64,000 nt of DNA. It comes from Rathayibacter sp. Leaf185 (GTDB lineage Bacteria; Actinomycetota; Actinomycetes; Actinomycetales; Microbacteriaceae). Both the position numbers and the translations under genes were made by a program. This document shows positions 1-64,000 of this stretch, piece by piece (position 1 is the stretch's first letter; each line of letters begins with the position of its first letter). The notes beneath the pieces are model-generated. The model was not told the DNA's origin. It saw nothing but the letters and a program-made list of their open reading frames with translations, and made no database searches. Where the stretch lies: the NCBI RefSeq assembly GCF_001423885.1, contig NZ_LMPP01000002.1, positions 566,575-630,574 on the forward strand. The letters run 5' to 3'.

Positions 1-1
1 C

Positions 2-406
2 CTGCTCAGCTTCGACTCCGCGCTCGAGCGCCACGGCGTCTTCGAGATCCACGGCACGGAAGGGTCGCTGGTCATCCCCGACCCGAACCAGTTCTCGGGC
101 CGCACCGCCTTCGTGAAGGCCCGCACCTCGATCGCCGACGGCGAGTGGGGCGAGCAGGAGTGGACCGAGATCGAGCAGAAGGGCACGGTCGTGGGCCGCG
201 GCCTCGGCCTGCTCGACATGGTCCGCGCCATCGCCGAGGACCGTCCGCACGTCGCCACCGGCGAGCTGGGCTTCCACGTCCTCGACGTCATGCTCTCGGC
301 GGAGGAGTCGGTGCGCACCGGCGAGTTCGTCGCGATCGGCAGCTCCGTCCCCGCGCCGGTGCCGGCCGTGCCGGTCGACTTCGACCCGTTCGCGCAGACG
401 CTCTGA
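2..406 (+). CDS. Gfo/Idh/MocA-family oxidoreductase, C-terminal part (5' end outside window)
   Basis: Only the last 134 residues are present; the frame is open from base 2 to a TGA at 404-406. The visible part reads as the C-terminal substrate-binding half of a Gfo/Idh/MocA dehydrogenase: a strand-rich stretch around FEIHGTEGSLVIPDP, then a helix with GLGLLDMVRAIAEDRPH and GELGFHVLDVMLSAEES, the usual end of this family. These enzymes oxidise or reduce sugars and polyols with NAD(P). Substrate cannot be told without the N-terminus. A strong hairpin follows at 415-447. Confidence 0.75.
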   Translation: MLSFDSALERHGVFEIHGTEGSLVIPDPNQFSGRTAFVKARTSIADGEWGEQEWTEIEQKGTVVGRGLGLLDMVRAIAEDRPHVATGELGFHVLDVMLSAEESVRTGEFVAIGSSVPAPVPAVPVDFDPFAQTL

Positions 407-414
407 CGTCCGCC

Positions 415-447
415 CGCCCTGCCGGGTCTCCGGGCCCCGGCAGGGCG
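415..447 (+). terminator. intrinsic terminator-like hairpin after the Gfo/Idh/MocA gene
   Basis: Perfect 12-base arms CGCCCTGCCGGG (415-426) and CCCGGCAGGGCG (436-447) with a 9-base loop, starting 9 bases after the stop codon. There is no U-tract, as is common for actinobacterial terminators. Confidence 0.7.
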
Positions 448-499
448 GCGGCCCAGACGCCGGAGCGACGGCGCGCAGGCCGCTGTCGGGGGTCGCGGC

Positions 500-505
500 T
501 AGGGT
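500..505 (+). promoter_or_regulatory. -10 box TAGGGT, leaderless start of the dienelactone hydrolase
   Basis: TAGGGT ends 7 bases before the ATG at 513 and no Shine-Dalgarno sequence lies between. This spacing puts the transcription start at or next to the A of the start codon. Confidence 0.6.
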
Positions 506-512
506 TCGCGTC

Positions 513-1238
513 ATGCCTACGAGCGATGAGACCTGGACCCTGGCCGACCACGACGTACCCGTCTACCGCAGCGGTGACGGGGAGCACGCCCTCATCGTGA
601 TCCACGAGGTGTGGGGAGTGGACGGGCACATCCGCTCGGTCGCCGACCGGTACGCGGCCGAGGGGTTCCGCGTGGTCGCGCCCGAGCTGCTGGCCGAGAG
701 CGGGCTGCTCGAGCAGCTCGACACCGAGCAGCGCGCCGACTACGACCACCCGGTGCGCAGGCTTCCCCGCCAGGTCGAGCTGCGCACGTTCTTCGCGCCC
801 GTCTTCACTCCCGAGCACGCGAAGCGCTCGGTCGCGATCCTCCAGGCGCTGGTGACCCGGCTGCTGAGCGAGGAGGGGGTGCTGAGCGTCTCGGTCACGG
901 GCTTCTGCTACGGCGGCACGTTCAGCTACGCGCTGGCGCTGGCCGAGCCGCGCCTCGCCTCCGCCGTGCCGTTCTACGGGCACTGCACCGCCTCCGACGA
1001 GGAGCTCGCCGCACTCGAGGTCGCGGTGCTCGCCTTCTACGGCGACCAGGACGCGCCGCTGATGGCGCAGGTTCCGCGGATCCGCGAGGCCACAGCCGGG
1101 AAGGACGTCGAGCTGGTCGTCTACCCGGGTGCGGGGCACGCGTTCTTCAACGACTCCAACGACGGCACGTACGACGAGACCGCGGCGACCGATGCGTGGC
1201 CGCGTGCGCTCGAGTTCCTGCGGGCCCACGCGATCTGA
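513..1238 (+). CDS. dienelactone hydrolase family protein
   Basis: A 241-residue alpha/beta hydrolase of the DLH family, close to the usual 235-250 residues. The family motif HEVWG (31-35), the nucleophile elbow GFCYGG with Cys132, the acid in GDQD (178-180) and the base in GAGHAFF (His209) make a complete Cys-Asp-His triad. Characterised members hydrolyse dienelactones in chlorocatechol breakdown, but most actinobacterial homologues act on unknown lactones or esters; no catechol genes are nearby. It is probably cytosolic and transcribed alone: a leaderless-type promoter precedes it and a bidirectional terminator follows. Confidence 0.88.
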   Translation: MPTSDETWTLADHDVPVYRSGDGEHALIVIHEVWGVDGHIRSVADRYAAEGFRVVAPELLAESGLLEQLDTEQRADYDHPVRRLPRQVELRTFFAPVFTPEHAKRSVAILQALVTRLLSEEGVLSVSVTGFCYGGTFSYALALAEPRLASAVPFYGHCTASDEELAALEVAVLAFYGDQDAPLMAQVPRIREATAGKDVELVVYPGAGHAFFNDSNDGTYDETAATDAWPRALEFLRAHAI

Positions 1239-1251
1239 ACCGATCGATTCG

Positions 1252-1294
1252 TCACGAGAGGCTCCCTCGAGGACGCGGAGGGAGCATCTCGTGA
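1252..1294. terminator. bidirectional terminator between convergent genes
   Basis: 17-base arms (1252-1268 and 1278-1294) with a single mismatch and a 9-base loop. It lies between the dienelactone hydrolase and the convergent ABC ATPase, so it can serve both strands. Confidence 0.75.
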
Positions 1295-1309
1295 CCGCTC
1301 GATGAGTCG

Positions 1310-1981
1310 CTACGCGACGTCCTTCACGGTGCCGCCCGTGATGTGCAGGCGGCGCTGGGCGCGGCGGGCGACCGCGGAGTCGTGGGTCACGATCACCAGG
1401 GTGAGGCCGAGGTCCTTCCAGAGCGTCTCGAGCAGCGTCATGATGTCGTCGCGCGTGTCCTCGTCGAGGGCGCCGGTCGGCTCGTCGGCCAGCAGTACCT
1501 TCGGGTTCTTGACCAGCGCCCGGGCGATGGCGACGCGCTGCTGCTGACCGCCCGAGAGCTCGGCCGGCAGGTGGTCGAGGCGGTCGGCCAGCCCGACGGA
1601 GGCGAGGGCCTCCTCCGCCCGTGACGCCCGCTCGGCCGGCCGGATCCTCTGCGGCGCGAGCGCCGTCTCGACATTCTCGAGCGCGGTGAGCGTCGGGATC
1701 AGGTTGAAGCTCTGGAAGACGATGCCCACCTCCGTCGCCCTGACCGCCGCCAGTCGGCCGTCGCCGGCGGAGGAGATCTCGTGCTCGCCGAGCACGACGG
1801 TGCCCGAGGTCGGCCGGTCGAGGGCGCCGAGCATCTGCAGCAGTGTCGACTTGCCGCCGCCGGTCGGACCCTGGACGGCGACCATCTGGCCGTCGGGGAT
1901 GGTGAGCGTGACGTTCTTCAGCGCCGTGATCGTCGTCTTCGCTCCGGCGTAGCTCTTGCTGACGTTCGTGAGGGTGTACAT
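1310..1981 (-). CDS. ABC transporter ATP-binding protein (MacB/LolD type)
   Basis: A 223-residue nucleotide-binding subunit with Walker A GPTGGGKST (38-46), the Q-loop in VFQSFN, signature LSGGQQQRVAIARAL and Walker B LLADEP followed by TGALD and the H-loop in VTHD. This arrangement and length are those of the LolD/MacB (type VII, mechanotransmission) class. It lies just downstream of its FtsX-type permease on the same strand, with a good ribosome site (GGAAGGAC) before the ATG at 1981. No periplasmic adaptor gene is visible, as expected for a monoderm. The exported or signalled substrate is unknown. Confidence 0.9.
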   Translation of the reverse strand: MYTLTNVSKSYAGAKTTITALKNVTLTIPDGQMVAVQGPTGGGKSTLLQMLGALDRPTSGTVVLGEHEISSAGDGRLAAVRATEVGIVFQSFNLIPTLTALENVETALAPQRIRPAERASRAEEALASVGLADRLDHLPAELSGGQQQRVAIARALVKNPKVLLADEPTGALDEDTRDDIMTLLETLWKDLGLTLVIVTHDSAVARRAQRRLHITGGTVKDVA

Positions 1982-2012
1982 GTCGATGTCCTTCCGAGAG
2001 GGGTGGGCCGGC

Positions 2013-3476
2013 TCAGCCGACGGAGCGCAGGGCGGCGGCGGGGCGGAGGCGGGCGGCGCGCCAGCCTCCGACGGCTCCGGCGAGCAGGCCGCCGAGGACG
2101 GCGAGGCCGACCGCGAGCAGGATCACGGGGACGGTGATCGGGAGCGAGAGGGCGATCTCGGTGGCGGCCGCCGTCTGCGCGGCGCCGGGTCCGCCTCCGA
2201 AGCCGCCGCCGGGGCCCGCGGCCGCCGTCGTCGTAGCCGAGCTGCCCGAGAGCGTCGGCGCGATCATGTTGACGACCGCGACGCCGAGGAGCCCGAGCAC
2301 GATGCCGGCGGCGCCTCCGATCAGCCCCTGCACCACGGATTCGCCGGCGACCTGGCGGACGATCGAGCCGTTGGTCCAGCCGATGGCCTTGAGGGTGCCG
2401 AACTCGCGGGTGCGCCGGGTGACGCCCGAGACGGTGAACAGCGTCGCGATCAGGAACGCGGCGGCGAGGACCAGCAGCGAGAGCCAGGTGCCGAGGTTCG
2501 CGACCAGGTCACCCGCGGTCGAGAGCGAGCCCGAGACCGAGGAGGCGAGGTCGGACTGCGTCGACACGGTGGTGTCGGGCAGCGCGGTCCGGATGTCGGT
2601 CTGGATCCGGCCGATGTCCTCGGAGGACGCGGCCTGCACGTAGACGGCGGAGATCATGCCGTCCTCACCCGAGAGCGTCTGCGCGACGTCGAGCGGGATG
2701 TAGGTGTCCGAGGCGGTGGAGGCGTCCGTCGAGTCGGAGGTGACGATGCCGATCACGCTGAACCCTGTGCCGCCGATGTCGAGGGTCGAGCCGACCGAGA
2801 GCTCGGCGGTCGTGGCGTAGGACGAGTCGATCAGGACCACGTTCTGCCCTGCGTCGTCGGCGGTGAAGGTGCGCCCATCGGTGAGGCTCACGTCGGCCAG
2901 GGGGCCGATCGCGGAGCCGGCGGGGTCGAGGCCGAGCACCGAGAAGGAGTCGACGTCGAACGAGGATCCACCGGCGCCGTCGGGACCGCCGGTGGGCGCC
3001 TCGCCGGTGGCGGACTGGTCGGGCGCGGTGCCGGTGCCCGCCTGGCTCCTGTCGGGAAGCTCGCCGTCGAAGGTCGTGTCGGTCAGCGACAGCACGCCGA
3101 TGGCGTTCTGCACGTTCTCGACTCCGAGCACGGTGTCGACGGCGGTGGCGTCGAACGTCGTCGTGCCGCGGTCGGCCTCGAGCCGCGACTGGCTGACCGA
3201 GGTGGTGCTGCCGTCGGTGGTGCCGTCCGCCGAGCCGAAGTCGAACTGCTGGCCCGGCCCGTCTCCCTCGGCGGGAGCCGTCGCGGCCTGGGTCACGGTG
3301 ATGTCGGTGCCGACTCCGTAGACGGATTCGAGGACCGAGGCCTGGGCGTTCTGCACGCCGGCCGAGAAGGCGTTGACGAGGATGACCAGGGCGATGGCGA
3401 GGGCCGTCCCGGCCGAGACGATGACGGTCTGCCGTCGCCGGTTGGTGAGCTCTCGCCTGAGATAGGTGACGAACAT
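2013..3476 (-). CDS. ABC transporter permease, FtsX/MacB type
   Basis: A 487-residue permease. One N-terminal transmembrane helix (about residues 15-40) is followed by a large extracellular MacB-like domain of about 250 residues, rich in Thr/Ser/Asp. A C-terminal FtsX domain then has three membrane helices, including the conserved EFGTLKAIGW. I chose the ATG at 3476 because GAAGGA lies at the right distance; the in-frame start at 3515 lacks one. It forms a two-gene unit with the ATPase 31 bases downstream. Such pairs act in peptide or lipoprotein export or cell-wall signalling; the role here is not set by neighbours. Confidence 0.88.
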   Translation of the reverse strand: MFVTYLRRELTNRRRQTVIVSAGTALAIALVILVNAFSAGVQNAQASVLESVYGVGTDITVTQAATAPAEGDGPGQQFDFGSADGTTDGSTTSVSQSRLEADRGTTTFDATAVDTVLGVENVQNAIGVLSLTDTTFDGELPDRSQAGTGTAPDQSATGEAPTGGPDGAGGSSFDVDSFSVLGLDPAGSAIGPLADVSLTDGRTFTADDAGQNVVLIDSSYATTAELSVGSTLDIGGTGFSVIGIVTSDSTDASTASDTYIPLDVAQTLSGEDGMISAVYVQAASSEDIGRIQTDIRTALPDTTVSTQSDLASSVSGSLSTAGDLVANLGTWLSLLVLAAAFLIATLFTVSGVTRRTREFGTLKAIGWTNGSIVRQVAGESVVQGLIGGAAGIVLGLLGVAVVNMIAPTLSGSSATTTAAAGPGGGFGGGPGAAQTAAATEIALSLPITVPVILLAVGLAVLGGLLAGAVGGWRAARLRPAAALRSVG

Positions 3477-3585
3477 GGGTTCCTTCGGTCGGGGGAACCG
3501 AGCGGTGTCGTCCACCCGGCGTCCCGACCCTAGGAATGCGCTCTATGCGGACCGTCGCCGCCGCCTATGGGTCGCCGATGAGCCG

Positions 3586-4317
3586 CTACAGCAGGCTTCG
3601 GACGAGCTGGAACGTCCGCTCGGGCGCCTCCAGGTGCATGTCGTGGTGCACGCCGGGGAGGCGGCGCACGGCCCAGCCCTGCGCCTCCAGCCGCGTCGCG
3701 AGGGCATCGGGCAGCACCGCGGGCGAGTCGTCCGACAGCACGATCGTCGACGGCACCGCCGGGGCGCCGACCTCGACGGGGTGGAAGGCGACATCGCGGA
3801 AGACGCCGATCGCCATCCCGCCGTCGAAGCGCCGGCGGGCGTCGTCGAGCGAGGTGCGGACGGCCGGGGGATAGGCGCGTCTGATCGGCGCGCCCTTGCG
3901 CGCCTGCACGAGCCCCGCCGCGCCCATCGTCAGCTGCGGCACCGCCCAGAACAGCCGCCCGGCCATGCCGGTGGTGGGCAGTGCCAGCGCGAAGCCGGGG
4001 TCGAGGTAGACGGCGCGAGCGGGGCGGAGGCGCGCGACGGCCCGCACGAGCACCGACCCGCCGAGCGAGTGGCCGACCACGGCGTGCAGGTCCGCCGGCA
4101 GGCTCTCGGCGAGGTCGTCGGCGAAGTCGTGCAGGCGGTAGGAGGAGGCGCGATCGCTTCCTCCGTGCCCGCGCAGGTCGACGGTCGTCACTGTGAACCC
4201 ACCGGTCGCGACCAGTCGGTCCACGAGCGGCGCCCAGGTCGCACCGTCGGCCCCGAGGCCGTGCACGAGGCCCACGTGGCGCTCGCCGTCGCCGGTCGTC
4301 GTCGTGCTGAGTCGCAT
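3586..4317 (-). CDS. alpha/beta fold hydrolase
   Basis: 243 residues with the oxyanion region LVHGLGADG (about 18-26), strand and turn DLRGHGGSD, nucleophile elbow GHSLGG, an acid near LSDDSP and the catalytic His in GVHHDMHLEAP. This is the common lipase/esterase-like fold, with no substrate assignment possible. Start chosen at the ATG at 4317, which has GAAGGAAC upstream; a longer frame to 4584 would run through the terminator hairpin of the MFS gene and has low-complexity sequence. It is downstream of that MFS carrier on the same strand. Confidence 0.8.
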   Translation of the reverse strand: MRLSTTTTGDGERHVGLVHGLGADGATWAPLVDRLVATGGFTVTTVDLRGHGGSDRASSYRLHDFADDLAESLPADLHAVVGHSLGGSVLVRAVARLRPARAVYLDPGFALALPTTGMAGRLFWAVPQLTMGAAGLVQARKGAPIRRAYPPAVRTSLDDARRRFDGGMAIGVFRDVAFHPVEVGAPAVPSTIVLSDDSPAVLPDALATRLEAQGWAVRRLPGVHHDMHLEAPERTFQLVRSLL

Positions 4318-4356
4318 GGCACCGTTCCTTCTCGAGAGCGTCGGCGTGGCAGTGGA

Positions 4357-4390
4357 GGGCCCCGGAGACCCGCCGCGGTCTCCGGGGCCC
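4357..4390 (-). terminator. terminator hairpin after the MFS gene
   Basis: Perfect 14-base arms GGGCCCCGGAGACC (4357-4370) and GGTCTCCGGGGCCC (4377-4390) with a 6-base loop. It starts 7 bases downstream of the MFS stop on the minus strand, separating it from the hydrolase gene. Confidence 0.75.
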
Positions 4391-4396
4391 GGGGAG

Positions 4397-5743
4397 TCAG
4401 CGGACCGACTTGATGGGGAGGACCGCCAGGGCGCCGAGCGCCACGAACACGATGCCCGAGACGAACAGCACGGGGTAACCGCCGGTGAGCGCGACCAGTC
4501 CCGCCGCGATCGAGGGGCTGAGCGCCTGGGGCAGCGTCGTGGCGAGTCCGAGGATGGCGAGGTCGCGGCCGGCCGAGCTGGCACCCGCGGTCATCGAGAC
4601 GGGGAGCACCTCGGTCATCAGCGCGAGGTCGATCGAGATGTAGGCGCCGAAGCCCAGGCCGAGCAGGAAGCTGTAGATCAGGATTCCGGTCGTGGTCGGC
4701 AGGACCAGCGGCACGGCGAGCCCGATGGCCATGATGACCGAGGCCCAGATGATGAACGGCTTGCGGCGGCCCAGCCGGTCGGAGAGCACTCCGCTGGCCA
4801 GCGCCGAGATCAGCACACCGAGCAGCAGGACGATGCCGATCTGGGCGGCGAAGCCGTTGGACTCCTCGTCGCTCAGACCGATGTAGTCGCGCAGGATGTA
4901 GAGGCCGAAGGTTTGGGCGCCGTAGAACCCGATGACCATGAGGAAGCGGGCGGCGAAGGCCCAGGCGAAATCGGGGTGCTTGCGAGGGTCGACCCAGAAG
5001 CCGCGGAGGAACTCGCCCATCGACGGGCGGGGCGCCGCTGTCTCGTCGCGGCTCGAGCGGTCGGGGTTGACGAGCACGAAGCCGGCGACGATGACCAGCA
5101 GGAGCACGGCGAGCACGATGTAGGGAAGCGAGCCGGAGCCGGCCATCGACCCGGCGATGACGGCGCCGGCCGCATTGCCGACGGTGATGCCGAGTCCGAT
5201 GAGGCCCGAGACGCCTCCGCGCTTGGCCGCCGGGAACCGGTCGGGAACGAGAGCGGTCGCGGCCGCCTGCAGGGCGTTGAGGCCGAGCTGCACGACGAGC
5301 CAGATCAGCGCGACCGTGATCACCGAGCTCGCCAGGGGGAGCCCGAGCACGAAGCCGCCGGCGAGCAGCGCACCGCCGACCATCCACGGGGAGCGGCGGC
5401 CGAACCGCGAGCGCGTCGCGTCGGACAGGGCGCCGGCGAGGGGCTGTGCGATGACGTTCGCGAGGAACGCGACCGTGGTCACGATCGCCAGGTTGCCGAT
5501 CTTGTTCGCCGCGTCGATGTTCGAGACGAGGTTCGGGATGAGGATGCCGAGCCCGCCGGAGTTGATGGCGAGGATCGCCACGTAGACGAGCGCGAGCCCG
5601 ACCGAGAGGCGGCGGAGGCGGAGGGGGCCGGTGACGAGCGGCGGGTTCTCGGCGACGCCGGTCGCGCCGGTCGAGCCGGGGGGCGGGGTGGTGTCGGAGG
5701 CCGAGAGGCCGTGATCGGGCTGGCGGGGAACGACGTTGTTCAT
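4397..5743 (-). CDS. MFS transporter
   Basis: 448 residues with about 12 hydrophobic helices. The loop after helix 2 carries GALSDATRSRFGRRSPWM, a motif-A variant resembling that of sugar- and glycoside-type MFS carriers. The second motif A copy is SGVLSDRLGRRKPF. The start at 5743 is favoured by CAGGAG upstream; an in-frame start at 5818 would add 25 low-complexity residues. It is divergent from the GAF/HTH regulator at 5864, which may control it. Substrate unknown; sugar or drug efflux are both possible. Confidence 0.85.
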   Translation of the reverse strand: MNNVVPRQPDHGLSASDTTPPPGSTGATGVAENPPLVTGPLRLRRLSVGLALVYVAILAINSGGLGILIPNLVSNIDAANKIGNLAIVTTVAFLANVIAQPLAGALSDATRSRFGRRSPWMVGGALLAGGFVLGLPLASSVITVALIWLVVQLGLNALQAAATALVPDRFPAAKRGGVSGLIGLGITVGNAAGAVIAGSMAGSGSLPYIVLAVLLLVIVAGFVLVNPDRSSRDETAAPRPSMGEFLRGFWVDPRKHPDFAWAFAARFLMVIGFYGAQTFGLYILRDYIGLSDEESNGFAAQIGIVLLLGVLISALASGVLSDRLGRRKPFIIWASVIMAIGLAVPLVLPTTTGILIYSFLLGLGFGAYISIDLALMTEVLPVSMTAGASSAGRDLAILGLATTLPQALSPSIAAGLVALTGGYPVLFVSGIVFVALGALAVLPIKSVR

Positions 5744-5831
5744 GAGGGCTCCTGAGCTGGGGGCGGCGGTGCCGCTCGGGGACGATCCACTCTCAGCCCT
5801 GGCGCCTCTCGGCGACAATGGTCGGAGCTTC

Positions 5832-5837
5832 TACACT
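5832..5837 (+). promoter_or_regulatory. putative -10 box TACACT for the GAF/PucR-type regulator
   Basis: TACACT lies 26 bases before the ATG at 5864, which is itself preceded by a strong GGAGGA ribosome site. The divergent MFS start is at 5743, so the 120-base gap holds both promoters. Confidence 0.4.
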
Positions 5838-5863
5838 CGAGCGAGGCAATGGAGGAACCGTCC

Positions 5864-7642
5864 ATGACGCAACGGCAGTGGCTCGATCTCCTCGCCGACC
5901 AGGCCGACGTGCCCGAGCTGGAGGCGCACCGCGCAGCCCTCGCCGCCGCCGGCTCCGAGGAGGCCGACGCCGAGGCGCGGTCGGCGATCGGGATCGCCGT
6001 GCTGCTGCAGGAGCGGCGGCACCGCGTCGTCGAGCTCGCGGCCCTCAATGACATCGCGGGTCGCCTCGCCGCCGTCGCCGACCCGGGAGAGCTGCTGGTC
6101 GAGGTCGTCGACCAGGCCAGGAGGCTCCTCGGCGTCGACCTCACCTACGTCGCGCTGCTCGACGGTGACGACCTCGAGATCCGCGTCGCCAGCGGTGATC
6201 GCTCGACGCACCTCGTCGGGGTCCGGCTGCCGCGCTCCGCCGGGCTCGTCGGCAGCGTCCTCGGCACCGGATCTCCGCGGTGGACCTCGGACTACGCGGC
6301 CGACGGCGACCTCGTGCACGAGGAGGGCGCCGACCGCGCCGCCGCCGCGGAGTCGATCCGCGGTCTGCTCGGGGTGCCGATGACGGTGCGCGGCCAGATC
6401 CTCGGAGTGCTGCTGGCGGCCAAGCGCGAGGAGCGCCGCTTCGGGGAGCACGAGATCAGCGTCCTCACCGCCCTCGCGGCCCACGCCGCGGTCGCGCTCG
6501 ACAATGCGAGCCGGGCCCGCGAGCTGCGCGACGCGAAGGACGGCTTGGAGGCGACGCTCCGGCTCGACGCGGAGCTCACCCGGGCGGTGCTCGCGGGAGG
6601 ACATCCCGCCTCTCTCGTGGAGCGCGTGCAGGCGATGACCGAGGCCTCCGTGCGCTGGTTCGACCACCCGGGCCCCGGCCCGATCGGCTCGGCGCTGGCG
6701 GGTGCCGCCGAGTCGGGCGGCACGGAGAGCCTCCGGGTGGGCACCGAGCTGGTGCAGCCCGTGATGGCGGCGGGCACTCTGTTCGGGGCGCTGGTCGTCG
6801 GCACCGGTCCCGCGGCCGCCGCGCACGACTCCGGTGCGACCCCGATCGACGCCGTCCTGCTGGTCGAGCGCGCGGCTCCGCTCATCGCGCTCACCCTGGT
6901 CGGCGCGCGGGCGACCGCGCGAGCCGCGCAGCTCGGCCGCGACATCGCGACCATCGACCTCCTCAGCCGCACCGAGCACGATCCGGCGGCCGAGAACCGG
7001 CGCTGGTGGGGCGCGGGCCTCGACCCGCGACGGCCGCACCACGTGGTCGTCGTGAGCGGCGATCCCGGCCGGGCCCGGCGCTACATCACCGGGCTGCCCC
7101 TCGGCGAGCGGATCGCATCGGCTGTGCACCGCGATCAGCTCGTGCTCGTGGTGCCGGCGACCCTCGACCTCGAAGCGCTCTGGGGCGGAGAGGGCGCGCC
7201 CGCCGCCGGGCTGGCGGGGCCGGTGACCGAGCCGGCGGGGCTGCGCTCAGCGCACGCCGAGGCGAGCCGCACCGCACGGGTCATGACGACGCTCGGCCGC
7301 TCCGGTGTGCTCGCGCGCGCCGACGACCTGGGGGTCTTCGCGGTGCTGCTCAGCCGCACGGGCCGGCAGGAGCTGCGCGACCAGGCCGCCCGCGAGCTCG
7401 GCGCCGTGCTCGCCGAGGAGGCGGCGCGCGGCGTTCCGCTGATCGAGACGCTGGAGGCGTTCCTCGAGCAGGGACGGCGGCCCACCGCGACGGCGACGGC
7501 GCTCCGCGTGCACGTCAACACCGTCTACCAGCGGCTCGCGACCCTCGACCGGCTGCTCGGCAGCGAGTGGCGCGACCGCTCGCTCGAGCTGCAGGTCCTG
7601 CTGCGTCTGCGCCGAGCGGCGGGCGACCTCGACGACGTCTGA
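5864..7642 (+). CDS. GAF-domain regulator with PucR-type C-terminal helix-turn-helix
   Basis: 592 residues. A GAF domain spans roughly residues 55-215 (DPGELLVEVVDQARRLLGV ... GVLLAAKREERRFGEHEI). A middle region has no domain I can name. A PucR-like C-terminal HTH sits around FLEQGRRPTATATALRVH, with VNTVYQRLATLDRLLG as the recognition part. Proteins of this design sense a small aromatic or purine-related effector and usually act on adjacent catabolic or transport genes. The start at 5864 was chosen over the ATG at 5849 because GGAGGA sits directly before it. Likely target: the divergent MFS gene. Confidence 0.8.
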   Translation: MTQRQWLDLLADQADVPELEAHRAALAAAGSEEADAEARSAIGIAVLLQERRHRVVELAALNDIAGRLAAVADPGELLVEVVDQARRLLGVDLTYVALLDGDDLEIRVASGDRSTHLVGVRLPRSAGLVGSVLGTGSPRWTSDYAADGDLVHEEGADRAAAAESIRGLLGVPMTVRGQILGVLLAAKREERRFGEHEISVLTALAAHAAVALDNASRARELRDAKDGLEATLRLDAELTRAVLAGGHPASLVERVQAMTEASVRWFDHPGPGPIGSALAGAAESGGTESLRVGTELVQPVMAAGTLFGALVVGTGPAAAAHDSGATPIDAVLLVERAAPLIALTLVGARATARAAQLGRDIATIDLLSRTEHDPAAENRRWWGAGLDPRRPHHVVVVSGDPGRARRYITGLPLGERIASAVHRDQLVLVVPATLDLEALWGGEGAPAAGLAGPVTEPAGLRSAHAEASRTARVMTTLGRSGVLARADDLGVFAVLLSRTGRQELRDQAARELGAVLAEEAARGVPLIETLEAFLEQGRRPTATATALRVHVNTVYQRLATLDRLLGSEWRDRSLELQVLLRLRRAAGDLDDV

Positions 7643-7766
7643 CGCGCTCCCCTGCATCCCGGATCGGGCCGGGAGGGGTTCCCCGCCGTCCACGGGCGGT
7701 CGTAGGCTCGCGCCCAACCGGAACGCGCCGATCCCGGCGCAGGACGAGCCGACGGAGGCGCCGATC

Positions 7767-9197
7767 ATGACTGCGACCAGCGACACGAAGACCGCCCCGC
7801 CCGAGCTGAAGCGGGTCCTCGGCCCCAAGCTCCTGCTCCTGTTCGTCGTCGGCGACATCCTCGGCACCGGCATCTACGCCCTCACCGGGCAGGTCGCGGC
7901 CGAGGTCGGCGGAGCCGCCTGGCTGCCGTTCGTGATCGCCTTCGTCGTCGCGACGCTCACCGCCTGCTCGTACCTCGAGCTGGTCACCAAGTTCCCGCAG
8001 GCGGCGGGCGCCGCTCTCTACGCGCACAAGGCGTTCGGGATCCACTTCGTCACGTTCCTGGTCTGCTTCACGGTGATGGCGAGCGGGATCACCTCGGCGA
8101 GCGCCGCCTCCGGAGCGTTCGCGAGCAACTTCGCCCTCGGCTTCGGCCTGGGCGACGGCGCCGGCGTGCGGCTGAGCATCGCGCTGGTCTTCATGGTCTG
8201 CATCGCGCTGGTGAACCTCCGCGGCGTCGCCGAGAGCGTGGGCCTGAACGTCGTGCTGACGCTGATCGAGCTCTCGGGTCTGCTGCTGGTGATCTTCGTC
8301 TGCTTCTTCGCGGTCTTCGGAGGCAACGCCGACTTCTCGCGGGTCGTCGCCTTCGAGAGCCCCGAGGACAAGTCGCTCCTGCTCGCGGTGAGCACCGCCA
8401 CCTCGCTCGCCTTCTTCGCGATGGTCGGCTTCGAGGACTCGGTGAACATGGCGGAGGAGACCAAGGAGCCCAGCCGCATCTTCCCGAAGGTGATGCTCAC
8501 CGGACTCGGCATCACCGCGGTCGTCTACGTGCTGGTCTCGACGCTCGCCGTCGCGATCGTGCCGGTCGGCGAGCTGGCCGGCAACGACACTCCGCTGGTC
8601 ACGGTCGTCGAGACCGCGGCGCCCGACTTCCCGATCTCGACGCTGCTGCCGTTCATCTCGCTCTTCGCCGTCGCGAACAGCGCGCTGATCAACATGATGA
8701 TGGCCAGCCGTCTGCTCTACGGGATGAGCAAGCAGGGCGTGCTCCCGCCGTTCCTGCGCAACGTGCTCCCGGGTCGGCGCACGCCGTGGGCGGCCATCCT
8801 CTTCACGACCGTCATCGCGCTCCTGCTCACCGCGTACGTGTCGCGCGACCCGTCCGACCCGATCGTGGTGCTGCTGGGAGGCACCACGTCGCTCCTGCTC
8901 CTCGCCGTCTTCGCTGTGGTGAACGTCTCGGTGCTCGTGCTGCGCAGGCAGCCCGTCGACCATCGGCACTTCCGGACGCCGACGGTGCTGCCGATCCTGG
9001 GTGCGGTCGCGTGCCTCTACCTGGTGCTGCCGATCACCTCGGGTCGCGACATCGCGCAGTACGAGATCGCGGGGGTGCTGCTGGTGGCGGGCGTGCTGCT
9101 GTGGTTCGCGACGTTCATCGACCGGCGGGTGCGCGGCTACGCACGCTCGGCGAAGGTCGAGGACATGGAGGCGGCCGATCCGACGAAGGAGGGCTGA
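7767..9197 (+). CDS. APC-family amino acid permease
   Basis: 476 residues with about 12 predicted helices and the APC start motif LLFVVGDILGTGIYALTGQVA, where the GxG turn of helix 1 binds the substrate backbone. ELVTKFPQAAGAALYAHKAFG is the family's helix 2-3 region and FEDSVNMAEETKEPSRIFP its conserved helix 6-7 loop. It takes up amino acids or polyamines by cation symport or exchange. A TAGGCT box lies about 60 bases upstream and GGAG precedes the ATG. It stands alone; neither neighbour indicates the substrate. Confidence 0.88.
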   Translation: MTATSDTKTAPPELKRVLGPKLLLLFVVGDILGTGIYALTGQVAAEVGGAAWLPFVIAFVVATLTACSYLELVTKFPQAAGAALYAHKAFGIHFVTFLVCFTVMASGITSASAASGAFASNFALGFGLGDGAGVRLSIALVFMVCIALVNLRGVAESVGLNVVLTLIELSGLLLVIFVCFFAVFGGNADFSRVVAFESPEDKSLLLAVSTATSLAFFAMVGFEDSVNMAEETKEPSRIFPKVMLTGLGITAVVYVLVSTLAVAIVPVGELAGNDTPLVTVVETAAPDFPISTLLPFISLFAVANSALINMMMASRLLYGMSKQGVLPPFLRNVLPGRRTPWAAILFTTVIALLLTAYVSRDPSDPIVVLLGGTTSLLLLAVFAVVNVSVLVLRRQPVDHRHFRTPTVLPILGAVACLYLVLPITSGRDIAQYEIAGVLLVAGVLLWFATFIDRRVRGYARSAKVEDMEAADPTKEG

Positions 9198-9265
9198 CCC
9201 TCCGGCCGGTGCCCGGGACACAGGGACGGCATCGGGCGCGCATAGCCTCCTCATAGGAATCTGTC

Positions 9266-9271
9266 GATACT
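9266..9271 (+). promoter_or_regulatory. -10 box GATACT, probable leaderless promoter of the two-component operon
   Basis: GATACT ends 8 bases before the ATG at 9280, and no Shine-Dalgarno sequence lies between them. Confidence 0.45.
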
Positions 9272-9279
9272 TGTGAGAC

Positions 9280-10038
9280 ATGAGCATCCCGGCCCCCTCG
9301 AAGCACGTCGCCTCCGCGCAGCGCACCCGCCTCAAGCGCGCGGACGGATCCCCGATCCGCGTCCTCGTCGTCGACGACGAGAGCACCCTCACCGATCTGC
9401 TGCAGATGGCGCTGCGCTACGAGGGCTGGGAGGTGCGCACCGCGGCCGAGGGTCGTGCCGCGATCACGATCACCCGCGAGTTCCGCCCGGATGTCATCGT
9501 TCTCGACGTGATGCTCCCCGACATCGACGGGCTGCAGGTGCTGCAGCGCGTCCGCGCCGACGGCAGCGAGACCCCGGTGCTCTTCCTGACGGCGAAGGAC
9601 GCGCTCGACGACCGCATCGCCGGCCTCACCGCGGGCGGCGACGACTACGTCACCAAGCCGTTCTCCCTCGAGGAGCTCGTCGCCCGGATGCGCGGCCTCA
9701 TCCGCCGCTCGACCCTGCTCGCGAACGACGTCGACGACCCCGAGGTCGTCGTCGGCGACCTGGTGCTCAACGAGGACAGCCACGAGGTGCGCCGCGGCGA
9801 CACCGACATCGAGCTCACCGCCACCGAGTTCGAGCTGCTCCGCTTCCTGATGCGCAACCCGCGCCGGGTGCTGAGCAAGGCGCAGATCCTCGACCGGGTC
9901 TGGTCGTACGACTTCGGCGGCAAGTCGAGCGTGGTCGAGATCTACATCTCCTACCTCCGCAAGAAGATCGACGCCGGCCGCTCGCCGATGATCCACACGG
10001 TGCGCGGCGCCGGCTACATGCTGAAGCCCGCGGAGTAG
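9280..10038 (+). CDS. response regulator, OmpR/PhoB family
   Basis: 252 residues. The receiver domain has acidic pair Asp32-Asp33, phospho-acceptor Asp76 in VIVLDVMLPD, Thr104 and Lys106. The C-terminal winged helix (about 155-250) contains LTATEFELLRFLMRNPRRVLS and ends with the usual VRGAGYMLKP. Its stop codon overlaps the GTG of the sensor kinase (TAGTG), so the two are translationally coupled. A 25-residue N-terminal extension is unusual but in frame with the only good start. The controlled genes are unknown. Confidence 0.93.
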   Translation: MSIPAPSKHVASAQRTRLKRADGSPIRVLVVDDESTLTDLLQMALRYEGWEVRTAAEGRAAITITREFRPDVIVLDVMLPDIDGLQVLQRVRADGSETPVLFLTAKDALDDRIAGLTAGGDDYVTKPFSLEELVARMRGLIRRSTLLANDVDDPEVVVGDLVLNEDSHEVRRGDTDIELTATEFELLRFLMRNPRRVLSKAQILDRVWSYDFGGKSSVVEIYISYLRKKIDAGRSPMIHTVRGAGYMLKPAE

Positions 10039-11579
10039 TGGCGCGCCCGCGCCCGACCTGGGGCGACTTCGCCACCCGCTCGGCTCTGCGCGGCTCCCGC
10101 GCGGGGCGGCGCGTGCCGTGGACGCTGCGGCGCCGGATGGTCGTCGCGGTGGTCGCGATGATCGCGGTCACCGCCGGCATCGTCGGGGCGGTCAGCGTGC
10201 TGTCGCTGCAGACGATCCTGCTCGATCGGGCGGATCAGCAGCTGGACCAGTCTCTGGGGCGGCTCACCGAGTTCGACGGGCCCGGACAGTTCGCCGGTGC
10301 GAGCGCCGTCGAACGTGCGACGAGCTGCCCGACCGGCTCGTTCGGCGGCGGACCCAACCAGAACATCAACACGATCACGGCGCTCCAGCGCTCCGACGGC
10401 ACCTACGTCGGCACCTACGTCGACGTCGACGACGACTGCCAGGAGTTCGTCGAGCCGGCCGACTCCGTGCTCTCGCAGGTCGCGGCCGCCTCCGACGCGG
10501 TGACGGTCGATCTCGGTGGGCAGCTCGGGGAGTACCGCGCCCAGTCGACCGTCGTGGACGGCGCGGTCGTCATCGTCGGAGTCCCGCTGAGCGAGGGGCA
10601 GTCCACGCTGCGCTCGCTCACGGTCGTCGTCGTGATCGTCGTGCTCGCCGCGATGCTGCTGGTCGCCCTGATCGCGACCGCGATCATCCGCGTGGCGCTG
10701 CGTCCGCTCGAGCGGGTCGAGGCCACCGCGACCCGGGTCGCCGAGCTGCCCCTCGAGCGCGGCGAGGTCGAGCTGGTCGAGCGGGTCGCGGAGGAGGACG
10801 CCGACACCCGTACCGAGGTGGGCCGGGTGGGTGCCGCCTTCAACCTCATGCTCGACCACGTGGGCGGCGCTCTGGAGGCACGCCAGGCCAGCGAGAACAA
10901 GGTGCGCCAGTTCGTGGCCGACGCCTCGCACGAGCTGCGGACCCCGCTCGCCGCGATCCGCGGTTACGCCGAGCTGCCGCGGCGAGGCGACGTCGAGCTG
11001 CCGGAGGCGGCGACGTACTCGCTCGACCGGATCGAATCGGCGGCGACCCGGATGACCTCGCTGGTGGAGGACCTCCTGCTGCTCGCGCGGCTCGACGAGG
11101 GGCGCGACCTCGAGAGGGAGCCGGTGGATCTGACGATGGTGCTGATCGAGGCGGTGTCGGACGCGCACGTCGCCGGGCCCGACCACGAGTGGGATCTCGA
11201 GCTCCCGGAGGAGCCCGTCGAGATCCGCGGCGACGGCTTCCGGCTGCACCAGGTGGTCGCGAACCTGCTGCGGAACGCGACCGTGCACACGCCGCCCGGC
11301 ACCCGCGTCGTCGCGGCGCTCGCCGAGGACCACGACGCCGCCGGCCGTCCGATCGCAGTCGTCACCGTCACCGACTCCGGGCCCGGGATCGACCCGGCGC
11401 TGGTGCCGGTGCTGTTCGAGCGCTTCGCGCGTGGTGACTCGTCGCGGGCTCGCACGACCGGCTCGACCGGGCTCGGGCTGGCGATCGTGGCGGCGGTGGT
11501 CGACGCGCACGGCGGGCGGGTGCTGGTCGAGTCGGCGCCGGGCCGGACGGTCTTCCGCGTGGAGCTGCCGGCCGGCTGA
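10038..11579 (+). CDS. HAMP-domain sensor histidine kinase
   Basis: 513 residues from a GTG overlapping the regulator's stop. There is a membrane helix at about 33-57, an extracytoplasmic sensor of about 140 residues with two Cys that could pair, and a second helix near 195-220. The HAMP linker begins RVALRPLERVE. The DHp box FVADASHELRTPLAAIRGY carries the phospho-His. The ATPase domain has N-box NLLRNATVHTP, G1 DSGPGID and G2 GLGLAIV. Overall layout matches actinobacterial TcrY/PrrB-like kinases. The signal is unknown. A repeat cluster follows directly. Confidence 0.92.
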   Translation: MARPRPTWGDFATRSALRGSRAGRRVPWTLRRRMVVAVVAMIAVTAGIVGAVSVLSLQTILLDRADQQLDQSLGRLTEFDGPGQFAGASAVERATSCPTGSFGGGPNQNINTITALQRSDGTYVGTYVDVDDDCQEFVEPADSVLSQVAAASDAVTVDLGGQLGEYRAQSTVVDGAVVIVGVPLSEGQSTLRSLTVVVVIVVLAAMLLVALIATAIIRVALRPLERVEATATRVAELPLERGEVELVERVAEEDADTRTEVGRVGAAFNLMLDHVGGALEARQASENKVRQFVADASHELRTPLAAIRGYAELPRRGDVELPEAATYSLDRIESAATRMTSLVEDLLLLARLDEGRDLEREPVDLTMVLIEAVSDAHVAGPDHEWDLELPEEPVEIRGDGFRLHQVVANLLRNATVHTPPGTRVVAALAEDHDAAGRPIAVVTVTDSGPGIDPALVPVLFERFARGDSSRARTTGSTGLGLAIVAAVVDAHGGRVLVESAPGRTVFRVELPAG

Positions 11580-11890
11580 GGCCGCCGGTGCGGCGTGCGG
11601 GTGCCGGTGCGGTGTGCAGGTGCTGGTGCGGTGTGCAGGTGATCCGAGCGAAGTGCCGCATCCTGCCGCGTGATCGCCTCCGGACAAGCCGGATCTCCTG
11701 CACATCGCACCGACTCCTGCAGATCGCACGCCGGCCGGGAGGCCGTGCACGTGGACCCGGTGGTGCGATCTGCAGGCGATGCCACCTCTCCTGTGGTTGG
11801 CATGCGGATGCAAGCGCTCTCTCGCTCGGTGCTCCTGCACATCGCACCATCTCCTGCAGATCGCACGTCCCGCGGTCGGGACGTCGGGCG
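11580..11890. repeat. 311-base gene-free patch with about eight copies of a 15-17-base repeat in both orientations
   Basis: This lies between two convergent genes and holds no credible ORF. Word CTCCTGCACATCGCACC occurs at 11695-11711 and 11832-11848, and CTCCTGCAGATCGCACG at 11714-11730 and 11851-11867. The reverse complement GGTGCGATCTGCAGG is at 11762-11776. Weaker reverse copies of the form GGTGCGGTGTGCAGG occur from about 11587, 11606 and 11625. The arms at 11714-11730 and 11762-11776 form a perfect 14-base stem, and 11762-11776 could pair equally with 11851-11867. Terminator, RNA structure or protein-binding array are all possible. Confidence 0.75.
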
Positions 11891-12913
11891 CTAGACCGAC
11901 ACGCCGAGGCGGCGGCGCGCGTCGTCGAGCGTCCGCACCACCTGCACGACCTCGTCGAGCGGGTGCAGCGGCGACTCGGTGCGGCCCTCCGACACGTACT
12001 GCGCGAGGTGCAGCGCCTCCCAGGCGAGACCCTCGCCGCCCTGCAGCGCCGAATCGTCGGTCCACGTCCCGCTGTCGGAGTCGCGGGTGAGCGTCACGCC
12101 GCCCGGGCTCCAGAACGACGGGTGCACGTCGATCCGCCCCTCGCCGCCCGCTACCCACGCCGCCTGCGGAGTGTCGGCCAGCACGGTGGACGTCGCGATC
12201 GACTGCACGCCGTGCGCGTGGCGCCCGACGATGGTGGCGGTGGCGTCGACCCCGGTCGAGGCGAGACCGCCCGACACCTCGGTGCTCTGCGGGGTGCCGG
12301 CGACCATCGAGACGAACGAGGAGGCGTAGACGCCGACGTCGAGCAGGCCGCCGCCCGCGAGCGCCGGGTCGAAGATGCGGCTCGCCGGGTCGAAGGGGAA
12401 CGCCGCGCCGAAGTCGGCGGAGACCAGCGCGAGCGGGCCGACGGCGCCGTCGGCGACGAGCTGCCGCACCACGTCCATGTGCGGCAGATAGCGCATCCAC
12501 ATCGCCTCCATCGCGAAGACCCCGGCGTCGCGCGCCGCGTGCACGATCATCTCGGCCTCGCCGGGCGTGGGCGCGAACGGCTTCTCGACCAGGATGTGCT
12601 TGCCCGCGGCGATGGCGAGCAGCGCCTGGCGGGCGTGCTCGGAGTGGGGCGACGCGATGTAGACGACGTCCACCTCCGGATCGTCCACGACCGCGTCGTA
12701 GCCGGCCGAGGCGCGCTCGATGCCGAAGCGCTGGGCGAACCGCTCGGCGCGCTCGAGCGAGCGGGAGCCGACGGCGACGACCCGCTGTCGCGTGTGCTTC
12801 TGCAGGGCCCCGACGAAGCTGCCGGCGATCCCGCCCGGGGCGACGACCCCCCACTTCAGAACGGGCGAGTCGAGGAGGGAGGGGAGCCGAGGTTCCGGGA
12901 GCGTCAGTGCCAT
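11891..12913 (-). CDS. Gfo/Idh/MocA-family oxidoreductase
   Basis: 340 residues. The N-terminal Rossmann fold begins LKWGVVAPGGIAGSFVGAL (dinucleotide-binding Gly-rich loop near 24-32). The family signature HILVEKPFAPTPGEAE follows, whose EKP Lys is catalytic. The C-terminal half matches the substrate-binding domain. This resembles trans-1,2-dihydrobenzenediol/D-xylose dehydrogenase-like members; exact sugar not determinable. The ATG at 12913 is preceded by GGAGGA, which also sits between a TAGCGT -10 box and the start, so the mRNA is probably leaderless or nearly so. It is convergent with the sensor kinase. Confidence 0.87.
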   Translation of the reverse strand: MALTLPEPRLPSLLDSPVLKWGVVAPGGIAGSFVGALQKHTRQRVVAVGSRSLERAERFAQRFGIERASAGYDAVVDDPEVDVVYIASPHSEHARQALLAIAAGKHILVEKPFAPTPGEAEMIVHAARDAGVFAMEAMWMRYLPHMDVVRQLVADGAVGPLALVSADFGAAFPFDPASRIFDPALAGGGLLDVGVYASSFVSMVAGTPQSTEVSGGLASTGVDATATIVGRHAHGVQSIATSTVLADTPQAAWVAGGEGRIDVHPSFWSPGGVTLTRDSDSGTWTDDSALQGGEGLAWEALHLAQYVSEGRTESPLHPLDEVVQVVRTLDDARRRLGVSV

Positions 12914-12919
12914 TCCTCC

Positions 12920-12925
12920 ACGCTA
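12920..12925 (-). promoter_or_regulatory. -10 box TAGCGT (minus strand) of the oxidoreductase
   Basis: On the minus strand TAGCGT ends 6 bases before the ATG at 12913; the six bases between are GGAGGA. Confidence 0.5.
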
Positions 12926-12960
12926 TCCCGCGCTCCCGGCCCGCCCAGGGATCGAGACTC

Positions 12961-13001
12961 CAGGAGTCGTCGCTCTCGGTGCTCGAGTACGACGACTCCT
13001 G
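12961..13001. repeat. palindrome in a divergent promoter region
   Basis: Perfect 12-base arms CAGGAGTCGTCG (12961-12972) and CGACGACTCCTG (12990-13001) with a 17-base spacer. It lies between divergent genes, so it is not a simple terminator. It ends 25 bases before a TAGTGT -10 box at 13027-13032, so it could be an operator. Confidence 0.6.
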
Positions 13002-13026
13002 CGTTCTCGCGGCGGTCGCGACGCCC

Positions 13027-13032
13027 TAGTGT
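13027..13032 (+). promoter_or_regulatory. -10 box TAGTGT for the GntP permease
   Basis: TAGTGT lies 38 bases before the ATG at 13071. The short leader ends in a strong purine-rich ribosome site (AGGAGGAGG). Confidence 0.45.
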
Positions 13033-13070
13033 GTGACCCGCGCGCGGAGCAGCGGGCAGGAGGAGGAGCC

Positions 13071-14489
13071 ATGCCCGAGTGGTACACCCTGGGTGTCGTC
13101 GGTCTGGTGATCGTGCTCGTCGTCGTCGCGATCGTGCGCTTCCGGCAGAACCCGGTGCTGGTGCTCGCCGTCGGCGCCGCCGCGATCGGGCTGCTGACCG
13201 GGCTCGGCCCTGTCGACACCGTCTCGACGATGACCCGCGGCTTCGGCGACGTGATGATGGAGGCCGGCCTCCTGATCGGCTGGGGCGTCCTGATCGGCGC
13301 GATGCTCAACGAGATGGGCGCCGTGGTGCGCCTCGTCGAGGGCCTGATGCGGATCTTCGGGCGCCGCGGGATCCCCTACGCACTCGGGCTCTCGTTCGCC
13401 ACGTACCTGCAGACGATCTTCGTCGACGCGCTGATCGTGATCGCCGCCCCGCTCGCGCGGAAGATCGCGCCGCGGCTCGGGCGGGCCGGCACCGGCATCA
13501 TCGCGGTGACCTTCGCCGTCGGCCTCGAGATGGGCATCGTGATGATGGTCCCGGGCTTCGCGGCGGTCGCGCTCGCCGGGCTCCTCGGGGTGCCGCTCGG
13601 CGTGATGATGCTCGGCGGCTTCGCCGTGGTGGCGCCGACGGTCGTGGTGACGATCCTCCTGATGTCCCTCGCGTTCCGGATGGGCTTCTGGGACCCGGCG
13701 CGAGACGAGCAGGTCCTGCTGCGCGACGAGGCACCGGTGCTCGTCGCGGCGTCGGACGGAGAGCCGCGCCCGGCCAGTCCCGACTTCTCCTCCCCGGGCC
13801 GTTCCGCTCCCGACGGCGCTGGCGCCCCCGATGCTCCCCGCGAGCGCCCGCTCCTCCTCCTCTTCGCACCGATGCTCCTCGCGCTGCTGCTGATCGCCTC
13901 CGAGGCCGTGCTGACCGTCGCCGGAGCCGAGGTGCCGGTGCTGCAGTTCCTCGGCGATCCCGTGATCGCGCTGCTGATCGCCGTGATCGCTACCGGAGCC
14001 GTCGGCCGCTCGGTGGTCGGAGCGAAGCGGATCGAGAAGGCGGTCGCGAAGGGATTCCAGGACGGCGGCCAGATCTTCCTGCTGACCGGAGTGGGCGGCA
14101 GCCTCGCGGCGGTGATCGCGGAGGGAGACCTCGGCGAGCTGCTCAAGGGCTACTTCTCGGCGTCGGCGACCGCGCCGCTCCTGCTCGTCTGGCTGATGGC
14201 GGCCGTGCTGCACATCGCCGTCGGCTCGGTGACGCTCTCGGCGATCACGGCGGCGGGAGTCGTGGCGCCGGTCGCGGCGACGCTCGGACTCGATCCGCTG
14301 CTGGTCGCGCTGGCCGCCGGCTCGGGCGCCCTCTTCTGCATCCACGTCACCTCCAACACGTTCTGGCTGCTGCAGAGCTTCCTCGGGCAGTCCGTCCGCG
14401 GCGCCCTCAAGTCGGTGACGGTCGGCGTCTCGCTGGCCTCCGTGATCGCGCTCGGCATGACCCTCCTGCTCTCGCTCGTCCTGCGCTGA
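13071..14489 (+). CDS. GntP-family permease (gluconate/organic acid:H+ symporter)
   Basis: 472 residues with about 12 hydrophobic segments broken by a polar loop near residues 215-260. TTRGFG-like TRGFGDVMMEAGLLIGWG and the helix pattern around YLQTIFVDALIVIAAPLA match the GntP family, which imports gluconate and similar aldonic or hydroxy acids. Start fixed by AGGAGGAGG before the ATG; a longer frame upstream would read through the divergent promoter. The following gene, 113 bases downstream, is a creatininase-family hydrolase; a hairpin element and a separate -10 box lie between, so they are probably separate units. Confidence 0.85.
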   Translation: MPEWYTLGVVGLVIVLVVVAIVRFRQNPVLVLAVGAAAIGLLTGLGPVDTVSTMTRGFGDVMMEAGLLIGWGVLIGAMLNEMGAVVRLVEGLMRIFGRRGIPYALGLSFATYLQTIFVDALIVIAAPLARKIAPRLGRAGTGIIAVTFAVGLEMGIVMMVPGFAAVALAGLLGVPLGVMMLGGFAVVAPTVVVTILLMSLAFRMGFWDPARDEQVLLRDEAPVLVAASDGEPRPASPDFSSPGRSAPDGAGAPDAPRERPLLLLFAPMLLALLLIASEAVLTVAGAEVPVLQFLGDPVIALLIAVIATGAVGRSVVGAKRIEKAVAKGFQDGGQIFLLTGVGGSLAAVIAEGDLGELLKGYFSASATAPLLLVWLMAAVLHIAVGSVTLSAITAAGVVAPVAATLGLDPLLVALAAGSGALFCIHVTSNTFWLLQSFLGQSVRGALKSVTVGVSLASVIALGMTLLLSLVLR

Positions 14490-14510
14490 CCCTGCGCTCT
14501 CCGGCCGCCT

Positions 14511-14573
14511 CCGCGAGATGCCACTTCGGTAGGCGACACGCCGAAGAACGCGTACCGAAGTGGCATCTCGCGG
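14511..14573 (+). repeat. dispersed hairpin element, copy 1
   Basis: Perfect 21-base inverted arms at 14511-14531 and 14553-14573, built on CGAGATGCCACTTCGGTA and its complement. The 21-base loop begins with a small GGCG-ACA-CGCC hairpin. A second copy with similar arms and loop is at 32806-32868. This copy lies between tandem genes, 22 bases after the GntP stop, and ends 17 bases before the -10 box of the next gene. It could act as a terminator here, but the second copy's position argues against that being its only role. Confidence 0.8.
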
Positions 14574-14590
14574 GCAGGTCGGGCGGGCGG

Positions 14591-14596
14591 CAGGAT
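14591..14596 (+). promoter_or_regulatory. -10 box CAGGAT, leaderless start of the creatininase-like gene
   Basis: CAGGAT ends 6 bases before the ATG at 14603, with no ribosome site between. Confidence 0.5.
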
Positions 14597-14602
14597 GGCG
14601 GC

Positions 14603-15313
14603 ATGCTCCGCGCCACTGACCTGCCCTGGGACCGGATCCGCGACGAGGGGCCCGCGGTCGCGCTGCTGCCGTTCGGGGCACTCGAGGCGCACGGCTTCCA
14701 CCTGCCGCTGTCGACCGACACGCTCGTCGCCGAGGCCGTGGCCGAGCGGATGGCCGGCCGGCTCGGCGCGCTCCTGCTCCCGGCGATCCCCTACGGAGCC
14801 ACCGCCGGCACCGCGGGCTACCCCGGCACCGTGTCGCTCTCGGCTCCCACCGTCACCGCGATCACGGTCGACATCGCCCGGGCGCTCGACGCCTCCGGGA
14901 CGATGCTCGTGATCGTGAACGGCGACTGGGGCAACCGCGCCCCGCTGCGGGCGGCCGTCGACCTTCTCCGCGCCGAGGGCATCGACGCGCTCCAGCTCGA
15001 CTACCCCGGGTTCGAGGAGGCGGCGCTCCGGGTCCGCGAGTCGCGGCCCGCCGCGGCCGGGCTGGCGCACGCCGAGGAGCTCGAGACCTCCCTCGTGCTC
15101 GCCCTCGCTCCCGAGCTGGTCCTGCCCGAGCGCTACGTCGTCTGCTACCCGGTGTTCCCGCCCGAGTTCGGTACCGTCGAGATGCCGCTGCACCCGTTCT
15201 CGGAGTCGGCGGTGTTCGGCGACCCGACGTCCGCCACCGCGGCCAAGGGGGAGGCGATCCTCGGCGCCGTCGTCGAGGCGTCGATCGCGGCGGTCGAAGC
15301 GGCGAGGGGCTGA
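14603..15313 (+). CDS. creatininase-family amidohydrolase
   Basis: 236 residues. The N-terminal motif LLPFGALEAHGFHLPLSTD supplies the metal ligands Glu28, His30 and Asp39 of the family. A later HAEELETS block corresponds to the usual HAGExETS. The second metal motif, normally NGHGGN or NGHYEN, reads NGDWGN (106-111), so the His ligand is replaced by Asp108. The family includes creatininase, mycofactocin MftE and FAPy deformylase, all cutting amide bonds with a two-metal centre. Substrate unknown; proximity to the nucleoside locus makes a purine-derived amide possible but unproved. Confidence 0.8.
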   Translation: MLRATDLPWDRIRDEGPAVALLPFGALEAHGFHLPLSTDTLVAEAVAERMAGRLGALLLPAIPYGATAGTAGYPGTVSLSAPTVTAITVDIARALDASGTMLVIVNGDWGNRAPLRAAVDLLRAEGIDALQLDYPGFEEAALRVRESRPAAAGLAHAEELETSLVLALAPELVLPERYVVCYPVFPPEFGTVEMPLHPFSESAVFGDPTSATAAKGEAILGAVVEASIAAVEAARG

Positions 15314-15316
15314 GCC

Positions 15317-16336
15317 TCAGGCTCTCGCGACCACTCGCACCCGCGCGGTGCTCGCCCGCACCACCAGCTCGACCGGCATCGACTCGCGCACCCGCGCGAC
15401 CGACGGATCGACGAGCGCATCGAGCAGGAGGCGCGCCGCCCGCGATCCGATGGCCACAGCGGGCTGGCTGATCGAGGTCAGCCCGATCAGCGACGCCGCC
15501 TCGATGTCGTCGAACCCGATGACCGAGACGTCGCCGGGCACGTCGATGCCGGCGGCGCGCAGCCGGCCGATCGCTCCGATCGCGAGCTCGTCGTTGCCCG
15601 CGGCGATCGCGGTGAACGGAGTGCCGCTGCGCAGCGCCTCATCGGCCAGGGCGGCACCCGACTCGGTCGAGAAGTCGCCGTTGAGCATCAGCGCGTCGGG
15701 GAACGACTCCCGCAGTCCCGCGGCACGATCGCGGGTCGACACCTGCGTGCGCGGCCCGGCGATGATCAGCACCCGCTCGTGTCCGAGAGCGGCGAGGTGC
15801 TCGCCCGCCAGGCGCCCGCCGTGGCGGTTGTCGGAGGTGACCACCGTCACGTCCTCGAGCGAGGGCAGCTCCTCGTCGGCGAGCACCAGCGGGTAGTCGG
15901 CGGCGAAGGGCCGCAGCTCCTCCGTGTCGACGGGGGAGTCGCCGGCGACGTAGACGAGCCCCTCGACGGTCCGGTTGCGCAGCAGGTCGAGGTAGCGGCG
16001 GCTGCGCTGCCCGCCGATCGAGGTGCTGCAGAGGATCACGCCGTAGTCGACGGTCGCGGCGACGAGCTCGACGCCCTTCGCGATGCGGCTGAAGTACGAG
16101 GTGGTGATGTCGGGCACGGCGACCGCGAGCAGGCGGCTGCGCCCCGACTGCAGGGTGCGAGCCGCGGAGTCGGGCACGTAGCCCGACTGGCGGATGATCG
16201 CGAGGATCCGCTCGGCCGTCCGCGGGTTCACGGGGCGCTTGCCCGAGAGCACGTGCGACACCGTCGTCACGCTGACTCCCGCCAGCTGCGCGATCTGCTG
16301 CATCGTCGGTCTGCTCGCCGGCACCGGCGCCCCCAC
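15317..16336 (-). CDS. LacI-family transcriptional regulator, probable repressor of nucleoside genes
   Basis: 339 residues. LacI helix-turn-helix at about 12-35: MQQIAQLAGVSVTTVSHVLS followed by GKRPVNPRTAERIL, then a periplasmic-binding-protein-like effector domain ending VSVIGFDDIEAASLIGLTSI. GTG start at 16336; the ATG at 16303 would still keep the HTH. It is divergent from the nucleoside-type importer, with LacI-style palindromes at 16360-16371 and 16565-16578. A matching palindrome at 30817-30832 precedes nucleoside-catabolism genes. A nucleoside or base is therefore the likely effector (inference). Confidence 0.88.
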   Translation of the reverse strand: MGAPVPASRPTMQQIAQLAGVSVTTVSHVLSGKRPVNPRTAERILAIIRQSGYVPDSAARTLQSGRSRLLAVAVPDITTSYFSRIAKGVELVAATVDYGVILCSTSIGGQRSRRYLDLLRNRTVEGLVYVAGDSPVDTEELRPFAADYPLVLADEELPSLEDVTVVTSDNRHGGRLAGEHLAALGHERVLIIAGPRTQVSTRDRAAGLRESFPDALMLNGDFSTESGAALADEALRSGTPFTAIAAGNDELAIGAIGRLRAAGIDVPGDVSVIGFDDIEAASLIGLTSISQPAVAIGSRAARLLLDALVDPSVARVRESMPVELVVRASTARVRVVARA

Positions 16337-16359
16337 TCTGATCTCTGCTCGGCCGCATC

Positions 16360-16371
16360 CAAAGCGCTTTG
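16360..16371. promoter_or_regulatory. LacI-type operator O1, CAAAGCGCTTTG
   Basis: A perfect 12-base palindrome with central CG, 23 bases upstream of the LacI gene's GTG. Position suggests autoregulation. Confidence 0.7.
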
Positions 16372-16564
16372 CATCCCCAGTTCATCTCACCACACCGGGG
16401 AGCGGAAGGGGCGCGCGTCGTCATTTCGCGACTCCGCGCAGAATCCCGCCCCGGAAGCGCCGCGTTTCGACCCCGTTTCGCGCGGGAGAAAAGGACGTTA
16501 CGAAGCCCCGGACGACCCTCGGGCCGCGCCGCGCTGACCCTAGGCTCGGGAAATCCTCACGGAT
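16372..16564. promoter_or_regulatory. divergent promoter region between LacI gene and importer operon
   Basis: About 190 gene-free bases between the two operators. A TAGGCT -10 candidate for the plus-strand operon is at 16541-16546, putting the transcription start near 16553, just upstream of operator O2. I see no convincing -35 box. Confidence 0.45.
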
Positions 16565-16578
16565 GCAAAACGCTTTGC
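16565..16578. promoter_or_regulatory. LacI-type operator O2, GCAAAACGCTTTGC
   Basis: A near-perfect 14-base palindrome (one mismatched pair), about 12 bases downstream of the inferred start from the TAGGCT box. A repressor bound here would block the importer operon. Confidence 0.65.
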
Positions 16579-16604
16579 GCCCCGCGCACACGACCGGAAC
16601 CCAG

Positions 16605-17801
16605 GTGACCGTGAAAGACCTCGACCTCGCCCGCGCCGCCCAGCGCGTCTCCGTGCCCGTCGTCGCCGTGCTGCTCGCCCTCGTCATCGGCGCGATCCTG
16701 ATCGCGGTCTCGGGGCGCTCGCCGGGCGACGCGATGGCGGCCATCGGGCAGGCGGCGTTCACCTGCGACCCCGGCTACTGCAACTTCGGCACAGTGCTCA
16801 CCACCGCGACTCCGCTGATCATGACCACCCTCGGCGCCGTCATGGTGCTGCGCGCGGGGCTCTTCAGCATCGGCCAGGAGGGGCAGTACGGCCTCGGCGC
16901 CATCGCCGCCGTGATCGTCGGCTACCAGGTGCACCTCCCGGGGGGCCTGCACCCGATCGCGGCGCTCGCCGCGGCCGCCGTCGCCGGGGCGCTCGTCGGC
17001 CTCGTGCCCGCGGTGTTCCGGGTCTTCCTCGGCGCGAACGAGCTGATCGTGAGCATCATCGTCAACTCGATGGTCGCTCTGCTGCTCAGCTTCCTCATCA
17101 ACTACCCGCTGCGCGACACGGGAGGCACCGCCTCCTACACACCGCAGATCGACGAGACGGCGCGCCTGCCGATCTTCGACGTCGCCACCAAGCTCGGGGG
17201 CAACCTCGTCATCGCGCTGGCGTTCGTCGCGCTGGTCGCGGTCTACCAGTCGCGCACGACCTGGGGCTACGAGCAGCGGATGGCGGGGGAGGCCCCGGTC
17301 TTCGCGCGCTACTCCGGCATGCGCACCCGCACCGCCGTGCTGCGGGCCGCGGCCCTCGGCGGTGCGCTCGCGGGCATCGGGGGCGGCATCCAGGTGATCG
17401 GGATGAACTACCGCGTCATCGACGGGTTCCTCGACGGCACAGGGTTCAACGGGCTGACCGCCGCGATCCTCGGAGGCACCACCGTCATCGGCGGGTCGCT
17501 CGCGGCGATCCTGTTCTCGGCGATCACGGTCGGTGCGATCAACGGCCTCCAGATCCTGATGGGCATCCCGCGCGAGATCGGCGCGGTGATCCTCTCGCTG
17601 ATGATCCTGCTCGTGGCCATCCAGACCCCGCTCGCCGGCCGCCTCGAGCTCTGGCTCAGCAAGCGGCGCGGGGCGCGCGAGATCGCGGCGCGCGCGGCCG
17701 CTGCACCGCCGCCTCCGGAGCCCGTCGACACGCCCCCCGACCCCGACCTCGTCCGCGCCCACGCGGAGTCCGAGGCCCCGACCCGCGAGAGGGAGGAGTG
17801 A
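16605..17801 (+). CDS. nucleoside-type ABC transporter permease (BMP system, subunit 1)
   Basis: 398 residues with about 9-10 hydrophobic helices and the BPD_transp_2 pattern (PLIMTTLGAVMVLRAGLFSIGQEGQYGLGAI; LGANELIVSIIVNSMVALLLSFLINYPL). This is the larger permease of BMP-type importers such as NupABC/RnsABCD, which bring in nucleosides. GTG at 16605 is preferred (GGAA upstream). The ATG at 16563 overlaps operator O2, and GTG 16611 is also possible. The C-terminal 40 residues are a Pro/Glu-rich tail. First gene of a five-gene operon under LacI-type operators. Confidence 0.85.
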   Translation: MTVKDLDLARAAQRVSVPVVAVLLALVIGAILIAVSGRSPGDAMAAIGQAAFTCDPGYCNFGTVLTTATPLIMTTLGAVMVLRAGLFSIGQEGQYGLGAIAAVIVGYQVHLPGGLHPIAALAAAAVAGALVGLVPAVFRVFLGANELIVSIIVNSMVALLLSFLINYPLRDTGGTASYTPQIDETARLPIFDVATKLGGNLVIALAFVALVAVYQSRTTWGYEQRMAGEAPVFARYSGMRTRTAVLRAAALGGALAGIGGGIQVIGMNYRVIDGFLDGTGFNGLTAAILGGTTVIGGSLAAILFSAITVGAINGLQILMGIPREIGAVILSLMILLVAIQTPLAGRLELWLSKRRGAREIAARAAAAPPPPEPVDTPPDPDLVRAHAESEAPTREREE

Positions 17802-17803
17802 GC

Positions 17804-18754
17804 ATGGACTTCCTCTCGGCCTTCCTCACTCCCGAGCTGATCCACAACGGGATCCAGCTCACGACACCGATCCTGTTCGGCGCCCTCGCGGCGGCGCTCA
17901 GCTCGCGCGCCGGCGTCCTCAACCTGGCGATCGAGGCCAAGATGCTGGTCGGCGCCTTCGTCGGCCTCGTCGCCCTGGACGGCACCGGCTCGCAGCTGCT
18001 GGCGATCATCATCGCGGCCGTCGCCGGCGGGATCACCGGCGGCCTGATGGCCCTCGCCCACCGTGTCGGGGTCGACCTGATCGTCTTCGCGATCGGCCTC
18101 AACATGCTCCTCCTCGAGCTGTCGATCTATCTCATGCGCCAGTTCTTCGGCGGTGTCGGAGTCTGGACTCCGGACGTCGAGACGCTGCCCGACATCCCCC
18201 TGCCGTTCCTCGAGGACGTCCCGGTGATCGGGCCGCTCGTCAGCGGCTACAACGGGCTCGTCTACCTGGCCTTCGCCTGCGCGGCCGCCTTCGGGCTGCT
18301 GTTCCGCTACCGCCCGGGGCGGCACCTGCTCGCGGTCGGCGAGGCTCCCGGCGCCGCGAGTGCCGCGGGCATCTCGGTGCCGAGGGTGCAGACGCTGGCC
18401 CTCATCGGCTCCGGCGCCCTCGCAGCCCTCGGCGGTGCGTTCCTCACCGTCGGCGAGCTCGGCCTCTTCGCCCGCAACATGACCGACGGAGCCGGGTGGA
18501 TCGCGATCACGGCCGCGCTGCTCGCCGTGAACCGGCCCGTGTTCCTGGTTCCCGCCTCGCTCCTGTTCGGATTCTCGGACGCGTTCGCGATCCGCCTCCA
18601 GAGCACGACCGACCTGCCCCAGGTGCTCGTGCAGCTGATCCCGATGGCGGCGACGCTGATCGTCCTCGGGTTCGTCGGCTACCGGGGCCTGCGCGCCAAG
18701 GAGACCCTCGGCCTCCCGCGCCGTGCCCGACGGCAGCTCGCAGCCGTGCGCTGA
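17804..18754 (+). CDS. nucleoside-type ABC transporter permease (BMP system, subunit 2)
   Basis: 316 residues, about 8 helices, BPD_transp_2 family. The conserved opening TPILFGALAAALSSRAGVLNLAIEAKMLVGAF is diagnostic for the second permease of BMP importers. The start at 17804 has GGGAGGAG 8 bases upstream; a GTG at 17798 sits too close to it. It begins 2 bases after the first permease's stop, so the pair is coupled. It forms the membrane channel with subunit 1. Confidence 0.9.
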   Translation: MDFLSAFLTPELIHNGIQLTTPILFGALAAALSSRAGVLNLAIEAKMLVGAFVGLVALDGTGSQLLAIIIAAVAGGITGGLMALAHRVGVDLIVFAIGLNMLLLELSIYLMRQFFGGVGVWTPDVETLPDIPLPFLEDVPVIGPLVSGYNGLVYLAFACAAAFGLLFRYRPGRHLLAVGEAPGAASAAGISVPRVQTLALIGSGALAALGGAFLTVGELGLFARNMTDGAGWIAITAALLAVNRPVFLVPASLLFGFSDAFAIRLQSTTDLPQVLVQLIPMAATLIVLGFVGYRGLRAKETLGLPRRARRQLAAVR

Positions 18755-18801
18755 CCCCTCCCTCCCCAGCCCCGATCCCGCACCCGAGACCGAAGGACAC
18801 C

Positions 18802-19908
18802 ATGACCCACCGCAGCTCCGCCCTCACCCGCCGCCGTCCGCGGCAGATCGCCACCCTGGCCCTCCTGGCCGCCTCCTCCCTCGCGCTCGCCGCCTGCAGC
18901 AGCGGCGGCGGCGCCTCGGCCTCCTCGGCGGACCCCGACGCCTACAAGGTCGCCCTGGTCGGCGGAGTGGCGGGCGACCTCTCGTACACCGACTCCGCTC
19001 TCGCCGGTCTCACCGAGGCGAAGGACACCCTCGGCGTCACCACCACCCACATCGAGGCGCCCGACGTGGCGCAGGGCGAGACCCTGCTCCGCTCGGCGAT
19101 CCAGACCTCGCCCGACCTCGTGCTGAGCATCACGCTGCCGCTGGACACCGTCATCGCCATCGCCGAGCAGTACCCCGACCAGAAGATCGGCATGCCCGAC
19201 CAGAGCCTCGAGGACTCCGAGATCCCCGACAACCTCGAGCTCTACACGATCAACACCCACGAGGGCTCGTTCCTCGCGGGTCTGGTCGCGGGCACGATGA
19301 CGACCACGAAGAAGGTCGGCGCGGTCCTGGGCGGCGACTCGCCCGGTCTGAACCAGTTCGGCTGGGCGTACGAGCAGGGCGTGAAGACCGCCTGCGCCGA
19401 CTGCACCGTGCAGAAGACGTACCTCAACTTCACCTTCAACGACCCGGCGCTGGGCAAGTCGACCGCGCTCGACATGCACAGCGACGGCGTCGACGTCATC
19501 TTCCAGGTCGCGGGAGGCTCGGGAACGGGCGTCATCGAGGCGGCGGAGGAGGGCGGCTTCTACGCCATCGGCGTCGACAGCGACCAGGACTCGGTCGCTC
19601 CCGGCACGGTCATCACCTCGATGATGAAGCACGTCGACGCGAACGTCCTCAACATGGTGACCTCGGCGAAGGACGGCGACTTCACCGCCGGAGCGACCAA
19701 CGTCGGCCTCGCCGACGGGGCGACCGGCCTCTCGTGGGACGAGGGCTCGACGGTCTTCGAGGACGCGCACCCCGAGCTCGCCGAGACGATCGCCGCCGCG
19801 AAGGCGTCGGTCGAGGACTACAAGGCGCAGATCCTCGACGGCAGCTTCGAGGTCTGCGACGCCCTGAACGCCGCCGACTCGGCAGCCTGCGCCCCCTACG
19901 CCGGCTAG
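18802..19908 (+). CDS. BMP-family substrate-binding lipoprotein
   Basis: 368 residues. Type II signal peptide with an Arg-rich n-region, hydrophobic core LATLALLAASSLAL and lipobox LAAC at about 33, then a Ser/Gly/Ala linker. The mature part begins YKVALVGGVAGDLSYTDSALAGL and follows the Bmp/PnrA fold (GSFLAGLVAG, KVGAVLGGDSPGLNQFGWAYEQG). This family binds purine nucleosides in characterised members. GAAGGA precedes the ATG. It lies third in the operon, unlike the more usual first position, and a strong hairpin follows. Confidence 0.9.
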   Translation: MTHRSSALTRRRPRQIATLALLAASSLALAACSSGGGASASSADPDAYKVALVGGVAGDLSYTDSALAGLTEAKDTLGVTTTHIEAPDVAQGETLLRSAIQTSPDLVLSITLPLDTVIAIAEQYPDQKIGMPDQSLEDSEIPDNLELYTINTHEGSFLAGLVAGTMTTTKKVGAVLGGDSPGLNQFGWAYEQGVKTACADCTVQKTYLNFTFNDPALGKSTALDMHSDGVDVIFQVAGGSGTGVIEAAEEGGFYAIGVDSDQDSVAPGTVITSMMKHVDANVLNMVTSAKDGDFTAGATNVGLADGATGLSWDEGSTVFEDAHPELAETIAAAKASVEDYKAQILDGSFEVCDALNAADSAACAPYAG

Positions 19909-19918
19909 CCGCACGACC

Positions 19919-19952
19919 GCAGGAGCCGCCGTCCCCCCGCGGCGGCTCCTGC
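19919..19952 (+). terminator. hairpin after the binding-protein gene, inside the operon
   Basis: Perfect 13-base arms GCAGGAGCCGCCG (19919-19931) and CGGCGGCTCCTGC (19940-19952). Hairpins after binding-protein genes often protect that part of the mRNA or attenuate downstream genes, so binding protein can exceed ATPase (inference). Confidence 0.65.
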
Positions 19953-19995
19953 GCCGGCACCCTCCTCTCCACCATCCGTCCGGAAGGGCAGCACC

Positions 19996-21531
19996 ATGAG
20001 CACGTTCCTGAGGCTGGTCGGCCTCCGCAAGTACTTCGCCTCGTCCGGGGTGCTCGCCGTCGCCGACGTCTCGCTCGACGTGGCCGCCGGCGAGGTCGTC
20101 GCGCTCGTCGGCGAGAACGGGACGGGCAAGACCACGCTGATGAACCTCCTCTTCGGCGCGTTCCCGCTCGACGCGGGCCGCATCGAGATCGAGGGGGAGG
20201 AGGTGGCGATCCGCGGCCCCCAGGACGCGATCGACCACGGCATCGGCATGGTGCAGCAGCACTTCGCGCTCGTCCCCTCCTTCACCGTCGCCCAGAACGT
20301 GCTGCTCGGGCGCGAGCCGCGCACGCGCGACGGCCGGGTCGACGACGCCGCCGCCGAGCGCGAGGTCGCGGCGCTCGCCGACCGCCTCGGCTTCCCCATC
20401 GATCCCGGAAAGCTCGTCGCCGCGCTCCCGATCGGGCTGCAGCAGCGGGTCGAGATCCTCAAGGCGCTCGCGGGCGACACACGGCTCCTGATCCTCGACG
20501 AGCCCACCGCCGTCCTCACGCCCGCCGAGGCGGAGGACCTCCTCCGCGCGGTCCGCCACCTCGCCTCCCTCGGCACCGCCGTGGTGTTCATCAGCCACAA
20601 GCTGCCCGAGGTGATGGCGGTCGCCGACCGCATCGTGGTGATGCGCCGCGGGCACATGGTCGGCGAGATGACCGTCGCGGAGGCGTCGCCCTCGACGATC
20701 GCGCGCATGATGGTCGGCCGTGAGGTGCTCCTCACCGCCGACATCCCGCCGGGCACCCCGGGTGAGACCGTGCTCGAGGTCTCCGGGGTCTCGACGCCGC
20801 AGGTCAGCGCGGGCGACTCCGGTCTCGACGACGTGTCGCTGGCGATCGCTGCGGGCGAGATCCTCGGAGTCGCCGGCGTCAGCGGCAACGGACAGGGCGC
20901 CCTCGTCGACGCGATCGCCGGCCTCCGCCGCGTGCAGTCGGGGCGGGTCGTGATCGCCGGGAAGGACACCACCGGCCGCGGTCCGCGCGCCGCCCGCGAC
21001 GCCGGCCTCGCGCACATCGCGGAGGACCGCATGCACGTCGGCCTCAACCGCGGCGCGACCCTCGAGGAGAACGCCGTCTCGGTCGCCTACCGCTCGAGCC
21101 GCTTCCACCGCGCCGGCCTGCTCCGCCGCGGTGCGATCCACCGCTTCGCGCAGCAGCTCATCGCCGACTACGTGGTGCGCGGAGCCTCCGCCCGCCGCCT
21201 GATCGGCTCGCTCTCGGGCGGCAATCTGCAGAAGATCGTGATCGGGCGCGAGCTCGACGGCGACCCCGCGGTCATCATCGCGAACCAGCCGACCCGCGGC
21301 CTCGACGTCGGCAGCATCGAGTTCGTGCACCGGGCGCTGCTCGCCGCGCGCAGCCGCGGCGCCGGCGTGCTGCTGATCTCGGCCGAGCTCGAGGAGATCC
21401 TCTCCCTCTCGGACCGCATCGTCGTCCTCTACGAGGGCCGTCTCGCGGGCCCCTTCCCGCGCGGGGCGCTCGAGACCTCCGAGATCGGCGCGCTGATGGC
21501 CGGCTCCGGCCCGGCGGTGCCGAGCCGATGA
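19996..21531 (+). CDS. nucleoside-type ABC transporter ATP-binding protein (two ABC domains)
   Basis: 511 residues with tandem nucleotide-binding domains, as in sugar/nucleoside importers. Domain 1: Walker A GENGTGKTT (about 48-56), signature variant LPIGLQQRVEILKAL and Walker B LLILDEPTAVL. Domain 2 has a degenerate Walker A (GVSGNGQGAL), signature LSGGNLQKIVIGREL and a Walker B in which Glu is replaced (IIANQPTRGLD). These asymmetries are usual for BMP-system ATPases. GGAAGGG precedes the ATG. Its last codons overlap the start of the amidohydrolase (ATGA). Confidence 0.92.
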   Translation: MSTFLRLVGLRKYFASSGVLAVADVSLDVAAGEVVALVGENGTGKTTLMNLLFGAFPLDAGRIEIEGEEVAIRGPQDAIDHGIGMVQQHFALVPSFTVAQNVLLGREPRTRDGRVDDAAAEREVAALADRLGFPIDPGKLVAALPIGLQQRVEILKALAGDTRLLILDEPTAVLTPAEAEDLLRAVRHLASLGTAVVFISHKLPEVMAVADRIVVMRRGHMVGEMTVAEASPSTIARMMVGREVLLTADIPPGTPGETVLEVSGVSTPQVSAGDSGLDDVSLAIAAGEILGVAGVSGNGQGALVDAIAGLRRVQSGRVVIAGKDTTGRGPRAARDAGLAHIAEDRMHVGLNRGATLEENAVSVAYRSSRFHRAGLLRRGAIHRFAQQLIADYVVRGASARRLIGSLSGGNLQKIVIGRELDGDPAVIIANQPTRGLDVGSIEFVHRALLAARSRGAGVLLISAELEEILSLSDRIVVLYEGRLAGPFPRGALETSEIGALMAGSGPAVPSR

Positions 21532-22850
21532 CGCGCACCCTCGTCGTCGCCGACCACGTGCTGGCGCAGGCGGAGGCCGACGAGCTCGGCCCCGCCGTGG
21601 TCACGATCGAGGACGGGATCGTGCTCTCGGTCGAGCGCCTCCGGGGCGTCCGGCCCAGCGGACCGGACGTCGTCGACCTGGGCGCCAGCGTCGTGATGCC
21701 GGGTCTCGTCAACGCCCACGCGCACGCGCCGATGATGCTGTTCCGCGGGGTGTCCGAGGGGTACTCGCTGCTCACCCTCGAGGGCTGGCTCGGCGCCATC
21801 CGCTCGCTGGAAGCGCACCTGACCCCCGATCTGCTCTCCGCCTCCGCCTCGGTCGCCTGCGCCGAGATGATCGGCAGCGGCACCACCTTCTTCGCCGACC
21901 AGTACCTCTTCGCCGAGGCGTACCTGCCGGCCGTCGAGGCGTCGGGCCTGCGCTCCCGGGTCGCCTACGGCATCGTCGAGCTCGGCGACGACGACGCCAG
22001 AGCCGCGGGTCTCGCCGCGGCGGAGGCGTTCGTCGCCGCGTCGCAGGAGCACCCGCTCGTGCGCGGCTGGGTCGGCCCGCACGCCTTCTTCGTCGACAAC
22101 CAGGTCGAGGCGATCGAGGCCGAGGTCGCGCTCGCCCACCGCTTCGGCGTCGGCCTGCACACCCACTACGGCACCTCCGGAGAGGAGGACGCGGCCTGCC
22201 GCGAGCGCTACGGCCGCAGCGCCCTCGAGATGATGGGCGAGCTCGGTCTGTTCGACGTGCCGCTCCTCCTGGCCCACTCGAACGAGATCGTGGTGGAGGA
22301 GCTGGGTCTGCTCGCGGGGTCGCGCGCGAGCCTCGTGACCGCCGCCTCCGTCGCGATGATCAGCGGAGCCGCCGCGCCGCCCGTGCGCCAGGCCCTCGAC
22401 GCCGGAGTGAACGTGGCGATCGGCACCGACAACCTCTGCGGGAACAACAACGCCGACCTCTTCGAGGAGCTGCGGACCCTCGGCAAGCTGGCCGCCTTCG
22501 CCGAGCGGCGCCCGAACGCGATCACGTCGCGCGAGCTGCTCGGCATGGCGACCTGGCGCGGCCACCGGGCTCTCGGAGGTGCGACGGCGGACGGCACGCT
22601 GGCTCCGGGCGCGGTGGCCGACCTGATCGCACTGCCCGTCTCGGCCCTGCACCGCGGCCCTCTCGGCGCGCAGTCGCTGCACTCGGCGCTGGTCTACGGG
22701 GCCTCGGGCTTCGACACCTCGCACGTGATGACCAGCGGTCGGTGGCTGAAGCGCGACGGAGTCGTGCAGACGGTCGATCTCGCGGCGTCGCTCGAAGGGC
22801 GGCAGCGCGACTACGACGTGCTGATGGAGCGGGTGCGCGCGGCCGCGTGA
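21528..22850 (+). CDS. amidohydrolase of the MTA/SAH deaminase (nucleobase/nucleoside deaminase) class
   Basis: 440 residues; a metal-dependent TIM-barrel hydrolase with VMPGLVNAHAHAPMMLFRG (His64, His66), then GVGLHTHYGTSGEE, LLAHSNEI and IGTDNLCGNNN supplying the remaining ligands. The family deaminates purines or adenosine-type nucleosides (MTA/SAH deaminase, guanine deaminase, chlorohydrolases). The 4-base overlap with the importer ATPase couples entry of a nucleoside to its deamination. I would expect a purine or pyrimidine nucleoside, but the usual HCVH is replaced by LAHSN, so specificity is open. Confidence 0.85.
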   Translation: MTRTLVVADHVLAQAEADELGPAVVTIEDGIVLSVERLRGVRPSGPDVVDLGASVVMPGLVNAHAHAPMMLFRGVSEGYSLLTLEGWLGAIRSLEAHLTPDLLSASASVACAEMIGSGTTFFADQYLFAEAYLPAVEASGLRSRVAYGIVELGDDDARAAGLAAAEAFVAASQEHPLVRGWVGPHAFFVDNQVEAIEAEVALAHRFGVGLHTHYGTSGEEDAACRERYGRSALEMMGELGLFDVPLLLAHSNEIVVEELGLLAGSRASLVTAASVAMISGAAAPPVRQALDAGVNVAIGTDNLCGNNNADLFEELRTLGKLAAFAERRPNAITSRELLGMATWRGHRALGGATADGTLAPGAVADLIALPVSALHRGPLGAQSLHSALVYGASGFDTSHVMTSGRWLKRDGVVQTVDLAASLEGRQRDYDVLMERVRAAA

Positions 22851-22902
22851 CGCGTCAGCCGGTGCGGACGAAGACGATCTCCCCGGCGGAGCGGAGCGGG
22901 CC

Positions 22903-22908
22903 TAGTGT
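22903..22908 (+). promoter_or_regulatory. -10 box TAGTGT, leaderless start of the small membrane protein
   Basis: TAGTGT ends 6 bases before the ATG at 22915 with no ribosome site between. Confidence 0.55.
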
Positions 22909-22914
22909 CGCTGC

Positions 22915-23154
22915 ATGAGCGGGTCGGCTGAGCACGGTGTCCGAGGGGGCTGGATCCTCGTCGCGATGCTGTGCGCTGCCGGAGTGCTCCTGGTGCTGAT
23001 CGACGTCTCCACGGGCAGCTGCACCGACTACGTGAGCGCACCGGGCGTCTGCACGAGCAGCACGTCCGTCGACTCCGTGGTGCGCTGGGTCGCGGCGGGG
23101 ATCGGAGGCGCGGGCGTCGTCTTCGCGCTGGTCCGCGCGTTCCGGCGCCGCTGA
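22915..23154 (+). CDS. small two-helix membrane protein, hypothetical
   Basis: 79 residues that I do not recognise. Two hydrophobic segments (about 12-30 and 57-73) flank a short loop with two Cys (SCTDYVSAPGVC) that would lie outside the cell and could form a disulfide. It ends in a basic RAFRRR tail, which fits an in-side C-terminus. Its own leaderless-type -10 box supports it as a real gene. Confidence 0.6.
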   Translation: MSGSAEHGVRGGWILVAMLCAAGVLLVLIDVSTGSCTDYVSAPGVCTSSTSVDSVVRWVAAGIGGAGVVFALVRAFRRR

Positions 23155-23404
23155 CGCGCAGGCTCCCGCCCGCTGGTCGGGCCCGCAGCCCCGAAGGCCG
23201 GCAGACGTGTATCGAGCGCAGCAGATCGGCCGTCAGCCCTGGTTCCTGGTGCTCGTGCGTCCGCGCCCGCCAGACCACGGATCGGAGACCTCGAATCGCC
23301 TGATCGAGCAGCGGGCCTCCTCCACAGGTGCTCGTCGTGGGTGGACCGTCCCGTTTCGGCGGTCGGGCCGGTCGGGCGTCGCCCGTCCCTGTTTCGATGC
23401 TCGT
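23155..23404 (+). other. 250-base intergenic region before the DUF222/HNH gene
   Basis: No convincing gene, hairpin or operator is visible. The coding frame could be extended upstream to 23207, but the added residues are Arg/Pro-rich and unlike the family's N-terminus. Confidence 0.5.
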
Positions 23405-24751
23405 ATGGATCGACCAGCTGGGACAGAGACGGTGAAGGCGCGGCTCGGCGCCGTCGCGGAGCTGACTGCTCTCGCGGCGAGTGCGGGGTTCCTGTCGGCG
23501 CAGTTCCAGTTCACGCGGGCGGCCGCGCTCTTCCTCGCGTTCCGGATGGCGAGCGAGATCCCGGAGGCGTTCGCGCGCGGTGGCCGGTCGTCACGCAGTG
23601 AGTCGGAGGAGTTGGTGGGGCGGTCGATCCGTGCTGAGCTGGCGATCGGGCAGAGGATGACGGAGGCGAGGGTGAAGCGGATCCTCGAGGTGGCGACGCT
23701 GCTGTTCGAGCACCTGCCGCTCACCCGGGCGGCGGTCGCAGAGGGGCGGCTGCTGTGGGAGGCGGTCGAGGCGATCTGCGACGCGGCAGCGTCGCTCCCG
23801 ACTGGGGTGCGGGGTCTGCTGGATGCGCAGGCCGTCGAGGTCGCGTTCACGGCGAACCCGACGCAAGTGAGGAAGGCCGTCGCGCGGCTGCGGGACGAGC
23901 TGCACGACGAACCTCTGGCCGTGCGGCACGTGCGCGCCCGCCAGGAGCGCGCCGTGTGGATCTCGCCGGAGATCGACGGGATGGCGACTCTGTGCGCGCT
24001 GATGCCGGCGCCGGTCGCGCTGGGCGCGTACGAGCGTCTGGACCGCATCGCGCGCACGCTCCGGAATGGCGATGGGTCCGAGAGCGAGAGCTCCGGCGAC
24101 GAGCGCACGCTCGCGCAGCTGCGCGCCGACGCCCTCGCCGACCTGCTCTGCGACGGGGACGTCGCGGGCACCACACCCCACGGCGACGGCCCGACGGCCC
24201 CTCCGACGTTCGTGCCGGGGGTGCGCGCCGAGGTGCGGCTGACGCTGGCCGCGAGCACCGCCACCGACGCCGACGACGCCCCCGCCGACCTCGACGGATA
24301 CGGCCTCATCCCCGCCGACGTCGCCCGCGAGTTGGTCGGAGTCGGCGCGTCGTTCACGCGGATCCTGACCGACCCGGACACCGGCGCCGTCGCCTCCGTC
24401 GGACGCACCCACCGCGTCCCGCCACAGCAGATGCGACTCCACCTGCAGCTGCGCGATCAGACCTGCCGCTTCCCCGGCTGCACCCGCCCCGCCTCCACCA
24501 GCGAGGCCGACCACACGATCGAGTGGCGCAACGGAGGCGAGACCGCGCTCCACAACCTGGCCTCGCTCTGCACGAGCCACCACCACGTCCGCCACGGTGA
24601 CCGCTGGACCTACCGGCTCCACCCCGACGGAGCGGCCGAGTGGACCACTCCGACGGGTCGCCGTGTCACCACCCGACCGCCTCTGCTCCCCGGAGGGCCG
24701 CCCGCGCCACCCCCTCGACCGCGCTTCGAGGACGCGCCACCACCGTTCTGA
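23405..24751 (+). CDS. DUF222 protein with C-terminal HNH endonuclease domain
   Basis: 448 residues. The N-terminal DUF222 helical region (about 10-230) is followed by a variable linker and a C-terminal HNH nuclease domain. That domain has a zinc-type pair in QTCRFPGCTRP, the HNH core ADHTIEWRNGGET, HNLASLC and then SHHHVRH. This fusion is abundant, often in many copies per genome, in actinobacteria; its biological role is not established. Mobile-element or DNA-processing functions have been suggested by its variability. Start set at ATG 23405. No neighbouring integrase or repeat indicates mobility here. Confidence 0.88.
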   Translation: MDRPAGTETVKARLGAVAELTALAASAGFLSAQFQFTRAAALFLAFRMASEIPEAFARGGRSSRSESEELVGRSIRAELAIGQRMTEARVKRILEVATLLFEHLPLTRAAVAEGRLLWEAVEAICDAAASLPTGVRGLLDAQAVEVAFTANPTQVRKAVARLRDELHDEPLAVRHVRARQERAVWISPEIDGMATLCALMPAPVALGAYERLDRIARTLRNGDGSESESSGDERTLAQLRADALADLLCDGDVAGTTPHGDGPTAPPTFVPGVRAEVRLTLAASTATDADDAPADLDGYGLIPADVARELVGVGASFTRILTDPDTGAVASVGRTHRVPPQQMRLHLQLRDQTCRFPGCTRPASTSEADHTIEWRNGGETALHNLASLCTSHHHVRHGDRWTYRLHPDGAAEWTTPTGRRVTTRPPLLPGGPPAPPPRPRFEDAPPPF

Positions 24752-24912
24752 CCCACCGGTGGGTCTCCGTCGACCGCGGAGGAGGCCGACGGGCCGTTCG
24801 CCGAGAGATACCCGCCGAAGGCGATACCCGCGTACGAGCGGCGCCGATCGAGGGTGAGTGTTCCCGCACGGGAGAGAGTGGCGGAGCCGGCCATTAGGCT
24901 CTCCCCGTCCGG
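24752..24912. other. convergent intergenic region, 161 bases
   Basis: It opens with a perfect palindrome ACCCACCGGTGGGT (24751-24764) overlapping the last base of the HNH stop codon; it has no loop, so its value as a terminator is uncertain. No gene seen in the rest. Confidence 0.4.
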
Positions 24913-25659
24913 TCAGACGCCCCAGTTCGCCGAGGGCGCGACGATCCTCGACACCGTGGTCTCGTCCTCCGCGACCGCCATCACGGAGTTCACCAGATCG
25001 CCGCCGTTGTGCGACCCCACTGTCGTCTCGTCGAACAGGAACAGTCCGAGCGACCCGTCCGCGGAGCCCGCCGGAACGCCGTCCGGGTGCTCCGCGCGCA
25101 CGTCCTGCGCCGCATCGCCCACGGCGACTCCGCCCAGGGTGCTGATGGCGACATCGCCGACCGCGGGGGCCGTCGCCTCGACCAGGAAGTCGGGCTCGGG
25201 GAACGTCAGCTCCGGTCCGCCCGCGTCGTACACCTCGGTGTCCTTGAAGGCGAATCCGGGCCACCCCGAGACGCGGCTGCGGAAGCCCTCGTACGGCACG
25301 TCGTCCGACTCGGTCGGCGCGCTGCCGAACGCCTCGGTGAGCGCCTCGACCGCACCCGTTCCGTTCCGGTAGTCCCAGGTCCCCAGCTCGGTTCCGGAGG
25401 CGTCCACGAGGGAGAAGGACGTCGGCCCGATCAGCAGGCTCGCCGCGTCTGCCATCGCCGGCGCGGGCGTCGCCGACCCGTCGGGCGTGCTCGAACCGCT
25501 CGCACTCGGATTCGCGGAGGCGGCGGGTGCCGGGGCCGCCTCTCCACCTGTCGTCGTCGGGTCGGTGGGGGGATCGGTCGCGGGTACGCAGCCGGTCAGA
25601 GCGGCGGCGACGACCGCCGCGGCGGCGACGCTCGAGAGCATTCGGTGACGGATGTGCAT
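24913..25659 (-). CDS. putative lipoprotein, hypothetical
   Basis: 248 residues that I do not assign to a family. A lipoprotein signal peptide (hydrophobic SSVAAAAVVAAAL, lipobox LTGC at about 20-23) is followed by a Thr/Pro/Ala/Ser linker of about 50 residues. The globular domain begins ADAASLLIGPTSFSLVDASG and holds several Gly/Asp-rich strands. It is likely anchored outside the membrane. It is transcribed alone; the next gene on this strand ends 115 bases upstream. Confidence 0.75.
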   Translation of the reverse strand: MHIRHRMLSSVAAAAVVAAALTGCVPATDPPTDPTTTGGEAAPAPAASANPSASGSSTPDGSATPAPAMADAASLLIGPTSFSLVDASGTELGTWDYRNGTGAVEALTEAFGSAPTESDDVPYEGFRSRVSGWPGFAFKDTEVYDAGGPELTFPEPDFLVEATAPAVGDVAISTLGGVAVGDAAQDVRAEHPDGVPAGSADGSLGLFLFDETTVGSHNGGDLVNSVMAVAEDETTVSRIVAPSANWGV

Positions 25660-25773
25660 GGTGAAGGACCCCCGGAAGCAGACAGCGGGGCTCGGACCGG
25701 CCCCCTCCGCTCATCATCCGGTCGGCGAGCAGGAACCGGGCGCAGGATCCGATAACGATCTGCGGGGGTCAGG

Positions 25774-26058
25774 TCACGTCACTCGCTCAGACAGGTGCAC
25801 GGTGACCGCGTCTCCCAGCTCCTTGCCCAGCTTCCTCCTCAGCTTCGCGCTGATCGAGAGCATGTGGCCGCCGGAGCCGGTCGGCAGGAGCCCGGCCGTC
25901 ACCGGCTCTCCGTCGACGGTCGCCACGACCCGCACAGTCTTGCCGGTGCCGAACAGCTCGACCGAGTCGGGGACCTCGACGCACGGCCAGAGGTCGCCCT
26001 TGACCAGGACGCCGAGGGGGGCGGTGAAGGTGATGCCGATCGGACCGATGCCGATCAC
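25774..26058 (-). CDS. DUF1905 domain protein
   Basis: About 94 residues if the GTG at 26058 is used. The pattern ITFTAPLGVL..WPCVEVP..V..FGTGKTVRVVATVDGEPVTAGLLPTGSGGHMLSISAKLRRKLG..GDAVTVHL matches the DUF1905 small beta-barrel, often fused to YdeI/OmdA repeats but here alone. Its function is unknown. The start is uncertain: no ATG lies in frame, and a longer frame to 26208 would overlap the MarR gene. It lies downstream of that MarR gene on the same strand and may be co-transcribed. Confidence 0.65.
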   Translation of the reverse strand: MIGIGPIGITFTAPLGVLVKGDLWPCVEVPDSVELFGTGKTVRVVATVDGEPVTAGLLPTGSGGHMLSISAKLRRKLGKELGDAVTVHLSERVT

Positions 26059-26137
26059 GAGGCGGGTCCGGGCTGCATCGTCCGTAGCGGAGAGATCATG
26101 CGGCCACGAAACCACAGCCGGGGCCGCCAGCGCGTGT

Positions 26138-26629
26138 CTAGCGCGCCGACCGCGGCGGCAGGAGGCTGACGCAGTCGGGTCGGAGCGGGGTGAGGAGGGC
26201 CTCGGCAAAGTCCTCCAGCTGGTCCACCTGCTGGTCCTCGAGGAGCTCGAACACCCGGGCGCGGACCGCGGCGACGTAGCCGGGCTCCACCTCTGTCAGG
26301 AGGTCGGCTCCCGACGGAGTCAGTCTCGCGAGCGTCCTGCGCGCGTCCGCCGGGTCCGTGTTGCGCTCGAGGAGGCGCCGCTTCTCGAGTCGGCCGACGA
26401 TCCGCGACAGGTGCGAGGGCGTGACGCTCGCGGTGGCGGCGAGGCGGCCCATGTGGACCTCGCGGTCCTCGCCGGGCGACAGGCAGCGCAGCACGCCGTA
26501 CTCGGCGTGGCTGAGATCCGCGGTCTGCTCGAGATGGGCGTCCAGTTCGGCGGGCAGCCACATCATGACGCCGACCAGCAGCGACCAGGTCCGATCCTGC
26601 TGCGGCGAGAGGCGGTCTGCTGCGGACAT
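26138..26629 (-). CDS. MarR-family transcriptional regulator
   Basis: 163 residues. The winged helix-turn-helix lies at about 60-120 (GRLAATASVTPSHLSRIVGRLEKRRLLERNTDPADARRT, where the DxRxx wing is typical), with flanking dimerisation helices. It is divergent from a quinone-reductase-like gene. A 15-base inverted repeat at 26647-26661/26682-26696 lies in the 102-base gap and is the probable operator. Such pairs usually respond to electrophiles, quinones or phenolic compounds, which loosen the repressor. Confidence 0.9.
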   Translation of the reverse strand: MSAADRLSPQQDRTWSLLVGVMMWLPAELDAHLEQTADLSHAEYGVLRCLSPGEDREVHMGRLAATASVTPSHLSRIVGRLEKRRLLERNTDPADARRTLARLTPSGADLLTEVEPGYVAAVRARVFELLEDQQVDQLEDFAEALLTPLRPDCVSLLPPRSAR

Positions 26630-26646
26630 GCTCCTGATCGTACCGT

Positions 26647-26696
26647 TGCTTGCTGCGGAAAAGGATTCGGGATAGCGTTCCTTTCCGCAGCAAGCA
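26647..26696. promoter_or_regulatory. inverted-repeat operator of the MarR/quinone-reductase pair
   Basis: Perfect 15-base arms TGCTTGCTGCGGAAA (26647-26661) and TTTCCGCAGCAAGCA (26682-26696) with a 20-base spacer that contains TAGCGT (26673-26678), a -10 candidate for the plus-strand gene. The arms flank this -10, so binding at both could occlude it. Confidence 0.7.
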
Positions 26697-26731
26697 CCTG
26701 CTGCGACGCCCCCGATCAGAGAGCCGACCTC

Positions 26732-27634
26732 ATGCGCGCTGCCCGCTTCCACGCCTACGGAGCCCCCGACGTCCTCGTCATCGAGGAGGCGCCCGACCCC
26801 CATGCCGGTGACGGCTCGGTGCGCATCCAGGTGCAGGCCACGAGCGTCAATCCGATCGACGTCCTGCTCCGCGCTGGGCGGCTCGTGCAGTTCCTGCCGC
26901 TGGCGCTGCCGGCTGTCCCTGGTCGCGACGCCGTCGGAGTCGTCGACGAGGTCGGCGCGGGAGTGACCGGCACGCAGATCGGCGACGTGGTGTTCGGCCT
27001 CGGCGGAGTCAGCGACACGACGGCCGAGTTCGCCGTCCTCACCGCCTGGAGCGCCGTCCCCGCCGGGTGGTCGACGGCGCAGGCGGGCGCGGCCGGACTC
27101 GCCTCCGCCACCGCCGCGGCCGCCCTCGAAGCGCTCGGCGACCTGACGGGGAGGACGCTGCTCATCGAGGGCGCCACCGGTGCCGTCGGCAGCGCTGCCG
27201 CGGCGTTCGCTCTCGCCGCGGGCGCCACCGTCATCGGAACGGGCCGCGAGGCCAACCACCCGCACCTCGAGGCGCTCGGCGTCCTCCCCACGACCTACGG
27301 CCCGGGGCTGGCCGAGCGCGTGGCCGTCCTCGCGCCCGGCGGTGTGGACGCGGCCCTGCACTCCGCTCCGTCCACCTCGCTTCCGGACCTGCTGCGCATC
27401 GTCGGGGATCCCTCCCGAGTGGTGACGGTCGTCGACGGAGAGGGTGCTGCGCGACTCGGCGTCGTCAAGGTCGACGCTCGGAACGACTCGGCCCTTCTGC
27501 GGTTCGCGGCGGCACTGGGGCGCGACGGGCTGTATAAGCCCCGCGTCGACCACGAGCTCGCGCTGGCCGACATCGCCGTGGCGCACACCCTGGCCGAGAA
27601 CGGCGGCGGCAAGGTCGTCGTCACGATCGCCTGA
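26732..27634 (+). CDS. zinc-independent quinone oxidoreductase / medium-chain dehydrogenase
   Basis: 300 residues, a little short of the usual 310-330 for quinone oxidoreductases. The GroES-like N-terminal half has SVNPIDVLLRAGR and PAVPGRDAVGVVDEVGAGV. The Rossmann NADP site is IEGATGAVGSAAAAFALAAG (variant of AxxGxVGxxA), and the C-terminal HTLAENGGGKVVVTI is typical. The zinc-ligand Cys/His are absent. It likely reduces quinones or alpha,beta-unsaturated carbonyls with NADPH. MarR-type control at a divergent operator fits a detoxification role. It is convergent with the deaminase operon, only 15 bases away. Confidence 0.85.
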   Translation: MRAARFHAYGAPDVLVIEEAPDPHAGDGSVRIQVQATSVNPIDVLLRAGRLVQFLPLALPAVPGRDAVGVVDEVGAGVTGTQIGDVVFGLGGVSDTTAEFAVLTAWSAVPAGWSTAQAGAAGLASATAAAALEALGDLTGRTLLIEGATGAVGSAAAAFALAAGATVIGTGREANHPHLEALGVLPTTYGPGLAERVAVLAPGGVDAALHSAPSTSLPDLLRIVGDPSRVVTVVDGEGAARLGVVKVDARNDSALLRFAAALGRDGLYKPRVDHELALADIAVAHTLAENGGGKVVVTIA

Positions 27635-27649
27635 CGAGGCGGCAGCCGG

Positions 27650-28792
27650 TCACCTCCGCGCCGCCGCGAACGACGGCGCGAGGCGCTCCTCGAGCAGCCG
27701 CTCGCGCCGCTCCTCGTCGAGGAACCCCGCCGCCAGCGCCGTCCGCTGCGCCCGCTCGACGTCGGCGAGCGTCCAGCCGAAGCGGTCGACCATCAGCCGC
27801 AGCTCACCCGTGACCCCGGTCATCGAGAGCAGCCGGTTGTCGGGATGCACGGTCACCGCGACTCCGGCCGCGTGGAGCAGCCCGACCGGGTGCTGGGCGA
27901 GCGTGTCGACGACTCCGCCCGGCTGCGAGTTCGAGGTCGGGCACAGCTCGAGCGGGATCGCCTCGTCGACGATCCGCTGCGCGAGGGGGCCGAGGCGGAG
28001 GGAGTCGCGCCCGCCGCCCGCGCGCTGCCAGGCGGCGACGACCTCGTCGACCGGATGCAGGCGACCGTCGACCGCGATGTCCTCGACGAGGCGCGCGCCG
28101 TGGCCGATGCGCTGCGCCGCGCAGCTGTCGAGGGCGTCCTCGATGCTCCGCGCCCCCGCCATCTCGCCGGCGTGCACCGTGCGCGACAGGCCGTGCTCGC
28201 GGGCGAGGCGGAACCACTCCGCGTGCTCCCGAGCCGGGTGGCCGCCCTCGTGGCCGGCGAGGTCGAGGCCGACGACCGCGTCGCGGTTGCGCAGCGCCGT
28301 GGCGACCACCTCGGAGCCGCGGTCGCTCGTGCGCATGATCGACAGCAGCTGGCGCACGAGCACGGGCCGGCCGTCGCGGGCCGCGTCGCGCATGCCTGCG
28401 TCGAGTCCGTTCTGCACGGCGGCGAGCGCCTCGTCCATCGACAGACCGCGGGCCAGGTGCTTCTCGGGCGCCCACCGCGTCTCGGCGTAGACGACGCCGT
28501 CGGCGGCGAGCGTGCCGACGTACTCCCGCGCGATCCGGCGCAGCTGCGGCGCGGTCTGCATCACGGAGGTGGTCAGCCCGAACAGCAGCTCCCAGTCGGC
28601 ACCCGGCTCGAGCTCGACGAAGTGGGTGAACCAGTGCTGCAGCGCGTCCGCCTCCGCTCGGGGAACCGGCGCGCCCGACTCGGCCGCGAGCTCGAGGAGC
28701 GTGGCGGGGCGCACGGAGCCGTCGAGGTGGTCGTGCAGCGACACCTTCGCCAGCGCGGCGAGCGGATCGGCGGGGTCGACCCAGGTCGTCAC
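27650..28792 (-). CDS. add: adenosine deaminase family protein
   Basis: 380 residues. It has the family's first zinc motif in a slightly altered form, KVSLHDHLDGSVRP, then HAGE with catalytic Glu, RIGHG, NSQ and PDNRLLS in place of the usual TDDP, keeping the metal-binding Asp. It would convert adenosine (or a related nucleoside) to inosine and ammonia in the cytosol. The GTG start overlaps the stop of the upstream ARH-family gene (GTGA), making it the last gene of a three-gene coupled operon. The canonical Thr before Asp is Pro here, so substrate range may be shifted. Confidence 0.88.
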   Translation of the reverse strand: MTTWVDPADPLAALAKVSLHDHLDGSVRPATLLELAAESGAPVPRAEADALQHWFTHFVELEPGADWELLFGLTTSVMQTAPQLRRIAREYVGTLAADGVVYAETRWAPEKHLARGLSMDEALAAVQNGLDAGMRDAARDGRPVLVRQLLSIMRTSDRGSEVVATALRNRDAVVGLDLAGHEGGHPAREHAEWFRLAREHGLSRTVHAGEMAGARSIEDALDSCAAQRIGHGARLVEDIAVDGRLHPVDEVVAAWQRAGGGRDSLRLGPLAQRIVDEAIPLELCPTSNSQPGGVVDTLAQHPVGLLHAAGVAVTVHPDNRLLSMTGVTGELRLMVDRFGWTLADVERAQRTALAAGFLDEERRERLLEERLAPSFAAARR

Positions 28793-29814
28793 GCGCCGGC
28801 CCTTCTCGACAGCCGCAGCAGGGCGTCTGCCGTCGCGAGCAGATCGACGCCGGCGGTCCCGGGGAGCAGGATCCCCTCGAGCGCGGCGAGCGACCGGTAG
28901 GCGTCGAGTGCGCCCGTGCCGGACGAAGCGCCGCAGAGCGCGCCGACGATCGCCGGCATGCCGTCGGCGGCACGCGAGACCGACAGCGCGAGGGGGATCG
29001 CGCGCCCCGGGTCGCCACCGGCGAGCCCGACGACGACCAGCGCGACGGGGAGCGTGACCGCCGCCGCGTTCGAGTACGAGTAGTTGCGGGGGACGAGGCG
29101 CTCGATCAGCTCCGGCAGGACCGCGAAGGGAGCGGCGTCCCAGGTCACGAGATCGCGGGCGTCCTCGAGCGCCGCGGCGAGTCGACCCTCGCGAGGCCCG
29201 TCCAGCGCCTCCGCGACGACCCCCGGCAGCTCCGCGCCGCCGACGAGCGCCGCGATCGCCCGGGCCACGATCACCGCCGCGGCGACGCCGTCGCCCGAGT
29301 TCGTGATCGAGGCGTACCCGGCGGCGATCCGGCCCGCACGATCCGGGTCCCCGGCCGCCGCGATGCCGATCGCGACCGCCGCGGGCAGTGCGGTGTCGTC
29401 GTCGCGCGCCGGGTTGTCGTCTCCCGTCGCGGGAGGCACGAGGCCCAGCGCGAGGTTCCGCTCGGCACTGCGCGCGGCGATCCCCATCCAGGCGTCGTCG
29501 CGGACGTGCTGGGCGGTCCAGTGCGGCAGCAGCGCCTCGACCCGATGATCCTCGGGCGAGGCGAGCAGGGCGAGCGCGGCGGCGGCCGCGGTCTCGGCGT
29601 CGTCGGTCGCGACGAGGCCCCGCGTGCCGTCGAGCGTCGGCGCGAAGGGGAGGAGCGGGCGGCTGACCCGCTGGGCATCGAGCGCTGCCGTACCGCTGCG
29701 GACGGCTCCGCGAGGCCACGGGTGCCGGATCGAGCGGTGCGCGTCGGCCGGATGCCCGAGCGCGTCGCCCACGGCGAGGCCGAGCAGGGCACCGCGGGCG
29801 CGGTCGGCGGTCAT
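28789..29814 (-). CDS. ADP-ribosylglycohydrolase-family protein, divergent active site
   Basis: 341 residues, all-helical ARH fold. The N-terminal ARGALLGLAVGDALGHPAD matches the first family motif, and TDDAE replaces TDDT. The C-terminal motif, normally GxDxDT with metal-ligating Asp residues (GRDSDT in the next gene), reads SRAADGMPAIVGALCG, so ligands are lost. An extra acidic NPARDDDTALPAAVAIG stretch sits mid-protein. It may bind but not hydrolyse an ADP-ribose-like ligand, or use another site. 4-base overlaps with both neighbours show it is made with them. Confidence 0.8.
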   Translation of the reverse strand: MTADRARGALLGLAVGDALGHPADAHRSIRHPWPRGAVRSGTAALDAQRVSRPLLPFAPTLDGTRGLVATDDAETAAAAALALLASPEDHRVEALLPHWTAQHVRDDAWMGIAARSAERNLALGLVPPATGDDNPARDDDTALPAAVAIGIAAAGDPDRAGRIAAGYASITNSGDGVAAAVIVARAIAALVGGAELPGVVAEALDGPREGRLAAALEDARDLVTWDAAPFAVLPELIERLVPRNYSYSNAAAVTLPVALVVVGLAGGDPGRAIPLALSVSRAADGMPAIVGALCGASSGTGALDAYRSLAALEGILLPGTAGVDLLATADALLRLSRRAGA

Positions 29815-30788
29815 CGGAGCGCCCCCGCCTCGGCGAGTGCGTCGGCCAGGTCGATCAGGTCGGTCCCGGCCGTCGCGGTGATGCAGCGACCCGAGACGGA
29901 TCGCACCGTGTCGCGCCAGAGCGGTGGGATCGCGTCCTCACCGTGGATCGCGCCGCAGATCGCACCCGCCATCGCGGCGATGGTGTCGGAGTCGCGGCCG
30001 ATGTTCACCCCGGCGAGCACGGTGTCGACGAGCCGGCCCTCGTGGGCGGCGACGAGCCCGAACGCCAGCGCGAGCGCCTCCGGTGCCGCGTCGGCCCAGG
30101 GGTAGTGCAGCAGCGGGATGCGCTCGGCCAGCGCCGTCTCGGCAGCCGCGGTCTCGGGCGCTCCTGCGACGAGGAGCAGGGCGCGGTCGACGGTGCGGCG
30201 GGTCCAGCTGTCGGCGGGCAGGGCGTCGAGACCGGCATCGAGCGCCTCCTGCCACGAGCCGCCGCCCGCTGCCACGGCGACGGAGGCGGCGATGGCGGCC
30301 GCCGCGTACACGCCGTCGCGCGCGTGGCTGACGGCGGCGTCGACGGAGGCGAGGCGCGCCGCCTCCGCGGGATCGCCCGCGCAGAGCAGGCCCAGCGGTG
30401 CGGCCCGCATCGCCGCCCCGTCGCTCCAGGACTCGTCGTTGCGCTCCCCGCTGGCGGGCGGGCGGATCCCGCGGCGCAGGTTGTCGAGGGCGACCATCTC
30501 CGAGAACCCGGCGCCGGCGAACCCGCCGTCCTGCACCGAGAGGGCCTCGAGCCACAGGTCGGCGACGTCGGAGGAGGTGAGCGAGCGGCCGTGGCGGAGG
30601 GCGCCGCGCGCGCAGAGCACGGCGTACTCGGTGTCGTCGGTGCCCGCGGCATCGGGGTCGAGGAAGCCGTCGACCCGGCCCCAGCACTCGGCGATCGCCT
30701 CTCTCGTCATGCCCTCGGTGGGCGCGCCGAGCGCGTCTCCGGAGGCGAGTCCCAGCAGGGATCCCCGCGCTCGCGCCTTCAGTTCCAT
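29811..30788 (-). CDS. ADP-ribosylglycohydrolase-family protein, intact motifs
   Basis: 325 residues. GSLLGLASGDALGAPTEG (about 9-26), GTDDTE with Asp51-Asp52, and NIGRDSDTIAAMAGAICGA near the C-terminus give the full two-magnesium site of ARH enzymes. Known members remove ADP-ribose from proteins or DNA or cleave related N-glycosidic bonds. The setting here (deaminase, nucleoside hydrolases, nucleoside-type operator) suggests a role on nucleosides or ADP-ribose-like metabolites rather than nitrogenase control. First gene of the operon; CGGAG precedes the ATG. Confidence 0.87.
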   Translation of the reverse strand: MELKARARGSLLGLASGDALGAPTEGMTREAIAECWGRVDGFLDPDAAGTDDTEYAVLCARGALRHGRSLTSSDVADLWLEALSVQDGGFAGAGFSEMVALDNLRRGIRPPASGERNDESWSDGAAMRAAPLGLLCAGDPAEAARLASVDAAVSHARDGVYAAAAIAASVAVAAGGGSWQEALDAGLDALPADSWTRRTVDRALLLVAGAPETAAAETALAERIPLLHYPWADAAPEALALAFGLVAAHEGRLVDTVLAGVNIGRDSDTIAAMAGAICGAIHGEDAIPPLWRDTVRSVSGRCITATAGTDLIDLADALAEAGALR

Positions 30789-30812
30789 CACCGCTCCGAT
30801 CGCCGTGCTGTC

Positions 30813-30818
30813 AGGGTA
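30813..30818 (-). promoter_or_regulatory. -10 box TACCCT (minus strand) of the ARH-ARH-add operon
   Basis: On the minus strand TACCCT overlaps the edge of the palindrome at 30817-30832, so a bound LacI-type repressor would cover it. The start codon at 30788 lies 24 bases downstream. Confidence 0.5.
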
Positions 30819-30832
30819 CAAAACGTTTTGTA
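30817..30832. promoter_or_regulatory. LacI-type operator O3, TACAAAACGTTTTGTA
   Basis: A perfect 16-base palindrome with central CG, sharing the CAAA..CG..TTTG core of O1 and O2 (16360, 16565). It lies between the divergent ARH operon and the nucleoside hydrolase gene and can control both. This links the two loci as a probable regulon. Confidence 0.75.
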
Positions 30833-30854
30833 TCGTCCGTATGACGATCCGTGG

Positions 30855-30860
30855 CACGCT
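30855..30860 (+). promoter_or_regulatory. -10-like CACGCT, possible leaderless start of the nucleoside hydrolase
   Basis: CACGCT ends 6 bases before the ATG at 30867 with no ribosome site between; operator O3 would then lie over the -35 region. Confidence 0.4.
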
Positions 30861-30866
30861 GTGCGC

Positions 30867-31775
30867 ATGACCGCACCCCGCCCCCGCGTCGTGTTCGACA
30901 CCGATCTCGGCACCGACGTCGACGACGCCCTCGCCCTCGCGCTGCTCCTCGGCGCCTCCGACTCGATCGACCTGCTGGCGGTGACGACCGTCTACGGCGA
31001 CACCCTCCTCCGCGCCCGCCTCGCGCAGCGCTACGCGGGCCTCGCGGGGCGGCACCTCGACGTGCACGCCGGCGAGTCGGCGACGCACTCGGGCCGCGAG
31101 GTCTGGTGGGCCGGGCACGAGGGCACTCTGCACGAGGGGCTCGAGCGCGAGAGCGTCTCGGCGGAGTCGGGGGTGGACGCCCTCGTCCGCCTCGTCACCG
31201 CGGAGCCCGGCACCGTCGACGTGATCGCCGTCGGGCCGCTCACCGACATCGCCGCCGCGATCCGGCGCGACGACCGCTTCGCCGGCTCCGTCCGCCGGCT
31301 GTGGCTGATGGGCGGCGCGTTCGGCACGGGCGAGACCGAGCACAACATCCGGAGCGACGCCGACGCGGCGCGCACCGTCTTCGCGGCCGGCATCCCGACC
31401 GTGATCGCGGGCCTCGAGGTGACTCAGCGCATCGCGATGCGGGCGGAGCAGCTCGACGAGATCCGCGCGGCGGGCGCGCTCGGCGAGGCCCTGCACCGCG
31501 ACATCCGGCAGTGGTGGGAGTTCTGGAGCGAGACCTGGAACGTGCCGCACGACCCGGTGACCGTGCTGGCGCTCCTCCGCCCCGAGCTGGTCGCGCTGTC
31601 GGAGCCGGGGGCGGTGACCGTCGGCCTCGGCGGCGATCCGGAGGAGGACGGGTTCACGACGTTCACGCCCGACGCGTCCGGCTCGACGCGCCTGGTCGTC
31701 GATCTCGATCCCGAGGCGGTCTCGGCGGCCATCGTCGCCGGGGTGCAGGCGGCGGGCCGGCCCCTCGAGGAGTGA
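30867..31775 (+). CDS. nucleoside hydrolase (IU-NH family)
   Basis: 302 residues. The calcium-binding N-terminal cluster VVFDTDLGTDVDDALAL (Asp11, Asp13, Asp19-20), VTTVYGDT, the AVGPLTDIA loop, TEHNIRSDADAA and a late HDPVTVLAL with the final Asp/His give an intact active site. It hydrolyses the N-glycosidic bond of purine or pyrimidine ribonucleosides to base plus ribose. It is divergent from the ARH operon across operator O3, and 4 bases from the convergent second nucleoside hydrolase. Confidence 0.92.
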   Translation: MTAPRPRVVFDTDLGTDVDDALALALLLGASDSIDLLAVTTVYGDTLLRARLAQRYAGLAGRHLDVHAGESATHSGREVWWAGHEGTLHEGLERESVSAESGVDALVRLVTAEPGTVDVIAVGPLTDIAAAIRRDDRFAGSVRRLWLMGGAFGTGETEHNIRSDADAARTVFAAGIPTVIAGLEVTQRIAMRAEQLDEIRAAGALGEALHRDIRQWWEFWSETWNVPHDPVTVLALLRPELVALSEPGAVTVGLGGDPEEDGFTTFTPDASGSTRLVVDLDPEAVSAAIVAGVQAAGRPLEE

Positions 31776-31779
31776 GCGG

Positions 31780-32754
31780 TCAGGCGCTGATCGCGGCGCG
31801 CACCGCCTCCGGAGTCGCCGGCTCGGTCGCGAGCAGCGCGCGGAGGTACTCGAAGAACCGCTCCCCGTCGATCCGCTCGACCGCCGTCGCATTCGCGATC
31901 TCGGGAGTCGCCTTCCAGTCGAAGACCGTCGCCCCGAGCGTCGCGCGCCCATCGGTCTCGACAGCGACGGAGTAGTGCCGCTCGGCCAGCACGATGTCCT
32001 CGTCGAGGCTGAGCAGCACCGAGAGCGAGTCGGGATGAGTCGACCCGTCGATGCCGACCCGGACGTCGAAGTCGAAGGTCGCCCGGTTGGCGCGCACGAA
32101 GAACTGCGAGAGCGGGGTACCCGCCTCGGCGATCCTTGCGACGCGGTCGGCGTCGAAGACGGCGTCGCGGAGGGTCAGAGGGTCCCAGGTGACGAACCGC
32201 AGATCCGCGAAGCCCGCCTCGGTCACGATCGCGGCCGCCTCCGGATCGACGTAGACGTTGAACTCGGCGGCCGGAGTGATGTTGCCCCGGCCGTTGATCG
32301 ACCCGGCCATCACCGTCAGCCGCTCCACGTTGCCGACGAAGGACGGGTCCTTGCGCGCGGCGAGCGCGATGTTGGTCAGCGGGCCGATCGCGACGATCCG
32401 CAGCCGGCCCGCGTGCTCGGCGGCCAGCCGGATGAGCGCGTCGACGGCGTGCTCGGCGTCGGGAGTCTGCCCGTCCTCGGGGCGGCGGATCCCGCCGACC
32501 CCGTCGCCGTGCACGTCGGTCGCGCTCACCCAGGGGCGCAGCAGCGGGGTCCGGGCGCCGAGGTGCACCGGCACCTCCCCGGCGCGACCGGCCAGTGCGA
32601 TGGTGAGGAAGGCGTTGTGCAGCTGCTGGTCGAAGCCCACGTTGCCGGCGACCATCGTGACCGCGCGCAGATCGGCGCGCGGGTCGAGGAGGCCGATGAG
32701 CAGGGCGAAGCAGTCGTCCGCGGCGGTGTCGGTGTCGATGACGAGGGGGATCAC
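31780..32754 (-). CDS. nucleoside hydrolase (IU-NH family), second copy
   Basis: 324 residues. PLVIDTDTAADDCFALL gives the Asp cluster (Asp7, Asp9, Asp13-14), followed by AVTMVAGNVG, the GPLTNIA loop, PAAEFNVYVDPEAAAIV and a final FDWKATPEIANATAVERIDG block. It differs clearly from the copy on the opposite strand, so the two probably prefer different nucleosides. GTG start at 32754 lies 6 bases after a TACGCT -10 box on the minus strand. No CAAA-type operator is seen at this promoter, so it may be outside the LacI regulon. Confidence 0.9.
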   Translation of the reverse strand: MIPLVIDTDTAADDCFALLIGLLDPRADLRAVTMVAGNVGFDQQLHNAFLTIALAGRAGEVPVHLGARTPLLRPWVSATDVHGDGVGGIRRPEDGQTPDAEHAVDALIRLAAEHAGRLRIVAIGPLTNIALAARKDPSFVGNVERLTVMAGSINGRGNITPAAEFNVYVDPEAAAIVTEAGFADLRFVTWDPLTLRDAVFDADRVARIAEAGTPLSQFFVRANRATFDFDVRVGIDGSTHPDSLSVLLSLDEDIVLAERHYSVAVETDGRATLGATVFDWKATPEIANATAVERIDGERFFEYLRALLATEPATPEAVRAAISA

Positions 32755-32760
32755 GCCCCG

Positions 32761-32766
32761 AGCGTA
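32761..32766 (-). promoter_or_regulatory. -10 box TACGCT (minus strand), leaderless GTG start of the second nucleoside hydrolase
   Basis: TACGCT on the minus strand ends 6 bases before the GTG at 32754. Confidence 0.5.
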
Positions 32767-32805
32767 GGGGCGGTGCGTTTCGTGCGTGTGACGCCCCGGT
32801 CTCCT

Positions 32806-32868
32806 CCGCGAGATGCCACTCGGGTACGCGACACGCCGACGAACCCGTACCGAAGAGGCATCTCGCGG
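32806..32868 (+). repeat. dispersed hairpin element, copy 2
   Basis: Inverted 21-base arms at 32806-32826 and 32848-32868 with three mismatched pairs, the same arm word (CGAGATGCCAC) and the same loop core CGACACGCCGA as the element at 14511-14573. GCAGGTCGG also follows both copies. This one sits between divergent genes, so it cannot be a terminator of either. It ends 24 bases before the -10 box of the plus-strand gene. Confidence 0.8.
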
Positions 32869-32892
32869 GGCAGGTCGGAGGAGCTAGCACGG

Positions 32893-32898
32893 CAGAAT
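32893..32898 (+). promoter_or_regulatory. -10-like CAGAAT, leaderless start of the HAD protein
   Basis: CAGAAT ends 8 bases before the ATG at 32907. The upstream GTG at 32901 would leave only 2 bases, which favours the ATG. Confidence 0.4.
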
Positions 32899-32906
32899 GG
32901 GTGGGG

Positions 32907-33827
32907 ATGACAACCACACCGCCTCCGCTCGGCCTCCTCCTCGACGTCGACGGCCCCATCGCCAGCCCCGTGACCCGCACGATCTCGATCCCGGCCATCG
33001 CCGACGACCTCGTGACGCTCGCGAACGCGGGGATCCCGATCGTCTTCAACACCGGCCGCTCCGACGCGTTCCTGCGCGAGCGGGTGCTGCCCTCCCTCCT
33101 CGAGCGCGGCGTCTCGGCCGACGCCCGCATCGTGTGCGTCTGCGAGAAGGGCGCCGTGTGGTTCACGGTCGACTACCGCGGCACCTCCGAGCCGATCGTC
33201 GACGAGTCGCTCGCGATCCCGGAGGCGGTGGCCCGCGATCTCGAGCGGATGATCCGCTCCGACTACGACGACCTGGTCTTCTTCGACGAGACCAAGCGCG
33301 CGATGGTGTCGGCCGAGCAGCTCGTCGACCTCTCGAGCGAGGACTACCTCGAGCGCCAGCTCGTGTTCGACGCCGACGCGCTGCAGATCATGACCGCAGC
33401 GGGCCTCGGAGTCGAGCGCCGCGGCATCCGCTACCCCGACGACGCCGGCAAGGTCCAGTACCGCATCGACCCCACCGTCATCTCGACCGACATCGAGTCG
33501 AACCGTCTCGGCAAGGACCTGGGCGCCCAGCGCGCCGTCGAGCTGCTCGGCGCCACCGGCGCGATCCCGCAGCGCTGGCGCACCGTCGGCGACTCCCGGA
33601 GCGACTACGCGATGGCCGACTGGCTGTTCGAGCACGCCTACGACGTGGCCCACGTCGACGTGCGGCCGGCCGAGGGCGTGCCCGAGAAGCCCTACCCGAT
33701 TCTCGTGGTCGACGGCCTGGTCAACGACGAGGCCGGCGCGAGCGTGCTGAAGCGCTGGACCGAGCTCGTGGCCGACGAGACGACCCCCGAGGTCGGCGGC
33801 GGAATCTCCCTCCACTCCCGCGAGTGA
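32907..33827 (+). CDS. HAD-superfamily hydrolase (Cof-like)
   Basis: 306 residues. Motif I LLLDVDGPIASP (DxD nucleophile and acid) and motif II as TGRS after VFNTGRSDAFL. KDLGAQRAVELLG supplies the motif III Lys, and VGDSRSDYAMADWLF is motif IV. The large cap between motifs II and III is of the Cof type. Such enzymes remove phosphate from sugar phosphates, nucleotides or cofactors; substrate unknown. Followed by the epimerase gene under its own -10 box. Confidence 0.82.
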   Translation: MTTTPPPLGLLLDVDGPIASPVTRTISIPAIADDLVTLANAGIPIVFNTGRSDAFLRERVLPSLLERGVSADARIVCVCEKGAVWFTVDYRGTSEPIVDESLAIPEAVARDLERMIRSDYDDLVFFDETKRAMVSAEQLVDLSSEDYLERQLVFDADALQIMTAAGLGVERRGIRYPDDAGKVQYRIDPTVISTDIESNRLGKDLGAQRAVELLGATGAIPQRWRTVGDSRSDYAMADWLFEHAYDVAHVDVRPAEGVPEKPYPILVVDGLVNDEAGASVLKRWTELVADETTPEVGGGISLHSRE

Positions 33828-33862
33828 TCCGCCACCCCTCCCCGCGGACGGGGTCGGACCGT

Positions 33863-33868
33863 TAGCGT
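33863..33868 (+). promoter_or_regulatory. -10 box TAGCGT, leaderless start of the epimerase
   Basis: TAGCGT ends 7 bases before the ATG at 33876. A small CCCCG-CGGA-CGGGG hairpin lies just upstream and may end the HAD transcript. Confidence 0.5.
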
Positions 33869-33875
33869 TCGACGC

Positions 33876-34724
33876 ATGAGAATCGCAGTCACCGGAGGAT
33901 CCGGCAAGCTCGGCCGCAGCGTCGTCGCCCGCCTCCGCGCATCAGGCCACGACGTGTTCGACCTCGATCGTGCGGGGGAGCGCGGAGCGGGCTTCATCCG
34001 CATCGACGTCTCCGACTACGGCCAGGTCGTCGACGCCCTGCAGTCGGTGAACGACCAGTACGACGGTATCGACGCCCTCGTGCACCTCGCCGCCATCCCG
34101 GCGCCGGGCATGGCGCCCGACATCGCCACCTTCCACAACAACATGACGTCGACCTTCAACGTCTTCCACGCGGCGATCCGTGCGGGGATCCGCACCATCG
34201 TGCACGCGTCGAGCGAGACCGTCCTCGGTCTGCCGTTCGACGAGGCGCCGCCCTACATCCCCGTCGACGAGAAGTACCCGGCCCGCCCGGAGTCGGTGTA
34301 CTCGCTGACCAAGGTGCTCGAGGAGGCGCTCGCCGTCGAGCTGTGCCGCTGGCACCCCGACCTCAAGATGATCGGCCTGCGCTTCTCGAACGTGATGGAC
34401 GAGGCCGACTACGCCGAGTTCCCGTCGTTCGACTCCGACGCGCTGGCCCGCAAGTGGAACCTGTGGGGCTACATCGACGGCCGCGACGGCGCGCAGGCGG
34501 TCGAGAAGGCCCTCGAGCTCGACGCCACCGGCTACGACCGCTTCATCATCGCGGCCGCCGACACCGTGATGACCCGCTCGAACGCCGAGCTCGTCGCCGA
34601 GGTGTTCCCCGGCGTCGAGACCCGCGGCGACCTGGGAGTGAACGACACCCTGCTGTCGATCGACCACGCCCGCGAGGTCCTCGGCTACGCCCCCGAGCAC
34701 TCTTGGCGCGACTCGCAGAACTGA
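33876..34724 (+). CDS. NAD-dependent epimerase/dehydratase family protein
   Basis: 282 residues, extended SDR. The cofactor motif is AVTGGSGKLGRSVVARL (7-16, GxxGxxG) with acidic Asp after strand 2 (FDLDRAGERG, pointing to NAD). DALVHLAAIPAPG is the family loop and YSLTKVLEE the catalytic YxxxK, with Ser in HASSETVLG. It resembles uronate dehydrogenase-like and sugar epimerase members. The substrate is probably a sugar or uronic acid derivative. It is convergent with the aldo/keto reductase across a repeat-rich 109 bases. Confidence 0.87.
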   Translation: MRIAVTGGSGKLGRSVVARLRASGHDVFDLDRAGERGAGFIRIDVSDYGQVVDALQSVNDQYDGIDALVHLAAIPAPGMAPDIATFHNNMTSTFNVFHAAIRAGIRTIVHASSETVLGLPFDEAPPYIPVDEKYPARPESVYSLTKVLEEALAVELCRWHPDLKMIGLRFSNVMDEADYAEFPSFDSDALARKWNLWGYIDGRDGAQAVEKALELDATGYDRFIIAAADTVMTRSNAELVAEVFPGVETRGDLGVNDTLLSIDHAREVLGYAPEHSWRDSQN

Positions 34725-34738
34725 CGCGCGTCCCGAGC

Positions 34739-34800
34739 ACGTTCGGCTCGCACGAACACGTTCGGCTCGCAGGAATCCGTGGATTCTGCGAGCCGAACGT
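34739..34800. repeat. ACGTTCGGCTCGCA repeat cluster with long hairpin
   Basis: ACGTTCGGCTCGCA occurs directly at 34739-34752 and 34758-34771 and inverted at 34787-34800. The last two copies plus inner AATCC/GGATT pair into a 20-base stem with one bulged base. It lies between convergent genes, so termination for both strands is likely; the extra direct copy is unexplained. Confidence 0.7.
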
Positions 34801-34833
34801 CGTATCACGAGCGGAGGATCACCCGGCCGGGTG

Positions 34834-35679
34834 TCACTCCGGGATGTAGTTGAAGGTGTCGGGGTCGGGGCCCGTGCGGTGCCCGCGGTCGAGCGCCGTG
34901 ATGGCCGTCATCGACTCGTCGTCGAGCTCGAAGTCGAAGAGCGCGAAGTTCTCCTCGACGCGGGCGCGCGTCACCGACTTGGGGAACACGATGTCGCCGC
35001 GCTGGATGTGCCAGCGCAGCACGACCTGGGCGGGGGAGCGGTCGACGCTGTGCGCGATGCGCACGATCGCCTCATCGTCGAGGACGAGACCCTGCGCGAT
35101 CGGCGACCACGCCTCGATGGCGATGCCGTGCTCGGTGCCGTACGCGCGCAGCTCCTCCTGGATCAGGTAGGGGTGCACCTCGATCTGGTTCACGGCCGGG
35201 ACGATCGTCGCCTCGGCGCGGAGTCGGTTGAGGTGATTGGTCTGGAAGTTGGAGACGCCGATCGCCTTCGCCTTGCCGCTGCGGTAGATCTCCTCCATCG
35301 CCTTCCAGGTCTCGAGGTAGTCGCCGACCTTGGGCAGGGGCCAGTGGATGAGGAACAGGTCGACGTAGTCGAACTGCAGTTCGCCCAGGGTGACGTCGAT
35401 CGCGGCGAGAGCGTCCTCGCGGGCGTGGAAGCCGTTGTTCAGCTTGCTCGTCACGAAGACCTCGGAGCGGTCGAGCCCGGAGGCGCGCACGGCCTCGCCC
35501 ACGCCGGCCTCGTTGCCGTACATCTCGGCGGTGTCGATGTGGCGGTAGCCGACCTCGAGGGCCGCCAGAGTGGCGTCCTTGGTCTCGGCGGGGTCGATCT
35601 GGAACACGCCGAATCCCAGCTGCGGGATCTCGACTCCGTTGTTCAGGGTGATCGTGGGGACGGTGGTGTCCGTGCTCAT
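34834..35679 (-). CDS. aldo/keto reductase (2,5-diketo-D-gluconate reductase type)
   Basis: 281 residues, (beta/alpha)8 AKR. Signature stretches GYRHIDTAEMYGNEAGVG (Asp and Tyr of the tetrad), VFVTSKLNN (Lys), LFLIHWPLP (His) and the NADPH-binding IVFPKSVTRARVEENF near the C-terminus. It reduces aldehydes or keto-sugars with NADPH in the cytosol. AAAGGACG precedes the ATG. It appears to be transcribed alone. Confidence 0.92.
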   Translation of the reverse strand: MSTDTTVPTITLNNGVEIPQLGFGVFQIDPAETKDATLAALEVGYRHIDTAEMYGNEAGVGEAVRASGLDRSEVFVTSKLNNGFHAREDALAAIDVTLGELQFDYVDLFLIHWPLPKVGDYLETWKAMEEIYRSGKAKAIGVSNFQTNHLNRLRAEATIVPAVNQIEVHPYLIQEELRAYGTEHGIAIEAWSPIAQGLVLDDEAIVRIAHSVDRSPAQVVLRWHIQRGDIVFPKSVTRARVEENFALFDFELDDESMTAITALDRGHRTGPDPDTFNYIPE

Positions 35680-35805
35680 ACTCGAGCGTCCTTTCGTCGG
35701 GGGTCGGCCGCGTCGTGATGCAGGCGGCCGAAGACCAGTTCACGCCCCGGGCCCTCCCAGCTGCAAGGCCTTGCGCGGCCCGCGAACACCGGGAGCCGGG
35801 AACGC

Positions 35806-35839
35806 CGAAGGCCCCCGGCACGGATGCCGGGGGCCTTCG
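35806..35839. terminator. terminator hairpin after the GlsB-like gene
   Basis: Perfect 15-base arms CGAAGGCCCCCGGCA (35806-35820) and TGCCGGGGGCCTTCG (35825-35839) with a CGGA loop, 9 bases downstream of the minus-strand stop at 35849. Confidence 0.8.
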
Positions 35840-35848
35840 AGGGAGTGC

Positions 35849-36115
35849 TTACGCGCGCGACTTGCGGCCGGTGATCGCGCCGTAGATCAGCAGCACGATG
35901 ATCGCGCCGACCACCGCGAGGATGATGCTGACGAGGTTGAAGCCCATCGGGTCGTCGCGCCCGAAGAGCGCTCCGCCGATGAATCCGCCGAGCAGTGCGC
36001 CGACGATGCCGAGGATGATGGTGATGATCCAGCCACCGCCCTGCTTGCCGGGGAGGATGAGCTTGGCGAGTGCCCCGGCGATGAGGCCGAGAACGATCCA
36101 TCCGATGATTCCCAT
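35849..36115 (-). CDS. GlsB/YeaQ/YmgE-family stress membrane protein
   Basis: 88 residues with three hydrophobic helices. MGIIGWIVLGLIAGALAKLILPGKQGGGW is the family start, followed by ILGIVGALLGGFIGGALFG and a C-terminal helix. It is the full length of the family (80-95). The function is unknown, but homologues are induced by general and acid stress. AAGGAG precedes the ATG; a strong terminator follows. The next gene upstream on this strand is another small membrane protein, suggesting a shared stress context. Confidence 0.9.
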   Translation of the reverse strand: MGIIGWIVLGLIAGALAKLILPGKQGGGWIITIILGIVGALLGGFIGGALFGRDDPMGFNLVSIILAVVGAIIVLLIYGAITGRKSRA

Positions 36116-36208
36116 GATGTTTTCTCCTTAGTGTCCGTGCCCGATCGGCCGTTCCGATGCGAGCGGGCGACGCCTGTCGTGAGGGCGTCGTGAGTCGAGT
36201 GGTGCCGG

Positions 36209-36442
36209 TCAGCGGATCGAGCGCTGCACCTTGTCGCGGGCCTTGGCCGCGACCTTGGCGAAGTGCTTCGCCTCGCGCTTCGAGGACTTCTTGAGCTTCT
36301 TGCGGGTCTTCTTCGTGGCGGGGTCGTTCCACACACCGAGTGCGAGATGACGGAGCTCTTCGTAGCGTCCGCGTCCGGCGCGAGCACCGAAGACGTAGGC
36401 GGCGAGAGCGACGAGCGCCAGCAGGACGAGGCGGGGATTCAT
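36209..36442 (-). CDS. small membrane-anchored basic protein, hypothetical
   Basis: 77 residues. One N-terminal helix (LVLLALVALAAYVFGARAGRGRYEEL) is followed by a strongly basic tail (KKTRKKLKKSSKREAKHFAKVAAKARDKVQRSIR). The GxRAGRxRYE segment after the helix resembles that of YtxH-like small proteins, though I do not claim membership. ATG at 36442 chosen for the GGAAGG before it. The basic tail may face the cytoplasm and touch membrane or nucleic acid. Confidence 0.7.
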   Translation of the reverse strand: MNPRLVLLALVALAAYVFGARAGRGRYEELRHLALGVWNDPATKKTRKKLKKSSKREAKHFAKVAAKARDKVQRSIR

Positions 36443-36579
36443 GCGGTGACCCTTCCGACAGAGGAGCACCGGGTCGTGCTCGACACCTACTGTGACTCTC
36501 CGGGGGGATCCGTGACAATTCAGTCCCCGACCATTGACAGCGACCCCCGTCGTCGTGCGACGCGTGCGCGCCGACCCTG

Positions 36580-37335
36580 TCAGACGGAGGAGCAGGCCGG
36601 GGCGGCGCTCGAGAACCGCTCGTGCAGATAGGCGCCGTAGCCGCCCGTGACCCGGTTGTCGCGTCGGCCCGAGGTGACCACCTCGCCCCGGTCGGTCGCG
36701 CCGATCACGGCGCCGAGCGCACGCAGCCGCTCGACCAGCCTCACGTCCTCGTGCAGCTCCTCCGCGCCGAACCCGCCTGCAGCGAGGTACGAGCTGGCCC
36801 GCACCCCGAGGTTGGCCCCGTGGATGCTGCCGATCGACTCCTCGCGAGCGCGGGTGTCGCGCCAGCGGCCGTACGCCTCCGGGTCGAGGTCGGCGGGCTC
36901 GGGGCGAACGGTGCCCAGCAGGGCGTCGTGCTCGAGGGCGTGCTCGACGTGCACGCGCAGCCAGTCGAGGGGCACGACGGTGTCGCCGTCGGTGTTGGCC
37001 AGCCAGAGGCGGGCCGAGGGGGAGGTCGCGCCGGCGAGAGCGTGCTCGATCCCCGCCGAACGGGCGGCACCCACTCCGCAGCGCTCGATCTCGAGCACCT
37101 CGGCGCCGGCGGCCAGGGCGCGCTCGACGGTCGCGTCGGTGCAGCCGTCGGCTGCGACGACGAGCCGCGTCGAGACGGAGGGGTGCGAGCGCGCGAGGTG
37201 CTCGGCGCTCGCGAGGACGGAGGACACCAGGCGCCCGATCCGCTCCTCCTCGTCATTCGCGGGCACGACGACGAGGATCTCCTCGATCGGCCCGGGTTCC
37301 GTCACGGTGCGCTCCCTCAGTGCGTCGTCGATCAC
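36580..37335 (-). CDS. glycosyltransferase family 2
   Basis: 251 residues, GT-A fold. The N-terminal VVPANDEEERIGRLVSSVL, LVVAADGCTDAT and the metal-binding NTDGDTVVP (DxD) are those of GT2. HGANLGVRASSYLAAGGF and the acidic EELHEDVRLVERL give acceptor and catalytic-base regions. No membrane helix, so cytosolic. GTG start at 37335 overlaps the methyltransferase stop (GTGA). It is the last gene of a four-gene operon with acyl-CoA dehydrogenase-like, PIG-L and methyltransferase proteins; donor and acceptor are unknown. Confidence 0.87.
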   Translation of the reverse strand: MIDDALRERTVTEPGPIEEILVVVPANDEEERIGRLVSSVLASAEHLARSHPSVSTRLVVAADGCTDATVERALAAGAEVLEIERCGVGAARSAGIEHALAGATSPSARLWLANTDGDTVVPLDWLRVHVEHALEHDALLGTVRPEPADLDPEAYGRWRDTRAREESIGSIHGANLGVRASSYLAAGGFGAEELHEDVRLVERLRALGAVIGATDRGEVVTSGRRDNRVTGGYGAYLHERFSSAAPACSSV

Positions 37336-37916
37336 AGCAGTCCCGTCCGCCGCGCGACCGAGCGGTGGTCGCGGGTGTGGACCTCGAGGAGCACGTCCTC
37401 CTCCTCGTGCCGCACCAGCCTGTGCAGGCCGAGCCGACCGACTGCGCGCTGCACGGCGTCGCCGTCGAGTTCGACGCCCTCGATCGGGTGCCGCCAGTGG
37501 ACGGTGACCAGCTCGCCGCCGGGGGAGAGGCGTCCGAGGATCCCCGCCAGCGCGTCCTCGAGCGCCGCGGCCCCGAGGTAGTAGCCGACCTCCGAGAGCA
37601 CGACGAGGTCGAACGGCCCCTCCGGCACGCCACGGGTGATGTCGTGGTGCTCGACGCGGACGTGCGCGAGCGGAGCCAGCCGCCGGGCCGCCCTGTCGAC
37701 CGCGGCCGCCGAGACGTCGATCGCGAGCAGCCGGTCGGCGCGCTCCGCGAGCGCCTCGGCGAGCACGCCGATCGAGGCGCCGATCTCGAGCACCGATCCG
37801 TAGCGCCGCTCGGGCAGGCTCGCGAGCGTCAGGGCGCGCTTGCGCTCCTCGTACCAGCGGCTCGTGTAGCCCCAGGGGTCCTCGTGCCGCTCGTACAGCT
37901 GGTCGAAGTAGCTCAT
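37332..37916 (-). CDS. class I SAM-dependent methyltransferase (NodS-like)
   Basis: 194 residues. The opening SYFDQLYERHEDPWGYTSRWYEERKR is typical of the NodS group. SAM motif I is VLEIGASIGVLAEAL (usually GxGxG; here GASIG), then LAIDVSAAAVDRA and FDLVVLSEVGYYL. NodS N-methylates a deacetylated glucosamine end in Nod-factor synthesis. That is notable because a PIG-L deacetylase is encoded immediately upstream, so an amino-sugar N-methylation is plausible (inference). ATG at 37916 or GTG at 37922. Confidence 0.87.
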   Translation of the reverse strand: MSYFDQLYERHEDPWGYTSRWYEERKRALTLASLPERRYGSVLEIGASIGVLAEALAERADRLLAIDVSAAAVDRAARRLAPLAHVRVEHHDITRGVPEGPFDLVVLSEVGYYLGAAALEDALAGILGRLSPGGELVTVHWRHPIEGVELDGDAVQRAVGRLGLHRLVRHEEEDVLLEVHTRDHRSVARRTGLL

Positions 37917-37962
37917 CGTCACGTCCCCAGTCTCTCGGAGCCGAGGCGCTCGAAGGTCGGCG

Positions 37963-38709
37963 TCATGCGATCCGCACCAGCCGGTCGTCTCCCGCGAAGT
38001 TCCGGAGGAAGAGGGGGTGGAGCACGGCGTCGGTCCCGCCCGGGCCGGGAGAGGTCTGGCTCCCGTAGCGCTCGAGGGCGCTGCGCTTGCGCTCGCGCGC
38101 CTCGGCGTCGAGCTCGACGCGCACGAGAGCGGTCCACGGCACCTCTTCGTGCGACGGATCCGCCCAGTGCCAGAGCCAGATCGGCGCGGCGAGCGCGGGG
38201 TGGCCGAGCTCGGCGGCGATCTCGGCGCAGATCTCACCGACGACGCGGTGGTCGCGGTGCCCGTCGCGCTCCCAGGTCGAGAGCAGGAGCACGCTCCCCG
38301 CCGTCCCGGAGGCGCGCGAGCGCACCTCGTCGGCGATGCGGTCGCGGTGCTCGGGAGTCGCCGAGTCCGGCACCTCGAGGAAGCCGAGCCCGATGCCCGC
38401 ACCGAGCTCCGCGAGCGCCTGCTCGGCCTCGACCCTGCGCTCGGCGGCGAGATCGGCGGAGGCGTCGCCGTGCGCCGCGGCTCCGTCGGTCACGATCACG
38501 ACGTCCACCGGGGTCCCGAGCCGCCGCGCGAGCGCGATCGTGCCGCCGCAGCCGAGCGTCTCGTCGTCCGCGTGCGCGACGACGACCAGGACCCGGTCGA
38601 TCGTGGGCGCCGCGAGCAGTCCGTGCTCGAGGAGGGGGAGCCGGTCGAGCCGGCCGTCGTCCCGCCACCGTTCGAGGGGAGTGCCCTCGAGGTGGCCGTC
38701 GAAGCTCAC
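37963..38709 (-). CDS. PIG-L family deacetylase
   Basis: 248 residues. The zinc motif is AHADDETLGCGG (family HPDDE, with Pro changed to Ala but His and Asp pairs kept). DGHRDHRVVG supplies the third ligand (HxxH). VDVVIVTDGAA and EVPDSATPEHRD complete the LmbE-like fold. These enzymes remove the acetyl group from N-acetylglucosamine-type substrates. GTG start overlaps the stop of the acyl-CoA dehydrogenase-like gene (GTGA). It is followed after 46 bases by the NodS-like methyltransferase, consistent with sequential action on one amino sugar. Confidence 0.9.
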   Translation of the reverse strand: MSFDGHLEGTPLERWRDDGRLDRLPLLEHGLLAAPTIDRVLVVVAHADDETLGCGGTIALARRLGTPVDVVIVTDGAAAHGDASADLAAERRVEAEQALAELGAGIGLGFLEVPDSATPEHRDRIADEVRSRASGTAGSVLLLSTWERDGHRDHRVVGEICAEIAAELGHPALAAPIWLWHWADPSHEEVPWTALVRVELDAEARERKRSALERYGSQTSPGPGGTDAVLHPLFLRNFAGDDRLVRIA

Positions 38710-39704
38710 CACTGCTCTGCGCTCCCGGAGGAGAGCACCGCGCGCCCGAGCGATTCGTCGTCGCGCTCGGCGTGGTGCTGACGGACGTAGAGGAGGAGGT
38801 CGGCGACCCGCTTCGCGTGCTCGGCGTCGAGGGCGAGGGGCGCCGGTCCGAGCGCTCGGCCGGCGCGCAGGAGGATCTCCTCCACCGCCCCCGCGACGCT
38901 CGCGCGGACGCGCTTGGCGAGCAGGGATCCGGCGGCGCCCCGGGCTCGGCCGCCGTCGATCAGGAGCGCGGCCTCGTCGAGCGCGCGCCGGGCGGCCGAC
39001 AGCGCCGTGTCGATCGCGCCGAGGTGCGCGAGCAGGTGCGGATCCTCGCGCCGCGAGGCCGCGCGTGCGACCGCTGCCGCGACTCCGAGCGCCCCGCCGT
39101 ACCAGCAGGCCGCCACCCCGATCCCGCCCCAGGCGAAGCCCGGCCGTGAGAGGTACCAGCCGGCCTCGCCGACCGCCCTGGCCCGGGCCGCGCGGAACAG
39201 GACCGGCCCACTCGGGATCTCTATGAGGCCGCGCGGATGCCAGGCGCCCGCCTCCGGAGTCGCCCGCCCGTCGCCCAGGCCGACGGAGAAGAGCCGGCGC
39301 TGACCGGAGGCGTCGCCCACGTGCGCGGTGACCAGCGCCGCGTCGAGGCGGTCGGCCAGCGAGCACCACGGCTTCACTCCGTCGAGCAGCCAGCCGTCGC
39401 CGTCGGGTCGCGCGACGAGCGGCTCGTCACCGCCCTCCGCGGCGAACACGCCCCAGGTCGCCTCGACGGCGATGCCGGTGTCGGAGGGGCCCAGCCCCGC
39501 CTCCGCGAGGATCGCCAGCGCATCCAGGTGCGGCTCGATCGCGCGGGCGACACCGAGGTCGTGCCGCGCGAGGCGCTCCAGCAGGCCGAGCAGCTCTGCG
39601 GTGCGGCCGGAGCCGGGCAGCGGCGCGTCGCGTGCGATCGTGCGGGCCAGCGCGAGCGCGCCGTCGACGTCGTCGGGCAGGGGCGGGAGGTCGCGGGCAT
39701 CCAT
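38706..39704 (-). CDS. acyl-CoA dehydrogenase-family flavoprotein, short form
   Basis: 332 residues, shorter than the usual 370-400. The middle beta domain is recognisable ([28 protein letters not shown] and [16 protein letters not shown]), and the C-terminal helices follow ([33 protein letters not shown]). I cannot identify the catalytic Glu with confidence. It heads the four-gene operon. It may oxidise an acyl chain, or be a flavin enzyme with another substrate. A minus-strand TAGCGT box ends 8 bases before the ATG. Confidence 0.75.
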
Positions 39705-39712
39705 CCCGGTCG

Positions 39713-39718
39713 ACGCTA
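39713..39718 (-). promoter_or_regulatory. -10 box TAGCGT (minus strand) of the four-gene operon
   Basis: TAGCGT on the minus strand ends 8 bases before the ATG at 39704; no ribosome site is seen between. Confidence 0.45.
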
Positions 39719-39780
39719 CGCAGTCGTCCGCCCCGCGGGACCCCGATTGCCCGACTCGCCCCGCGGTGGTAGCGCCGCCG

Positions 39781-40242
39781 TCACGACCTGCCGCCGTCGA
39801 AGTCGAGTGCGTTGATCCGGTGCAGCAGCCTCGCGAACAGCTCGACGTCGCCGTGCTCCCAGCGGCGCAGCTCCTCGTGCATCAGCGCCTGGTTCGAGCT
39901 GCGGATCTCGCTGAGCCGGGCGGCCGTCTCCTCCGTGACCGCGAGGATGGTCACGCGTCCGTCGCCGGGATCGGGCGCCCGGATGAGGAACCCGAACCGG
40001 TCGAGCGCGGTGATCTGCCGGCTGAGTGTCGACTTGTCGAGCTCGAGCAGCTCCGCCAGCGCGCCGGAGGGGAGGGGCCCGCGCCGGTCCAGCGCCGACA
40101 GCGTCCGGTAGCCCAGGGCGGTCAGCTCGGGATGCAGCTGCTCGGCGTACGAGCGCATCGCCGCCCTGACGCGGGTGAGGAGGGTGCTCAGCTCGCCCTC
40201 GACCGAGGCGATGGCGGCGTCGCTGGCCGGCGTGGAGGTCAT
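39781..40242 (-). CDS. MarR-family transcriptional regulator
   Basis: 153 residues. Winged helix [50 protein letters not shown] at about 60-110, with the basic wing; flanking helices would dimerise. No partner gene is divergent except rplJ 291 bases away, and it lies downstream of nothing on its own strand, so its target and ligand are unknown. ATG at 40242 was chosen because the frame upstream runs through the rplJ leader. Confidence 0.87.
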
Positions 40243-40278
40243 GACTCCAGGATCCTCCGTCCGCGCGCCGACTCCGAC

Positions 40279-40308
40279 TTGCGCCGCACCCCCAGCACGT
40301 CGTACGCT
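40279..40308 (+). promoter_or_regulatory. rplJL promoter, TTGCGC - 18 bases - TACGCT
   Basis: The -35 TTGCGC (40279-40284) and -10 TACGCT (40303-40308) have 18-base spacing, the best sigma70-like pair in the window, fitting a highly expressed ribosomal operon. The transcript would have a leader of about 220 bases. Confidence 0.6.
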
Positions 40309-40314
40309 TTCCGA

Positions 40315-40533
40315 AGCCAAAGACCGCCGGTTTCCGGTGTGCGCGCGAGCAAGGCCCTGGGCCCTGCGAAACCGCCACCGGACGAAGGATTCGCAGAGCG
40401 AATGGCCCGCGCAGGTGTGCAAGAGATTCAGTACTGCGATTCATCGCGATCCCCGAAGCTCCCGCGCTCCTGCGCCGGAGCTTTTTTCTTTGCCTGCTTC
40501 GGGCTACCGGCACGAGAATTCACAGGAGTAACC
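40315..40533 (+). promoter_or_regulatory. rplJ leader with attenuator-like hairpin (L10 leader region)
   Basis: A long leader precedes rplJ, as in other bacteria where L10/L12 represses its own mRNA. A terminator-like hairpin AAGCTCC/GGAGCTT (40456-40462 and 40477-40483) runs straight into a T-tract (40482-40487). CCCGAAGC (40452-40459), which overlaps its left arm, is also complementary to GCTTCGGG (40496-40503). The two folds are mutually exclusive. I have not identified the L10-binding kink-turn itself. Confidence 0.6.
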
Positions 40534-41049
40534 ATGGCGAACAAGGAAGCCTCGGTCGCCGAGCTCACGGACAAGTTCCAGAGCTCGACCGCCGTTCTGC
40601 TGACCGAGTACCGCGGTCTCACTGTTGCTCAGCTGAAGACGCTGCGCAAGGACATCAGTGAGCACGCGACCTACGCCGTGGTGAAGAACACGCTGACCAA
40701 GATCGCGGCGAACAACGCCGGGATCACGTCATTCGACGACGAGCTCGCCGGCCCCTCGGCCATCGCGTTCGTGCACGGCGACCCCGTCGCCGTGGCCAAG
40801 TCGCTGCGTGCCTTCGCCAAGGCAAACCCTCTGCTCGTGGTCAAGGGCGGTTACTTCGACGGTAACCCTCTGACCGCAGAAGAGGTGGGCAAGCTCGCCG
40901 ACCTCGAGTCCCGCGAAGTTCTGCTCGGCAAGCTCGCCGGCGCCTTCAAGGCCTCGCTGTTCGGTGCCGCATATCTGTTCCAGGCGCCGCTGTCCAAGGC
41001 CGTTCGCACGGTCGAGGCACTGCGCGAGAAGCAGGAGTCCGCGAGCTGA
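40534..41049 (+). CDS. rplJ: 50S ribosomal protein L10
   Basis: 171 residues, normal length. N-terminal rRNA-binding domain with [24 protein letters not shown] and [12 protein letters not shown]. The C-terminal helix (about 140-165) carries the L7/L12 dimer-binding sites. It anchors the L12 stalk at the GTPase centre of the large subunit. ACAGGAG precedes the ATG. Followed 63 bases later by rplL, the conserved order in bacteria; autogenous control by the L10-L12 complex binding the leader is known for the family. Confidence 0.98.
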
Positions 41050-41112
41050 TCCGTCCCTCTCGGGAGACGGTGCGCACGCGGTTCGTAGACAAGAAAAACT
41101 AGGAGAAAAATC

Positions 41113-41496
41113 ATGGCAAAGCTCACGCAGGACGAGCTCATCGAGGCCTTCAAGGAGCTCACGCTCATCGAGCTCTCTGAGTTCGTCAAGAAGTTCGAAG
41201 AGGTCTTCGAGGTCACCGCCGCCGCGCCCGTCGCGGCTGCAGGCGCTGCCGGTCCGGCCGCCCCCGTCGAAGAGGTCGAGGAGCAGACCGAGTTCGACGT
41301 CGTGCTCGAGGCCGCCGGCGAGAAGAAGATCCAGGTCATCAAGGAGGTCCGCGCGCTCACCAGCCTCGGCCTCGGCGAGGCGAAGGCCGTTGTCGATGGC
41401 GCCCCCAAGGCTGTCCTCGAGGCCGTCAACAAGGAGACCGCCGAGAAGGCCAAGGCTCAGCTCGAGGCTGCCGGCGCGACCGTCACCGTCAAGTAA
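41113..41496 (+). CDS. rplL: 50S ribosomal protein L7/L12
   Basis: 127 residues. N-terminal dimerisation helices ([31 protein letters not shown]), an Ala/Pro-rich hinge (about 37-52) and the C-terminal factor-binding domain with [30 protein letters not shown]. Multiple dimers bind L10 and recruit translation GTPases. AGGAG lies upstream. A strong terminator follows at 41562-41589. Confidence 0.98.
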
Positions 41497-41561
41497 GCAG
41501 TTCCCTTCCGGCTCACGCCGGTCTGCTCTGCTCCGCCCCTCGCGGCGCATCAGTGGGCACA

Positions 41562-41589
41562 GGGCGTCGTCTCCTCGGAGACGGCGCCC
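41562..41589 (+). terminator. terminator of the rplJL operon
   Basis: Stem GGGCGTCGTCTC (41562-41573) with GAGACGGCGCCC (41578-41589), 12 pairs including one G-U, loop CTCG, then a T-containing run. Confidence 0.75.
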
Positions 41590-41641
41590 TTCGTCGTTCC
41601 CGGCCGTCGACCTCGCCGCGGGCCCGCCGCCGCGCGGGCTC

Positions 41642-41647
41642 TAGGAT
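41642..41647 (+). promoter_or_regulatory. -10 box TAGGAT for the MarR gene
   Basis: TAGGAT ends 7 bases before the GTG at 41655; GGAGG lies between, but a leaderless start is implied by the spacing. Confidence 0.5.
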
Positions 41648-41654
41648 CGGAGGC

Positions 41655-42140
41655 GTGACTGCTCCCGATCCGCTCGCCGGCCTGCCGGCCCGTGACGTCC
41701 CGCCCAGCGAGGTCTCGCTGAGCGAGCTGCTGAGCGACTTCGTCTCGGTGACGCACCGCATCACCCGCCTCGCCGCGCAGGCGACCGACAACCAGGAGTC
41801 GCAGGCCGTCTGGCGCACCCTGTCGGTGCTGCTGTCGATGGGCCCGATGCGCCTCGGCGAGCTGGCGGTGCAGAGCCGGGTGTCGCAGCCGACGATGACC
41901 AAGATCGTGAAGAACCTCGTCGAGTCGGGCTGGCTCGACCGCATCGCCGATCCGATCGACGCCCGCGCCTGGCAGATCCGCCTCGCCCCGGCCGGAGCCG
42001 ACGCCCTCACGGCCTGGCGCTCCCAGCTCGGCGACGCCCTGACCCCGATCTTCGACGACCTCTCGCCGGAGGACCGCCGAGTCCTCGAGCGCGCGGTCGA
42101 GATCATGCACGAGCGCCTGGTCGTCGCCCCCCGCCCCTGA
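41655..42140 (+). CDS. MarR-family transcriptional regulator
   Basis: 161 residues. Winged helix LGELAVQSRVSQPTMTKIVKNLVESGWLDRIADPIDARAWQIRLAPAG at about 75-120, with the DxRA wing typical of the family. GTG start set by the -10 box and GGAGG. It is convergent with the GNAT/LacI pair, so its target is not evident from position. It has a longer N-terminal tail than the other MarR genes here. Confidence 0.88.
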   Translation: MTAPDPLAGLPARDVPPSEVSLSELLSDFVSVTHRITRLAAQATDNQESQAVWRTLSVLLSMGPMRLGELAVQSRVSQPTMTKIVKNLVESGWLDRIADPIDARAWQIRLAPAGADALTAWRSQLGDALTPIFDDLSPEDRRVLERAVEIMHERLVVAPRP

Positions 42141-42149
42141 GGTCCGCGC

Positions 42150-42452
42150 TCAGTCCTCGGGCCAGCGGACGCGCACGTCGACCTCGGGGTGCTTGCGTAG
42201 CCATGCGGCGATGAACGGGCAGCGCGGGACCACGGTGAGCCCCGCCTCCGTCACGGTGAGCACCGCGGCGCGGGCGAGGATGCCGCCGAGGCCCCGGCCC
42301 TCCCAGCCGTCGTCGATCACGGTATGGGTGAGGACCACCTCGTCGCCGCGCCGCAGGTAGGCCGCGAAGCCGGCCGTCTCGCCTCCGACCGCGATCTCGA
42401 AGCGCGAGCGCTCCTGGTCGTCGCGGACGGTGGGCGTCTCTCGATCGGTCAT
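42150..42452 (-). CDS. GNAT-like N-acetyltransferase, short YjdJ type
   Basis: 100 residues, the length of the small GNAT group (PF14542 type). Strands FEIAVGGETAGFAAYLRRGDEVVLTHTVIDD lead to the acetyl-CoA loop EGRGLGGILARAAV. The family end VVPRCPFIAAWLRKHPEV with its conserved Cys is present. Such proteins have poorly known substrates. The ATG overlaps the stop of the LacI gene (ATGA), so it is made with the repressor, which is unusual for a sugar regulator. Confidence 0.88.
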   Translation of the reverse strand: MTDRETPTVRDDQERSRFEIAVGGETAGFAAYLRRGDEVVLTHTVIDDGWEGRGLGGILARAAVLTVTEAGLTVVPRCPFIAAWLRKHPEVDVRVRWPED

Positions 42453-43489
42453 GCTCCGATTCTGACTCCCCGCGGCGTCGACGTGCTCGTCCTGATCACC
42501 AGCGTGGCCGGGATGGTGGTGTGGCACGCCGGGGGAGGGGTCTCTCCGCGCGCACTCGCGGCCAGCGCCTCCAGGACCAGCTGGACCGCCAGTTCGCCCT
42601 GCTGGCGCGGATCCTGCCGGATCGAGCTGAGCCCGAACAGCTCGGCGAGCGGGTGGTCGTCGATCCCGATGACCGAGACGTCCTCGGGGACGGAGAGGCC
42701 GAGCTCGCGCGCCGCGAGGATGATGCCGATCGCGATCTCGTCCGAGGCGGCGAAGATCGCGGTCGGTCGAGTCCTCGGGTCGCCGAGCACCTGTCGTCCG
42801 GCTCGGTGGCCGCCGGGGATGTCGAACCGCGTCGGCACGAACGAGGCCGGGTCGGAGGTGAGGCCGGCCGCCTCCATCGCCTCGCGGAACCCGTCGCGGC
42901 GCTTGGTGTGCACGTGGAAGTCCATCTCCTCCTCCGCGAGACCGCCGATGTGCACGATGCGCTCGTGGCCGAGCGAGAGGAGGTGCTCGGTGGCCAGGCG
43001 CGCAGCGGCGACGTCGTCGATGCTGAAGGTGGGGATGCCGGGGAGCTCGCCGCCGATGCCGACCACGGGCTTGCCCAGCGCGAGCAGGGCCTCCGTCTCG
43101 TCGGGTGAGATCTCGAGGGTGACCGCGACGATGGCGTCGACGCGCTTGCGGACGAGGTAGTACTCGAAGACGCTGCGGCGCGCGTCGAGCTGCTTGTCGA
43201 TGTTGTAGAGCAGGAGGTCGTAGCCCGCCGCGAGCAGGGCGTGCTCGATGCCCTCGATGATCCCGCCGAAGAACCACTGGTTGATGATGGGGATGACGAC
43301 GGCGATGTTGTTGCTGCGACCGGTGACCAGGCTCGAGGCGTTCGCCGAGACGACGTAACCGAGGCTCGCTGCTGCACCCTCGACCCGCTGCTTGGTGCTC
43401 GCCGAGACGTACCCGCGGCCGCTGAGCGCCCTCGAGACCGTCGCCTTCGAGACTCCCGCGAGTTCGGCGACCTCTTCGATGCCCGGCAC
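42449..43489 (-). CDS. LacI-family regulator of the AglEFG-like importer
   Basis: 346 residues. HTH at 4-27: IEEVAELAGVSKATVSRALSG, then the hinge region and the PBP-like domain with AIFAASDEIAIGIILAA and VSVIGIDDHPLAELFGLS. It is divergent from the sugar importer. Palindrome TGGAAACGGTTCCA (43523-43536) overlaps its own start region, and GGAAAGGTTTCC (43680-43691) precedes the importer. Alpha-glucoside-type sugars are probable inducers, judging from the transporter. Confidence 0.9.
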   Translation of the reverse strand: MPGIEEVAELAGVSKATVSRALSGRGYVSASTKQRVEGAAASLGYVVSANASSLVTGRSNNIAVVIPIINQWFFGGIIEGIEHALLAAGYDLLLYNIDKQLDARRSVFEYYLVRKRVDAIVAVTLEISPDETEALLALGKPVVGIGGELPGIPTFSIDDVAAARLATEHLLSLGHERIVHIGGLAEEEMDFHVHTKRRDGFREAMEAAGLTSDPASFVPTRFDIPGGHRAGRQVLGDPRTRPTAIFAASDEIAIGIILAARELGLSVPEDVSVIGIDDHPLAELFGLSSIRQDPRQQGELAVQLVLEALAASARGETPPPACHTTIPATLVIRTSTSTPRGVRIGA

Positions 43490-43522
43490 GTCGTGACCCT
43501 CCCGACCGTCCGGCGTCGGTGC

Positions 43523-43536
43523 TGGAAACGGTTCCA
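43523..43536. promoter_or_regulatory. LacI-type operator TGGAAACGGTTCCA
   Basis: 14-base near-palindrome (central CG) just downstream of a minus-strand TATAAA -10 box (43541-43546). This position fits autorepression of the LacI-GNAT pair. Confidence 0.65.
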
Positions 43537-43540
43537 GGAA

Positions 43541-43546
43541 TTTATA
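43541..43546 (-). promoter_or_regulatory. -10 box TATAAA (minus strand) of the LacI-GNAT unit
   Basis: The AT-rich hexamer stands out in this GC-rich region. The transcription start would fall within the operator at 43523-43536, 34 or more bases before the ATG at 43489. Confidence 0.5.
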
Positions 43547-43879
43547 CCCCGAATGCGGGAGGTGGCGCGCTGATGAGACCGGTCACACGGTGTCGGAACC
43601 CGCTGGATGCGCGGTTCGACGCCGAATCGTTATCTCAGAGAGCGCTCTATCGCAGTCGTTGTGATTTCATCGATCTTGTGGAAAGGTTTCCCTCCGTGGG
43701 AACCCGCCCACACGAAACCGGTGATCCGCTCGGAGTTCCTCCAGGCGTCACCATCACCAGCATCCGAGTCGTCGCGACACCCGCTTCGAGCCGCCACAGC
43801 CCTCCGGTCACCCGGATGGGTGCCGCTCGCGGCGATGCCAGCGGATCGAAGCTGATCCACCACTCAATGAGGAGGAAGT
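43547..43879. promoter_or_regulatory. 333-base promoter region of the AglEFG-like operon
   Basis: No gene is seen. Besides the operators listed separately, the palindrome AGAGCGCTCT (43639-43648) has the central-CG form of LacI-family sites. A strong GGAGGAAG ribosome site ends the region. I could not pick a convincing -10/-35 pair. Confidence 0.5.
43680..43691. promoter_or_regulatory. second operator-like palindrome GGAAAGGTTTCC
   Basis: Shares the TGGAAA half-site of the palindrome at 43523-43536 (here TGGAAAGGTTTCC from 43679). It lies 189 bases before the binding-protein gene, so it may be the operator of the importer or the far site of a DNA loop. Confidence 0.5.
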
Positions 43880-45223
43880 ATGCGGTCATCCCTGCACCGC
43901 CGTATCACCGTCCCGGTCGCCGTCCTGGCAGCCGCCGGAATCGCGCTCTCTGGCTGCTCGAGCAGCAGTGACCCCAACGACCCCAACGCCGGCGGCGGCA
44001 GCGGAGCCGGGACCGTCGGCACCGCCGACGGCGTCGTCAACGTCTACGGCACCATCAACGGCGATGAGGCCACCCTTCTCGAGCAGTCCTGGGCGGACTG
44101 GGAGGAGGAGTCGGGCATCGACATCAAGTACACCGGCGACAAGGAGTTCGAGAAGCAGATCGGCATCAAGGTCCAGGGTGGAGACACCCCCGACCTCGCG
44201 ATCTTCCCGCAGCCCGGTCTGCTCGCCGACACCGTCGCCTCCGGCAAGGTGCAGGAGCTCCCCGAGGGCGCGCTCAAGAACGTCCAGGACAACTGGTCCG
44301 AGGACTGGCAGAAGTACGGCCAGGTCGACGGCACCCAGTACGGCGCACCGCTGATGGCGAGCGTCAAGGGCTACATCTGGTACTCGCCGAAGAAGTTCGC
44401 CGAGTGGGGCGTCTCGGTTCCCAAGACCTGGGACGAGATGGAAACGCTCGGCAAGACGATCGCCGAGAAGACGGGCGGACCGTCCTGGTGCGCGGGCTTC
44501 AACTCCGGTGAGGCGTCCGGCTGGCCGGGCACCGACTGGATCGAGGACGCCGTCCTCCGCGAGGCCGGCCCCGACGTCTACGACTCCTGGGTCGCGGGTG
44601 ACACCGAGTTCACCGACCCGAAGATCAAGGAGGCGTTCGACTCCGTCGGCTCGATCCTCCTCGACCCGACCCTGGTCAACGCCGGCTACGGCGACGTCTC
44701 GTCGATCAACTCCACGGCGTTCGGCGACGTCGCGCAGAACGTGGCGAACGGCACCTGCGCGCTGACCCACCAGGCGTCCTTCTTCGAGGGCTTCCTGATC
44801 TCGGCCGGCGCCACGGTGGCCGAGGACGGCGACGTCTGGGCCTTCCTGACCCCGCCGACCAACGCCGACGACCCCCAGGCCGTCACCGGTGGTGGCGAGA
44901 TGGTCGCCGCCTTCTCGAACGACGAGGACACCGCGAAGGTCCAGGAGTACCTGGCCAGCGCTGACTGGGCCAACAGCCGCGTCAAGCTCGGTGGAGTCAT
45001 CTCGGCCAACAAGGGCCTCGACGCCGCGAACGCCGGCAGCGACATCCTGAAGGACTCGATCGGCATCCTGCAGAGCGAGGACACCACGTTCCGCTTCGAC
45101 GGATCGGACCTCATGCCGAAGTCCGTGGGCGCCGACAGCTTCTGGAAGGGCATGGTCGACTGGATCGACGGATCGAGCACCGACCAGGTGCTCGAGGAGA
45201 TCCAGGCCGGATACACCTCCTAG
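43880..45223 (+). CDS. sugar ABC transporter substrate-binding lipoprotein (AglE-like)
   Basis: 447 residues. Signal peptide with RR, hydrophobic VPVAVLAAAGIAL and lipobox LSGC at about 22-25, then a Ser/Asp/Gly linker. The mature domain is a cluster-B binding protein (VVNVYGTINGDEATLLEQSW; ESGIDIKYTGDKEFEKQIGIKVQGGDTPDLAIFPQPGLL). The WPGTDWIEDAVLREAGPDVYDSW block is like that of alpha-glucoside-binding AglE proteins. GGAGGAAG precedes the ATG and a strong hairpin follows the stop. Confidence 0.9.
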   Translation: MRSSLHRRITVPVAVLAAAGIALSGCSSSSDPNDPNAGGGSGAGTVGTADGVVNVYGTINGDEATLLEQSWADWEEESGIDIKYTGDKEFEKQIGIKVQGGDTPDLAIFPQPGLLADTVASGKVQELPEGALKNVQDNWSEDWQKYGQVDGTQYGAPLMASVKGYIWYSPKKFAEWGVSVPKTWDEMETLGKTIAEKTGGPSWCAGFNSGEASGWPGTDWIEDAVLREAGPDVYDSWVAGDTEFTDPKIKEAFDSVGSILLDPTLVNAGYGDVSSINSTAFGDVAQNVANGTCALTHQASFFEGFLISAGATVAEDGDVWAFLTPPTNADDPQAVTGGGEMVAAFSNDEDTAKVQEYLASADWANSRVKLGGVISANKGLDAANAGSDILKDSIGILQSEDTTFRFDGSDLMPKSVGADSFWKGMVDWIDGSSTDQVLEEIQAGYTS

Positions 45224-45235
45224 CAGCCACGAGCA

Positions 45236-45268
45236 CGAGGGCCGCCGCTCACTGGGCGGCGGCCCTCG
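45236..45268 (+). terminator. hairpin between binding-protein and permease genes
   Basis: Perfect 13-base arms CGAGGGCCGCCGC (45236-45248) and GCGGCGGCCCTCG (45256-45268). It may cap the binding-protein mRNA; a new TAGGCT box (45312-45317) precedes the permease. Confidence 0.75.
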
Positions 45269-45311
45269 TCCGATGTCCTGCTCCCGATGTCCGCCCGGCG
45301 GACCGCGGGTC

Positions 45312-45317
45312 TAGGCT
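45312..45317 (+). promoter_or_regulatory. -10 box TAGGCT for the permease genes
   Basis: TAGGCT lies 36 bases before the ATG at 45354, with AAAGGG as ribosome site; permeases may be transcribed independently. Confidence 0.4.
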
Positions 45318-45353
45318 TCACCTGAGTTCAGAGTCGCACTCGAAAGGGCGTCC

Positions 45354-46493
45354 ATGTCCGCATTCTTCCAGTGGCTGGCGAGCATCCCCCCGCTCGCGCA
45401 GATCCCGCTCATCCTGATCGCCTTCGCGGCGGTCGTGGCGATCATCCTCTTCTTCGTCGAGGTCGCCCCGCGTCGCGGGACGGGCTACACGGTCCTCCGC
45501 CTCGCGGTCTCGGTCGTGATCCCGGTCGCCCTGCTCTTCGCGTTCGGCCTGTACAACTCCGTCATGTGGGTCGCGGTCGTCGCGGCCGTCCTCGGCGGCA
45601 TCCTCTTCCTGCTCGACTTCCGCTCCCGCAAAGGCGCGGGGTACGCACTGCAGCTGATCGCCTTCATGGCGCCCGCCGCGTTCTTCATCCTCATCGGCCT
45701 GATCTACCCGACGATCACGACCGCGTTCAACGCGTTCATGAAGAACGACGGCTCGGGCTTCGCGGGCCTCGACAACTTCGTCTGGGTGTTCACGAGCCCC
45801 GACGGCGTCACCGCGTTCCTCAACACCGTGGTCTGGGTGCTGCTCGCGCCGATCACGGCGACGGCCATCGGCCTCGCCTACGCGGTGTTCATCGACAAGA
45901 GCCGCGGCGAGAAGTTCTTCAAGCTGCTGGTGTTCATGCCGATGGCGATCTCGTTCGTCGGCGCGTCGATCATCTTCAAGTTCTTCTACGACGTCCGCCA
46001 GGGCGAGCAGATCGGTGTCCTCAACGGCATCCTGACCGCGTTCGGCGCCACTCCGGTCGACTGGCTGGGGCTCGAGCCCTGGAACACGCTGTTCCTCGTG
46101 GTCGTGCTCATCTGGACGCAGGCCGGCTTCGCCATGACGGTCCTGTCGGCGGCGCTCAAGGGCGTGCCGGCCGAGCAGCTGGAGGCGGCGTCGCTCGACG
46201 GCACGAACGCCTGGCAGTCGTTCTGGAACGTCCAGGTCCCCGGCATCCGCTCCTCGATCGTCGTCGTGCTGACCACGATCTCGATCGCGTCGCTCAAGGT
46301 CTTCGACATCGTCTCGGCGATGACCGGCGGCCGCTCCGACACCACGGTCCTCGCGTTCGAGATGGTCCGTCAGTTCCAGCTCGGCGCCCGCAGCGGCTAC
46401 AGCGCGGCCCTCGCGGTCATCCTGTTCCTGCTGGTCCTGCCGATCGTCGTCTACAACGCCCGCCAGCTCGCGAAGCAGAGGGAGATCCGATGA
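45354..46493 (+). CDS. sugar ABC transporter permease (AglF/MalF-like)
   Basis: 379 residues. An N-terminal extension with three helices (about 1-100) precedes the six-helix MalF-type core, as in AglF proteins. The EAA loop is EQLEAASLDGTNAWQSFWNVQVP, which docks to the ATPase. FAGLDNFVWVFTSPDG is the usual periplasmic segment. It is coupled to the second permease by a 4-base overlap. No ATPase gene follows, so a shared MsmK-type ATPase encoded elsewhere is presumed. Confidence 0.9.
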   Translation: MSAFFQWLASIPPLAQIPLILIAFAAVVAIILFFVEVAPRRGTGYTVLRLAVSVVIPVALLFAFGLYNSVMWVAVVAAVLGGILFLLDFRSRKGAGYALQLIAFMAPAAFFILIGLIYPTITTAFNAFMKNDGSGFAGLDNFVWVFTSPDGVTAFLNTVVWVLLAPITATAIGLAYAVFIDKSRGEKFFKLLVFMPMAISFVGASIIFKFFYDVRQGEQIGVLNGILTAFGATPVDWLGLEPWNTLFLVVVLIWTQAGFAMTVLSAALKGVPAEQLEAASLDGTNAWQSFWNVQVPGIRSSIVVVLTTISIASLKVFDIVSAMTGGRSDTTVLAFEMVRQFQLGARSGYSAALAVILFLLVLPIVVYNARQLAKQREIR

Positions 46494-47473
46494 CCGCCAC
46501 ACCCACCCCGATCCAGGTCCCGGTCGACCGCACCACCGAGCGTCGCCTGGCCCGTGGCGAGTCGAAGATCGAGGCCGCCAGCGGCAAGGTCAAGAAGGCC
46601 ACCACCTCTCGCGGAGCGACGATCGCGGCGCTGATCATCGCGGTCATCTGGACCATTCCGACGCTCGGCCTGTTCATCTCGTCGTTCCGTCCTGCGAACG
46701 ACATCAAGACCACCGGCTGGTGGACGGTCTTCGCGAACCCCGGGTTCACTCTCGACAACTACGTCAACGCCCTCAACTCGGGCGACAGCCTGACCCTGGG
46801 CAAGGCGTTCGTGAACTCGCTCGTGATCACGCTGCCCGCAGCGCTCATCCCGATCACGATCGCGAGCCTCGCCGCGTACGCCTTCGCGTGGATCGACTTC
46901 AAGGGCCGCAACACGCTCTTCGTCCTGGTGTTCTCGCTCCAGATCGTGCCGATCCAGATGGCCCTCGTGCCGCTGCTGCAGCTGTTCTCGGACGGCCTGC
47001 GCATCGGCAACCTCTACATCCTCCCGGGGCTGGGGGTGAACGGGTTGGACGGCTCGTACGCGAAGGTGTGGATCGCGCACACGATCTTCGCGCTGCCGCT
47101 CGCGATCTTCATGCTCCACAACTTCATCTCGGAGATCCCGGGAGAGGTCATCGAGGCGGCCCGCGTCGACGGCGCCGGACACGGGCAGATCTTCTTCCGG
47201 ATCGTCCTGCCCCTCTCGGTCCCGGCGATCGCGTCCTTCGGCATCTTCCAGTTCCTCTGGGTCTGGAACGACCTGCTGGTGGCGACGGTGTTCACCTCCG
47301 GGCAGGGGCTGCCGATCACGAAGGCACTGCAGGACCTCTCGGGGTCGTACGGGCAGTCGTGGGAGCTCCTCACGGCCGGCGCGTTCATCTCGATCATCGT
47401 CCCGCTCATCGTCTTCTTCAGCCTCCAGAGGTTCTTCGTCCGCGGCCTCCTGGCCGGCGCGACCAAGGGCTGA
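46490..47473 (+). CDS. sugar ABC transporter permease (AglG/MalG-like)
   Basis: 327 residues. A polar N-terminal tail of about 45 residues is followed by six helices. The EAA loop EVIEAARVDGAGHGQIFFRIVLPLSVPAI and the pattern SFRPANDIKTTGWW place it with AglG. The ATG overlaps the stop of the first permease. A 17-pair terminator follows at 47494-47531, ending the unit without a glucosidase or ATPase gene. Confidence 0.92.
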   Translation: MTATPTPIQVPVDRTTERRLARGESKIEAASGKVKKATTSRGATIAALIIAVIWTIPTLGLFISSFRPANDIKTTGWWTVFANPGFTLDNYVNALNSGDSLTLGKAFVNSLVITLPAALIPITIASLAAYAFAWIDFKGRNTLFVLVFSLQIVPIQMALVPLLQLFSDGLRIGNLYILPGLGVNGLDGSYAKVWIAHTIFALPLAIFMLHNFISEIPGEVIEAARVDGAGHGQIFFRIVLPLSVPAIASFGIFQFLWVWNDLLVATVFTSGQGLPITKALQDLSGSYGQSWELLTAGAFISIIVPLIVFFSLQRFFVRGLLAGATKG

Positions 47474-47493
47474 CGGTCGTCAGATCCGCTTCT

Positions 47494-47531
47494 CCGGCCC
47501 GGTGGTCCTGCTCTCAGGATCACCGGGCCGG
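47494..47531 (+). terminator. terminator after the AglFG-like permeases
   Basis: 17-pair stem (47494-47510 with 47515-47531, one G-U) and a CTCT loop, followed by CGTCGTTCT. Confidence 0.85.
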
Positions 47532-47606
47532 CGTCGTTCTGCGGGCGCCCGCCCCAGCACATCTTCGCCGTGGGCGGAAGCCGCGGGTGGTGTCGGTGGG
47601 CGGGGT

Positions 47607-47612
47607 TAGGGT
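47607..47612 (+). promoter_or_regulatory. -10 box TAGGGT, leaderless start of the ABC exporter
   Basis: TAGGGT ends 6 bases before the ATG at 47619 with no ribosome site between. Confidence 0.6.
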
Positions 47613-47618
47613 CGAGCG

Positions 47619-49505
47619 ATGAGCAGGATGGGTGACGTCGCGGCAGGCGGCGGGATGCGCGGCGGAGCGGGGCGCGGCAGGATCTCGGGCGGCGACTCCG
47701 AGAGTCAGCGGCAGATGAACGCCGACGCCCCGCGCATCGACGGGCTGTTCCGCCGGATCGCCGAGCTGTTCCGCGACCACCGCTCCAAGCTGACCCTGAC
47801 CGTCGCGCTCGTGCTCGTCGGCGCGGCACTGACGGTCGTTCCGCCCCTCCTCACCCAGCTCGCCTTCGACCGGGGGCTCTTCCCTCCGGGGGGCCGGCCG
47901 AACTTCCCCGTGCTGCTCGAGCTCGTCGGGATCATGGTGCTCGTCTGGGCGCTCTCGGCGGTCCTCGGCGTCTGGCAGACCTACCTCACGGCGACGGTCG
48001 GCAACACGGTGATGGGCGAGCTGCGCATCCGGCTGTTCCGGCACCTCCAGGCGATGGAGCTCGGCTTCTTCACCCGCACCCGCACCGGAGTCATCCAGTC
48101 GCGCCTCGCGAACGACGTCGGCGGCGTGGCGAGCGTGCTGACGAACACCGTCTCGAGTGTGCTCGGCAACACCGTCACGGTGATCGCGGCCGTCGTGGCG
48201 ATGCTGCTGCTCTCGTGGCAGATGACGATCGTCGCTCTCGTGCTCACCCCCGTCCTCGTGATCGCGCAGCGCCGCGTCGGTCAGGTGCGCGCCCGCATCG
48301 CGACGAAGACGCAGGAGTCGCTGTCCGAGATGACGGCGATCACGCAGGAGACCCTGAGCGTCTCGGGCATCCTCCTCGCCAAGAGCTTCGGTCGGCAGGA
48401 GTCGGAGGTGACCCGCTACGCCGACGAGAACGGCCGCCAGATCGACCTGCAGGTGCGCCAGCAGATGTCGGGTCAGTGGTTCTTCGCGATGGTGCAGATC
48501 TTCCTCTCGGTGATCCCCGTCGTCGTCTACCTGGTCGCGGCGTGGCTCATCCTCGGCGGGACCACGGTGACGGCCGGCACCGTGGTCGCGTTCACCACGG
48601 TCCAGGCGCGGCTGATGTGGCCGTTGCTCGGCCTGATGCGCGTCGCGCTCGACCTTCAGACCGCCGGCGCCCTGTTCGCGCGCATCTTCGAGTACCTCGA
48701 CCTGCGTCCGGCGATCGCCGACCGCGCCGGCGCGCGCGACGTCAGCGGCGAGCTCGGCCGGGTCGAGCTCGACGAGGTCGTGTTCCGCTACCCCGACCAG
48801 ACCGACGAGGCGCGGCCGACCCTCGACCGGGTCTCGGTCTCGATCGCGCCGGGTCAGTTCGTCGCCTTCGTCGGGCCCTCCGGCGCCGGGAAGACGACCA
48901 TCTCGTACCTCGTGCCGCGTCTCTACGACGTGACAGGAGGCTCCGTGCGGTTCGCCGGGACCGACGTGCGCGAGCTGCGGCAGGCCTCGCTCGTGTCGCA
49001 CATCGGCATCGTCAGCCAGGAGACCTACCTCTTCCACGCCTCGATCGCCGACAACCTCCGCTACGCGCGTCCCGACGCGACGCAGGAGGAGCTCGAGGCG
49101 GCGGCGCGCTCGGCCAACATCCACGACACGATCGCCTCGTTCCCCGAGGGCTACGACACCCTCGTCGGCGAGCGCGGCTACCGGCTCTCGGGCGGCGAGA
49201 AGCAGCGGCTCGCGATCGCACGGGTGCTGCTGAAGGACCCGGCGGTGCTCATCCTCGACGAGGCGACCAGCGCCCTCGACACGGTCTCGGAGCGGATCGT
49301 GCAGACGGCGCTCGACGACGCCTCCCGCGGACGCACCACCATCGCGATCGCGCACCGCCTCTCGACGGTCGTGTCGGCCGACGTGATCCACGTCGTCGAC
49401 GGCGGCCGCATCGTCGAATCGGGCACCCACGCCGAGCTCCTGCAGCGGGCCGGACTCTACGCCTCGCTGTACGCCCAGCAGGTCGAGACAGCCGTCGGCG
49501 CCTGA
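47619..49505 (+). CDS. ABC exporter, fused membrane and ATPase domains
   Basis: 628 residues. Six membrane helices (about 60-350) of the type I exporter fold are followed by a nucleotide-binding domain. This has Walker A VGPSGAGKTT, signature LSGGEKQRLAIARVL and Walker B VLILDEATSALD with the D-loop, plus the H-loop in IAIAHRLST. It would work as a homodimer or heterodimer; no partner is adjacent. Substrates of this MdlB/BmrA-like group include lipids and drugs. The N-terminal 35 residues are Gly-rich and probably disordered. Separate from the sugar importer by terminator and promoter. Confidence 0.92.
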   Translation: MSRMGDVAAGGGMRGGAGRGRISGGDSESQRQMNADAPRIDGLFRRIAELFRDHRSKLTLTVALVLVGAALTVVPPLLTQLAFDRGLFPPGGRPNFPVLLELVGIMVLVWALSAVLGVWQTYLTATVGNTVMGELRIRLFRHLQAMELGFFTRTRTGVIQSRLANDVGGVASVLTNTVSSVLGNTVTVIAAVVAMLLLSWQMTIVALVLTPVLVIAQRRVGQVRARIATKTQESLSEMTAITQETLSVSGILLAKSFGRQESEVTRYADENGRQIDLQVRQQMSGQWFFAMVQIFLSVIPVVVYLVAAWLILGGTTVTAGTVVAFTTVQARLMWPLLGLMRVALDLQTAGALFARIFEYLDLRPAIADRAGARDVSGELGRVELDEVVFRYPDQTDEARPTLDRVSVSIAPGQFVAFVGPSGAGKTTISYLVPRLYDVTGGSVRFAGTDVRELRQASLVSHIGIVSQETYLFHASIADNLRYARPDATQEELEAAARSANIHDTIASFPEGYDTLVGERGYRLSGGEKQRLAIARVLLKDPAVLILDEATSALDTVSERIVQTALDDASRGRTTIAIAHRLSTVVSADVIHVVDGGRIVESGTHAELLQRAGLYASLYAQQVETAVGA

Positions 49506-49509
49506 GTGG

Positions 49510-50139
49510 TCAGGACTCGCAGCCGACCCCGTCGCCGTCGCGGTCGAGCTTGCGGCTGTAGCCGGGATCTCCTGTGGTGATCGGTGCCGCTCCTGCGGCG
49601 CGGACCGCATCGCAGTTCGCGTAGTAGGCGGAGGATGCCGGAGCTGCGGCAGCGGGAGCGGCGGCGGCAGGCGCGACGTCGGCGACGGCCACGGGTGCCG
49701 CGGCACGGGTGGCGGCGGCCGCCTCGAGCTCCGAGATCCGCGCGTCACGTGCGGCGATCGTCGTCGCGGACGACGAGGCGTCAGTAGTGAGCGCGTCGAC
49801 CTTCGACTGCAGCGCGACGACGGTCGCCTCGGCGGCGGCCAGGTCCTTCTCGGCAGCGAGTCGGGCCGTCTCGGATTCGTAGGCCGCCTCCGCCTGAGCG
49901 CCGAACGTCTCCTGCGACGCAACCAGCTCCGTCTGCACGGCGTCGAGCTGCTCCTGCACCTCGGCGGTACCGGACGCGCCGGCGCCGGTGCCCATCGCGG
50001 AGCCGAGCACCAGCGCGGTCGCGGACGCCGCGACGAGCATCCACAGCGGAACCACGCGGCGCTTCTTCGCGCCGGCGCTCTGCGTCGAGGGGAGCGGAGG
50101 CGGCCAGACGACGGAGTCGCGAGCAGTGGAGTCGGTCAT
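49510..50139 (-). CDS. membrane-anchored coiled-coil protein with C-terminal excalibur domain
   Basis: 209 residues. N-terminal helix VVPLWMLVAASATALVLGSAM (about 30-50) anchors it. A coiled coil follows (EVQEQLDAVQTELVASQETF ... AARDARISELEAAA, about 58-130), then an Ala/Pro linker. The C-terminal excalibur calcium-binding motif, YYANCDAVRAAGAAPI...DRDGDGVGCES, has two Cys likely to pair. The excalibur domain faces out and may bind calcium. ATG 50139 chosen (GAGAGG upstream). It is convergent with the exporter, 4 bases apart. Confidence 0.88.
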   Translation of the reverse strand: MTDSTARDSVVWPPPLPSTQSAGAKKRRVVPLWMLVAASATALVLGSAMGTGAGASGTAEVQEQLDAVQTELVASQETFGAQAEAAYESETARLAAEKDLAAAEATVVALQSKVDALTTDASSSATTIAARDARISELEAAAATRAAAPVAVADVAPAAAAPAAAAPASSAYYANCDAVRAAGAAPITTGDPGYSRKLDRDGDGVGCES

Positions 50140-50240
50140 GAGGAAGCCTCTCGAGATCGGGGAGCAGTCCGATCGCGGAGCACCGCGCACAGCTGAACCG
50201 CAGATGACGGCTCGAGCGAGGTGGTTCTACCTGGAAGAGG

Positions 50241-50915
50241 TCAGGCGGCGGGGCGGTCGGCGAGCATCTGCTCCATCAGGGAGATCTCGGCCTCCTGAGC
50301 CTTCACGACGGAGGTGGCGAAGTCCGTGGCGACGGTGACGCGGCTGCGGGCGAGGAGCGCCTCCGCCATGTCGATCGCCCCGCGGTGGTGGGTGATCATC
50401 AACTGCAGGAAGAGGCGGTCGAGGTCGCGACCGGAGGCGGCGGTCAGCTCGTCGATCTGATCCTGTGTCGCCAGGCCGGGCATGCTCGACGGCACGACGC
50501 CGTCCTCGGTGCCCATGCCCATCGACGAGTGCTCATCGGCGGCGCCGGCGAGCGTCGGGCGCCCCATCCAGGTCATCGACGGCTCCGGGGAGGCCTGCGG
50601 CAGGCCCCACGAGGTCAGCCAGCCGAAGAGCTGGCCCGATTGCTGCTGCTGGGTGAGCAGGATGTCCTTCGAGACGGTCAGCACCTCGTCGTCGGCACTG
50701 CGCTCGTGCGCGATCAGCGCGAGCTGGGCGCCCTGCAGGTGGTGGACCTGCATGTCGCGCGCGAAGCCCGCTTCGGCGCTGGTGCTCGAGGGGGTCGCGG
50801 CCTGCGAGAACGGGGCGATGGCGCCGAGGACGTAGCCGCCGGCCGTGCCCAGGAGCAGGGCGACGACGGCGACGGCCGCGAGGAGGAGTCGACCTCTGCT
50901 GCTCGCGGGGGCCAT
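50241..50915 (-). CDS. DUF305 domain protein, membrane-anchored
   Basis: 224 residues. N-terminal helix LLLAAVAVVALLLGTAGGYVLGAI, then the ferritin-like four-helix DUF305 fold. Both family repeats are visible: AGFARDMQVHHLQGAQLALIA and DRLFLQLMITHHRGAIDMAEALL. HH pairs and Met-rich stretches (SSMGMGT) suggest metal binding, as DUF305 proteins are often linked to copper. Start at ATG 50915 or GTG 50918, both overlapping the DUF3105 stop, so the two are coupled. Confidence 0.9.
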   Translation of the reverse strand: MAPASSRGRLLLAAVAVVALLLGTAGGYVLGAIAPFSQAATPSSTSAEAGFARDMQVHHLQGAQLALIAHERSADDEVLTVSKDILLTQQQQSGQLFGWLTSWGLPQASPEPSMTWMGRPTLAGAADEHSSMGMGTEDGVVPSSMPGLATQDQIDELTAASGRDLDRLFLQLMITHHRGAIDMAEALLARSRVTVATDFATSVVKAQEAEISLMEQMLADRPAA

Positions 50916-51529
50916 CACTGCTTGCCGGGGGCGTCGATGCCCCCGGTGCAGGGCGCGCCGGGCTCGGGCGCGGTGGACGACTGCCAGAAGCGCTCGATGA
51001 AAGCGTCGATGCGGGGGTCGTCGGGGGAGTCGATGGCGACCTGCGCATCCCAGGCGCTGAGGACGATCGGCGACTCGAGACCCTCGTAGGGCGAGACCAC
51101 GGCGTAGGTGTCGGGCATCGCGGCGATCAGCGCGTCGACCTCGGCCTGCGGGAGCGAGGGGTCGTATGTGGCCCAGACGGCTCCGTGCTCGAGGTCGTGC
51201 ACCGCGTTCTCGTTGGGGACGGGCTGGTCGTAGACGCCGCAGTTCATCCAGACGGAGTTGTGCGGGCCGCCCGCGGGCGGGGTCTGCGGGTAGTCGACCG
51301 TGCCGGCGACGTGGGTCGCATCGTTCTCGAAGGTCTGCAGGCCGTCGATCTGCCGCGCCTCGACGATCTGCTGGTTGCCGAAGACGGTGACGGCCACGAT
51401 CGCGCCGACGGCCAGCACGCCGAGGGCGGAGAGCGACCAGATCCAGATGCGACCGCTCCGCTTGCGCTTCTCCTGCTCCCGGCGGTAGGCCTCGAGCTTC
51501 TCCTGGCGGGCGCGGTTCTTGGCGGACAT
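50915..51529 (-). CDS. DUF3105 domain protein, membrane-anchored
   Basis: 204 residues. A charged N-terminus (AKNRARQEKLEAYRREQEKRKRSGR) precedes one helix (IWIWSLSALGVLAVGAIVAVTVF) and an extracellular DUF3105 domain. That domain contains TVDYPQTPPAGGPHNSVWMNCGVYDQPVPNENAVHDLEHGAVW, the family's conserved His/Cys-rich core. The function is unknown; the pairing with DUF305 recurs in actinobacteria and suggests a shared outer-surface, possibly metal-related, task. ATG 51529 is preferred to GTG 51544. Confidence 0.88.
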   Translation of the reverse strand: MSAKNRARQEKLEAYRREQEKRKRSGRIWIWSLSALGVLAVGAIVAVTVFGNQQIVEARQIDGLQTFENDATHVAGTVDYPQTPPAGGPHNSVWMNCGVYDQPVPNENAVHDLEHGAVWATYDPSLPQAEVDALIAAMPDTYAVVSPYEGLESPIVLSAWDAQVAIDSPDDPRIDAFIERFWQSSTAPEPGAPCTGGIDAPGKQ

Positions 51530-51675
51530 CGTGTCTCTGGGCACGCGGCGTCTCTCGTTCTGGTCGCGGATGGCGCACCGGGATCGGCGCAGGCGCCCTG
51601 AGAGGCGCTCTCAGAGGATAACGAGACAGCCTCCGGATCGGATCAACGCCCGCCCCGAGCGGACCGACGCCGGGG

Positions 51676-52920
51676 TCAGGGGGCGAAGGTGAGCCAGAGG
51701 AGCAGGCCGTTCAGGACGATGAGGAAGGCGGCGGCGAGGGTCGCGCCGAGGGTGGTGAACCAGCGGTTGGCCTGGTCGCCCATCAGGCTGCGGTCACGGG
51801 TGAGGATCACCAGCGGCACCAGCGCGAACGGGATGCCGAACGACAGCACGACCTGGCTCAGCACGAGCGCCCGCGTCGGGTCGAAGCCGATCGCCAGCAC
51901 GATGAGGGCCGGGATCAGCGTGACGAGGCGCCGCGCGACCAGCGGTACCCGGACGTGCAGCAGCCCGTGCATGATCTCGGCTCCGGCGTAGGCGCCGACC
52001 GAGGTCGAAGCCAGTCCGGAGGCGAGCAGGCCGACCGCGAACAGCGTCGCCACCACGGGGCCGAGAGCGGCTCCGATCGCGGCGTGCGCGCCCTCGAGGC
52101 TGTCGGTGCCCGCGACACCCGAGAGCGAGTGCGCGGCGAGGAGGAGGATCGCGAGGTTCACGGTGCCCGCGATCGCGAGCGCGATGGTGACGTCGATCCG
52201 CGTGGCGACGAGGATCCTCCGCCGGGCCCCGACGCCGTCGATACGGCCGAACCGGTCACGGGCGAGGGCCGAGTGCGCGTAGATCGCGTGCGGCATGACG
52301 GTCGCGCCGAGGATCGACGCGGCGAGGAGCACCGACTCCGAGCCCTCGAACCGCGGGACGAGGCCGGCGACGGTGGAGCCGGCATCGGGCGGGTCGACGA
52401 CCACGCCCACGGTGAAGCCGATGGCGATGAGGACCATGAGCAGTGTGATGACGCGCTCGAACGGCTGCGCGCCTCCGCGGGTCTGCACGAGGAGGAGGGC
52501 GAGCGACACCGCCCCGGTCACGAGGCCGCCCACGAGCAGCGGCAGGCCGAAGAGCAGGTTGAGCGCGATCGCGCCGCCGATCACCTCGGCGAGGTCGGTG
52601 GCCATCGCGACGGTCTCGGCCTGCAGCCAGTACGCCCGCCGTCCCCACCGGCCGCGGAGGCGCTCGCCGAGCAGCTCGGGCAGGCTCCTGCCCGTCATCA
52701 GGCCGAGCTTGGCCGAGAGGTACTGGATCAGCCACGCCATCAGGTTGCCGAGGACGACCACCCAGACCAGCAGATAGCCGAAGCGGGCGCCCGCCGTCAT
52801 ATTGCTGGCGACGTTGCCCGGATCGAGGTAGGCGACTCCGGCGACCATCGCCGGGCCGAGCAGGCGCAGGAGGTGCACATCGGCCGGACGCCGCGGCGGT
52901 GCGGCGATCGGTGAGGTCAT
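51676..52920 (-). CDS. mntH: Nramp-family divalent metal (manganese) transporter
   Basis: 414 residues with 11 helices. The helix-1 metal site is LDPGNVASNMTAG (DPGN), and helix 6 has MPHAIYAHSAL (MPH), the two hallmark metal-binding turns. It imports Mn2+ or Fe2+ with protons. The gap to the divergent cbs gene is 148 bases; a minus-strand TATCGT (52964-52969) is a -10 candidate. I saw no clear MntR-type palindrome there. Confidence 0.95.
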   Translation of the reverse strand: MTSPIAAPPRRPADVHLLRLLGPAMVAGVAYLDPGNVASNMTAGARFGYLLVWVVVLGNLMAWLIQYLSAKLGLMTGRSLPELLGERLRGRWGRRAYWLQAETVAMATDLAEVIGGAIALNLLFGLPLLVGGLVTGAVSLALLLVQTRGGAQPFERVITLLMVLIAIGFTVGVVVDPPDAGSTVAGLVPRFEGSESVLLAASILGATVMPHAIYAHSALARDRFGRIDGVGARRRILVATRIDVTIALAIAGTVNLAILLLAAHSLSGVAGTDSLEGAHAAIGAALGPVVATLFAVGLLASGLASTSVGAYAGAEIMHGLLHVRVPLVARRLVTLIPALIVLAIGFDPTRALVLSQVVLSFGIPFALVPLVILTRDRSLMGDQANRWFTTLGATLAAAFLIVLNGLLLWLTFAP

Positions 52921-53056
52921 TCGGGGTCCGTTCCGTTCTCAGCGGCAGCGCTCGCGGACCCCCACGATAGGGCACTCAGGATCGCGGCGACAGCACCTCG
53001 CGGGACCCGGCCGAAGCTGTGCTCAGCGCTCCCGTCATACGCTCTGAACCGGTTGG

Positions 53057-53062
53057 TACCCT
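53057..53062 (+). promoter_or_regulatory. -10 box TACCCT, leaderless start of cbs
   Basis: TACCCT ends 6 bases before the ATG at 53069; an AACCGGTT palindrome (53048-53055) lies just upstream. Confidence 0.5.
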
Positions 53063-53068
53063 GGCCGT

Positions 53069-54490
53069 ATGACCCTCGATCGCGCCCTGCCAGCACGCCC
53101 GGAGACCGGGATGGCCTACGCCGATTCGGTGCTCGACCTGATCGGCGACACCCCGCTGGTCAAGCTCGGACCGACCGCCTCGGGGGTGCAGGCGACCGTC
53201 CTGGTCAAAGTGGAGTACCTCAACCCCGGCGGCTCGTCGAAGGACCGCATCGCGACCCGCATCATCGACGCGGCCGAGCGCGACGGTCTGCTGAAGCCCG
53301 GCGGCACGATCGTCGAGCCCACGAGCGGCAACACCGGCATCGGCCTCGCGCTCGTCGCGCAGCAGCGCGGCTACCGCTGCGTCTTCGTGCTGCCCGACAA
53401 GGTCGGCGAGGACAAGCGCAATGTGCTGACGGCCTACGGGGCCGAGATCGTCGTCACGCCGACGGCCGTCGCCCCCGACGACCCGGACTCCTACTACTCC
53501 GTCTCGGACCGTCTCGCCCGCGAGATCCCCGGCGCGTTCAAGCCCAACCAGTACGCGAACCTGAACGGTCCGCTCAGCCACTACGAGACCACGGGGCCCG
53601 AGATCTGGCGCGACACCGCCGGGCGCCTGACCCACTTCGTCGCGGGCGTCGGCACCGGCGGAACGATCAGCGGAGTCGGGCGCTACCTCAAGGAGGTCTC
53701 GGACGGCCGCGTGCAGATCGTCGGCGCCGACCCCGAGGGCTCGGTCTACTCGGGCGGTGGCGGCCGGCCCTACCTGACGGAGGGCGTCGGCGAGGACTTC
53801 TGGCCCAGCGCCTACGACCCGAGTGTCGTCGACCGCATCATCGCCTCCAGCGACGCGGAGTCGTTCGCCATGACCCGGCGGCTCGCCCGCGAGGAGGGGC
53901 TGCTCGTCGGCGGCTCGAGCGGCCTGGCCGTCTCGGTCGCGCTCAAGGCGGCGGCCGACCTGGGCCCTGACGACGTCGTCGTCGTGCTGCTGCCCGACGG
54001 CGGGCGCGGCTACCTCGGCAAGATCTTCAACGACCGGTGGATGCGCTCCTACGGCTTCCTCGAGCGGCCGGAGGAGGGCACCGTCCGCGACGTCCTCCGC
54101 GCGCGGGCCGCGAATCCGCAGATCGGCGAGCTGCCCGCGCTCGTCCACGCGCACCCGAGCGACACCGTGCGCGACGCGATCGAGATCATGACCACGTACG
54201 GGGTCTCGCAGCTGCCGGTGCTGAGCGCCGAGCCGCCCGTCGTGATGGGCGAGGTCGTCGGAGCGGTCGACGAGCGCGAGCTGCTCGATCGCGTGTTCAG
54301 CGGGAAGGCGGCGATGACCGATCCGCTCGGCGCCTCCTCGGGCGACTCGCTGCCCCTGATCGGACTCGGCGAGAGCATCTCGGCGGCGCGCACGGCGCTC
54401 ACCGAGGTCAGCGCCCTGCTCGTCACCGACGAGGGCAAGCCGGTCGCCGTGATCACCCGGCAGGACCTGCTCTCGTACGCCTCCGCCTGA
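53069..54490 (+). CDS. cbs: cystathionine beta-synthase
   Basis: 473 residues. PLP domain with VEYLNPGGSSKDRIA (Lys Schiff base), TSGNTGIGLALVA and GVGTGGTISGVGRYLKE, then two C-terminal CBS repeats (about 350-470). It joins serine and homocysteine to cystathionine (reverse transsulfuration). The start at 53069 fits the leaderless -10; ATG 53111 with GGAGAC upstream would give the more usual N-terminus MAYADSVLDLIGDTPL, so both may be used. No heme Cys/His N-terminus is present, as in other bacterial forms. metB follows 44 bases later. Confidence 0.93.
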   Translation: MTLDRALPARPETGMAYADSVLDLIGDTPLVKLGPTASGVQATVLVKVEYLNPGGSSKDRIATRIIDAAERDGLLKPGGTIVEPTSGNTGIGLALVAQQRGYRCVFVLPDKVGEDKRNVLTAYGAEIVVTPTAVAPDDPDSYYSVSDRLAREIPGAFKPNQYANLNGPLSHYETTGPEIWRDTAGRLTHFVAGVGTGGTISGVGRYLKEVSDGRVQIVGADPEGSVYSGGGGRPYLTEGVGEDFWPSAYDPSVVDRIIASSDAESFAMTRRLAREEGLLVGGSSGLAVSVALKAAADLGPDDVVVVLLPDGGRGYLGKIFNDRWMRSYGFLERPEEGTVRDVLRARAANPQIGELPALVHAHPSDTVRDAIEIMTTYGVSQLPVLSAEPPVVMGEVVGAVDERELLDRVFSGKAAMTDPLGASSGDSLPLIGLGESISAARTALTEVSALLVTDEGKPVAVITRQDLLSYASA

Positions 54491-54534
54491 CCGGCGCCCT
54501 TCCTCCTCACCCCCTACCCGGAAAGCACGCAGCC

Positions 54535-55686
54535 ATGCCCAAGAAGCAGCACTTCGACACCCGCGCCATCCACGCCGGTCAGGAGTTCGACCCGACGACC
54601 GGCGCGGTCGTCCCGCCCGTCTACATGACCTCGACGTTCGTCCAGGACGGGATCGGCGGTTTCCGCGGCGGCTACGAGTACGCGCGCTCGGCGAACCCGA
54701 CCCGCGACTCGCTGCAGGAGCTGATCGCCTCGCTCGAGGGCGCCGACGTCGCCTACTCCTTCTCCTCCGGTCTCGCCGCCGAGGACACGCTGCTGCGCGC
54801 CGCGCTCGCTCCCGGCGACCACATCGTGCTCGGCAACGACGCGTACGGCGGCAGCCACCGTCTGATCGACCGCGTCCACGGGGCGTGGGGGATCCGCAAC
54901 ACCGCCGTCGACATGTCGAACCTGCGCGAGGTGCAGCACGCGATCATCCCCGGCGAGACCAAGATGCTCTGGGTCGAGACGCCGTCGAACCCGCTGATGA
55001 CCGTCAGCGACATCGCGGAGCTGGCCGACCTGGCCCACGCGCACGACCTGATCGTGGTCGTCGACAACACCTTCGCCTCCTCCGCTCTGCAGCAGCCGCT
55101 CGCGCTCGGCGCCGACGTGGTCGTGCACTCGACGACCAAGTACCTGGGCGGGCACTCCGACGTCGTGGGCGGCGCGCTGGCGCTGCGGGCCGGGAAGCTG
55201 GCCGAGAAGATCGGCTTCCTCCAGTTCGCCGTCGGCGCGATCTCGGGGCCGATGGACGCGTGGCTGACCGTCCGCGGTATCAAGACCCTCTCGGTGCGGA
55301 TGGAGCGGCACTCGAAGAACGCCCTCGCGGTCGCGGAGTACCTCGTGGAGCACCCGGCGGTCACGGCCGTCTACTACCCGGGGCTGCCGAGCCACCCGGG
55401 GCACGAGCTGGCCAAGCGCCAGATGTCGGGCTTCGGCGGGATGCTGTCGGTCGAGCTGGCGACGCCGCGGGCGGCACGCAGGTTCGCGGAGTCGACGAAG
55501 CTGTTCCAGCTCGCCGAGTCGCTCGGCGGCGTGGAGTCGCTGATCGGGTATCCGAGCGAGATGACGCACGCCTCGGTGAAGGGCACGCCGCTCGAGGTGT
55601 CGGAGTCGCTGGTGCGCCTGTCGGTCGGCCTCGAGGACGCGGACGACCTGATCGCGGACCTCGCGGCGGCGCTGCCGAAGAAGTAG
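54535..55686 (+). CDS. metB: cystathionine gamma-synthase / gamma-lyase
   Basis: 383 residues, Cys/Met metabolism PLP family. FDTRAIHAGQEFDPTTGAVVPPVYMTSTF opens it. YEYARSANPTRDSLQ binds PLP phosphate across the dimer, and VVHSTTKYLGGHSDVVGGAL holds the PLP Lys. It makes cystathionine from O-acyl-homoserine and cysteine, or splits it. The cbs-metB pairing matches the actinobacterial arrangement known from mycobacteria. With cbs next door, gamma-lyase activity (cysteine from methionine) is equally possible. Confidence 0.9.
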   Translation: MPKKQHFDTRAIHAGQEFDPTTGAVVPPVYMTSTFVQDGIGGFRGGYEYARSANPTRDSLQELIASLEGADVAYSFSSGLAAEDTLLRAALAPGDHIVLGNDAYGGSHRLIDRVHGAWGIRNTAVDMSNLREVQHAIIPGETKMLWVETPSNPLMTVSDIAELADLAHAHDLIVVVDNTFASSALQQPLALGADVVVHSTTKYLGGHSDVVGGALALRAGKLAEKIGFLQFAVGAISGPMDAWLTVRGIKTLSVRMERHSKNALAVAEYLVEHPAVTAVYYPGLPSHPGHELAKRQMSGFGGMLSVELATPRAARRFAESTKLFQLAESLGGVESLIGYPSEMTHASVKGTPLEVSESLVRLSVGLEDADDLIADLAAALPKK

Positions 55687-55716
55687 CGGAGGCGCGTGTC
55701 CTGATCCCGGCGCGAT

Positions 55717-55752
55717 GTGGCAGTTCTTCGCGGGACGCGGTGATTCTGCCAC
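55717..55752. repeat. imperfect palindrome before the cyclase gene
   Basis: Arms GTGGCAG (55717-55723) and CTGCCAC (55746-55752) enclose a small CGCG-GGA-CGCG stem. It ends 3 bases before the CAGGAT -10 box, so it could be an operator as well as a metB terminator. Confidence 0.45.
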
Positions 55753-55755
55753 TGC

Positions 55756-55761
55756 CAGGAT
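55756..55761 (+). promoter_or_regulatory. -10 box CAGGAT, leaderless start of the cyclase
   Basis: CAGGAT ends 6 bases before the ATG at 55768, with no clear ribosome site. Confidence 0.5.
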
Positions 55762-55767
55762 CGGGGC

Positions 55768-56445
55768 ATGACCTCCTCCGCGCGCCGTCTCGTCGATCTC
55801 AGCCACACCGTCGCGGACGGCCTGGTGACCTACCCGGGTCTGCCCGCGCCGCGCATCCGCCCGCATCTCACCCGGCAGGCGTCGCGCGCCGCCTACGCGC
55901 CCGGCACCGAGTTCGCGATGGACGTCATCGAGATGCTCGGCAACACCGGCACGTACCTCGACAGCCCGTACCACCGCTACGAGGGCGGTCGTGATCTGGC
56001 CGACCTCGAGCTGGAGACGCTCGTCGACCTGCCGGCGGTCGTCGTCGATGCGCGCCGGAGCGACCGGGCGATCGGCGCGGAGGCGTTCGCGGGGCTCGAT
56101 GTCCGCGGCTGCGCGGTGCTGCTCTCGACGGGCTGGGACGCGCACTTCGCGACCCCGGCCTACGGCCACGGCGCCCCGTACCTGACGGAGGACGGGGCGG
56201 CGGCGCTCGTGTCGGCGGGCGCCGTGCTCGTCGGCATCGACTCGCTCAACATCGACGACACCGAGGCGGGCGGCGCGCGGCCCGCGCACAGCCTCCTCCT
56301 CGGCGCCGGAGTGCACGTGGTCGAGCACCTGACCGGGCTCGAGGGGCTGCCGCCCACCGGCGCGCGCTTCACGGCGGTCCCGCCCAAGGTGCGCGGGTTC
56401 GGGACCTTCCCGGTGCGCGCGTATGCGACGGTCGACGCCGACTGA
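55768..56445 (+). CDS. cyclase / kynurenine-formamidase-like metal hydrolase
   Basis: 225 residues. LVDLSHTVADGLVTYPGLP starts the family. The metal motif, classically HxGTHxDxPxH, reads NTGTYLDSPYHR (59-70): Asp65 and His69 are kept, while two His are Asn and Tyr. GIDSLNIDDTEAGGARPAHSLLL is the conserved late block. Members hydrolyse N-formylkynurenine, isatin or similar amides, but the altered motif suggests a separate subgroup with unknown substrate. Its own promoter makes it independent of cbs-metB. Confidence 0.85.
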   Translation: MTSSARRLVDLSHTVADGLVTYPGLPAPRIRPHLTRQASRAAYAPGTEFAMDVIEMLGNTGTYLDSPYHRYEGGRDLADLELETLVDLPAVVVDARRSDRAIGAEAFAGLDVRGCAVLLSTGWDAHFATPAYGHGAPYLTEDGAAALVSAGAVLVGIDSLNIDDTEAGGARPAHSLLLGAGVHVVEHLTGLEGLPPTGARFTAVPPKVRGFGTFPVRAYATVDAD

Positions 56446-56474
56446 GCGACACCGGGCGTCCAGGGCGTCCTGAC

Positions 56475-56480
56475 TATCCT
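56475..56480 (+). promoter_or_regulatory. -10 box TATCCT, leaderless start of the glycosyltransferase operon
   Basis: TATCCT ends 6 bases before the ATG at 56487. Confidence 0.55.
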
Positions 56481-56486
56481 GGATCG

Positions 56487-57491
56487 ATGCATCCCGCCCT
56501 CGCCGCGCTCGGCCGCCGTCTCCGGCCTCGCACCCGGCTCGCCGCGCTCGGCCGGAGAGTGCGCCCGCGGACGCGGATCCTCGCTCTGCGGTCCCGTCTG
56601 CTCGAGCGGCGCGCCGCCGCCGTCGCGGCTCGGCCGATCGACCACCCGGGCTCGCTCGCGTTCCGCCGTGAGCTGCTGATGCTCGAGCTCGCGAACCGGT
56701 TCTCGCGCCGAGCCGTGACCGACCCCGACGGCGAGGTCGTCGTCACGATGACGACGCACGGCGAGCGCATCCACCGCGTGCACGTCGCCCTCGAGTCGAT
56801 CGCACGCGGTTCCGCCCGCCCGGCCCGTCTGGTCCTCTGGCTCGACGACCCGGCGCTCGTCGCTGCACTGCCCGTGAGTCTGCGGCGCCTCCGCCGCCGG
56901 GGTCTCGAGATCCGCCTCGTCGAGGGCCACCGCGTGCACACCAAGTACTACCCGCATCTGCTGTCGGGGCGGGCGGGCGAACGCGACCTGGTCACCTCCG
57001 ACGACGACATCGTCTACCCGCGGCACTGGCTCCGCGGACTGCTCGACGCCCGGGCGCGGTACCCGCGCGAGACGGTGCTCTGCTACCGGGCGCACCGGGT
57101 CGCGGTCGTCGACGGGGTCGTCGCGCCGTACACGAGCTGGCGCCCTGTCGCCGACACCCGCGCGCGATTCGACGTCTTCGGCACTTCGGTCTCGGGCCAG
57201 CTCTTCCCGAGCGAGCTGATGGAGGCGGTGGCCGCGCACGGCGACGCGTTCCGCGAGGTCGCCCCCGACGCGGACGACATCTGGCTGCACGTGCGCGCCG
57301 TCGACGCGGGCTATCGGGTCGCGCAGATCCAGCCGGAGGCGGAGCTGTTCCCGTTCGTGCCCCGGACGCAGCAGTCAGGGCTCTACCTCGTCAACTACTG
57401 GGACGGCGGCAACGACCGCCAGGCCGGCGCGACCTACACCCCGGCCGTCACCGAGCGCATCGCCGCCGACGCTCGAGGAGAGATCTCATGA
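56487..57491 (+). CDS. GT-A type glycosyltransferase, putative
   Basis: 334 residues. VVVTMTTHGERIHRVHVALESIARGSARPARLVLWLDDP opens a GT-A-like fold. Asp172-Asp174 in VTSDDDIVYPRHWLRGLLDA form a DxD-type metal site, and APDADDIWLHVRAVDAGYRV holds a candidate base. The first 35 residues contain two copies of LGRRxRPRTR (8-17 and 21-30), a basic repeat that could touch the membrane. It is translationally coupled (ATGA) to a GT4 enzyme. The pair probably builds a cell-surface glycan; donor and acceptor unknown. Confidence 0.75.
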   Translation: MHPALAALGRRLRPRTRLAALGRRVRPRTRILALRSRLLERRAAAVAARPIDHPGSLAFRRELLMLELANRFSRRAVTDPDGEVVVTMTTHGERIHRVHVALESIARGSARPARLVLWLDDPALVAALPVSLRRLRRRGLEIRLVEGHRVHTKYYPHLLSGRAGERDLVTSDDDIVYPRHWLRGLLDARARYPRETVLCYRAHRVAVVDGVVAPYTSWRPVADTRARFDVFGTSVSGQLFPSELMEAVAAHGDAFREVAPDADDIWLHVRAVDAGYRVAQIQPEAELFPFVPRTQQSGLYLVNYWDGGNDRQAGATYTPAVTERIAADARGEIS

Positions 57492-58786
57492 CCGCTCCGA
57501 TGCGACTCCTCTTCCTCAGCAACCTCTACCCGCCCCAGGTCCTGGGTGGCTACGAGATGACCTGCGCCCGCGTGGCCGAGGCGATGGCCGCGCGCGGTCA
57601 CGCCGTGCGGGTCCTGACCACGCCGACGTACCTGCCTCCCGAGGCGTCGCCGGTCGAGGTGCACCGGACGCTGGGGCTGCGCACCTACTTCCCGCTGCCG
57701 CAGACCGGCGGCGAGCTCCTGCAGCTGATGCACCACGAGAGCGCGGTGTCACGGTTCGAGAACACCCGCATCCTGCTCGAGGAGCTGCGGGACTTCGCGC
57801 CGACCCACGTGGTGGCGTTCAACCTGCTGGGCCTCGGCGGGCTCGCCCTGATCGATCTGCTGCGCACGGTCGACGCCGGGTGGATGTGGAACCTGGGCGA
57901 CCGGATCCCGAACGGCCTCGTCGACGGGCTCCCCGAGCGCGTCCTGCAGGTCTACGGAGCCGATGCGCCCGACCACTTCGACCGCGGTGAGATCGTGGCG
58001 GTCAGCCGCTCCCTCGTCGACGCGATCGAGGCGGGCGGGCTCGAGCTGGGAGAGGTCGAGGTGATCGGTCGCGGCGTGACGGTGCCGCCCGACTCCGGTG
58101 AGTCCCGCCGGTACCGCGAGGGCGGGATCACGCGGTTCACCTTCGCGGCGTCGCTCGGCGAGCACAAGGGCGTGGGACTGGTGCTGGAGGCGGCCGCGCT
58201 CCTCTCGGAGGAGACCCGCGACTTCCGTGTCGACCTCTACGGCGACGGCGACGTCGACGGCTACCGCGCGCGGGCCTCGGAGGCGGGGCTCGACGGCCTC
58301 GTCGAGTTCCACGGGGCCACGCCGCGCGAGCAGGTGCTGGCGGCGCACGAGACGGCCGATGCGTTCCTCTTCCCGACCTGGGCGGGGGAGGCGTTCGGAG
58401 TCGCTCCGGTCGAGGCGGCCGCCGCGGGCTGCGTGCCGATCGTGACGGCGTCCAGCGGCGTCGCCGAGTTCCTGATCGACGGGGTCGACTGCCTCAAGAT
58501 CACCCGCTCGACGGCGTCGCTGCTCTCGGCGATGCGCGACGTGGTCTCCGGAGCGGTCGACCTCGAGGGCCTCGGGAGGCGCGGACGGGCCGCCGCGCGT
58601 GGTCCGCTCTCGTTCGAGCACTCCGTCGACCTCCTCGAGCGCTCCCTCGAGCGGAGGAGCCGGCCGGGGCTCGGCGAGCGCACGGCCGACACCGGCATCG
58701 AGGCCGACATCATGGACAAGGACCACCGGGCGATGGATCTGCTCCACCGCCGGTTGTCCGGACGGGACGACGACGATGACCAGTGA
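57488..58786 (+). CDS. glycosyltransferase family 4
   Basis: 432 residues, GT-B fold. The N-terminal domain begins RLLFLSNLYPPQVLGGYEMTCARVAEAM. The C-terminal domain has FAASLGEHKGVGLVLEAA and the sugar-nucleotide site PTWAGEAFGVAPVEAAAAGCVPIVT with the E-x7-E motif. It likely transfers a hexose from a nucleotide sugar at the cytoplasmic face. A charged, His/Asp-rich tail (DHRAMDLLHRRLSGRDDDDDQ) follows the fold. Overlaps the next ORF by 11 bases. Confidence 0.9.
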   Translation: MTAPMRLLFLSNLYPPQVLGGYEMTCARVAEAMAARGHAVRVLTTPTYLPPEASPVEVHRTLGLRTYFPLPQTGGELLQLMHHESAVSRFENTRILLEELRDFAPTHVVAFNLLGLGGLALIDLLRTVDAGWMWNLGDRIPNGLVDGLPERVLQVYGADAPDHFDRGEIVAVSRSLVDAIEAGGLELGEVEVIGRGVTVPPDSGESRRYREGGITRFTFAASLGEHKGVGLVLEAAALLSEETRDFRVDLYGDGDVDGYRARASEAGLDGLVEFHGATPREQVLAAHETADAFLFPTWAGEAFGVAPVEAAAAGCVPIVTASSGVAEFLIDGVDCLKITRSTASLLSAMRDVVSGAVDLEGLGRRGRAAARGPLSFEHSVDLLERSLERRSRPGLGERTADTGIEADIMDKDHRAMDLLHRRLSGRDDDDDQ

Positions 58787-59195
58787 TCACGACTACCTCG
58801 AGGCACCCGGCTCCGTGCCGACCCGCCTCGGCCGGGGCGGTGCGGCACTGCGCGAGGCGGTGCACCGGCTGATCGCGCCGTACTTCGAGCAGGCGCGGCT
58901 GCGCACCGAGGCGGTGCGGGCGGAGACCGCGGCGCTGCGGGGCGAGCTCGCGGCGGTGCGGGAGGAGCTCGCGGCGGTGCGGGAGGAGCTCGACGGCGTC
59001 CGCGCGACGACGGGCGAGCTGCGCGACGCGGTCGCCTCGTGGCGCGAGTCGACGGAGGAGGCGCTCGGCGCCACTCCGCCCCTCTTCGCCGCGGCCGACG
59101 AGCGTGCCGAGCTGATGGAGGAGCGCCTCCGCGGGGCCGAGCTCGAGCTGCGCGCGGTCACCCGCCGGCTCGCGGAGGCCGTCGACCCCGCCTGA
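58776..59195 (+). CDS. coiled-coil protein, hypothetical
   Basis: 139 residues with no family I recognise. Heptads run from about 35 to 85 (AETAALRGELAAVREELAAVREELDGVRATTGELRDAV), with a second helical stretch near the C-terminus (AELMEERLRGAELELRAVTRRLAEAV). The DNA holds an exact 21-base tandem duplication (58950-58970 and 58971-58991) adding one heptad, AAVREEL. Overlapping start with the GT4 gene suggests the product works with the glycosyltransferases, perhaps as a scaffold or length ruler (speculative). Confidence 0.65.
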   Translation: MTSDHDYLEAPGSVPTRLGRGGAALREAVHRLIAPYFEQARLRTEAVRAETAALRGELAAVREELAAVREELDGVRATTGELRDAVASWRESTEEALGATPPLFAAADERAELMEERLRGAELELRAVTRRLAEAVDPA

Positions 59196-59202
59196 CAACG
59201 CC

Positions 59203-60801
59203 TCAGGCGGGCACGGCCGACCGGGCCAGCAGCTCCGAGATGCGGCCGGTGCAGCCCCCGCAGCCGGTGCCGGCGCGGGTCGCGGCACCCACGCACGCGA
59301 CCGTCTCGGCGCCGTCGGCTATCGAGGCGGTGATGGCGGCGGAGGAGACGCCGTTGCACCAGCAGACGGTGGCGTCGGGGGCGAGCGGATCGCCGGTGGG
59401 CGCGGCTCCGGCGTCGGGTGCGTCGAGACGCAGCAGGCTCGAGCGATCGGCCGGCAGCTCGGACCCGCGCTCGAACAGGAGCGTCAGCTCGGCTCCGGCG
59501 CGGGGCAGGCCGACCGAGACGAAGCCGCTCAGCACGCCGCCGACGGTGACGAGCTTGGCGTAGCTTCCGCGCGCGGGGTCGGCCCAGACGGTCACCTCGG
59601 CGTGCTCGGCACAGCCGGAGGAGTGCGGGACCGCATCCCACGGCTCGGCCGAGGCGTCGCCCCCCGCGACCAGGTCGACGCCCTCGGCCTTCAGCATCAC
59701 GACGGCCCGGCGCTGCTCGGGCACGCGGTCGTCCGCGGCGCGGCCCTCCGCCTCCGCCCGGAGTCGCGCGGCCAGGCGGTCGGCCTGCTGCCAGCCCGGG
59801 CCGATCAGGCCGCTGGGGCCGCCGGGCACACGGCCGTCGGGGAGGGCCGAGCCGCGCGGAGCGACGTGAGCGCAATCTCCGATCGCGAAGACGTCGGGGT
59901 CGCTCCAGCTGCGCTGGTGCTCGTCGACGAGGATCCCGGTCGACACCGCGAGGTCGGCGCTCGCCGCGAGCTCGATCCGGGCGCCGACCCCGCACGAGAG
60001 CACCAGCAGATCACCCTCGATCTGCTTGCCGTCGGCGCAGACCAGCGCCTGGAAGTGCGCGCGTCCGAGCTCGTCGTGGGCCAGCAGGATGCTCTCGGAG
60101 CGGGCGTGCGACACCATGTCGACGCCGGCGGCGCGCGCGGCCGCGGCGAGCATCCGCCCGCCCCCGTGATCGAGGTTGCGCCCCATCGGGATGTCGCCGT
60201 GATAGACGACGACCACGTCGGCGCCCTGCTCGGCGGCGGCGAGCGCGAACTCGATGCCGAGCACGCCCGCGCCGAGCACGACGATGCGCGACCCCGAGCG
60301 CACGGCGTCGCGGACGACGTGCGCGTCGTCGAGCTCGCGGAGGGCGACGACGCGCTCGGGCAGCGCGCGTTCGCCGCGGTCGAGGACCTCGGGGGAGGCG
60401 GAGCGCGCGCGACGATCGCGCCGCGCCCGCTCCATCCCGGCCAGGGTGGGCACGTTGGCGCGGGCGCCGGTCGCGAAGACGAGCCGGTCGTAGGCGAGGC
60501 GCTCGTCGTCGTGCAGCCGCACGCTGCGGCGCGCGCGGTCGAGCCCGACGGCGGCCGTGCCGAGTCGGAAGACGACGCCCGCCTCCTCCGCCGCGACCCG
60601 GTCGCCGAGGTCGAGGCGCTCGCGGGAGGCGCGGCCGACGGCGTACTCGGCGAGCAGCACCCGGTTGTAGGCGTCGTCGCGCTCGGCACCGACGACGGTC
60701 AGTGCGACGGAGCCCGAGCGGACGGCAGGCAGCAGCTCCTCGACGAGACGCGCGCCCACCGGTCCGTAGCCGAGGAGGACGATCCGGAGCGGCTCAGGCA
60801 T
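59203..60801 (-). CDS. NAD(P)/FAD oxidoreductase with C-terminal BFD-type [2Fe-2S] domain (nitrate reductase electron-transfer subunit)
   Basis: 532 residues. FAD-binding IVLLGYGPVGARLVEELLP at the N-terminus, NAD-binding VVLGAGVLGIEFALAAAEQGADVVVVY near 180-205, and FAIGDCAHV for the flavin tail. A C-terminal BFD-like domain has CWCNGVS and GTGCGGC as four Cys ligands. It matches the flavin/NAD front half of NirB-like proteins but lacks the siroheme nitrite reductase half, so it most likely feeds electrons from NAD(P)H to the adjacent molybdoenzyme. Starts 8 bases inside the upstream gene's end. Confidence 0.85.
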   Translation of the reverse strand: MPEPLRIVLLGYGPVGARLVEELLPAVRSGSVALTVVGAERDDAYNRVLLAEYAVGRASRERLDLGDRVAAEEAGVVFRLGTAAVGLDRARRSVRLHDDERLAYDRLVFATGARANVPTLAGMERARRDRRARSASPEVLDRGERALPERVVALRELDDAHVVRDAVRSGSRIVVLGAGVLGIEFALAAAEQGADVVVVYHGDIPMGRNLDHGGGRMLAAAARAAGVDMVSHARSESILLAHDELGRAHFQALVCADGKQIEGDLLVLSCGVGARIELAASADLAVSTGILVDEHQRSWSDPDVFAIGDCAHVAPRGSALPDGRVPGGPSGLIGPGWQQADRLAARLRAEAEGRAADDRVPEQRRAVVMLKAEGVDLVAGGDASAEPWDAVPHSSGCAEHAEVTVWADPARGSYAKLVTVGGVLSGFVSVGLPRAGAELTLLFERGSELPADRSSLLRLDAPDAGAAPTGDPLAPDATVCWCNGVSSAAITASIADGAETVACVGAATRAGTGCGGCTGRISELLARSAVPA

Positions 60802-62884
60802 CAGTGGTCTCCTCCGCGCGGACCCAGACGCGCGTGCGCTTGAACTCGGGCATCGAGGAGATCGGATCCACGACCGCCTCGGTCAGCAGGTTGGCGCACT
60901 GCTCGCCCGCGTAGTGGAACGGCAGGAACACCGTGTCGTGGCGGATGTCGGCCGTCACCGCGGCCCGCGCCCGCACGACTCCGCGGCCGTTGCCGACGGC
61001 GACGCGCGAGCCGTCGGCCACGCCGAGACGCGAGGCGGTCGCGGGGTGGATCTCGAGGCGGGCCTCGGGTCGCGCGGCGTCGAGCTCGGCGACGCGGCGG
61101 GTCTGCGTGCCCGACTGGTACTGCTGCAGGTAGCGGCCGGTGATCAGCGTCAGCTCGTCGCCGCGATCGGTCACCGGGGCGGTGCGCGGAGTCACGGCCA
61201 CCAGCCGCGCCCGGCCGTCCGGGTGCCCGAAGCGCTCGCCGAAGAGCCGCGGAGTGCCGGTGCTTCCCGCCGGATACGGCCAGTAGGCCGCGACTCCGGT
61301 GTCGAGCAGCGCGTGCGAGAGGCCGGAGTAGTCGGCCGTACCGCCCTCGGAGGCGCGGGCGAGCTCGTCGAACACCTCGGCGGGGTCCGTCGACCAGACG
61401 CCCGGCGCCTCGAGGCGCCGGGCCAGCTCGCTCAGGATCCACAGCTCGCTGCGGACGCCGGCGGGCGGCTCGAGAGCCTTCCGCCGGCGCAGCACGCGCC
61501 CCTCGAGCGAGGTCATCGTCCCCTCCTCCTCCGCCCACTGCGGCACCGGCAGCACGATGTCGGCCAGTGCCGCCGTCTCCGAGAGGAAGAAGTCGCACAC
61601 GACGAGCGTGTCGAGCGATCGGAGCCCCGCGCGCACCGCGTCGACGTCGGGCGCCGAGACCACCACGTTCGAGCCGTGCACGAGCAGGCAGCGCACCGAG
61701 CGGCCGAGCTCGGCGAGCAGCGCGACGGCGGGCAGCCCCGCGCCCGGGATCACGGCGGGATCGACGCCCCAGACCTCCGCGACGTGGCGACGCGCCTCCG
61801 GATCGCGGATCGAGCGGTAGCCCGGCAGCTGGTCGGCCTTCTGCCCGTGCTCGCGCCCGCCCTGCCCGTTGCCCTGGCCGGTGAGGGTTCCGTAGCCGGA
61901 TCCCGGTCGGCCCACGAGGCCCAGGATCAGGGCGAGATCGATCGCGGCCGTCGCCGTGTCGGTGCCGTCGACGTGCTGCTCGACGCCGCGGCCGGTGAGC
62001 ACGTACGAGCGCCCCTCGGCCAGTCGCCGCGCGGTGCGCCGCAGCAGCTCGGCAGGCACTCCGGTGACGGAGGAGGTGCGCTCGGGCCACCACGACGAGA
62101 CGCTGCGCCGCACCGCGTCGAACCCGGTCGTTCGCTCGGCGAGGTAGGCGGTGTCGGCGAGGCCCTCGGCGAGCACCAGGTGCGTGAGCCCCAGCAGCAG
62201 CGCGAGGTCGGTGCCGGGGGCGGGCTGCAGGTGAGTGCCGGCGCCGTCCTCTGCGAGCCGGGCGGTCGCGGAGCGGCGCGGGTCGACGACCACGAGACCG
62301 CCGCGAGAGCGCGCGCCGGCGAGGTGCGCCAGGAACGGCGGCATGGTCGCGGCGACGTTCGAGCCGAGCAGGAGGATCGTGTCGGCCTCGTCGAGGTCGG
62401 TGACCGGGAACGGCAGGCCGCGGTCGACTCCGAAGGCGCGGTTGCCGGCAGCGGCGGCCGACGACATGCAGAACCGGCCGTTGTAGTCGATCCGCGAGGT
62501 GCCGAGCGCGATCCGAGCGAACTTGCCCAGCTGGTAGGCCTTCTCGTTGGTCAGACCGCCGCCACCGAACACCGCGACCGCGTCGGCGCCGTGCCGCTCG
62601 CGGGTACCGAGGACCGCCTCCGCGACCGCGTCGAGCGCCGCCGCCCACGACACCTCGACGAACCCGCCGTCGGCTCCGCGCATCAGCGGCGCGCGGAGCC
62701 GCTGACCACTGGCGAGCAGCTCGGCGGCGGTCCAGCCCTTGGTGCAGAGCCCGCCCCGGTTGGTCGGGAACTCCCGGCCCGCGATGCTCACCGGAGTCGC
62801 GCCGTCGGTCGGCGTCAGCGTCATCGCGCACTGCAGGGCGCAGTACGGGCAGTGGGAATCGGTCGGGGCGGGCGCATTCACCAT
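60794..62884 (-). CDS. molybdopterin oxidoreductase, assimilatory nitrate reductase catalytic subunit
   Basis: 696 residues. N-terminal [4Fe-4S] site CPYCALQCAM...GGLCTKGW, then the MGD domains (VFGGGGLTNEKAYQLGKFARIALGTSRIDYNGRFCMSSAAAAGN, with the Cys in RFCMSS as probable molybdenum ligand). The C-terminal barrel has LITGRYLQQYQSGTQTRRV and a late FLPFHYAGEQCANLLT. It reduces nitrate to nitrite in the cytosol. ATG 62884 lies 2 bases after the narK stop. Order narK - reductase - electron carrier forms a compact assimilation operon. Confidence 0.92.
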   Translation of the reverse strand: MVNAPAPTDSHCPYCALQCAMTLTPTDGATPVSIAGREFPTNRGGLCTKGWTAAELLASGQRLRAPLMRGADGGFVEVSWAAALDAVAEAVLGTRERHGADAVAVFGGGGLTNEKAYQLGKFARIALGTSRIDYNGRFCMSSAAAAGNRAFGVDRGLPFPVTDLDEADTILLLGSNVAATMPPFLAHLAGARSRGGLVVVDPRRSATARLAEDGAGTHLQPAPGTDLALLLGLTHLVLAEGLADTAYLAERTTGFDAVRRSVSSWWPERTSSVTGVPAELLRRTARRLAEGRSYVLTGRGVEQHVDGTDTATAAIDLALILGLVGRPGSGYGTLTGQGNGQGGREHGQKADQLPGYRSIRDPEARRHVAEVWGVDPAVIPGAGLPAVALLAELGRSVRCLLVHGSNVVVSAPDVDAVRAGLRSLDTLVVCDFFLSETAALADIVLPVPQWAEEEGTMTSLEGRVLRRRKALEPPAGVRSELWILSELARRLEAPGVWSTDPAEVFDELARASEGGTADYSGLSHALLDTGVAAYWPYPAGSTGTPRLFGERFGHPDGRARLVAVTPRTAPVTDRGDELTLITGRYLQQYQSGTQTRRVAELDAARPEARLEIHPATASRLGVADGSRVAVGNGRGVVRARAAVTADIRHDTVFLPFHYAGEQCANLLTEAVVDPISSMPEFKRTRVWVRAEETTDA

Positions 62885-62886
62885 CG

Positions 62887-64000
62887 TCAGATCCGGGTCC
62901 CCGTCTTCGCGGCCAGGCGGAGGTAGACGCCCGCCGTGATGGCGAGCATCACCGTGTAGGCGCCGACGAACCAGCCCAGGGCCGTCGTGTAGTCGCCGAA
63001 GGTCGTCTTCGAGTAGCCGAGCAGCTGAGGGATCACGAAGCCGCCGTAGGCGCCGATCGCCGAGATGAGACCGAGAGCCGCGGCGGAGGTGCGCTGGGCG
63101 CCGACGCCGTCGCCGCCCTTCTCGCGGGCACGGAGGGCGAACACCGTGGGGATCATCCGGTAGGTCGCGCCGTTGCCGATGCCGGCCGCGGCGAAGAGCA
63201 CGAGGAAGCCGAGCAGGAACAGCCAGAAGCTCGCCATCGGCAGCGTCGCGATCACGCCGAGGATGCCGGCGCCCATGGCGATGAACGCCGCGATGGTCAC
63301 GGGGGCACCACCGAAGCGATCGGCGAGCCGGCCGCCGTAGGGCCGGGCGAGCGATCCGACGAGCGCACCGAGGAACGCCAGGGTCAGGGTCGCCGAGCCG
63401 ACCGCGAAGCTCGAGTACTCGGGGAAGATGTCGGCGATGAGTTTCGGGAACACGCCCGCGAAGCCGATGAACGAGCCGAACGTGCCGATGTAGAGCACGG
63501 CGAGCAGCCACAGGTGCGGTTCGCGCAGTGCGGCGAGGGAGGCGGCGACGTCGGCCTTCGCGGCCGAGAGGTTGTCCATCCGCTTATATGCGCCGATCAT
63601 CGCGACGACGATCAGCGGCACCCAGATCCAGCCCGCGAGCGGCAGGTTGAGCGTCGCGGCGGCACCGAGGGTGATCGCGATCGGCACGATCAGCTGTGCG
63701 ACGGAGGCGCCCAGGTTGCCGCCGGCGGCGTTGAGCCCCAGCGCGTAGCCCTTCTGGGCATGAGGGTAGAAGAAGGTGATGTTCGCCATCGAACTGGCGA
63801 AGTTGCCGCCGCCGAAGCCCGCGAGCGCCGCGACGGCGAGCATCACGCCGAACGGCGTCCCGGGGTCGCCGACCGCGAGCGCGAGGCCGATGCTCGGGAT
63901 GAGCAGGAGGCCCGCCGACACGATCGTCCAGTTGCGCCCGCCGAAGCGGGGAACCATGAACGTGTAGGGGATCCGGAGCGTCGCGCCGACCAGGCTCGGC
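62887..64000 (-). CDS. narK: nitrate/nitrite MFS transporter, N-terminus outside window
   Basis: The last 370 residues are present; the frame stays open to the window end (PSLVGATLRIPYTFMVPRFGGRNWT), so the start lies beyond 64000. The nitrate-signature stretch GFGGGNFASSMANITFFYPHAQKGYALGLNAAGGNLGAS has the Gly-rich helix that lines the pore in NarK/NasA proteins. A second Gly-rich signature is GFLVLFAAAGIGNGATYRMIPTVF. It imports nitrate (or exchanges it with nitrite) for the reductase encoded just downstream. Confidence 0.93.
   Translation of the reverse strand, partial: PSLVGATLRIPYTFMVPRFGGRNWTIVSAGLLLIPSIGLALAVGDPGTPFGVMLAVAALAGFGGGNFASSMANITFFYPHAQKGYALGLNAAGGNLGASVAQLIVPIAITLGAAATLNLPLAGWIWVPLIVVAMIGAYKRMDNLSAAKADVAASLAALREPHLWLLAVLYIGTFGSFIGFAGVFPKLIADIFPEYSSFAVGSATLTLAFLGALVGSLARPYGGRLADRFGGAPVTIAAFIAMGAGILGVIATLPMASFWLFLLGFLVLFAAAGIGNGATYRMIPTVFALRAREKGGDGVGAQRTSAAALGLISAIGAYGGFVIPQLLGYSKTTFGDYTTALGWFVGAYTVMLAITAGVYLRLAAKTGTRI

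What the first reader, a model, noticed from the sequence alone, without database searches (positions are those of the whole stretch)
28789..30788. Tandem ADP-ribosylglycohydrolase paralogues, one with a lost metal site, coupled to adenosine deaminase
The upstream copy keeps TDDT and GRDSDT; the second has TDDAE and, where GxDxDT should be, SRAADGMPAIVG. All three genes overlap by 4 bases (ATGA, GTGA). A catalytic plus a non-catalytic ARH paralogue beside a deaminase and nucleoside hydrolases suggests a heteromeric enzyme or a sensor subunit acting on a nucleoside-like or ADP-ribose-like compound. This is the best candidate in the window for an undescribed activity.
Basis: partly seen in the sequence, partly recalled or inferred. 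Interest (0 to 1): 0.7.

Follow-up and report, generated by a model that had tools for sequence, protein, structure and literature searches.

The report
Conserved enzyme–pseudoenzyme ARH gene pair
Two neighbouring bacterial genes make sister proteins of the ADP-ribosylhydrolase family, one with an intact active site and one with an altered one, and because the two were found together wherever the sequence could be read they probably work as one enzyme.

Summary
In detail: 28789-30788 holds two tandem PF03747 genes, A (29811-30788, intact motifs) and B (28789-29814, altered metal site), with ATGA/GTGA overlaps to each other and to an adenosine deaminase. It is not local. Of 95 loci with A, 84 have B as the next ARH downstream; the other 11 end at a contig edge or N gap; none has B alone. 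B is one clade. Its members lack the first Asp of GxDxDT (human ARH3 Asp314, an MgB ligand); most keep TDD/SDD and the second Asp. B is conserved (dN/dS 0.24, one comparison), and one genome fuses A and B. Adenosine deaminase is not part of it (2 of 95). Neighbours vary by lineage: LacI with a sugar ABC importer (43 of 95), ribokinase (49), importer plus ribokinase (20), nucleoside genes (4). Best explanation: an obligate enzyme-pseudoenzyme heteromer freeing ribose from an imported riboside. Pairing is well supported; contact, B's inactivity and the substrate are inferred. S. coelicolor SCO2028-2031, probably this operon, are in print as uncharacterised; my searches found no description of the pairing.

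The parts
29811..30788 (-). A: ADP-ribosylglycohydrolase-family protein with intact two-metal motifs, 325 aa
   Evidence: PF03747 196 bits; TDDTE and GRDSDT
28789..29814 (-). B: degenerate sister paralogue, 341 aa; Asp314-equivalent and Glu-flap Glu replaced, TDD and Asp316-equivalent kept; ATG overlaps the stop of A (ATGA)
   Evidence: PF03747 103.7 bits; TDDAE, SRAADG; dN/dS 0.237 against L030; overlap
27650..28792 (-). adenosine deaminase, GTG start overlapping the stop of B (GTGA); neighbour in this lineage only
   Evidence: PF00962 253.9 bits; TIGR01430 225.3 bits, cut-off 216.55; 2 of 95 loci
30817..30832 (.). perfect 16-bp palindrome TACAAAACGTTTTGTA between A and the divergent nucleoside hydrolase; LacI-type operator candidate
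   Evidence: 0 expected in 100 shuffles; 14-bp core at one place in the genome; similar sites upstream of A in relatives
30867..31775 (+). [quoted passage not shown]
   Evidence: PF01156 161.9 bits
31780..32754 (-). nucleoside hydrolase 2
   Evidence: PF01156 255.2 bits
15317..16303 (-). LacI-family regulator; possible regulator of the Bmp operon and, more tentatively, of A-B
   Evidence: PF00356 52.4 bits, PF13377 96 bits
16359..16372 (.). operator-like palindrome CCAAAGCGCTTTGC (3 mismatches to GCAAAACGTTTTGC)
16565..16578 (.). operator-like palindrome GCAAAACGCTTTGC (1 mismatch) at the head of the Bmp importer operon; it overlaps the first ATG of that ORF, so the real start is probably downstream
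16563..21531 (+). Bmp/PnrA-like ABC importer (two permeases, binding protein, ATPase)
   Evidence: PF02653, PF02608, PF00005
21528..22850 (+). amidohydrolase overlapping the end of the importer operon
   Evidence: PF01979 135.1 bits

Best explanation
A and B are two subunits of one obligate heteromeric glycohydrolase. A keeps the complete two-metal ARH motifs and would do the chemistry, splitting a ribosyl bond. B is a pseudoenzyme subunit that keeps much of the ARH pocket and probably the MgA-type ligands but has lost the MgB ligand and the Glu-flap Glu; it would stabilise, complete or regulate A, perhaps by binding substrate or product. The pair serves the breakdown of a ribose-containing compound taken up by an ABC importer under LacI-type control, the released ribose going to a ribokinase; in the window's lineage the pair has joined a nucleoside-salvage region, so the compound there may be a nucleoside-containing riboside. 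Shown: pairing, order, shared ancestry, residue loss, conservation, one natural fusion, neighbours, palindrome. Inferred: physical contact, B's inactivity, ribosyl chemistry, substrate, and which LacI protein binds.
For: Pairing: 84 of 95 loci with A also have B; in all 83 where order was measured (the fused one apart) the nearest ARH upstream of B is A, domains -10 to 1,010 bases apart, 55 of 83 within 150; the 11 others are truncated; B without A 0. In 386 phylum genomes the same 10 score at least 465 bits with the A profile and at least 356 with the B profile. Ancestry: A+B clade support 0.932; all 84 B in one clade (0.92 and 1.0 on its two bordering nodes). Loss: rows were labelled B by lacking the first Asp of GxDxDT; the independent facts are that these 84 are one clade and sit after A. 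Asp316-equivalent kept in 78 of 84 B; Glu in 3 of 84 B against 95 of 97 A. In ARH3, D314A loses MgB and binds ADP-ribose 44-fold more weakly, and D314E also loses MgB (PMC8141533 passages). Contact: A and B in one ORF in L093. Constraint: dN/dS B 0.237, A 0.186. Ribose: ribokinase-like gene in 49 of 95 loci; 3 of 5 tested pass TIGR02152. Uptake and control: CUT1 permease 51, LacI 47, both 43 of 95.
Against: Structure prediction was off, so contact rests on genetics and one fusion in a draft genome. B keeps most MgA ligands and conserved pocket-region residues (His26, Arg27, Asp133, Asn134, Asp140 in at least 90% of 37 B), so it may still be active. Importer and ribokinase occur together in only 20 of 95 loci; Streptomyces has ribokinase in 31 of 45 but CUT1 in 7 and LacI in 6 of 45; outside Streptomyces ribokinase is in 18 of 50; the window's pair has none nearby. 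Two of five kinases miss the ribokinase cut-off. The 10 phylum genomes belong to two genera. Operator-like sites were found before A in 22 of 95 loci, none of them Streptomyces.
Confidence: 0.5

Rival explanations
1. B is a sensor or regulator rather than a fixed subunit: it binds the substrate or ribose in its remaining pocket and controls A or another pathway protein without a stable complex.
For: B conserves pocket-region residues although the Asp314-equivalent is lost; it is conserved at the protein level.
Against: Natural A-B fusion, 4-base overlap in the window and constant adjacency favour a stoichiometric partner.
Confidence: 0.2
2. B is an active enzyme with a remodelled site (one metal, or a new ligand such as His26), cutting the same or a second bond.
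For: Asp316-equivalent kept in 78 of 84 B and the TDD or SDD Asp pair in most; His26-Arg27 near-invariant beside the lost Glu.
Against: In ARH3, replacing Asp314 removes MgB and impairs activity (PMC8141533 passages). The more divergent B of L040, L041 and L043 have also lost one or both Asp of the DD pair and the Asp316-equivalent.
Confidence: 0.17
3. The pair acts on ADP-ribosylated protein, nucleic acid or small molecule (signalling or detoxification) and sits in catabolic surroundings for other reasons.
For: The ARH enzymes described in the passages I read (DraG, ARH1, ARH3) act on ADP-ribosyl bonds (PMC7050489 passages).
Against: Sugar importer, LacI and ribokinase neighbours; no PADLOC match; scores far below the DraG and Tri1 cut-offs. 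SCO2028 and SCO2030 assayed singly had no activity on U-alpha-ADPr (PMC13036486 passages), though that is one substrate and lacked partners.
Confidence: 0.13

Closest known systems
DraG/ARH superfamily (Pfam PF03747), e.g. MJ1187 (PDB 1t5j) and DraG (2woe, 3g9d)
   Same: Sequence family and, in A, the two-metal motifs
   Different: A scores 65 bits against the DraG cut-off 337.05 and 38.4 against Tri1's 490; different gene context; constant degenerate partner
Vertebrate ADPRHL1 (ARH2) pseudoenzyme
   Same: ARH-family protein described as a pseudoenzyme or suspected inactive (abstract starts in the listing; PMC7050489 passages)
   Different: A vertebrate heart protein, not a bacterial operon partner of an intact paralogue
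ARH-family chains mt-SAF23 (6sga_FP) and ARHL (8xks_Q)
   Same: PDB sequences matched by the A profile, ARHL also by the B profile; the chain letters suggest multi-chain entries, which I did not look up
   Different: Not shown here to pair with an active ARH
Streptomyces coelicolor SCO2028-SCO2031
   Same: Listed in print as uncharacterised DraG/ARH homologues (PMC9411070 passage; PMC5087735 passages, without SCO2031); by gene order probably A, B, C, D of the four-ARH operon (inference; S. coelicolor was not among my loci)
   Different: The passages I saw do not mention a lost metal ligand or a pairing; SCO2028 and SCO2030 were assayed singly

Membership tests
ADP_ribosyl_GH (PF03747) | score above the curated cut-off of 26.2 bits | tested here: met
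   A 196, B 103.7
Active ARH enzyme: protein A | Thr/Ser-Asp-Asp plus GxDxD(T/S) metal ligands | tested here: met
   TDDTE and GRDSDT in A of the window
Active ARH enzyme: protein B | Thr/Ser-Asp-Asp plus GxDxD(T/S) metal ligands | tested here: not met
   first Asp of GxDxDT is Ala in B of the window
Active ARH enzyme | hydrolase activity of A or B | not testable with these tools
   needs an assay
DraG (TIGR02662) | score above 337.05 bits | tested here: not met
   A 65, B 11.8
Tri1 (NF041672) | score above 490 bits | tested here: not met
   A 38.4, B 15.1
Pseudoenzyme: protein B | loss of an essential catalytic or metal residue, kept through evolution | tested here: met
   84 B rows without the Asp314-equivalent form one clade
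Pseudoenzyme: protein B | retained fold | not testable with these tools
   structure prediction switched off; sequence-profile similarity to ARH structures only
Pseudoenzyme: protein B | no catalytic activity | not testable with these tools
   needs an assay
Ribose-releasing catabolic operon | ribokinase beside the hydrolase | tested here: inconclusive
   49 of 95 loci, 3 of 5 tested pass the equivalog cut-off; none found near the window's pair
Adenosine-deaminase-coupled system | ADA conserved beside the pair | tested here: not met
   2 of 95 loci

The most novel reading that the evidence does not exclude
A two-subunit ARH-fold ribosidase, enzyme plus obligate pseudoenzyme, that cleaves small imported ribosides rather than ADP-ribosylated targets, in operons with up to four ARH paralogues. 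In the window's lineage it would feed on ribosylated nucleosides, for example ribosyl-adenosine compounds derived from poly(ADP-ribose), giving adenosine and ribose to the deaminase and nucleoside hydrolases.
Probability: 0.3. Interest if true: 0.78.

Novelty: new variant of a known kind. Interest (0 to 1): 0.6.

Why it matters
Several bacterial ARH proteins are listed in print as uncharacterised, and the assays I saw used single proteins on ADP-ribosylated substrates. If A needs B, single-protein assays such as that on SCO2028 could look negative for the wrong reason. A conserved enzyme-pseudoenzyme pair in uptake operons would extend the ARH fold from signalling to catabolism, and the test is simple: express A together with B.

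Tried and rejected
Adenosine deaminase as conserved partner: rejected (2 of 95 loci). Anti-phage defence: no PADLOC match for A, B and two further ARHs of L040. DraG or Tri1 identity: far below cut-offs. Recent pseudogene: rejected; B was found as an open frame in 84 loci, forms one clade, and shows dN/dS 0.237 in one pairwise comparison. Eight genomes of another family matched the A profile at 156-167 bits; their ARHs carry WTDDTK or WTDDTQ and no second ARH appeared in the 3-4 kb read; not counted as A. Two genomes matched the B profile at 89.6 and 94.5 bits; their motifs are of the DDDI type; not counted as B. Alignment A4 for the fused protein judged useless: B rows seem to have aligned to the A half. 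A draw of eight control palindromes happened to include the test pattern; the other seven gave 0-8 sites against 27. Literature: nine searches of the open PMC library (in some only the top rows were listed) showed no paper describing the pair.
Full report
Check of the observation. Two PF03747 genes lie on the minus strand, A 29811-30788 and B 28789-29814, followed by adenosine deaminase 27650-28792. The overlaps ATGA and GTGA are real. A has TDDTE and GRDSDT, B has TDDAE and SRAADG. They are 31% identical and the only two PF03747 matches found in the genome.

How widespread. With B as query, 3 of 15 genomes of the genus matched and 15 of 398 of the family at E <= 1e-10: 11 carry A and a B of the window's type side by side, and 4 carry A followed by a more degenerate B in an operon with further ARH genes. 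I examined these 80, the window and the 14 family loci: 95 loci. Four genomes are present twice (L034/L052, L035/L056, L037/L058, L042/L084; a 2-kb stretch is identical in each pair).

Pairing. B is present in 84 of 95 loci. Leaving out the fused case, in 83 of 83 the nearest ARH upstream of B on its strand is A; the domains lie -10 to 1,010 bases apart, 55 of 83 within 150. The 11 loci without B are L065 (a run of N right after A) and L068, L081, L089, L092, L097, L100, L105, L106, L109 and L114, which stop at a contig end at most 562 bases after A. B without A: 0. Two further samples agree. In 396 order genomes three have strong A matches (357 bits or more) and the same three have B, one of them weakly (103.8 bits). 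In 386 phylum genomes ten have A at 465 bits or more and the same ten have B at 356 bits or more on the same strand and nearby; they are the window's genome and nine of one other genus. Other matches in these samples were lower (A profile 156-167 bits in eight genomes; B profile, A itself apart, about 100 bits or less).

Origin and motifs. Classes were assigned by motif: B means the first Asp of GxDxDT is absent, so the absence itself is not a test; the tree and the position are. In a tree of 339 ARH sequences A+B form a clade (support 0.932; with six background rows), and all 84 B fall in one clade whose only other members are three background rows, from L125, L126 and L154, loci brought in by the order scans. 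Of 97 A rows, 95 form a clade with three background rows (0.946); the other two, the second intact copies of the KSB1 loci L069 and L072, are sisters of B (0.929), so an intact relative of B still exists there. Among B the lost Asp is V 38, Q 13, H 8, K 7, L 5, N 5, E 3, R 2, A 2, T 1; the second Asp is kept in 78 of 84 and the Glu-flap Glu in 3 of 84. All 97 A have TDDTE or SDDTE; 95 have the Glu. Profile alignments to PDB sequences put B's changed residue on the ARH3 GGDTDT motif. In ARH3 Asp314 binds MgB and the ribose 3''-OH; D314A loses MgB and binds ADP-ribose 44-fold more weakly, D314E also loses MgB, and Thr76, Asp77, Asp78 and Asp316 bind MgA (PMC8141533, passages). So B should lack MgB and may keep MgA. 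B also conserves His26, Arg27, Asp133, Asn134 and Asp140 in at least 90% of 37 rows. Against L030, dN/dS is 0.237 for B, 0.186 for A, 0.218 for ADA, 0.170 and 0.083 for the two nucleoside hydrolases.

Physical link. In Allokutzneria sp. NRRL B-24872 (L093) A and B form one open reading frame with no stop between: one case of 84, in a draft genome. In many Streptomyces a variable low-complexity stretch separates the domains.

Context. Homologues by tblastn (E <= 1e-12) in the 95 loci: CUT1 permeases 51 and 50, ribokinase-like 49, LacI 47, CUT1 binding protein 47, CoA transferase 41, HpcH aldolase 40, nucleoside hydrolases and Bmp importer 4 each (three genomes), adenosine deaminase 2. These are lower bounds, since 17 of 95 loci are shorter than 14 kb. 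The context depends on lineage: CUT1 with LacI in 43 of 95, CUT1 with ribokinase in 20, all three in 15, none of the three in 11. In the 45 Streptomyces loci ribokinase is in 31, CUT1 in 7, LacI in 6; in the 50 others CUT1 is in 44, LacI in 41, ribokinase in 18. Three of five kinases tested exceed the TIGR02152 ribokinase cut-off of 299.65 (315.9, 309.3, 317.5) and two do not (267.8, 253.9). Forty-eight loci have all four ARH types A, B, C, D.

Regulation. A perfect palindrome TACAAAACGTTTTGTA lies between A and the divergent nucleoside hydrolase; its 14-base core occurs at one place in the 4.1 Mb genome. Sites within two mismatches of GCAAAACGTTTTGC, a pattern chosen after seeing the sites, number 27 in 1.56 Mb; 23, in 22 loci, lie within 320 bases upstream of A; base-shuffled loci gave 1.6 on average (5 replicates); no Streptomyces locus had one. 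In the window the only other such site heads the Bmp importer operon beside a LacI gene. LacI operators resemble one another and the genome has 45 LacI-like matches, so the link to that LacI is tentative.

Interpretation. One ancient split, a fixed loss of one metal ligand, constant adjacency, conservation and a fusion are what an obligate enzyme-pseudoenzyme complex would leave. A ribosyl-adenosine compound would explain the deaminase and nucleoside hydrolases here, but that is speculation. 3'-O-beta-D-ribofuranosyladenosine is reported as plant derived (PMC6290457, start of abstract in a listing), yet ARH1 and ARH3 select alpha linkages (PMC7050489, passages), which speaks against that isomer.

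Literature. SCO2028-SCO2031 are named among uncharacterised DraG/ARH homologues (PMC9411070, passage); the earlier list lacks SCO2031 (PMC5087735, passages). SCO2028 and SCO2030, purified singly, had no detectable activity on U-alpha-ADPr (PMC13036486, passages). Passages of PMC11833690 concern another S. coelicolor ARH, SCO5809. That SCO2028-2031 are A, B, C, D is inferred from gene order; that gltB/gltD, which flank the Streptomyces operon here by my reading of the sequence, are SCO2026/SCO2025 is recalled and comes from no call.

Noticed in passing
L112:13842-16105, L041:264-2227, L070:15896-16948: A CoA-transferase family III gene and an HpcH/HpaI (citrate lyase-like) aldolase lie near the ARH operon in 41 and 40 of 95 loci (34 each of 45 Streptomyces, plus several other genera), hinting at an organic-acid part of the substrate. 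In L070 only the CoA transferase was seen.
   Followed up: partly
L069:10636-11619 and L072:7140-8114 (KSB1): A second intact ARH copy that is sister to B in the tree (support 0.929): a relative of B that kept the Asp.
   Followed up: partly
L073, L095, L123 and other Streptomyces loci, about 8950-9950: Variable low-complexity stretch between A and B, attached to the tail of A or the head of B; nine Streptomyces contigs end there or at the end of A, perhaps an assembly problem.
   Followed up: no
L060-L064 (Bacillaceae): In L060 the ARH operon includes an AtuA-family gene and sits beside an AbgT transporter and two M20 peptidases; similar genes in the other four.
   Followed up: no
window 32907-33827: ORF, 97% identical in L030 over the longer frame from 32901, with no Pfam match at E <= 1e-4.
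   Followed up: no
L038:11379-12707: Alpha-amylase-like gene downstream of the A-B pair in L038, with a homologue in L039.
   Followed up: no
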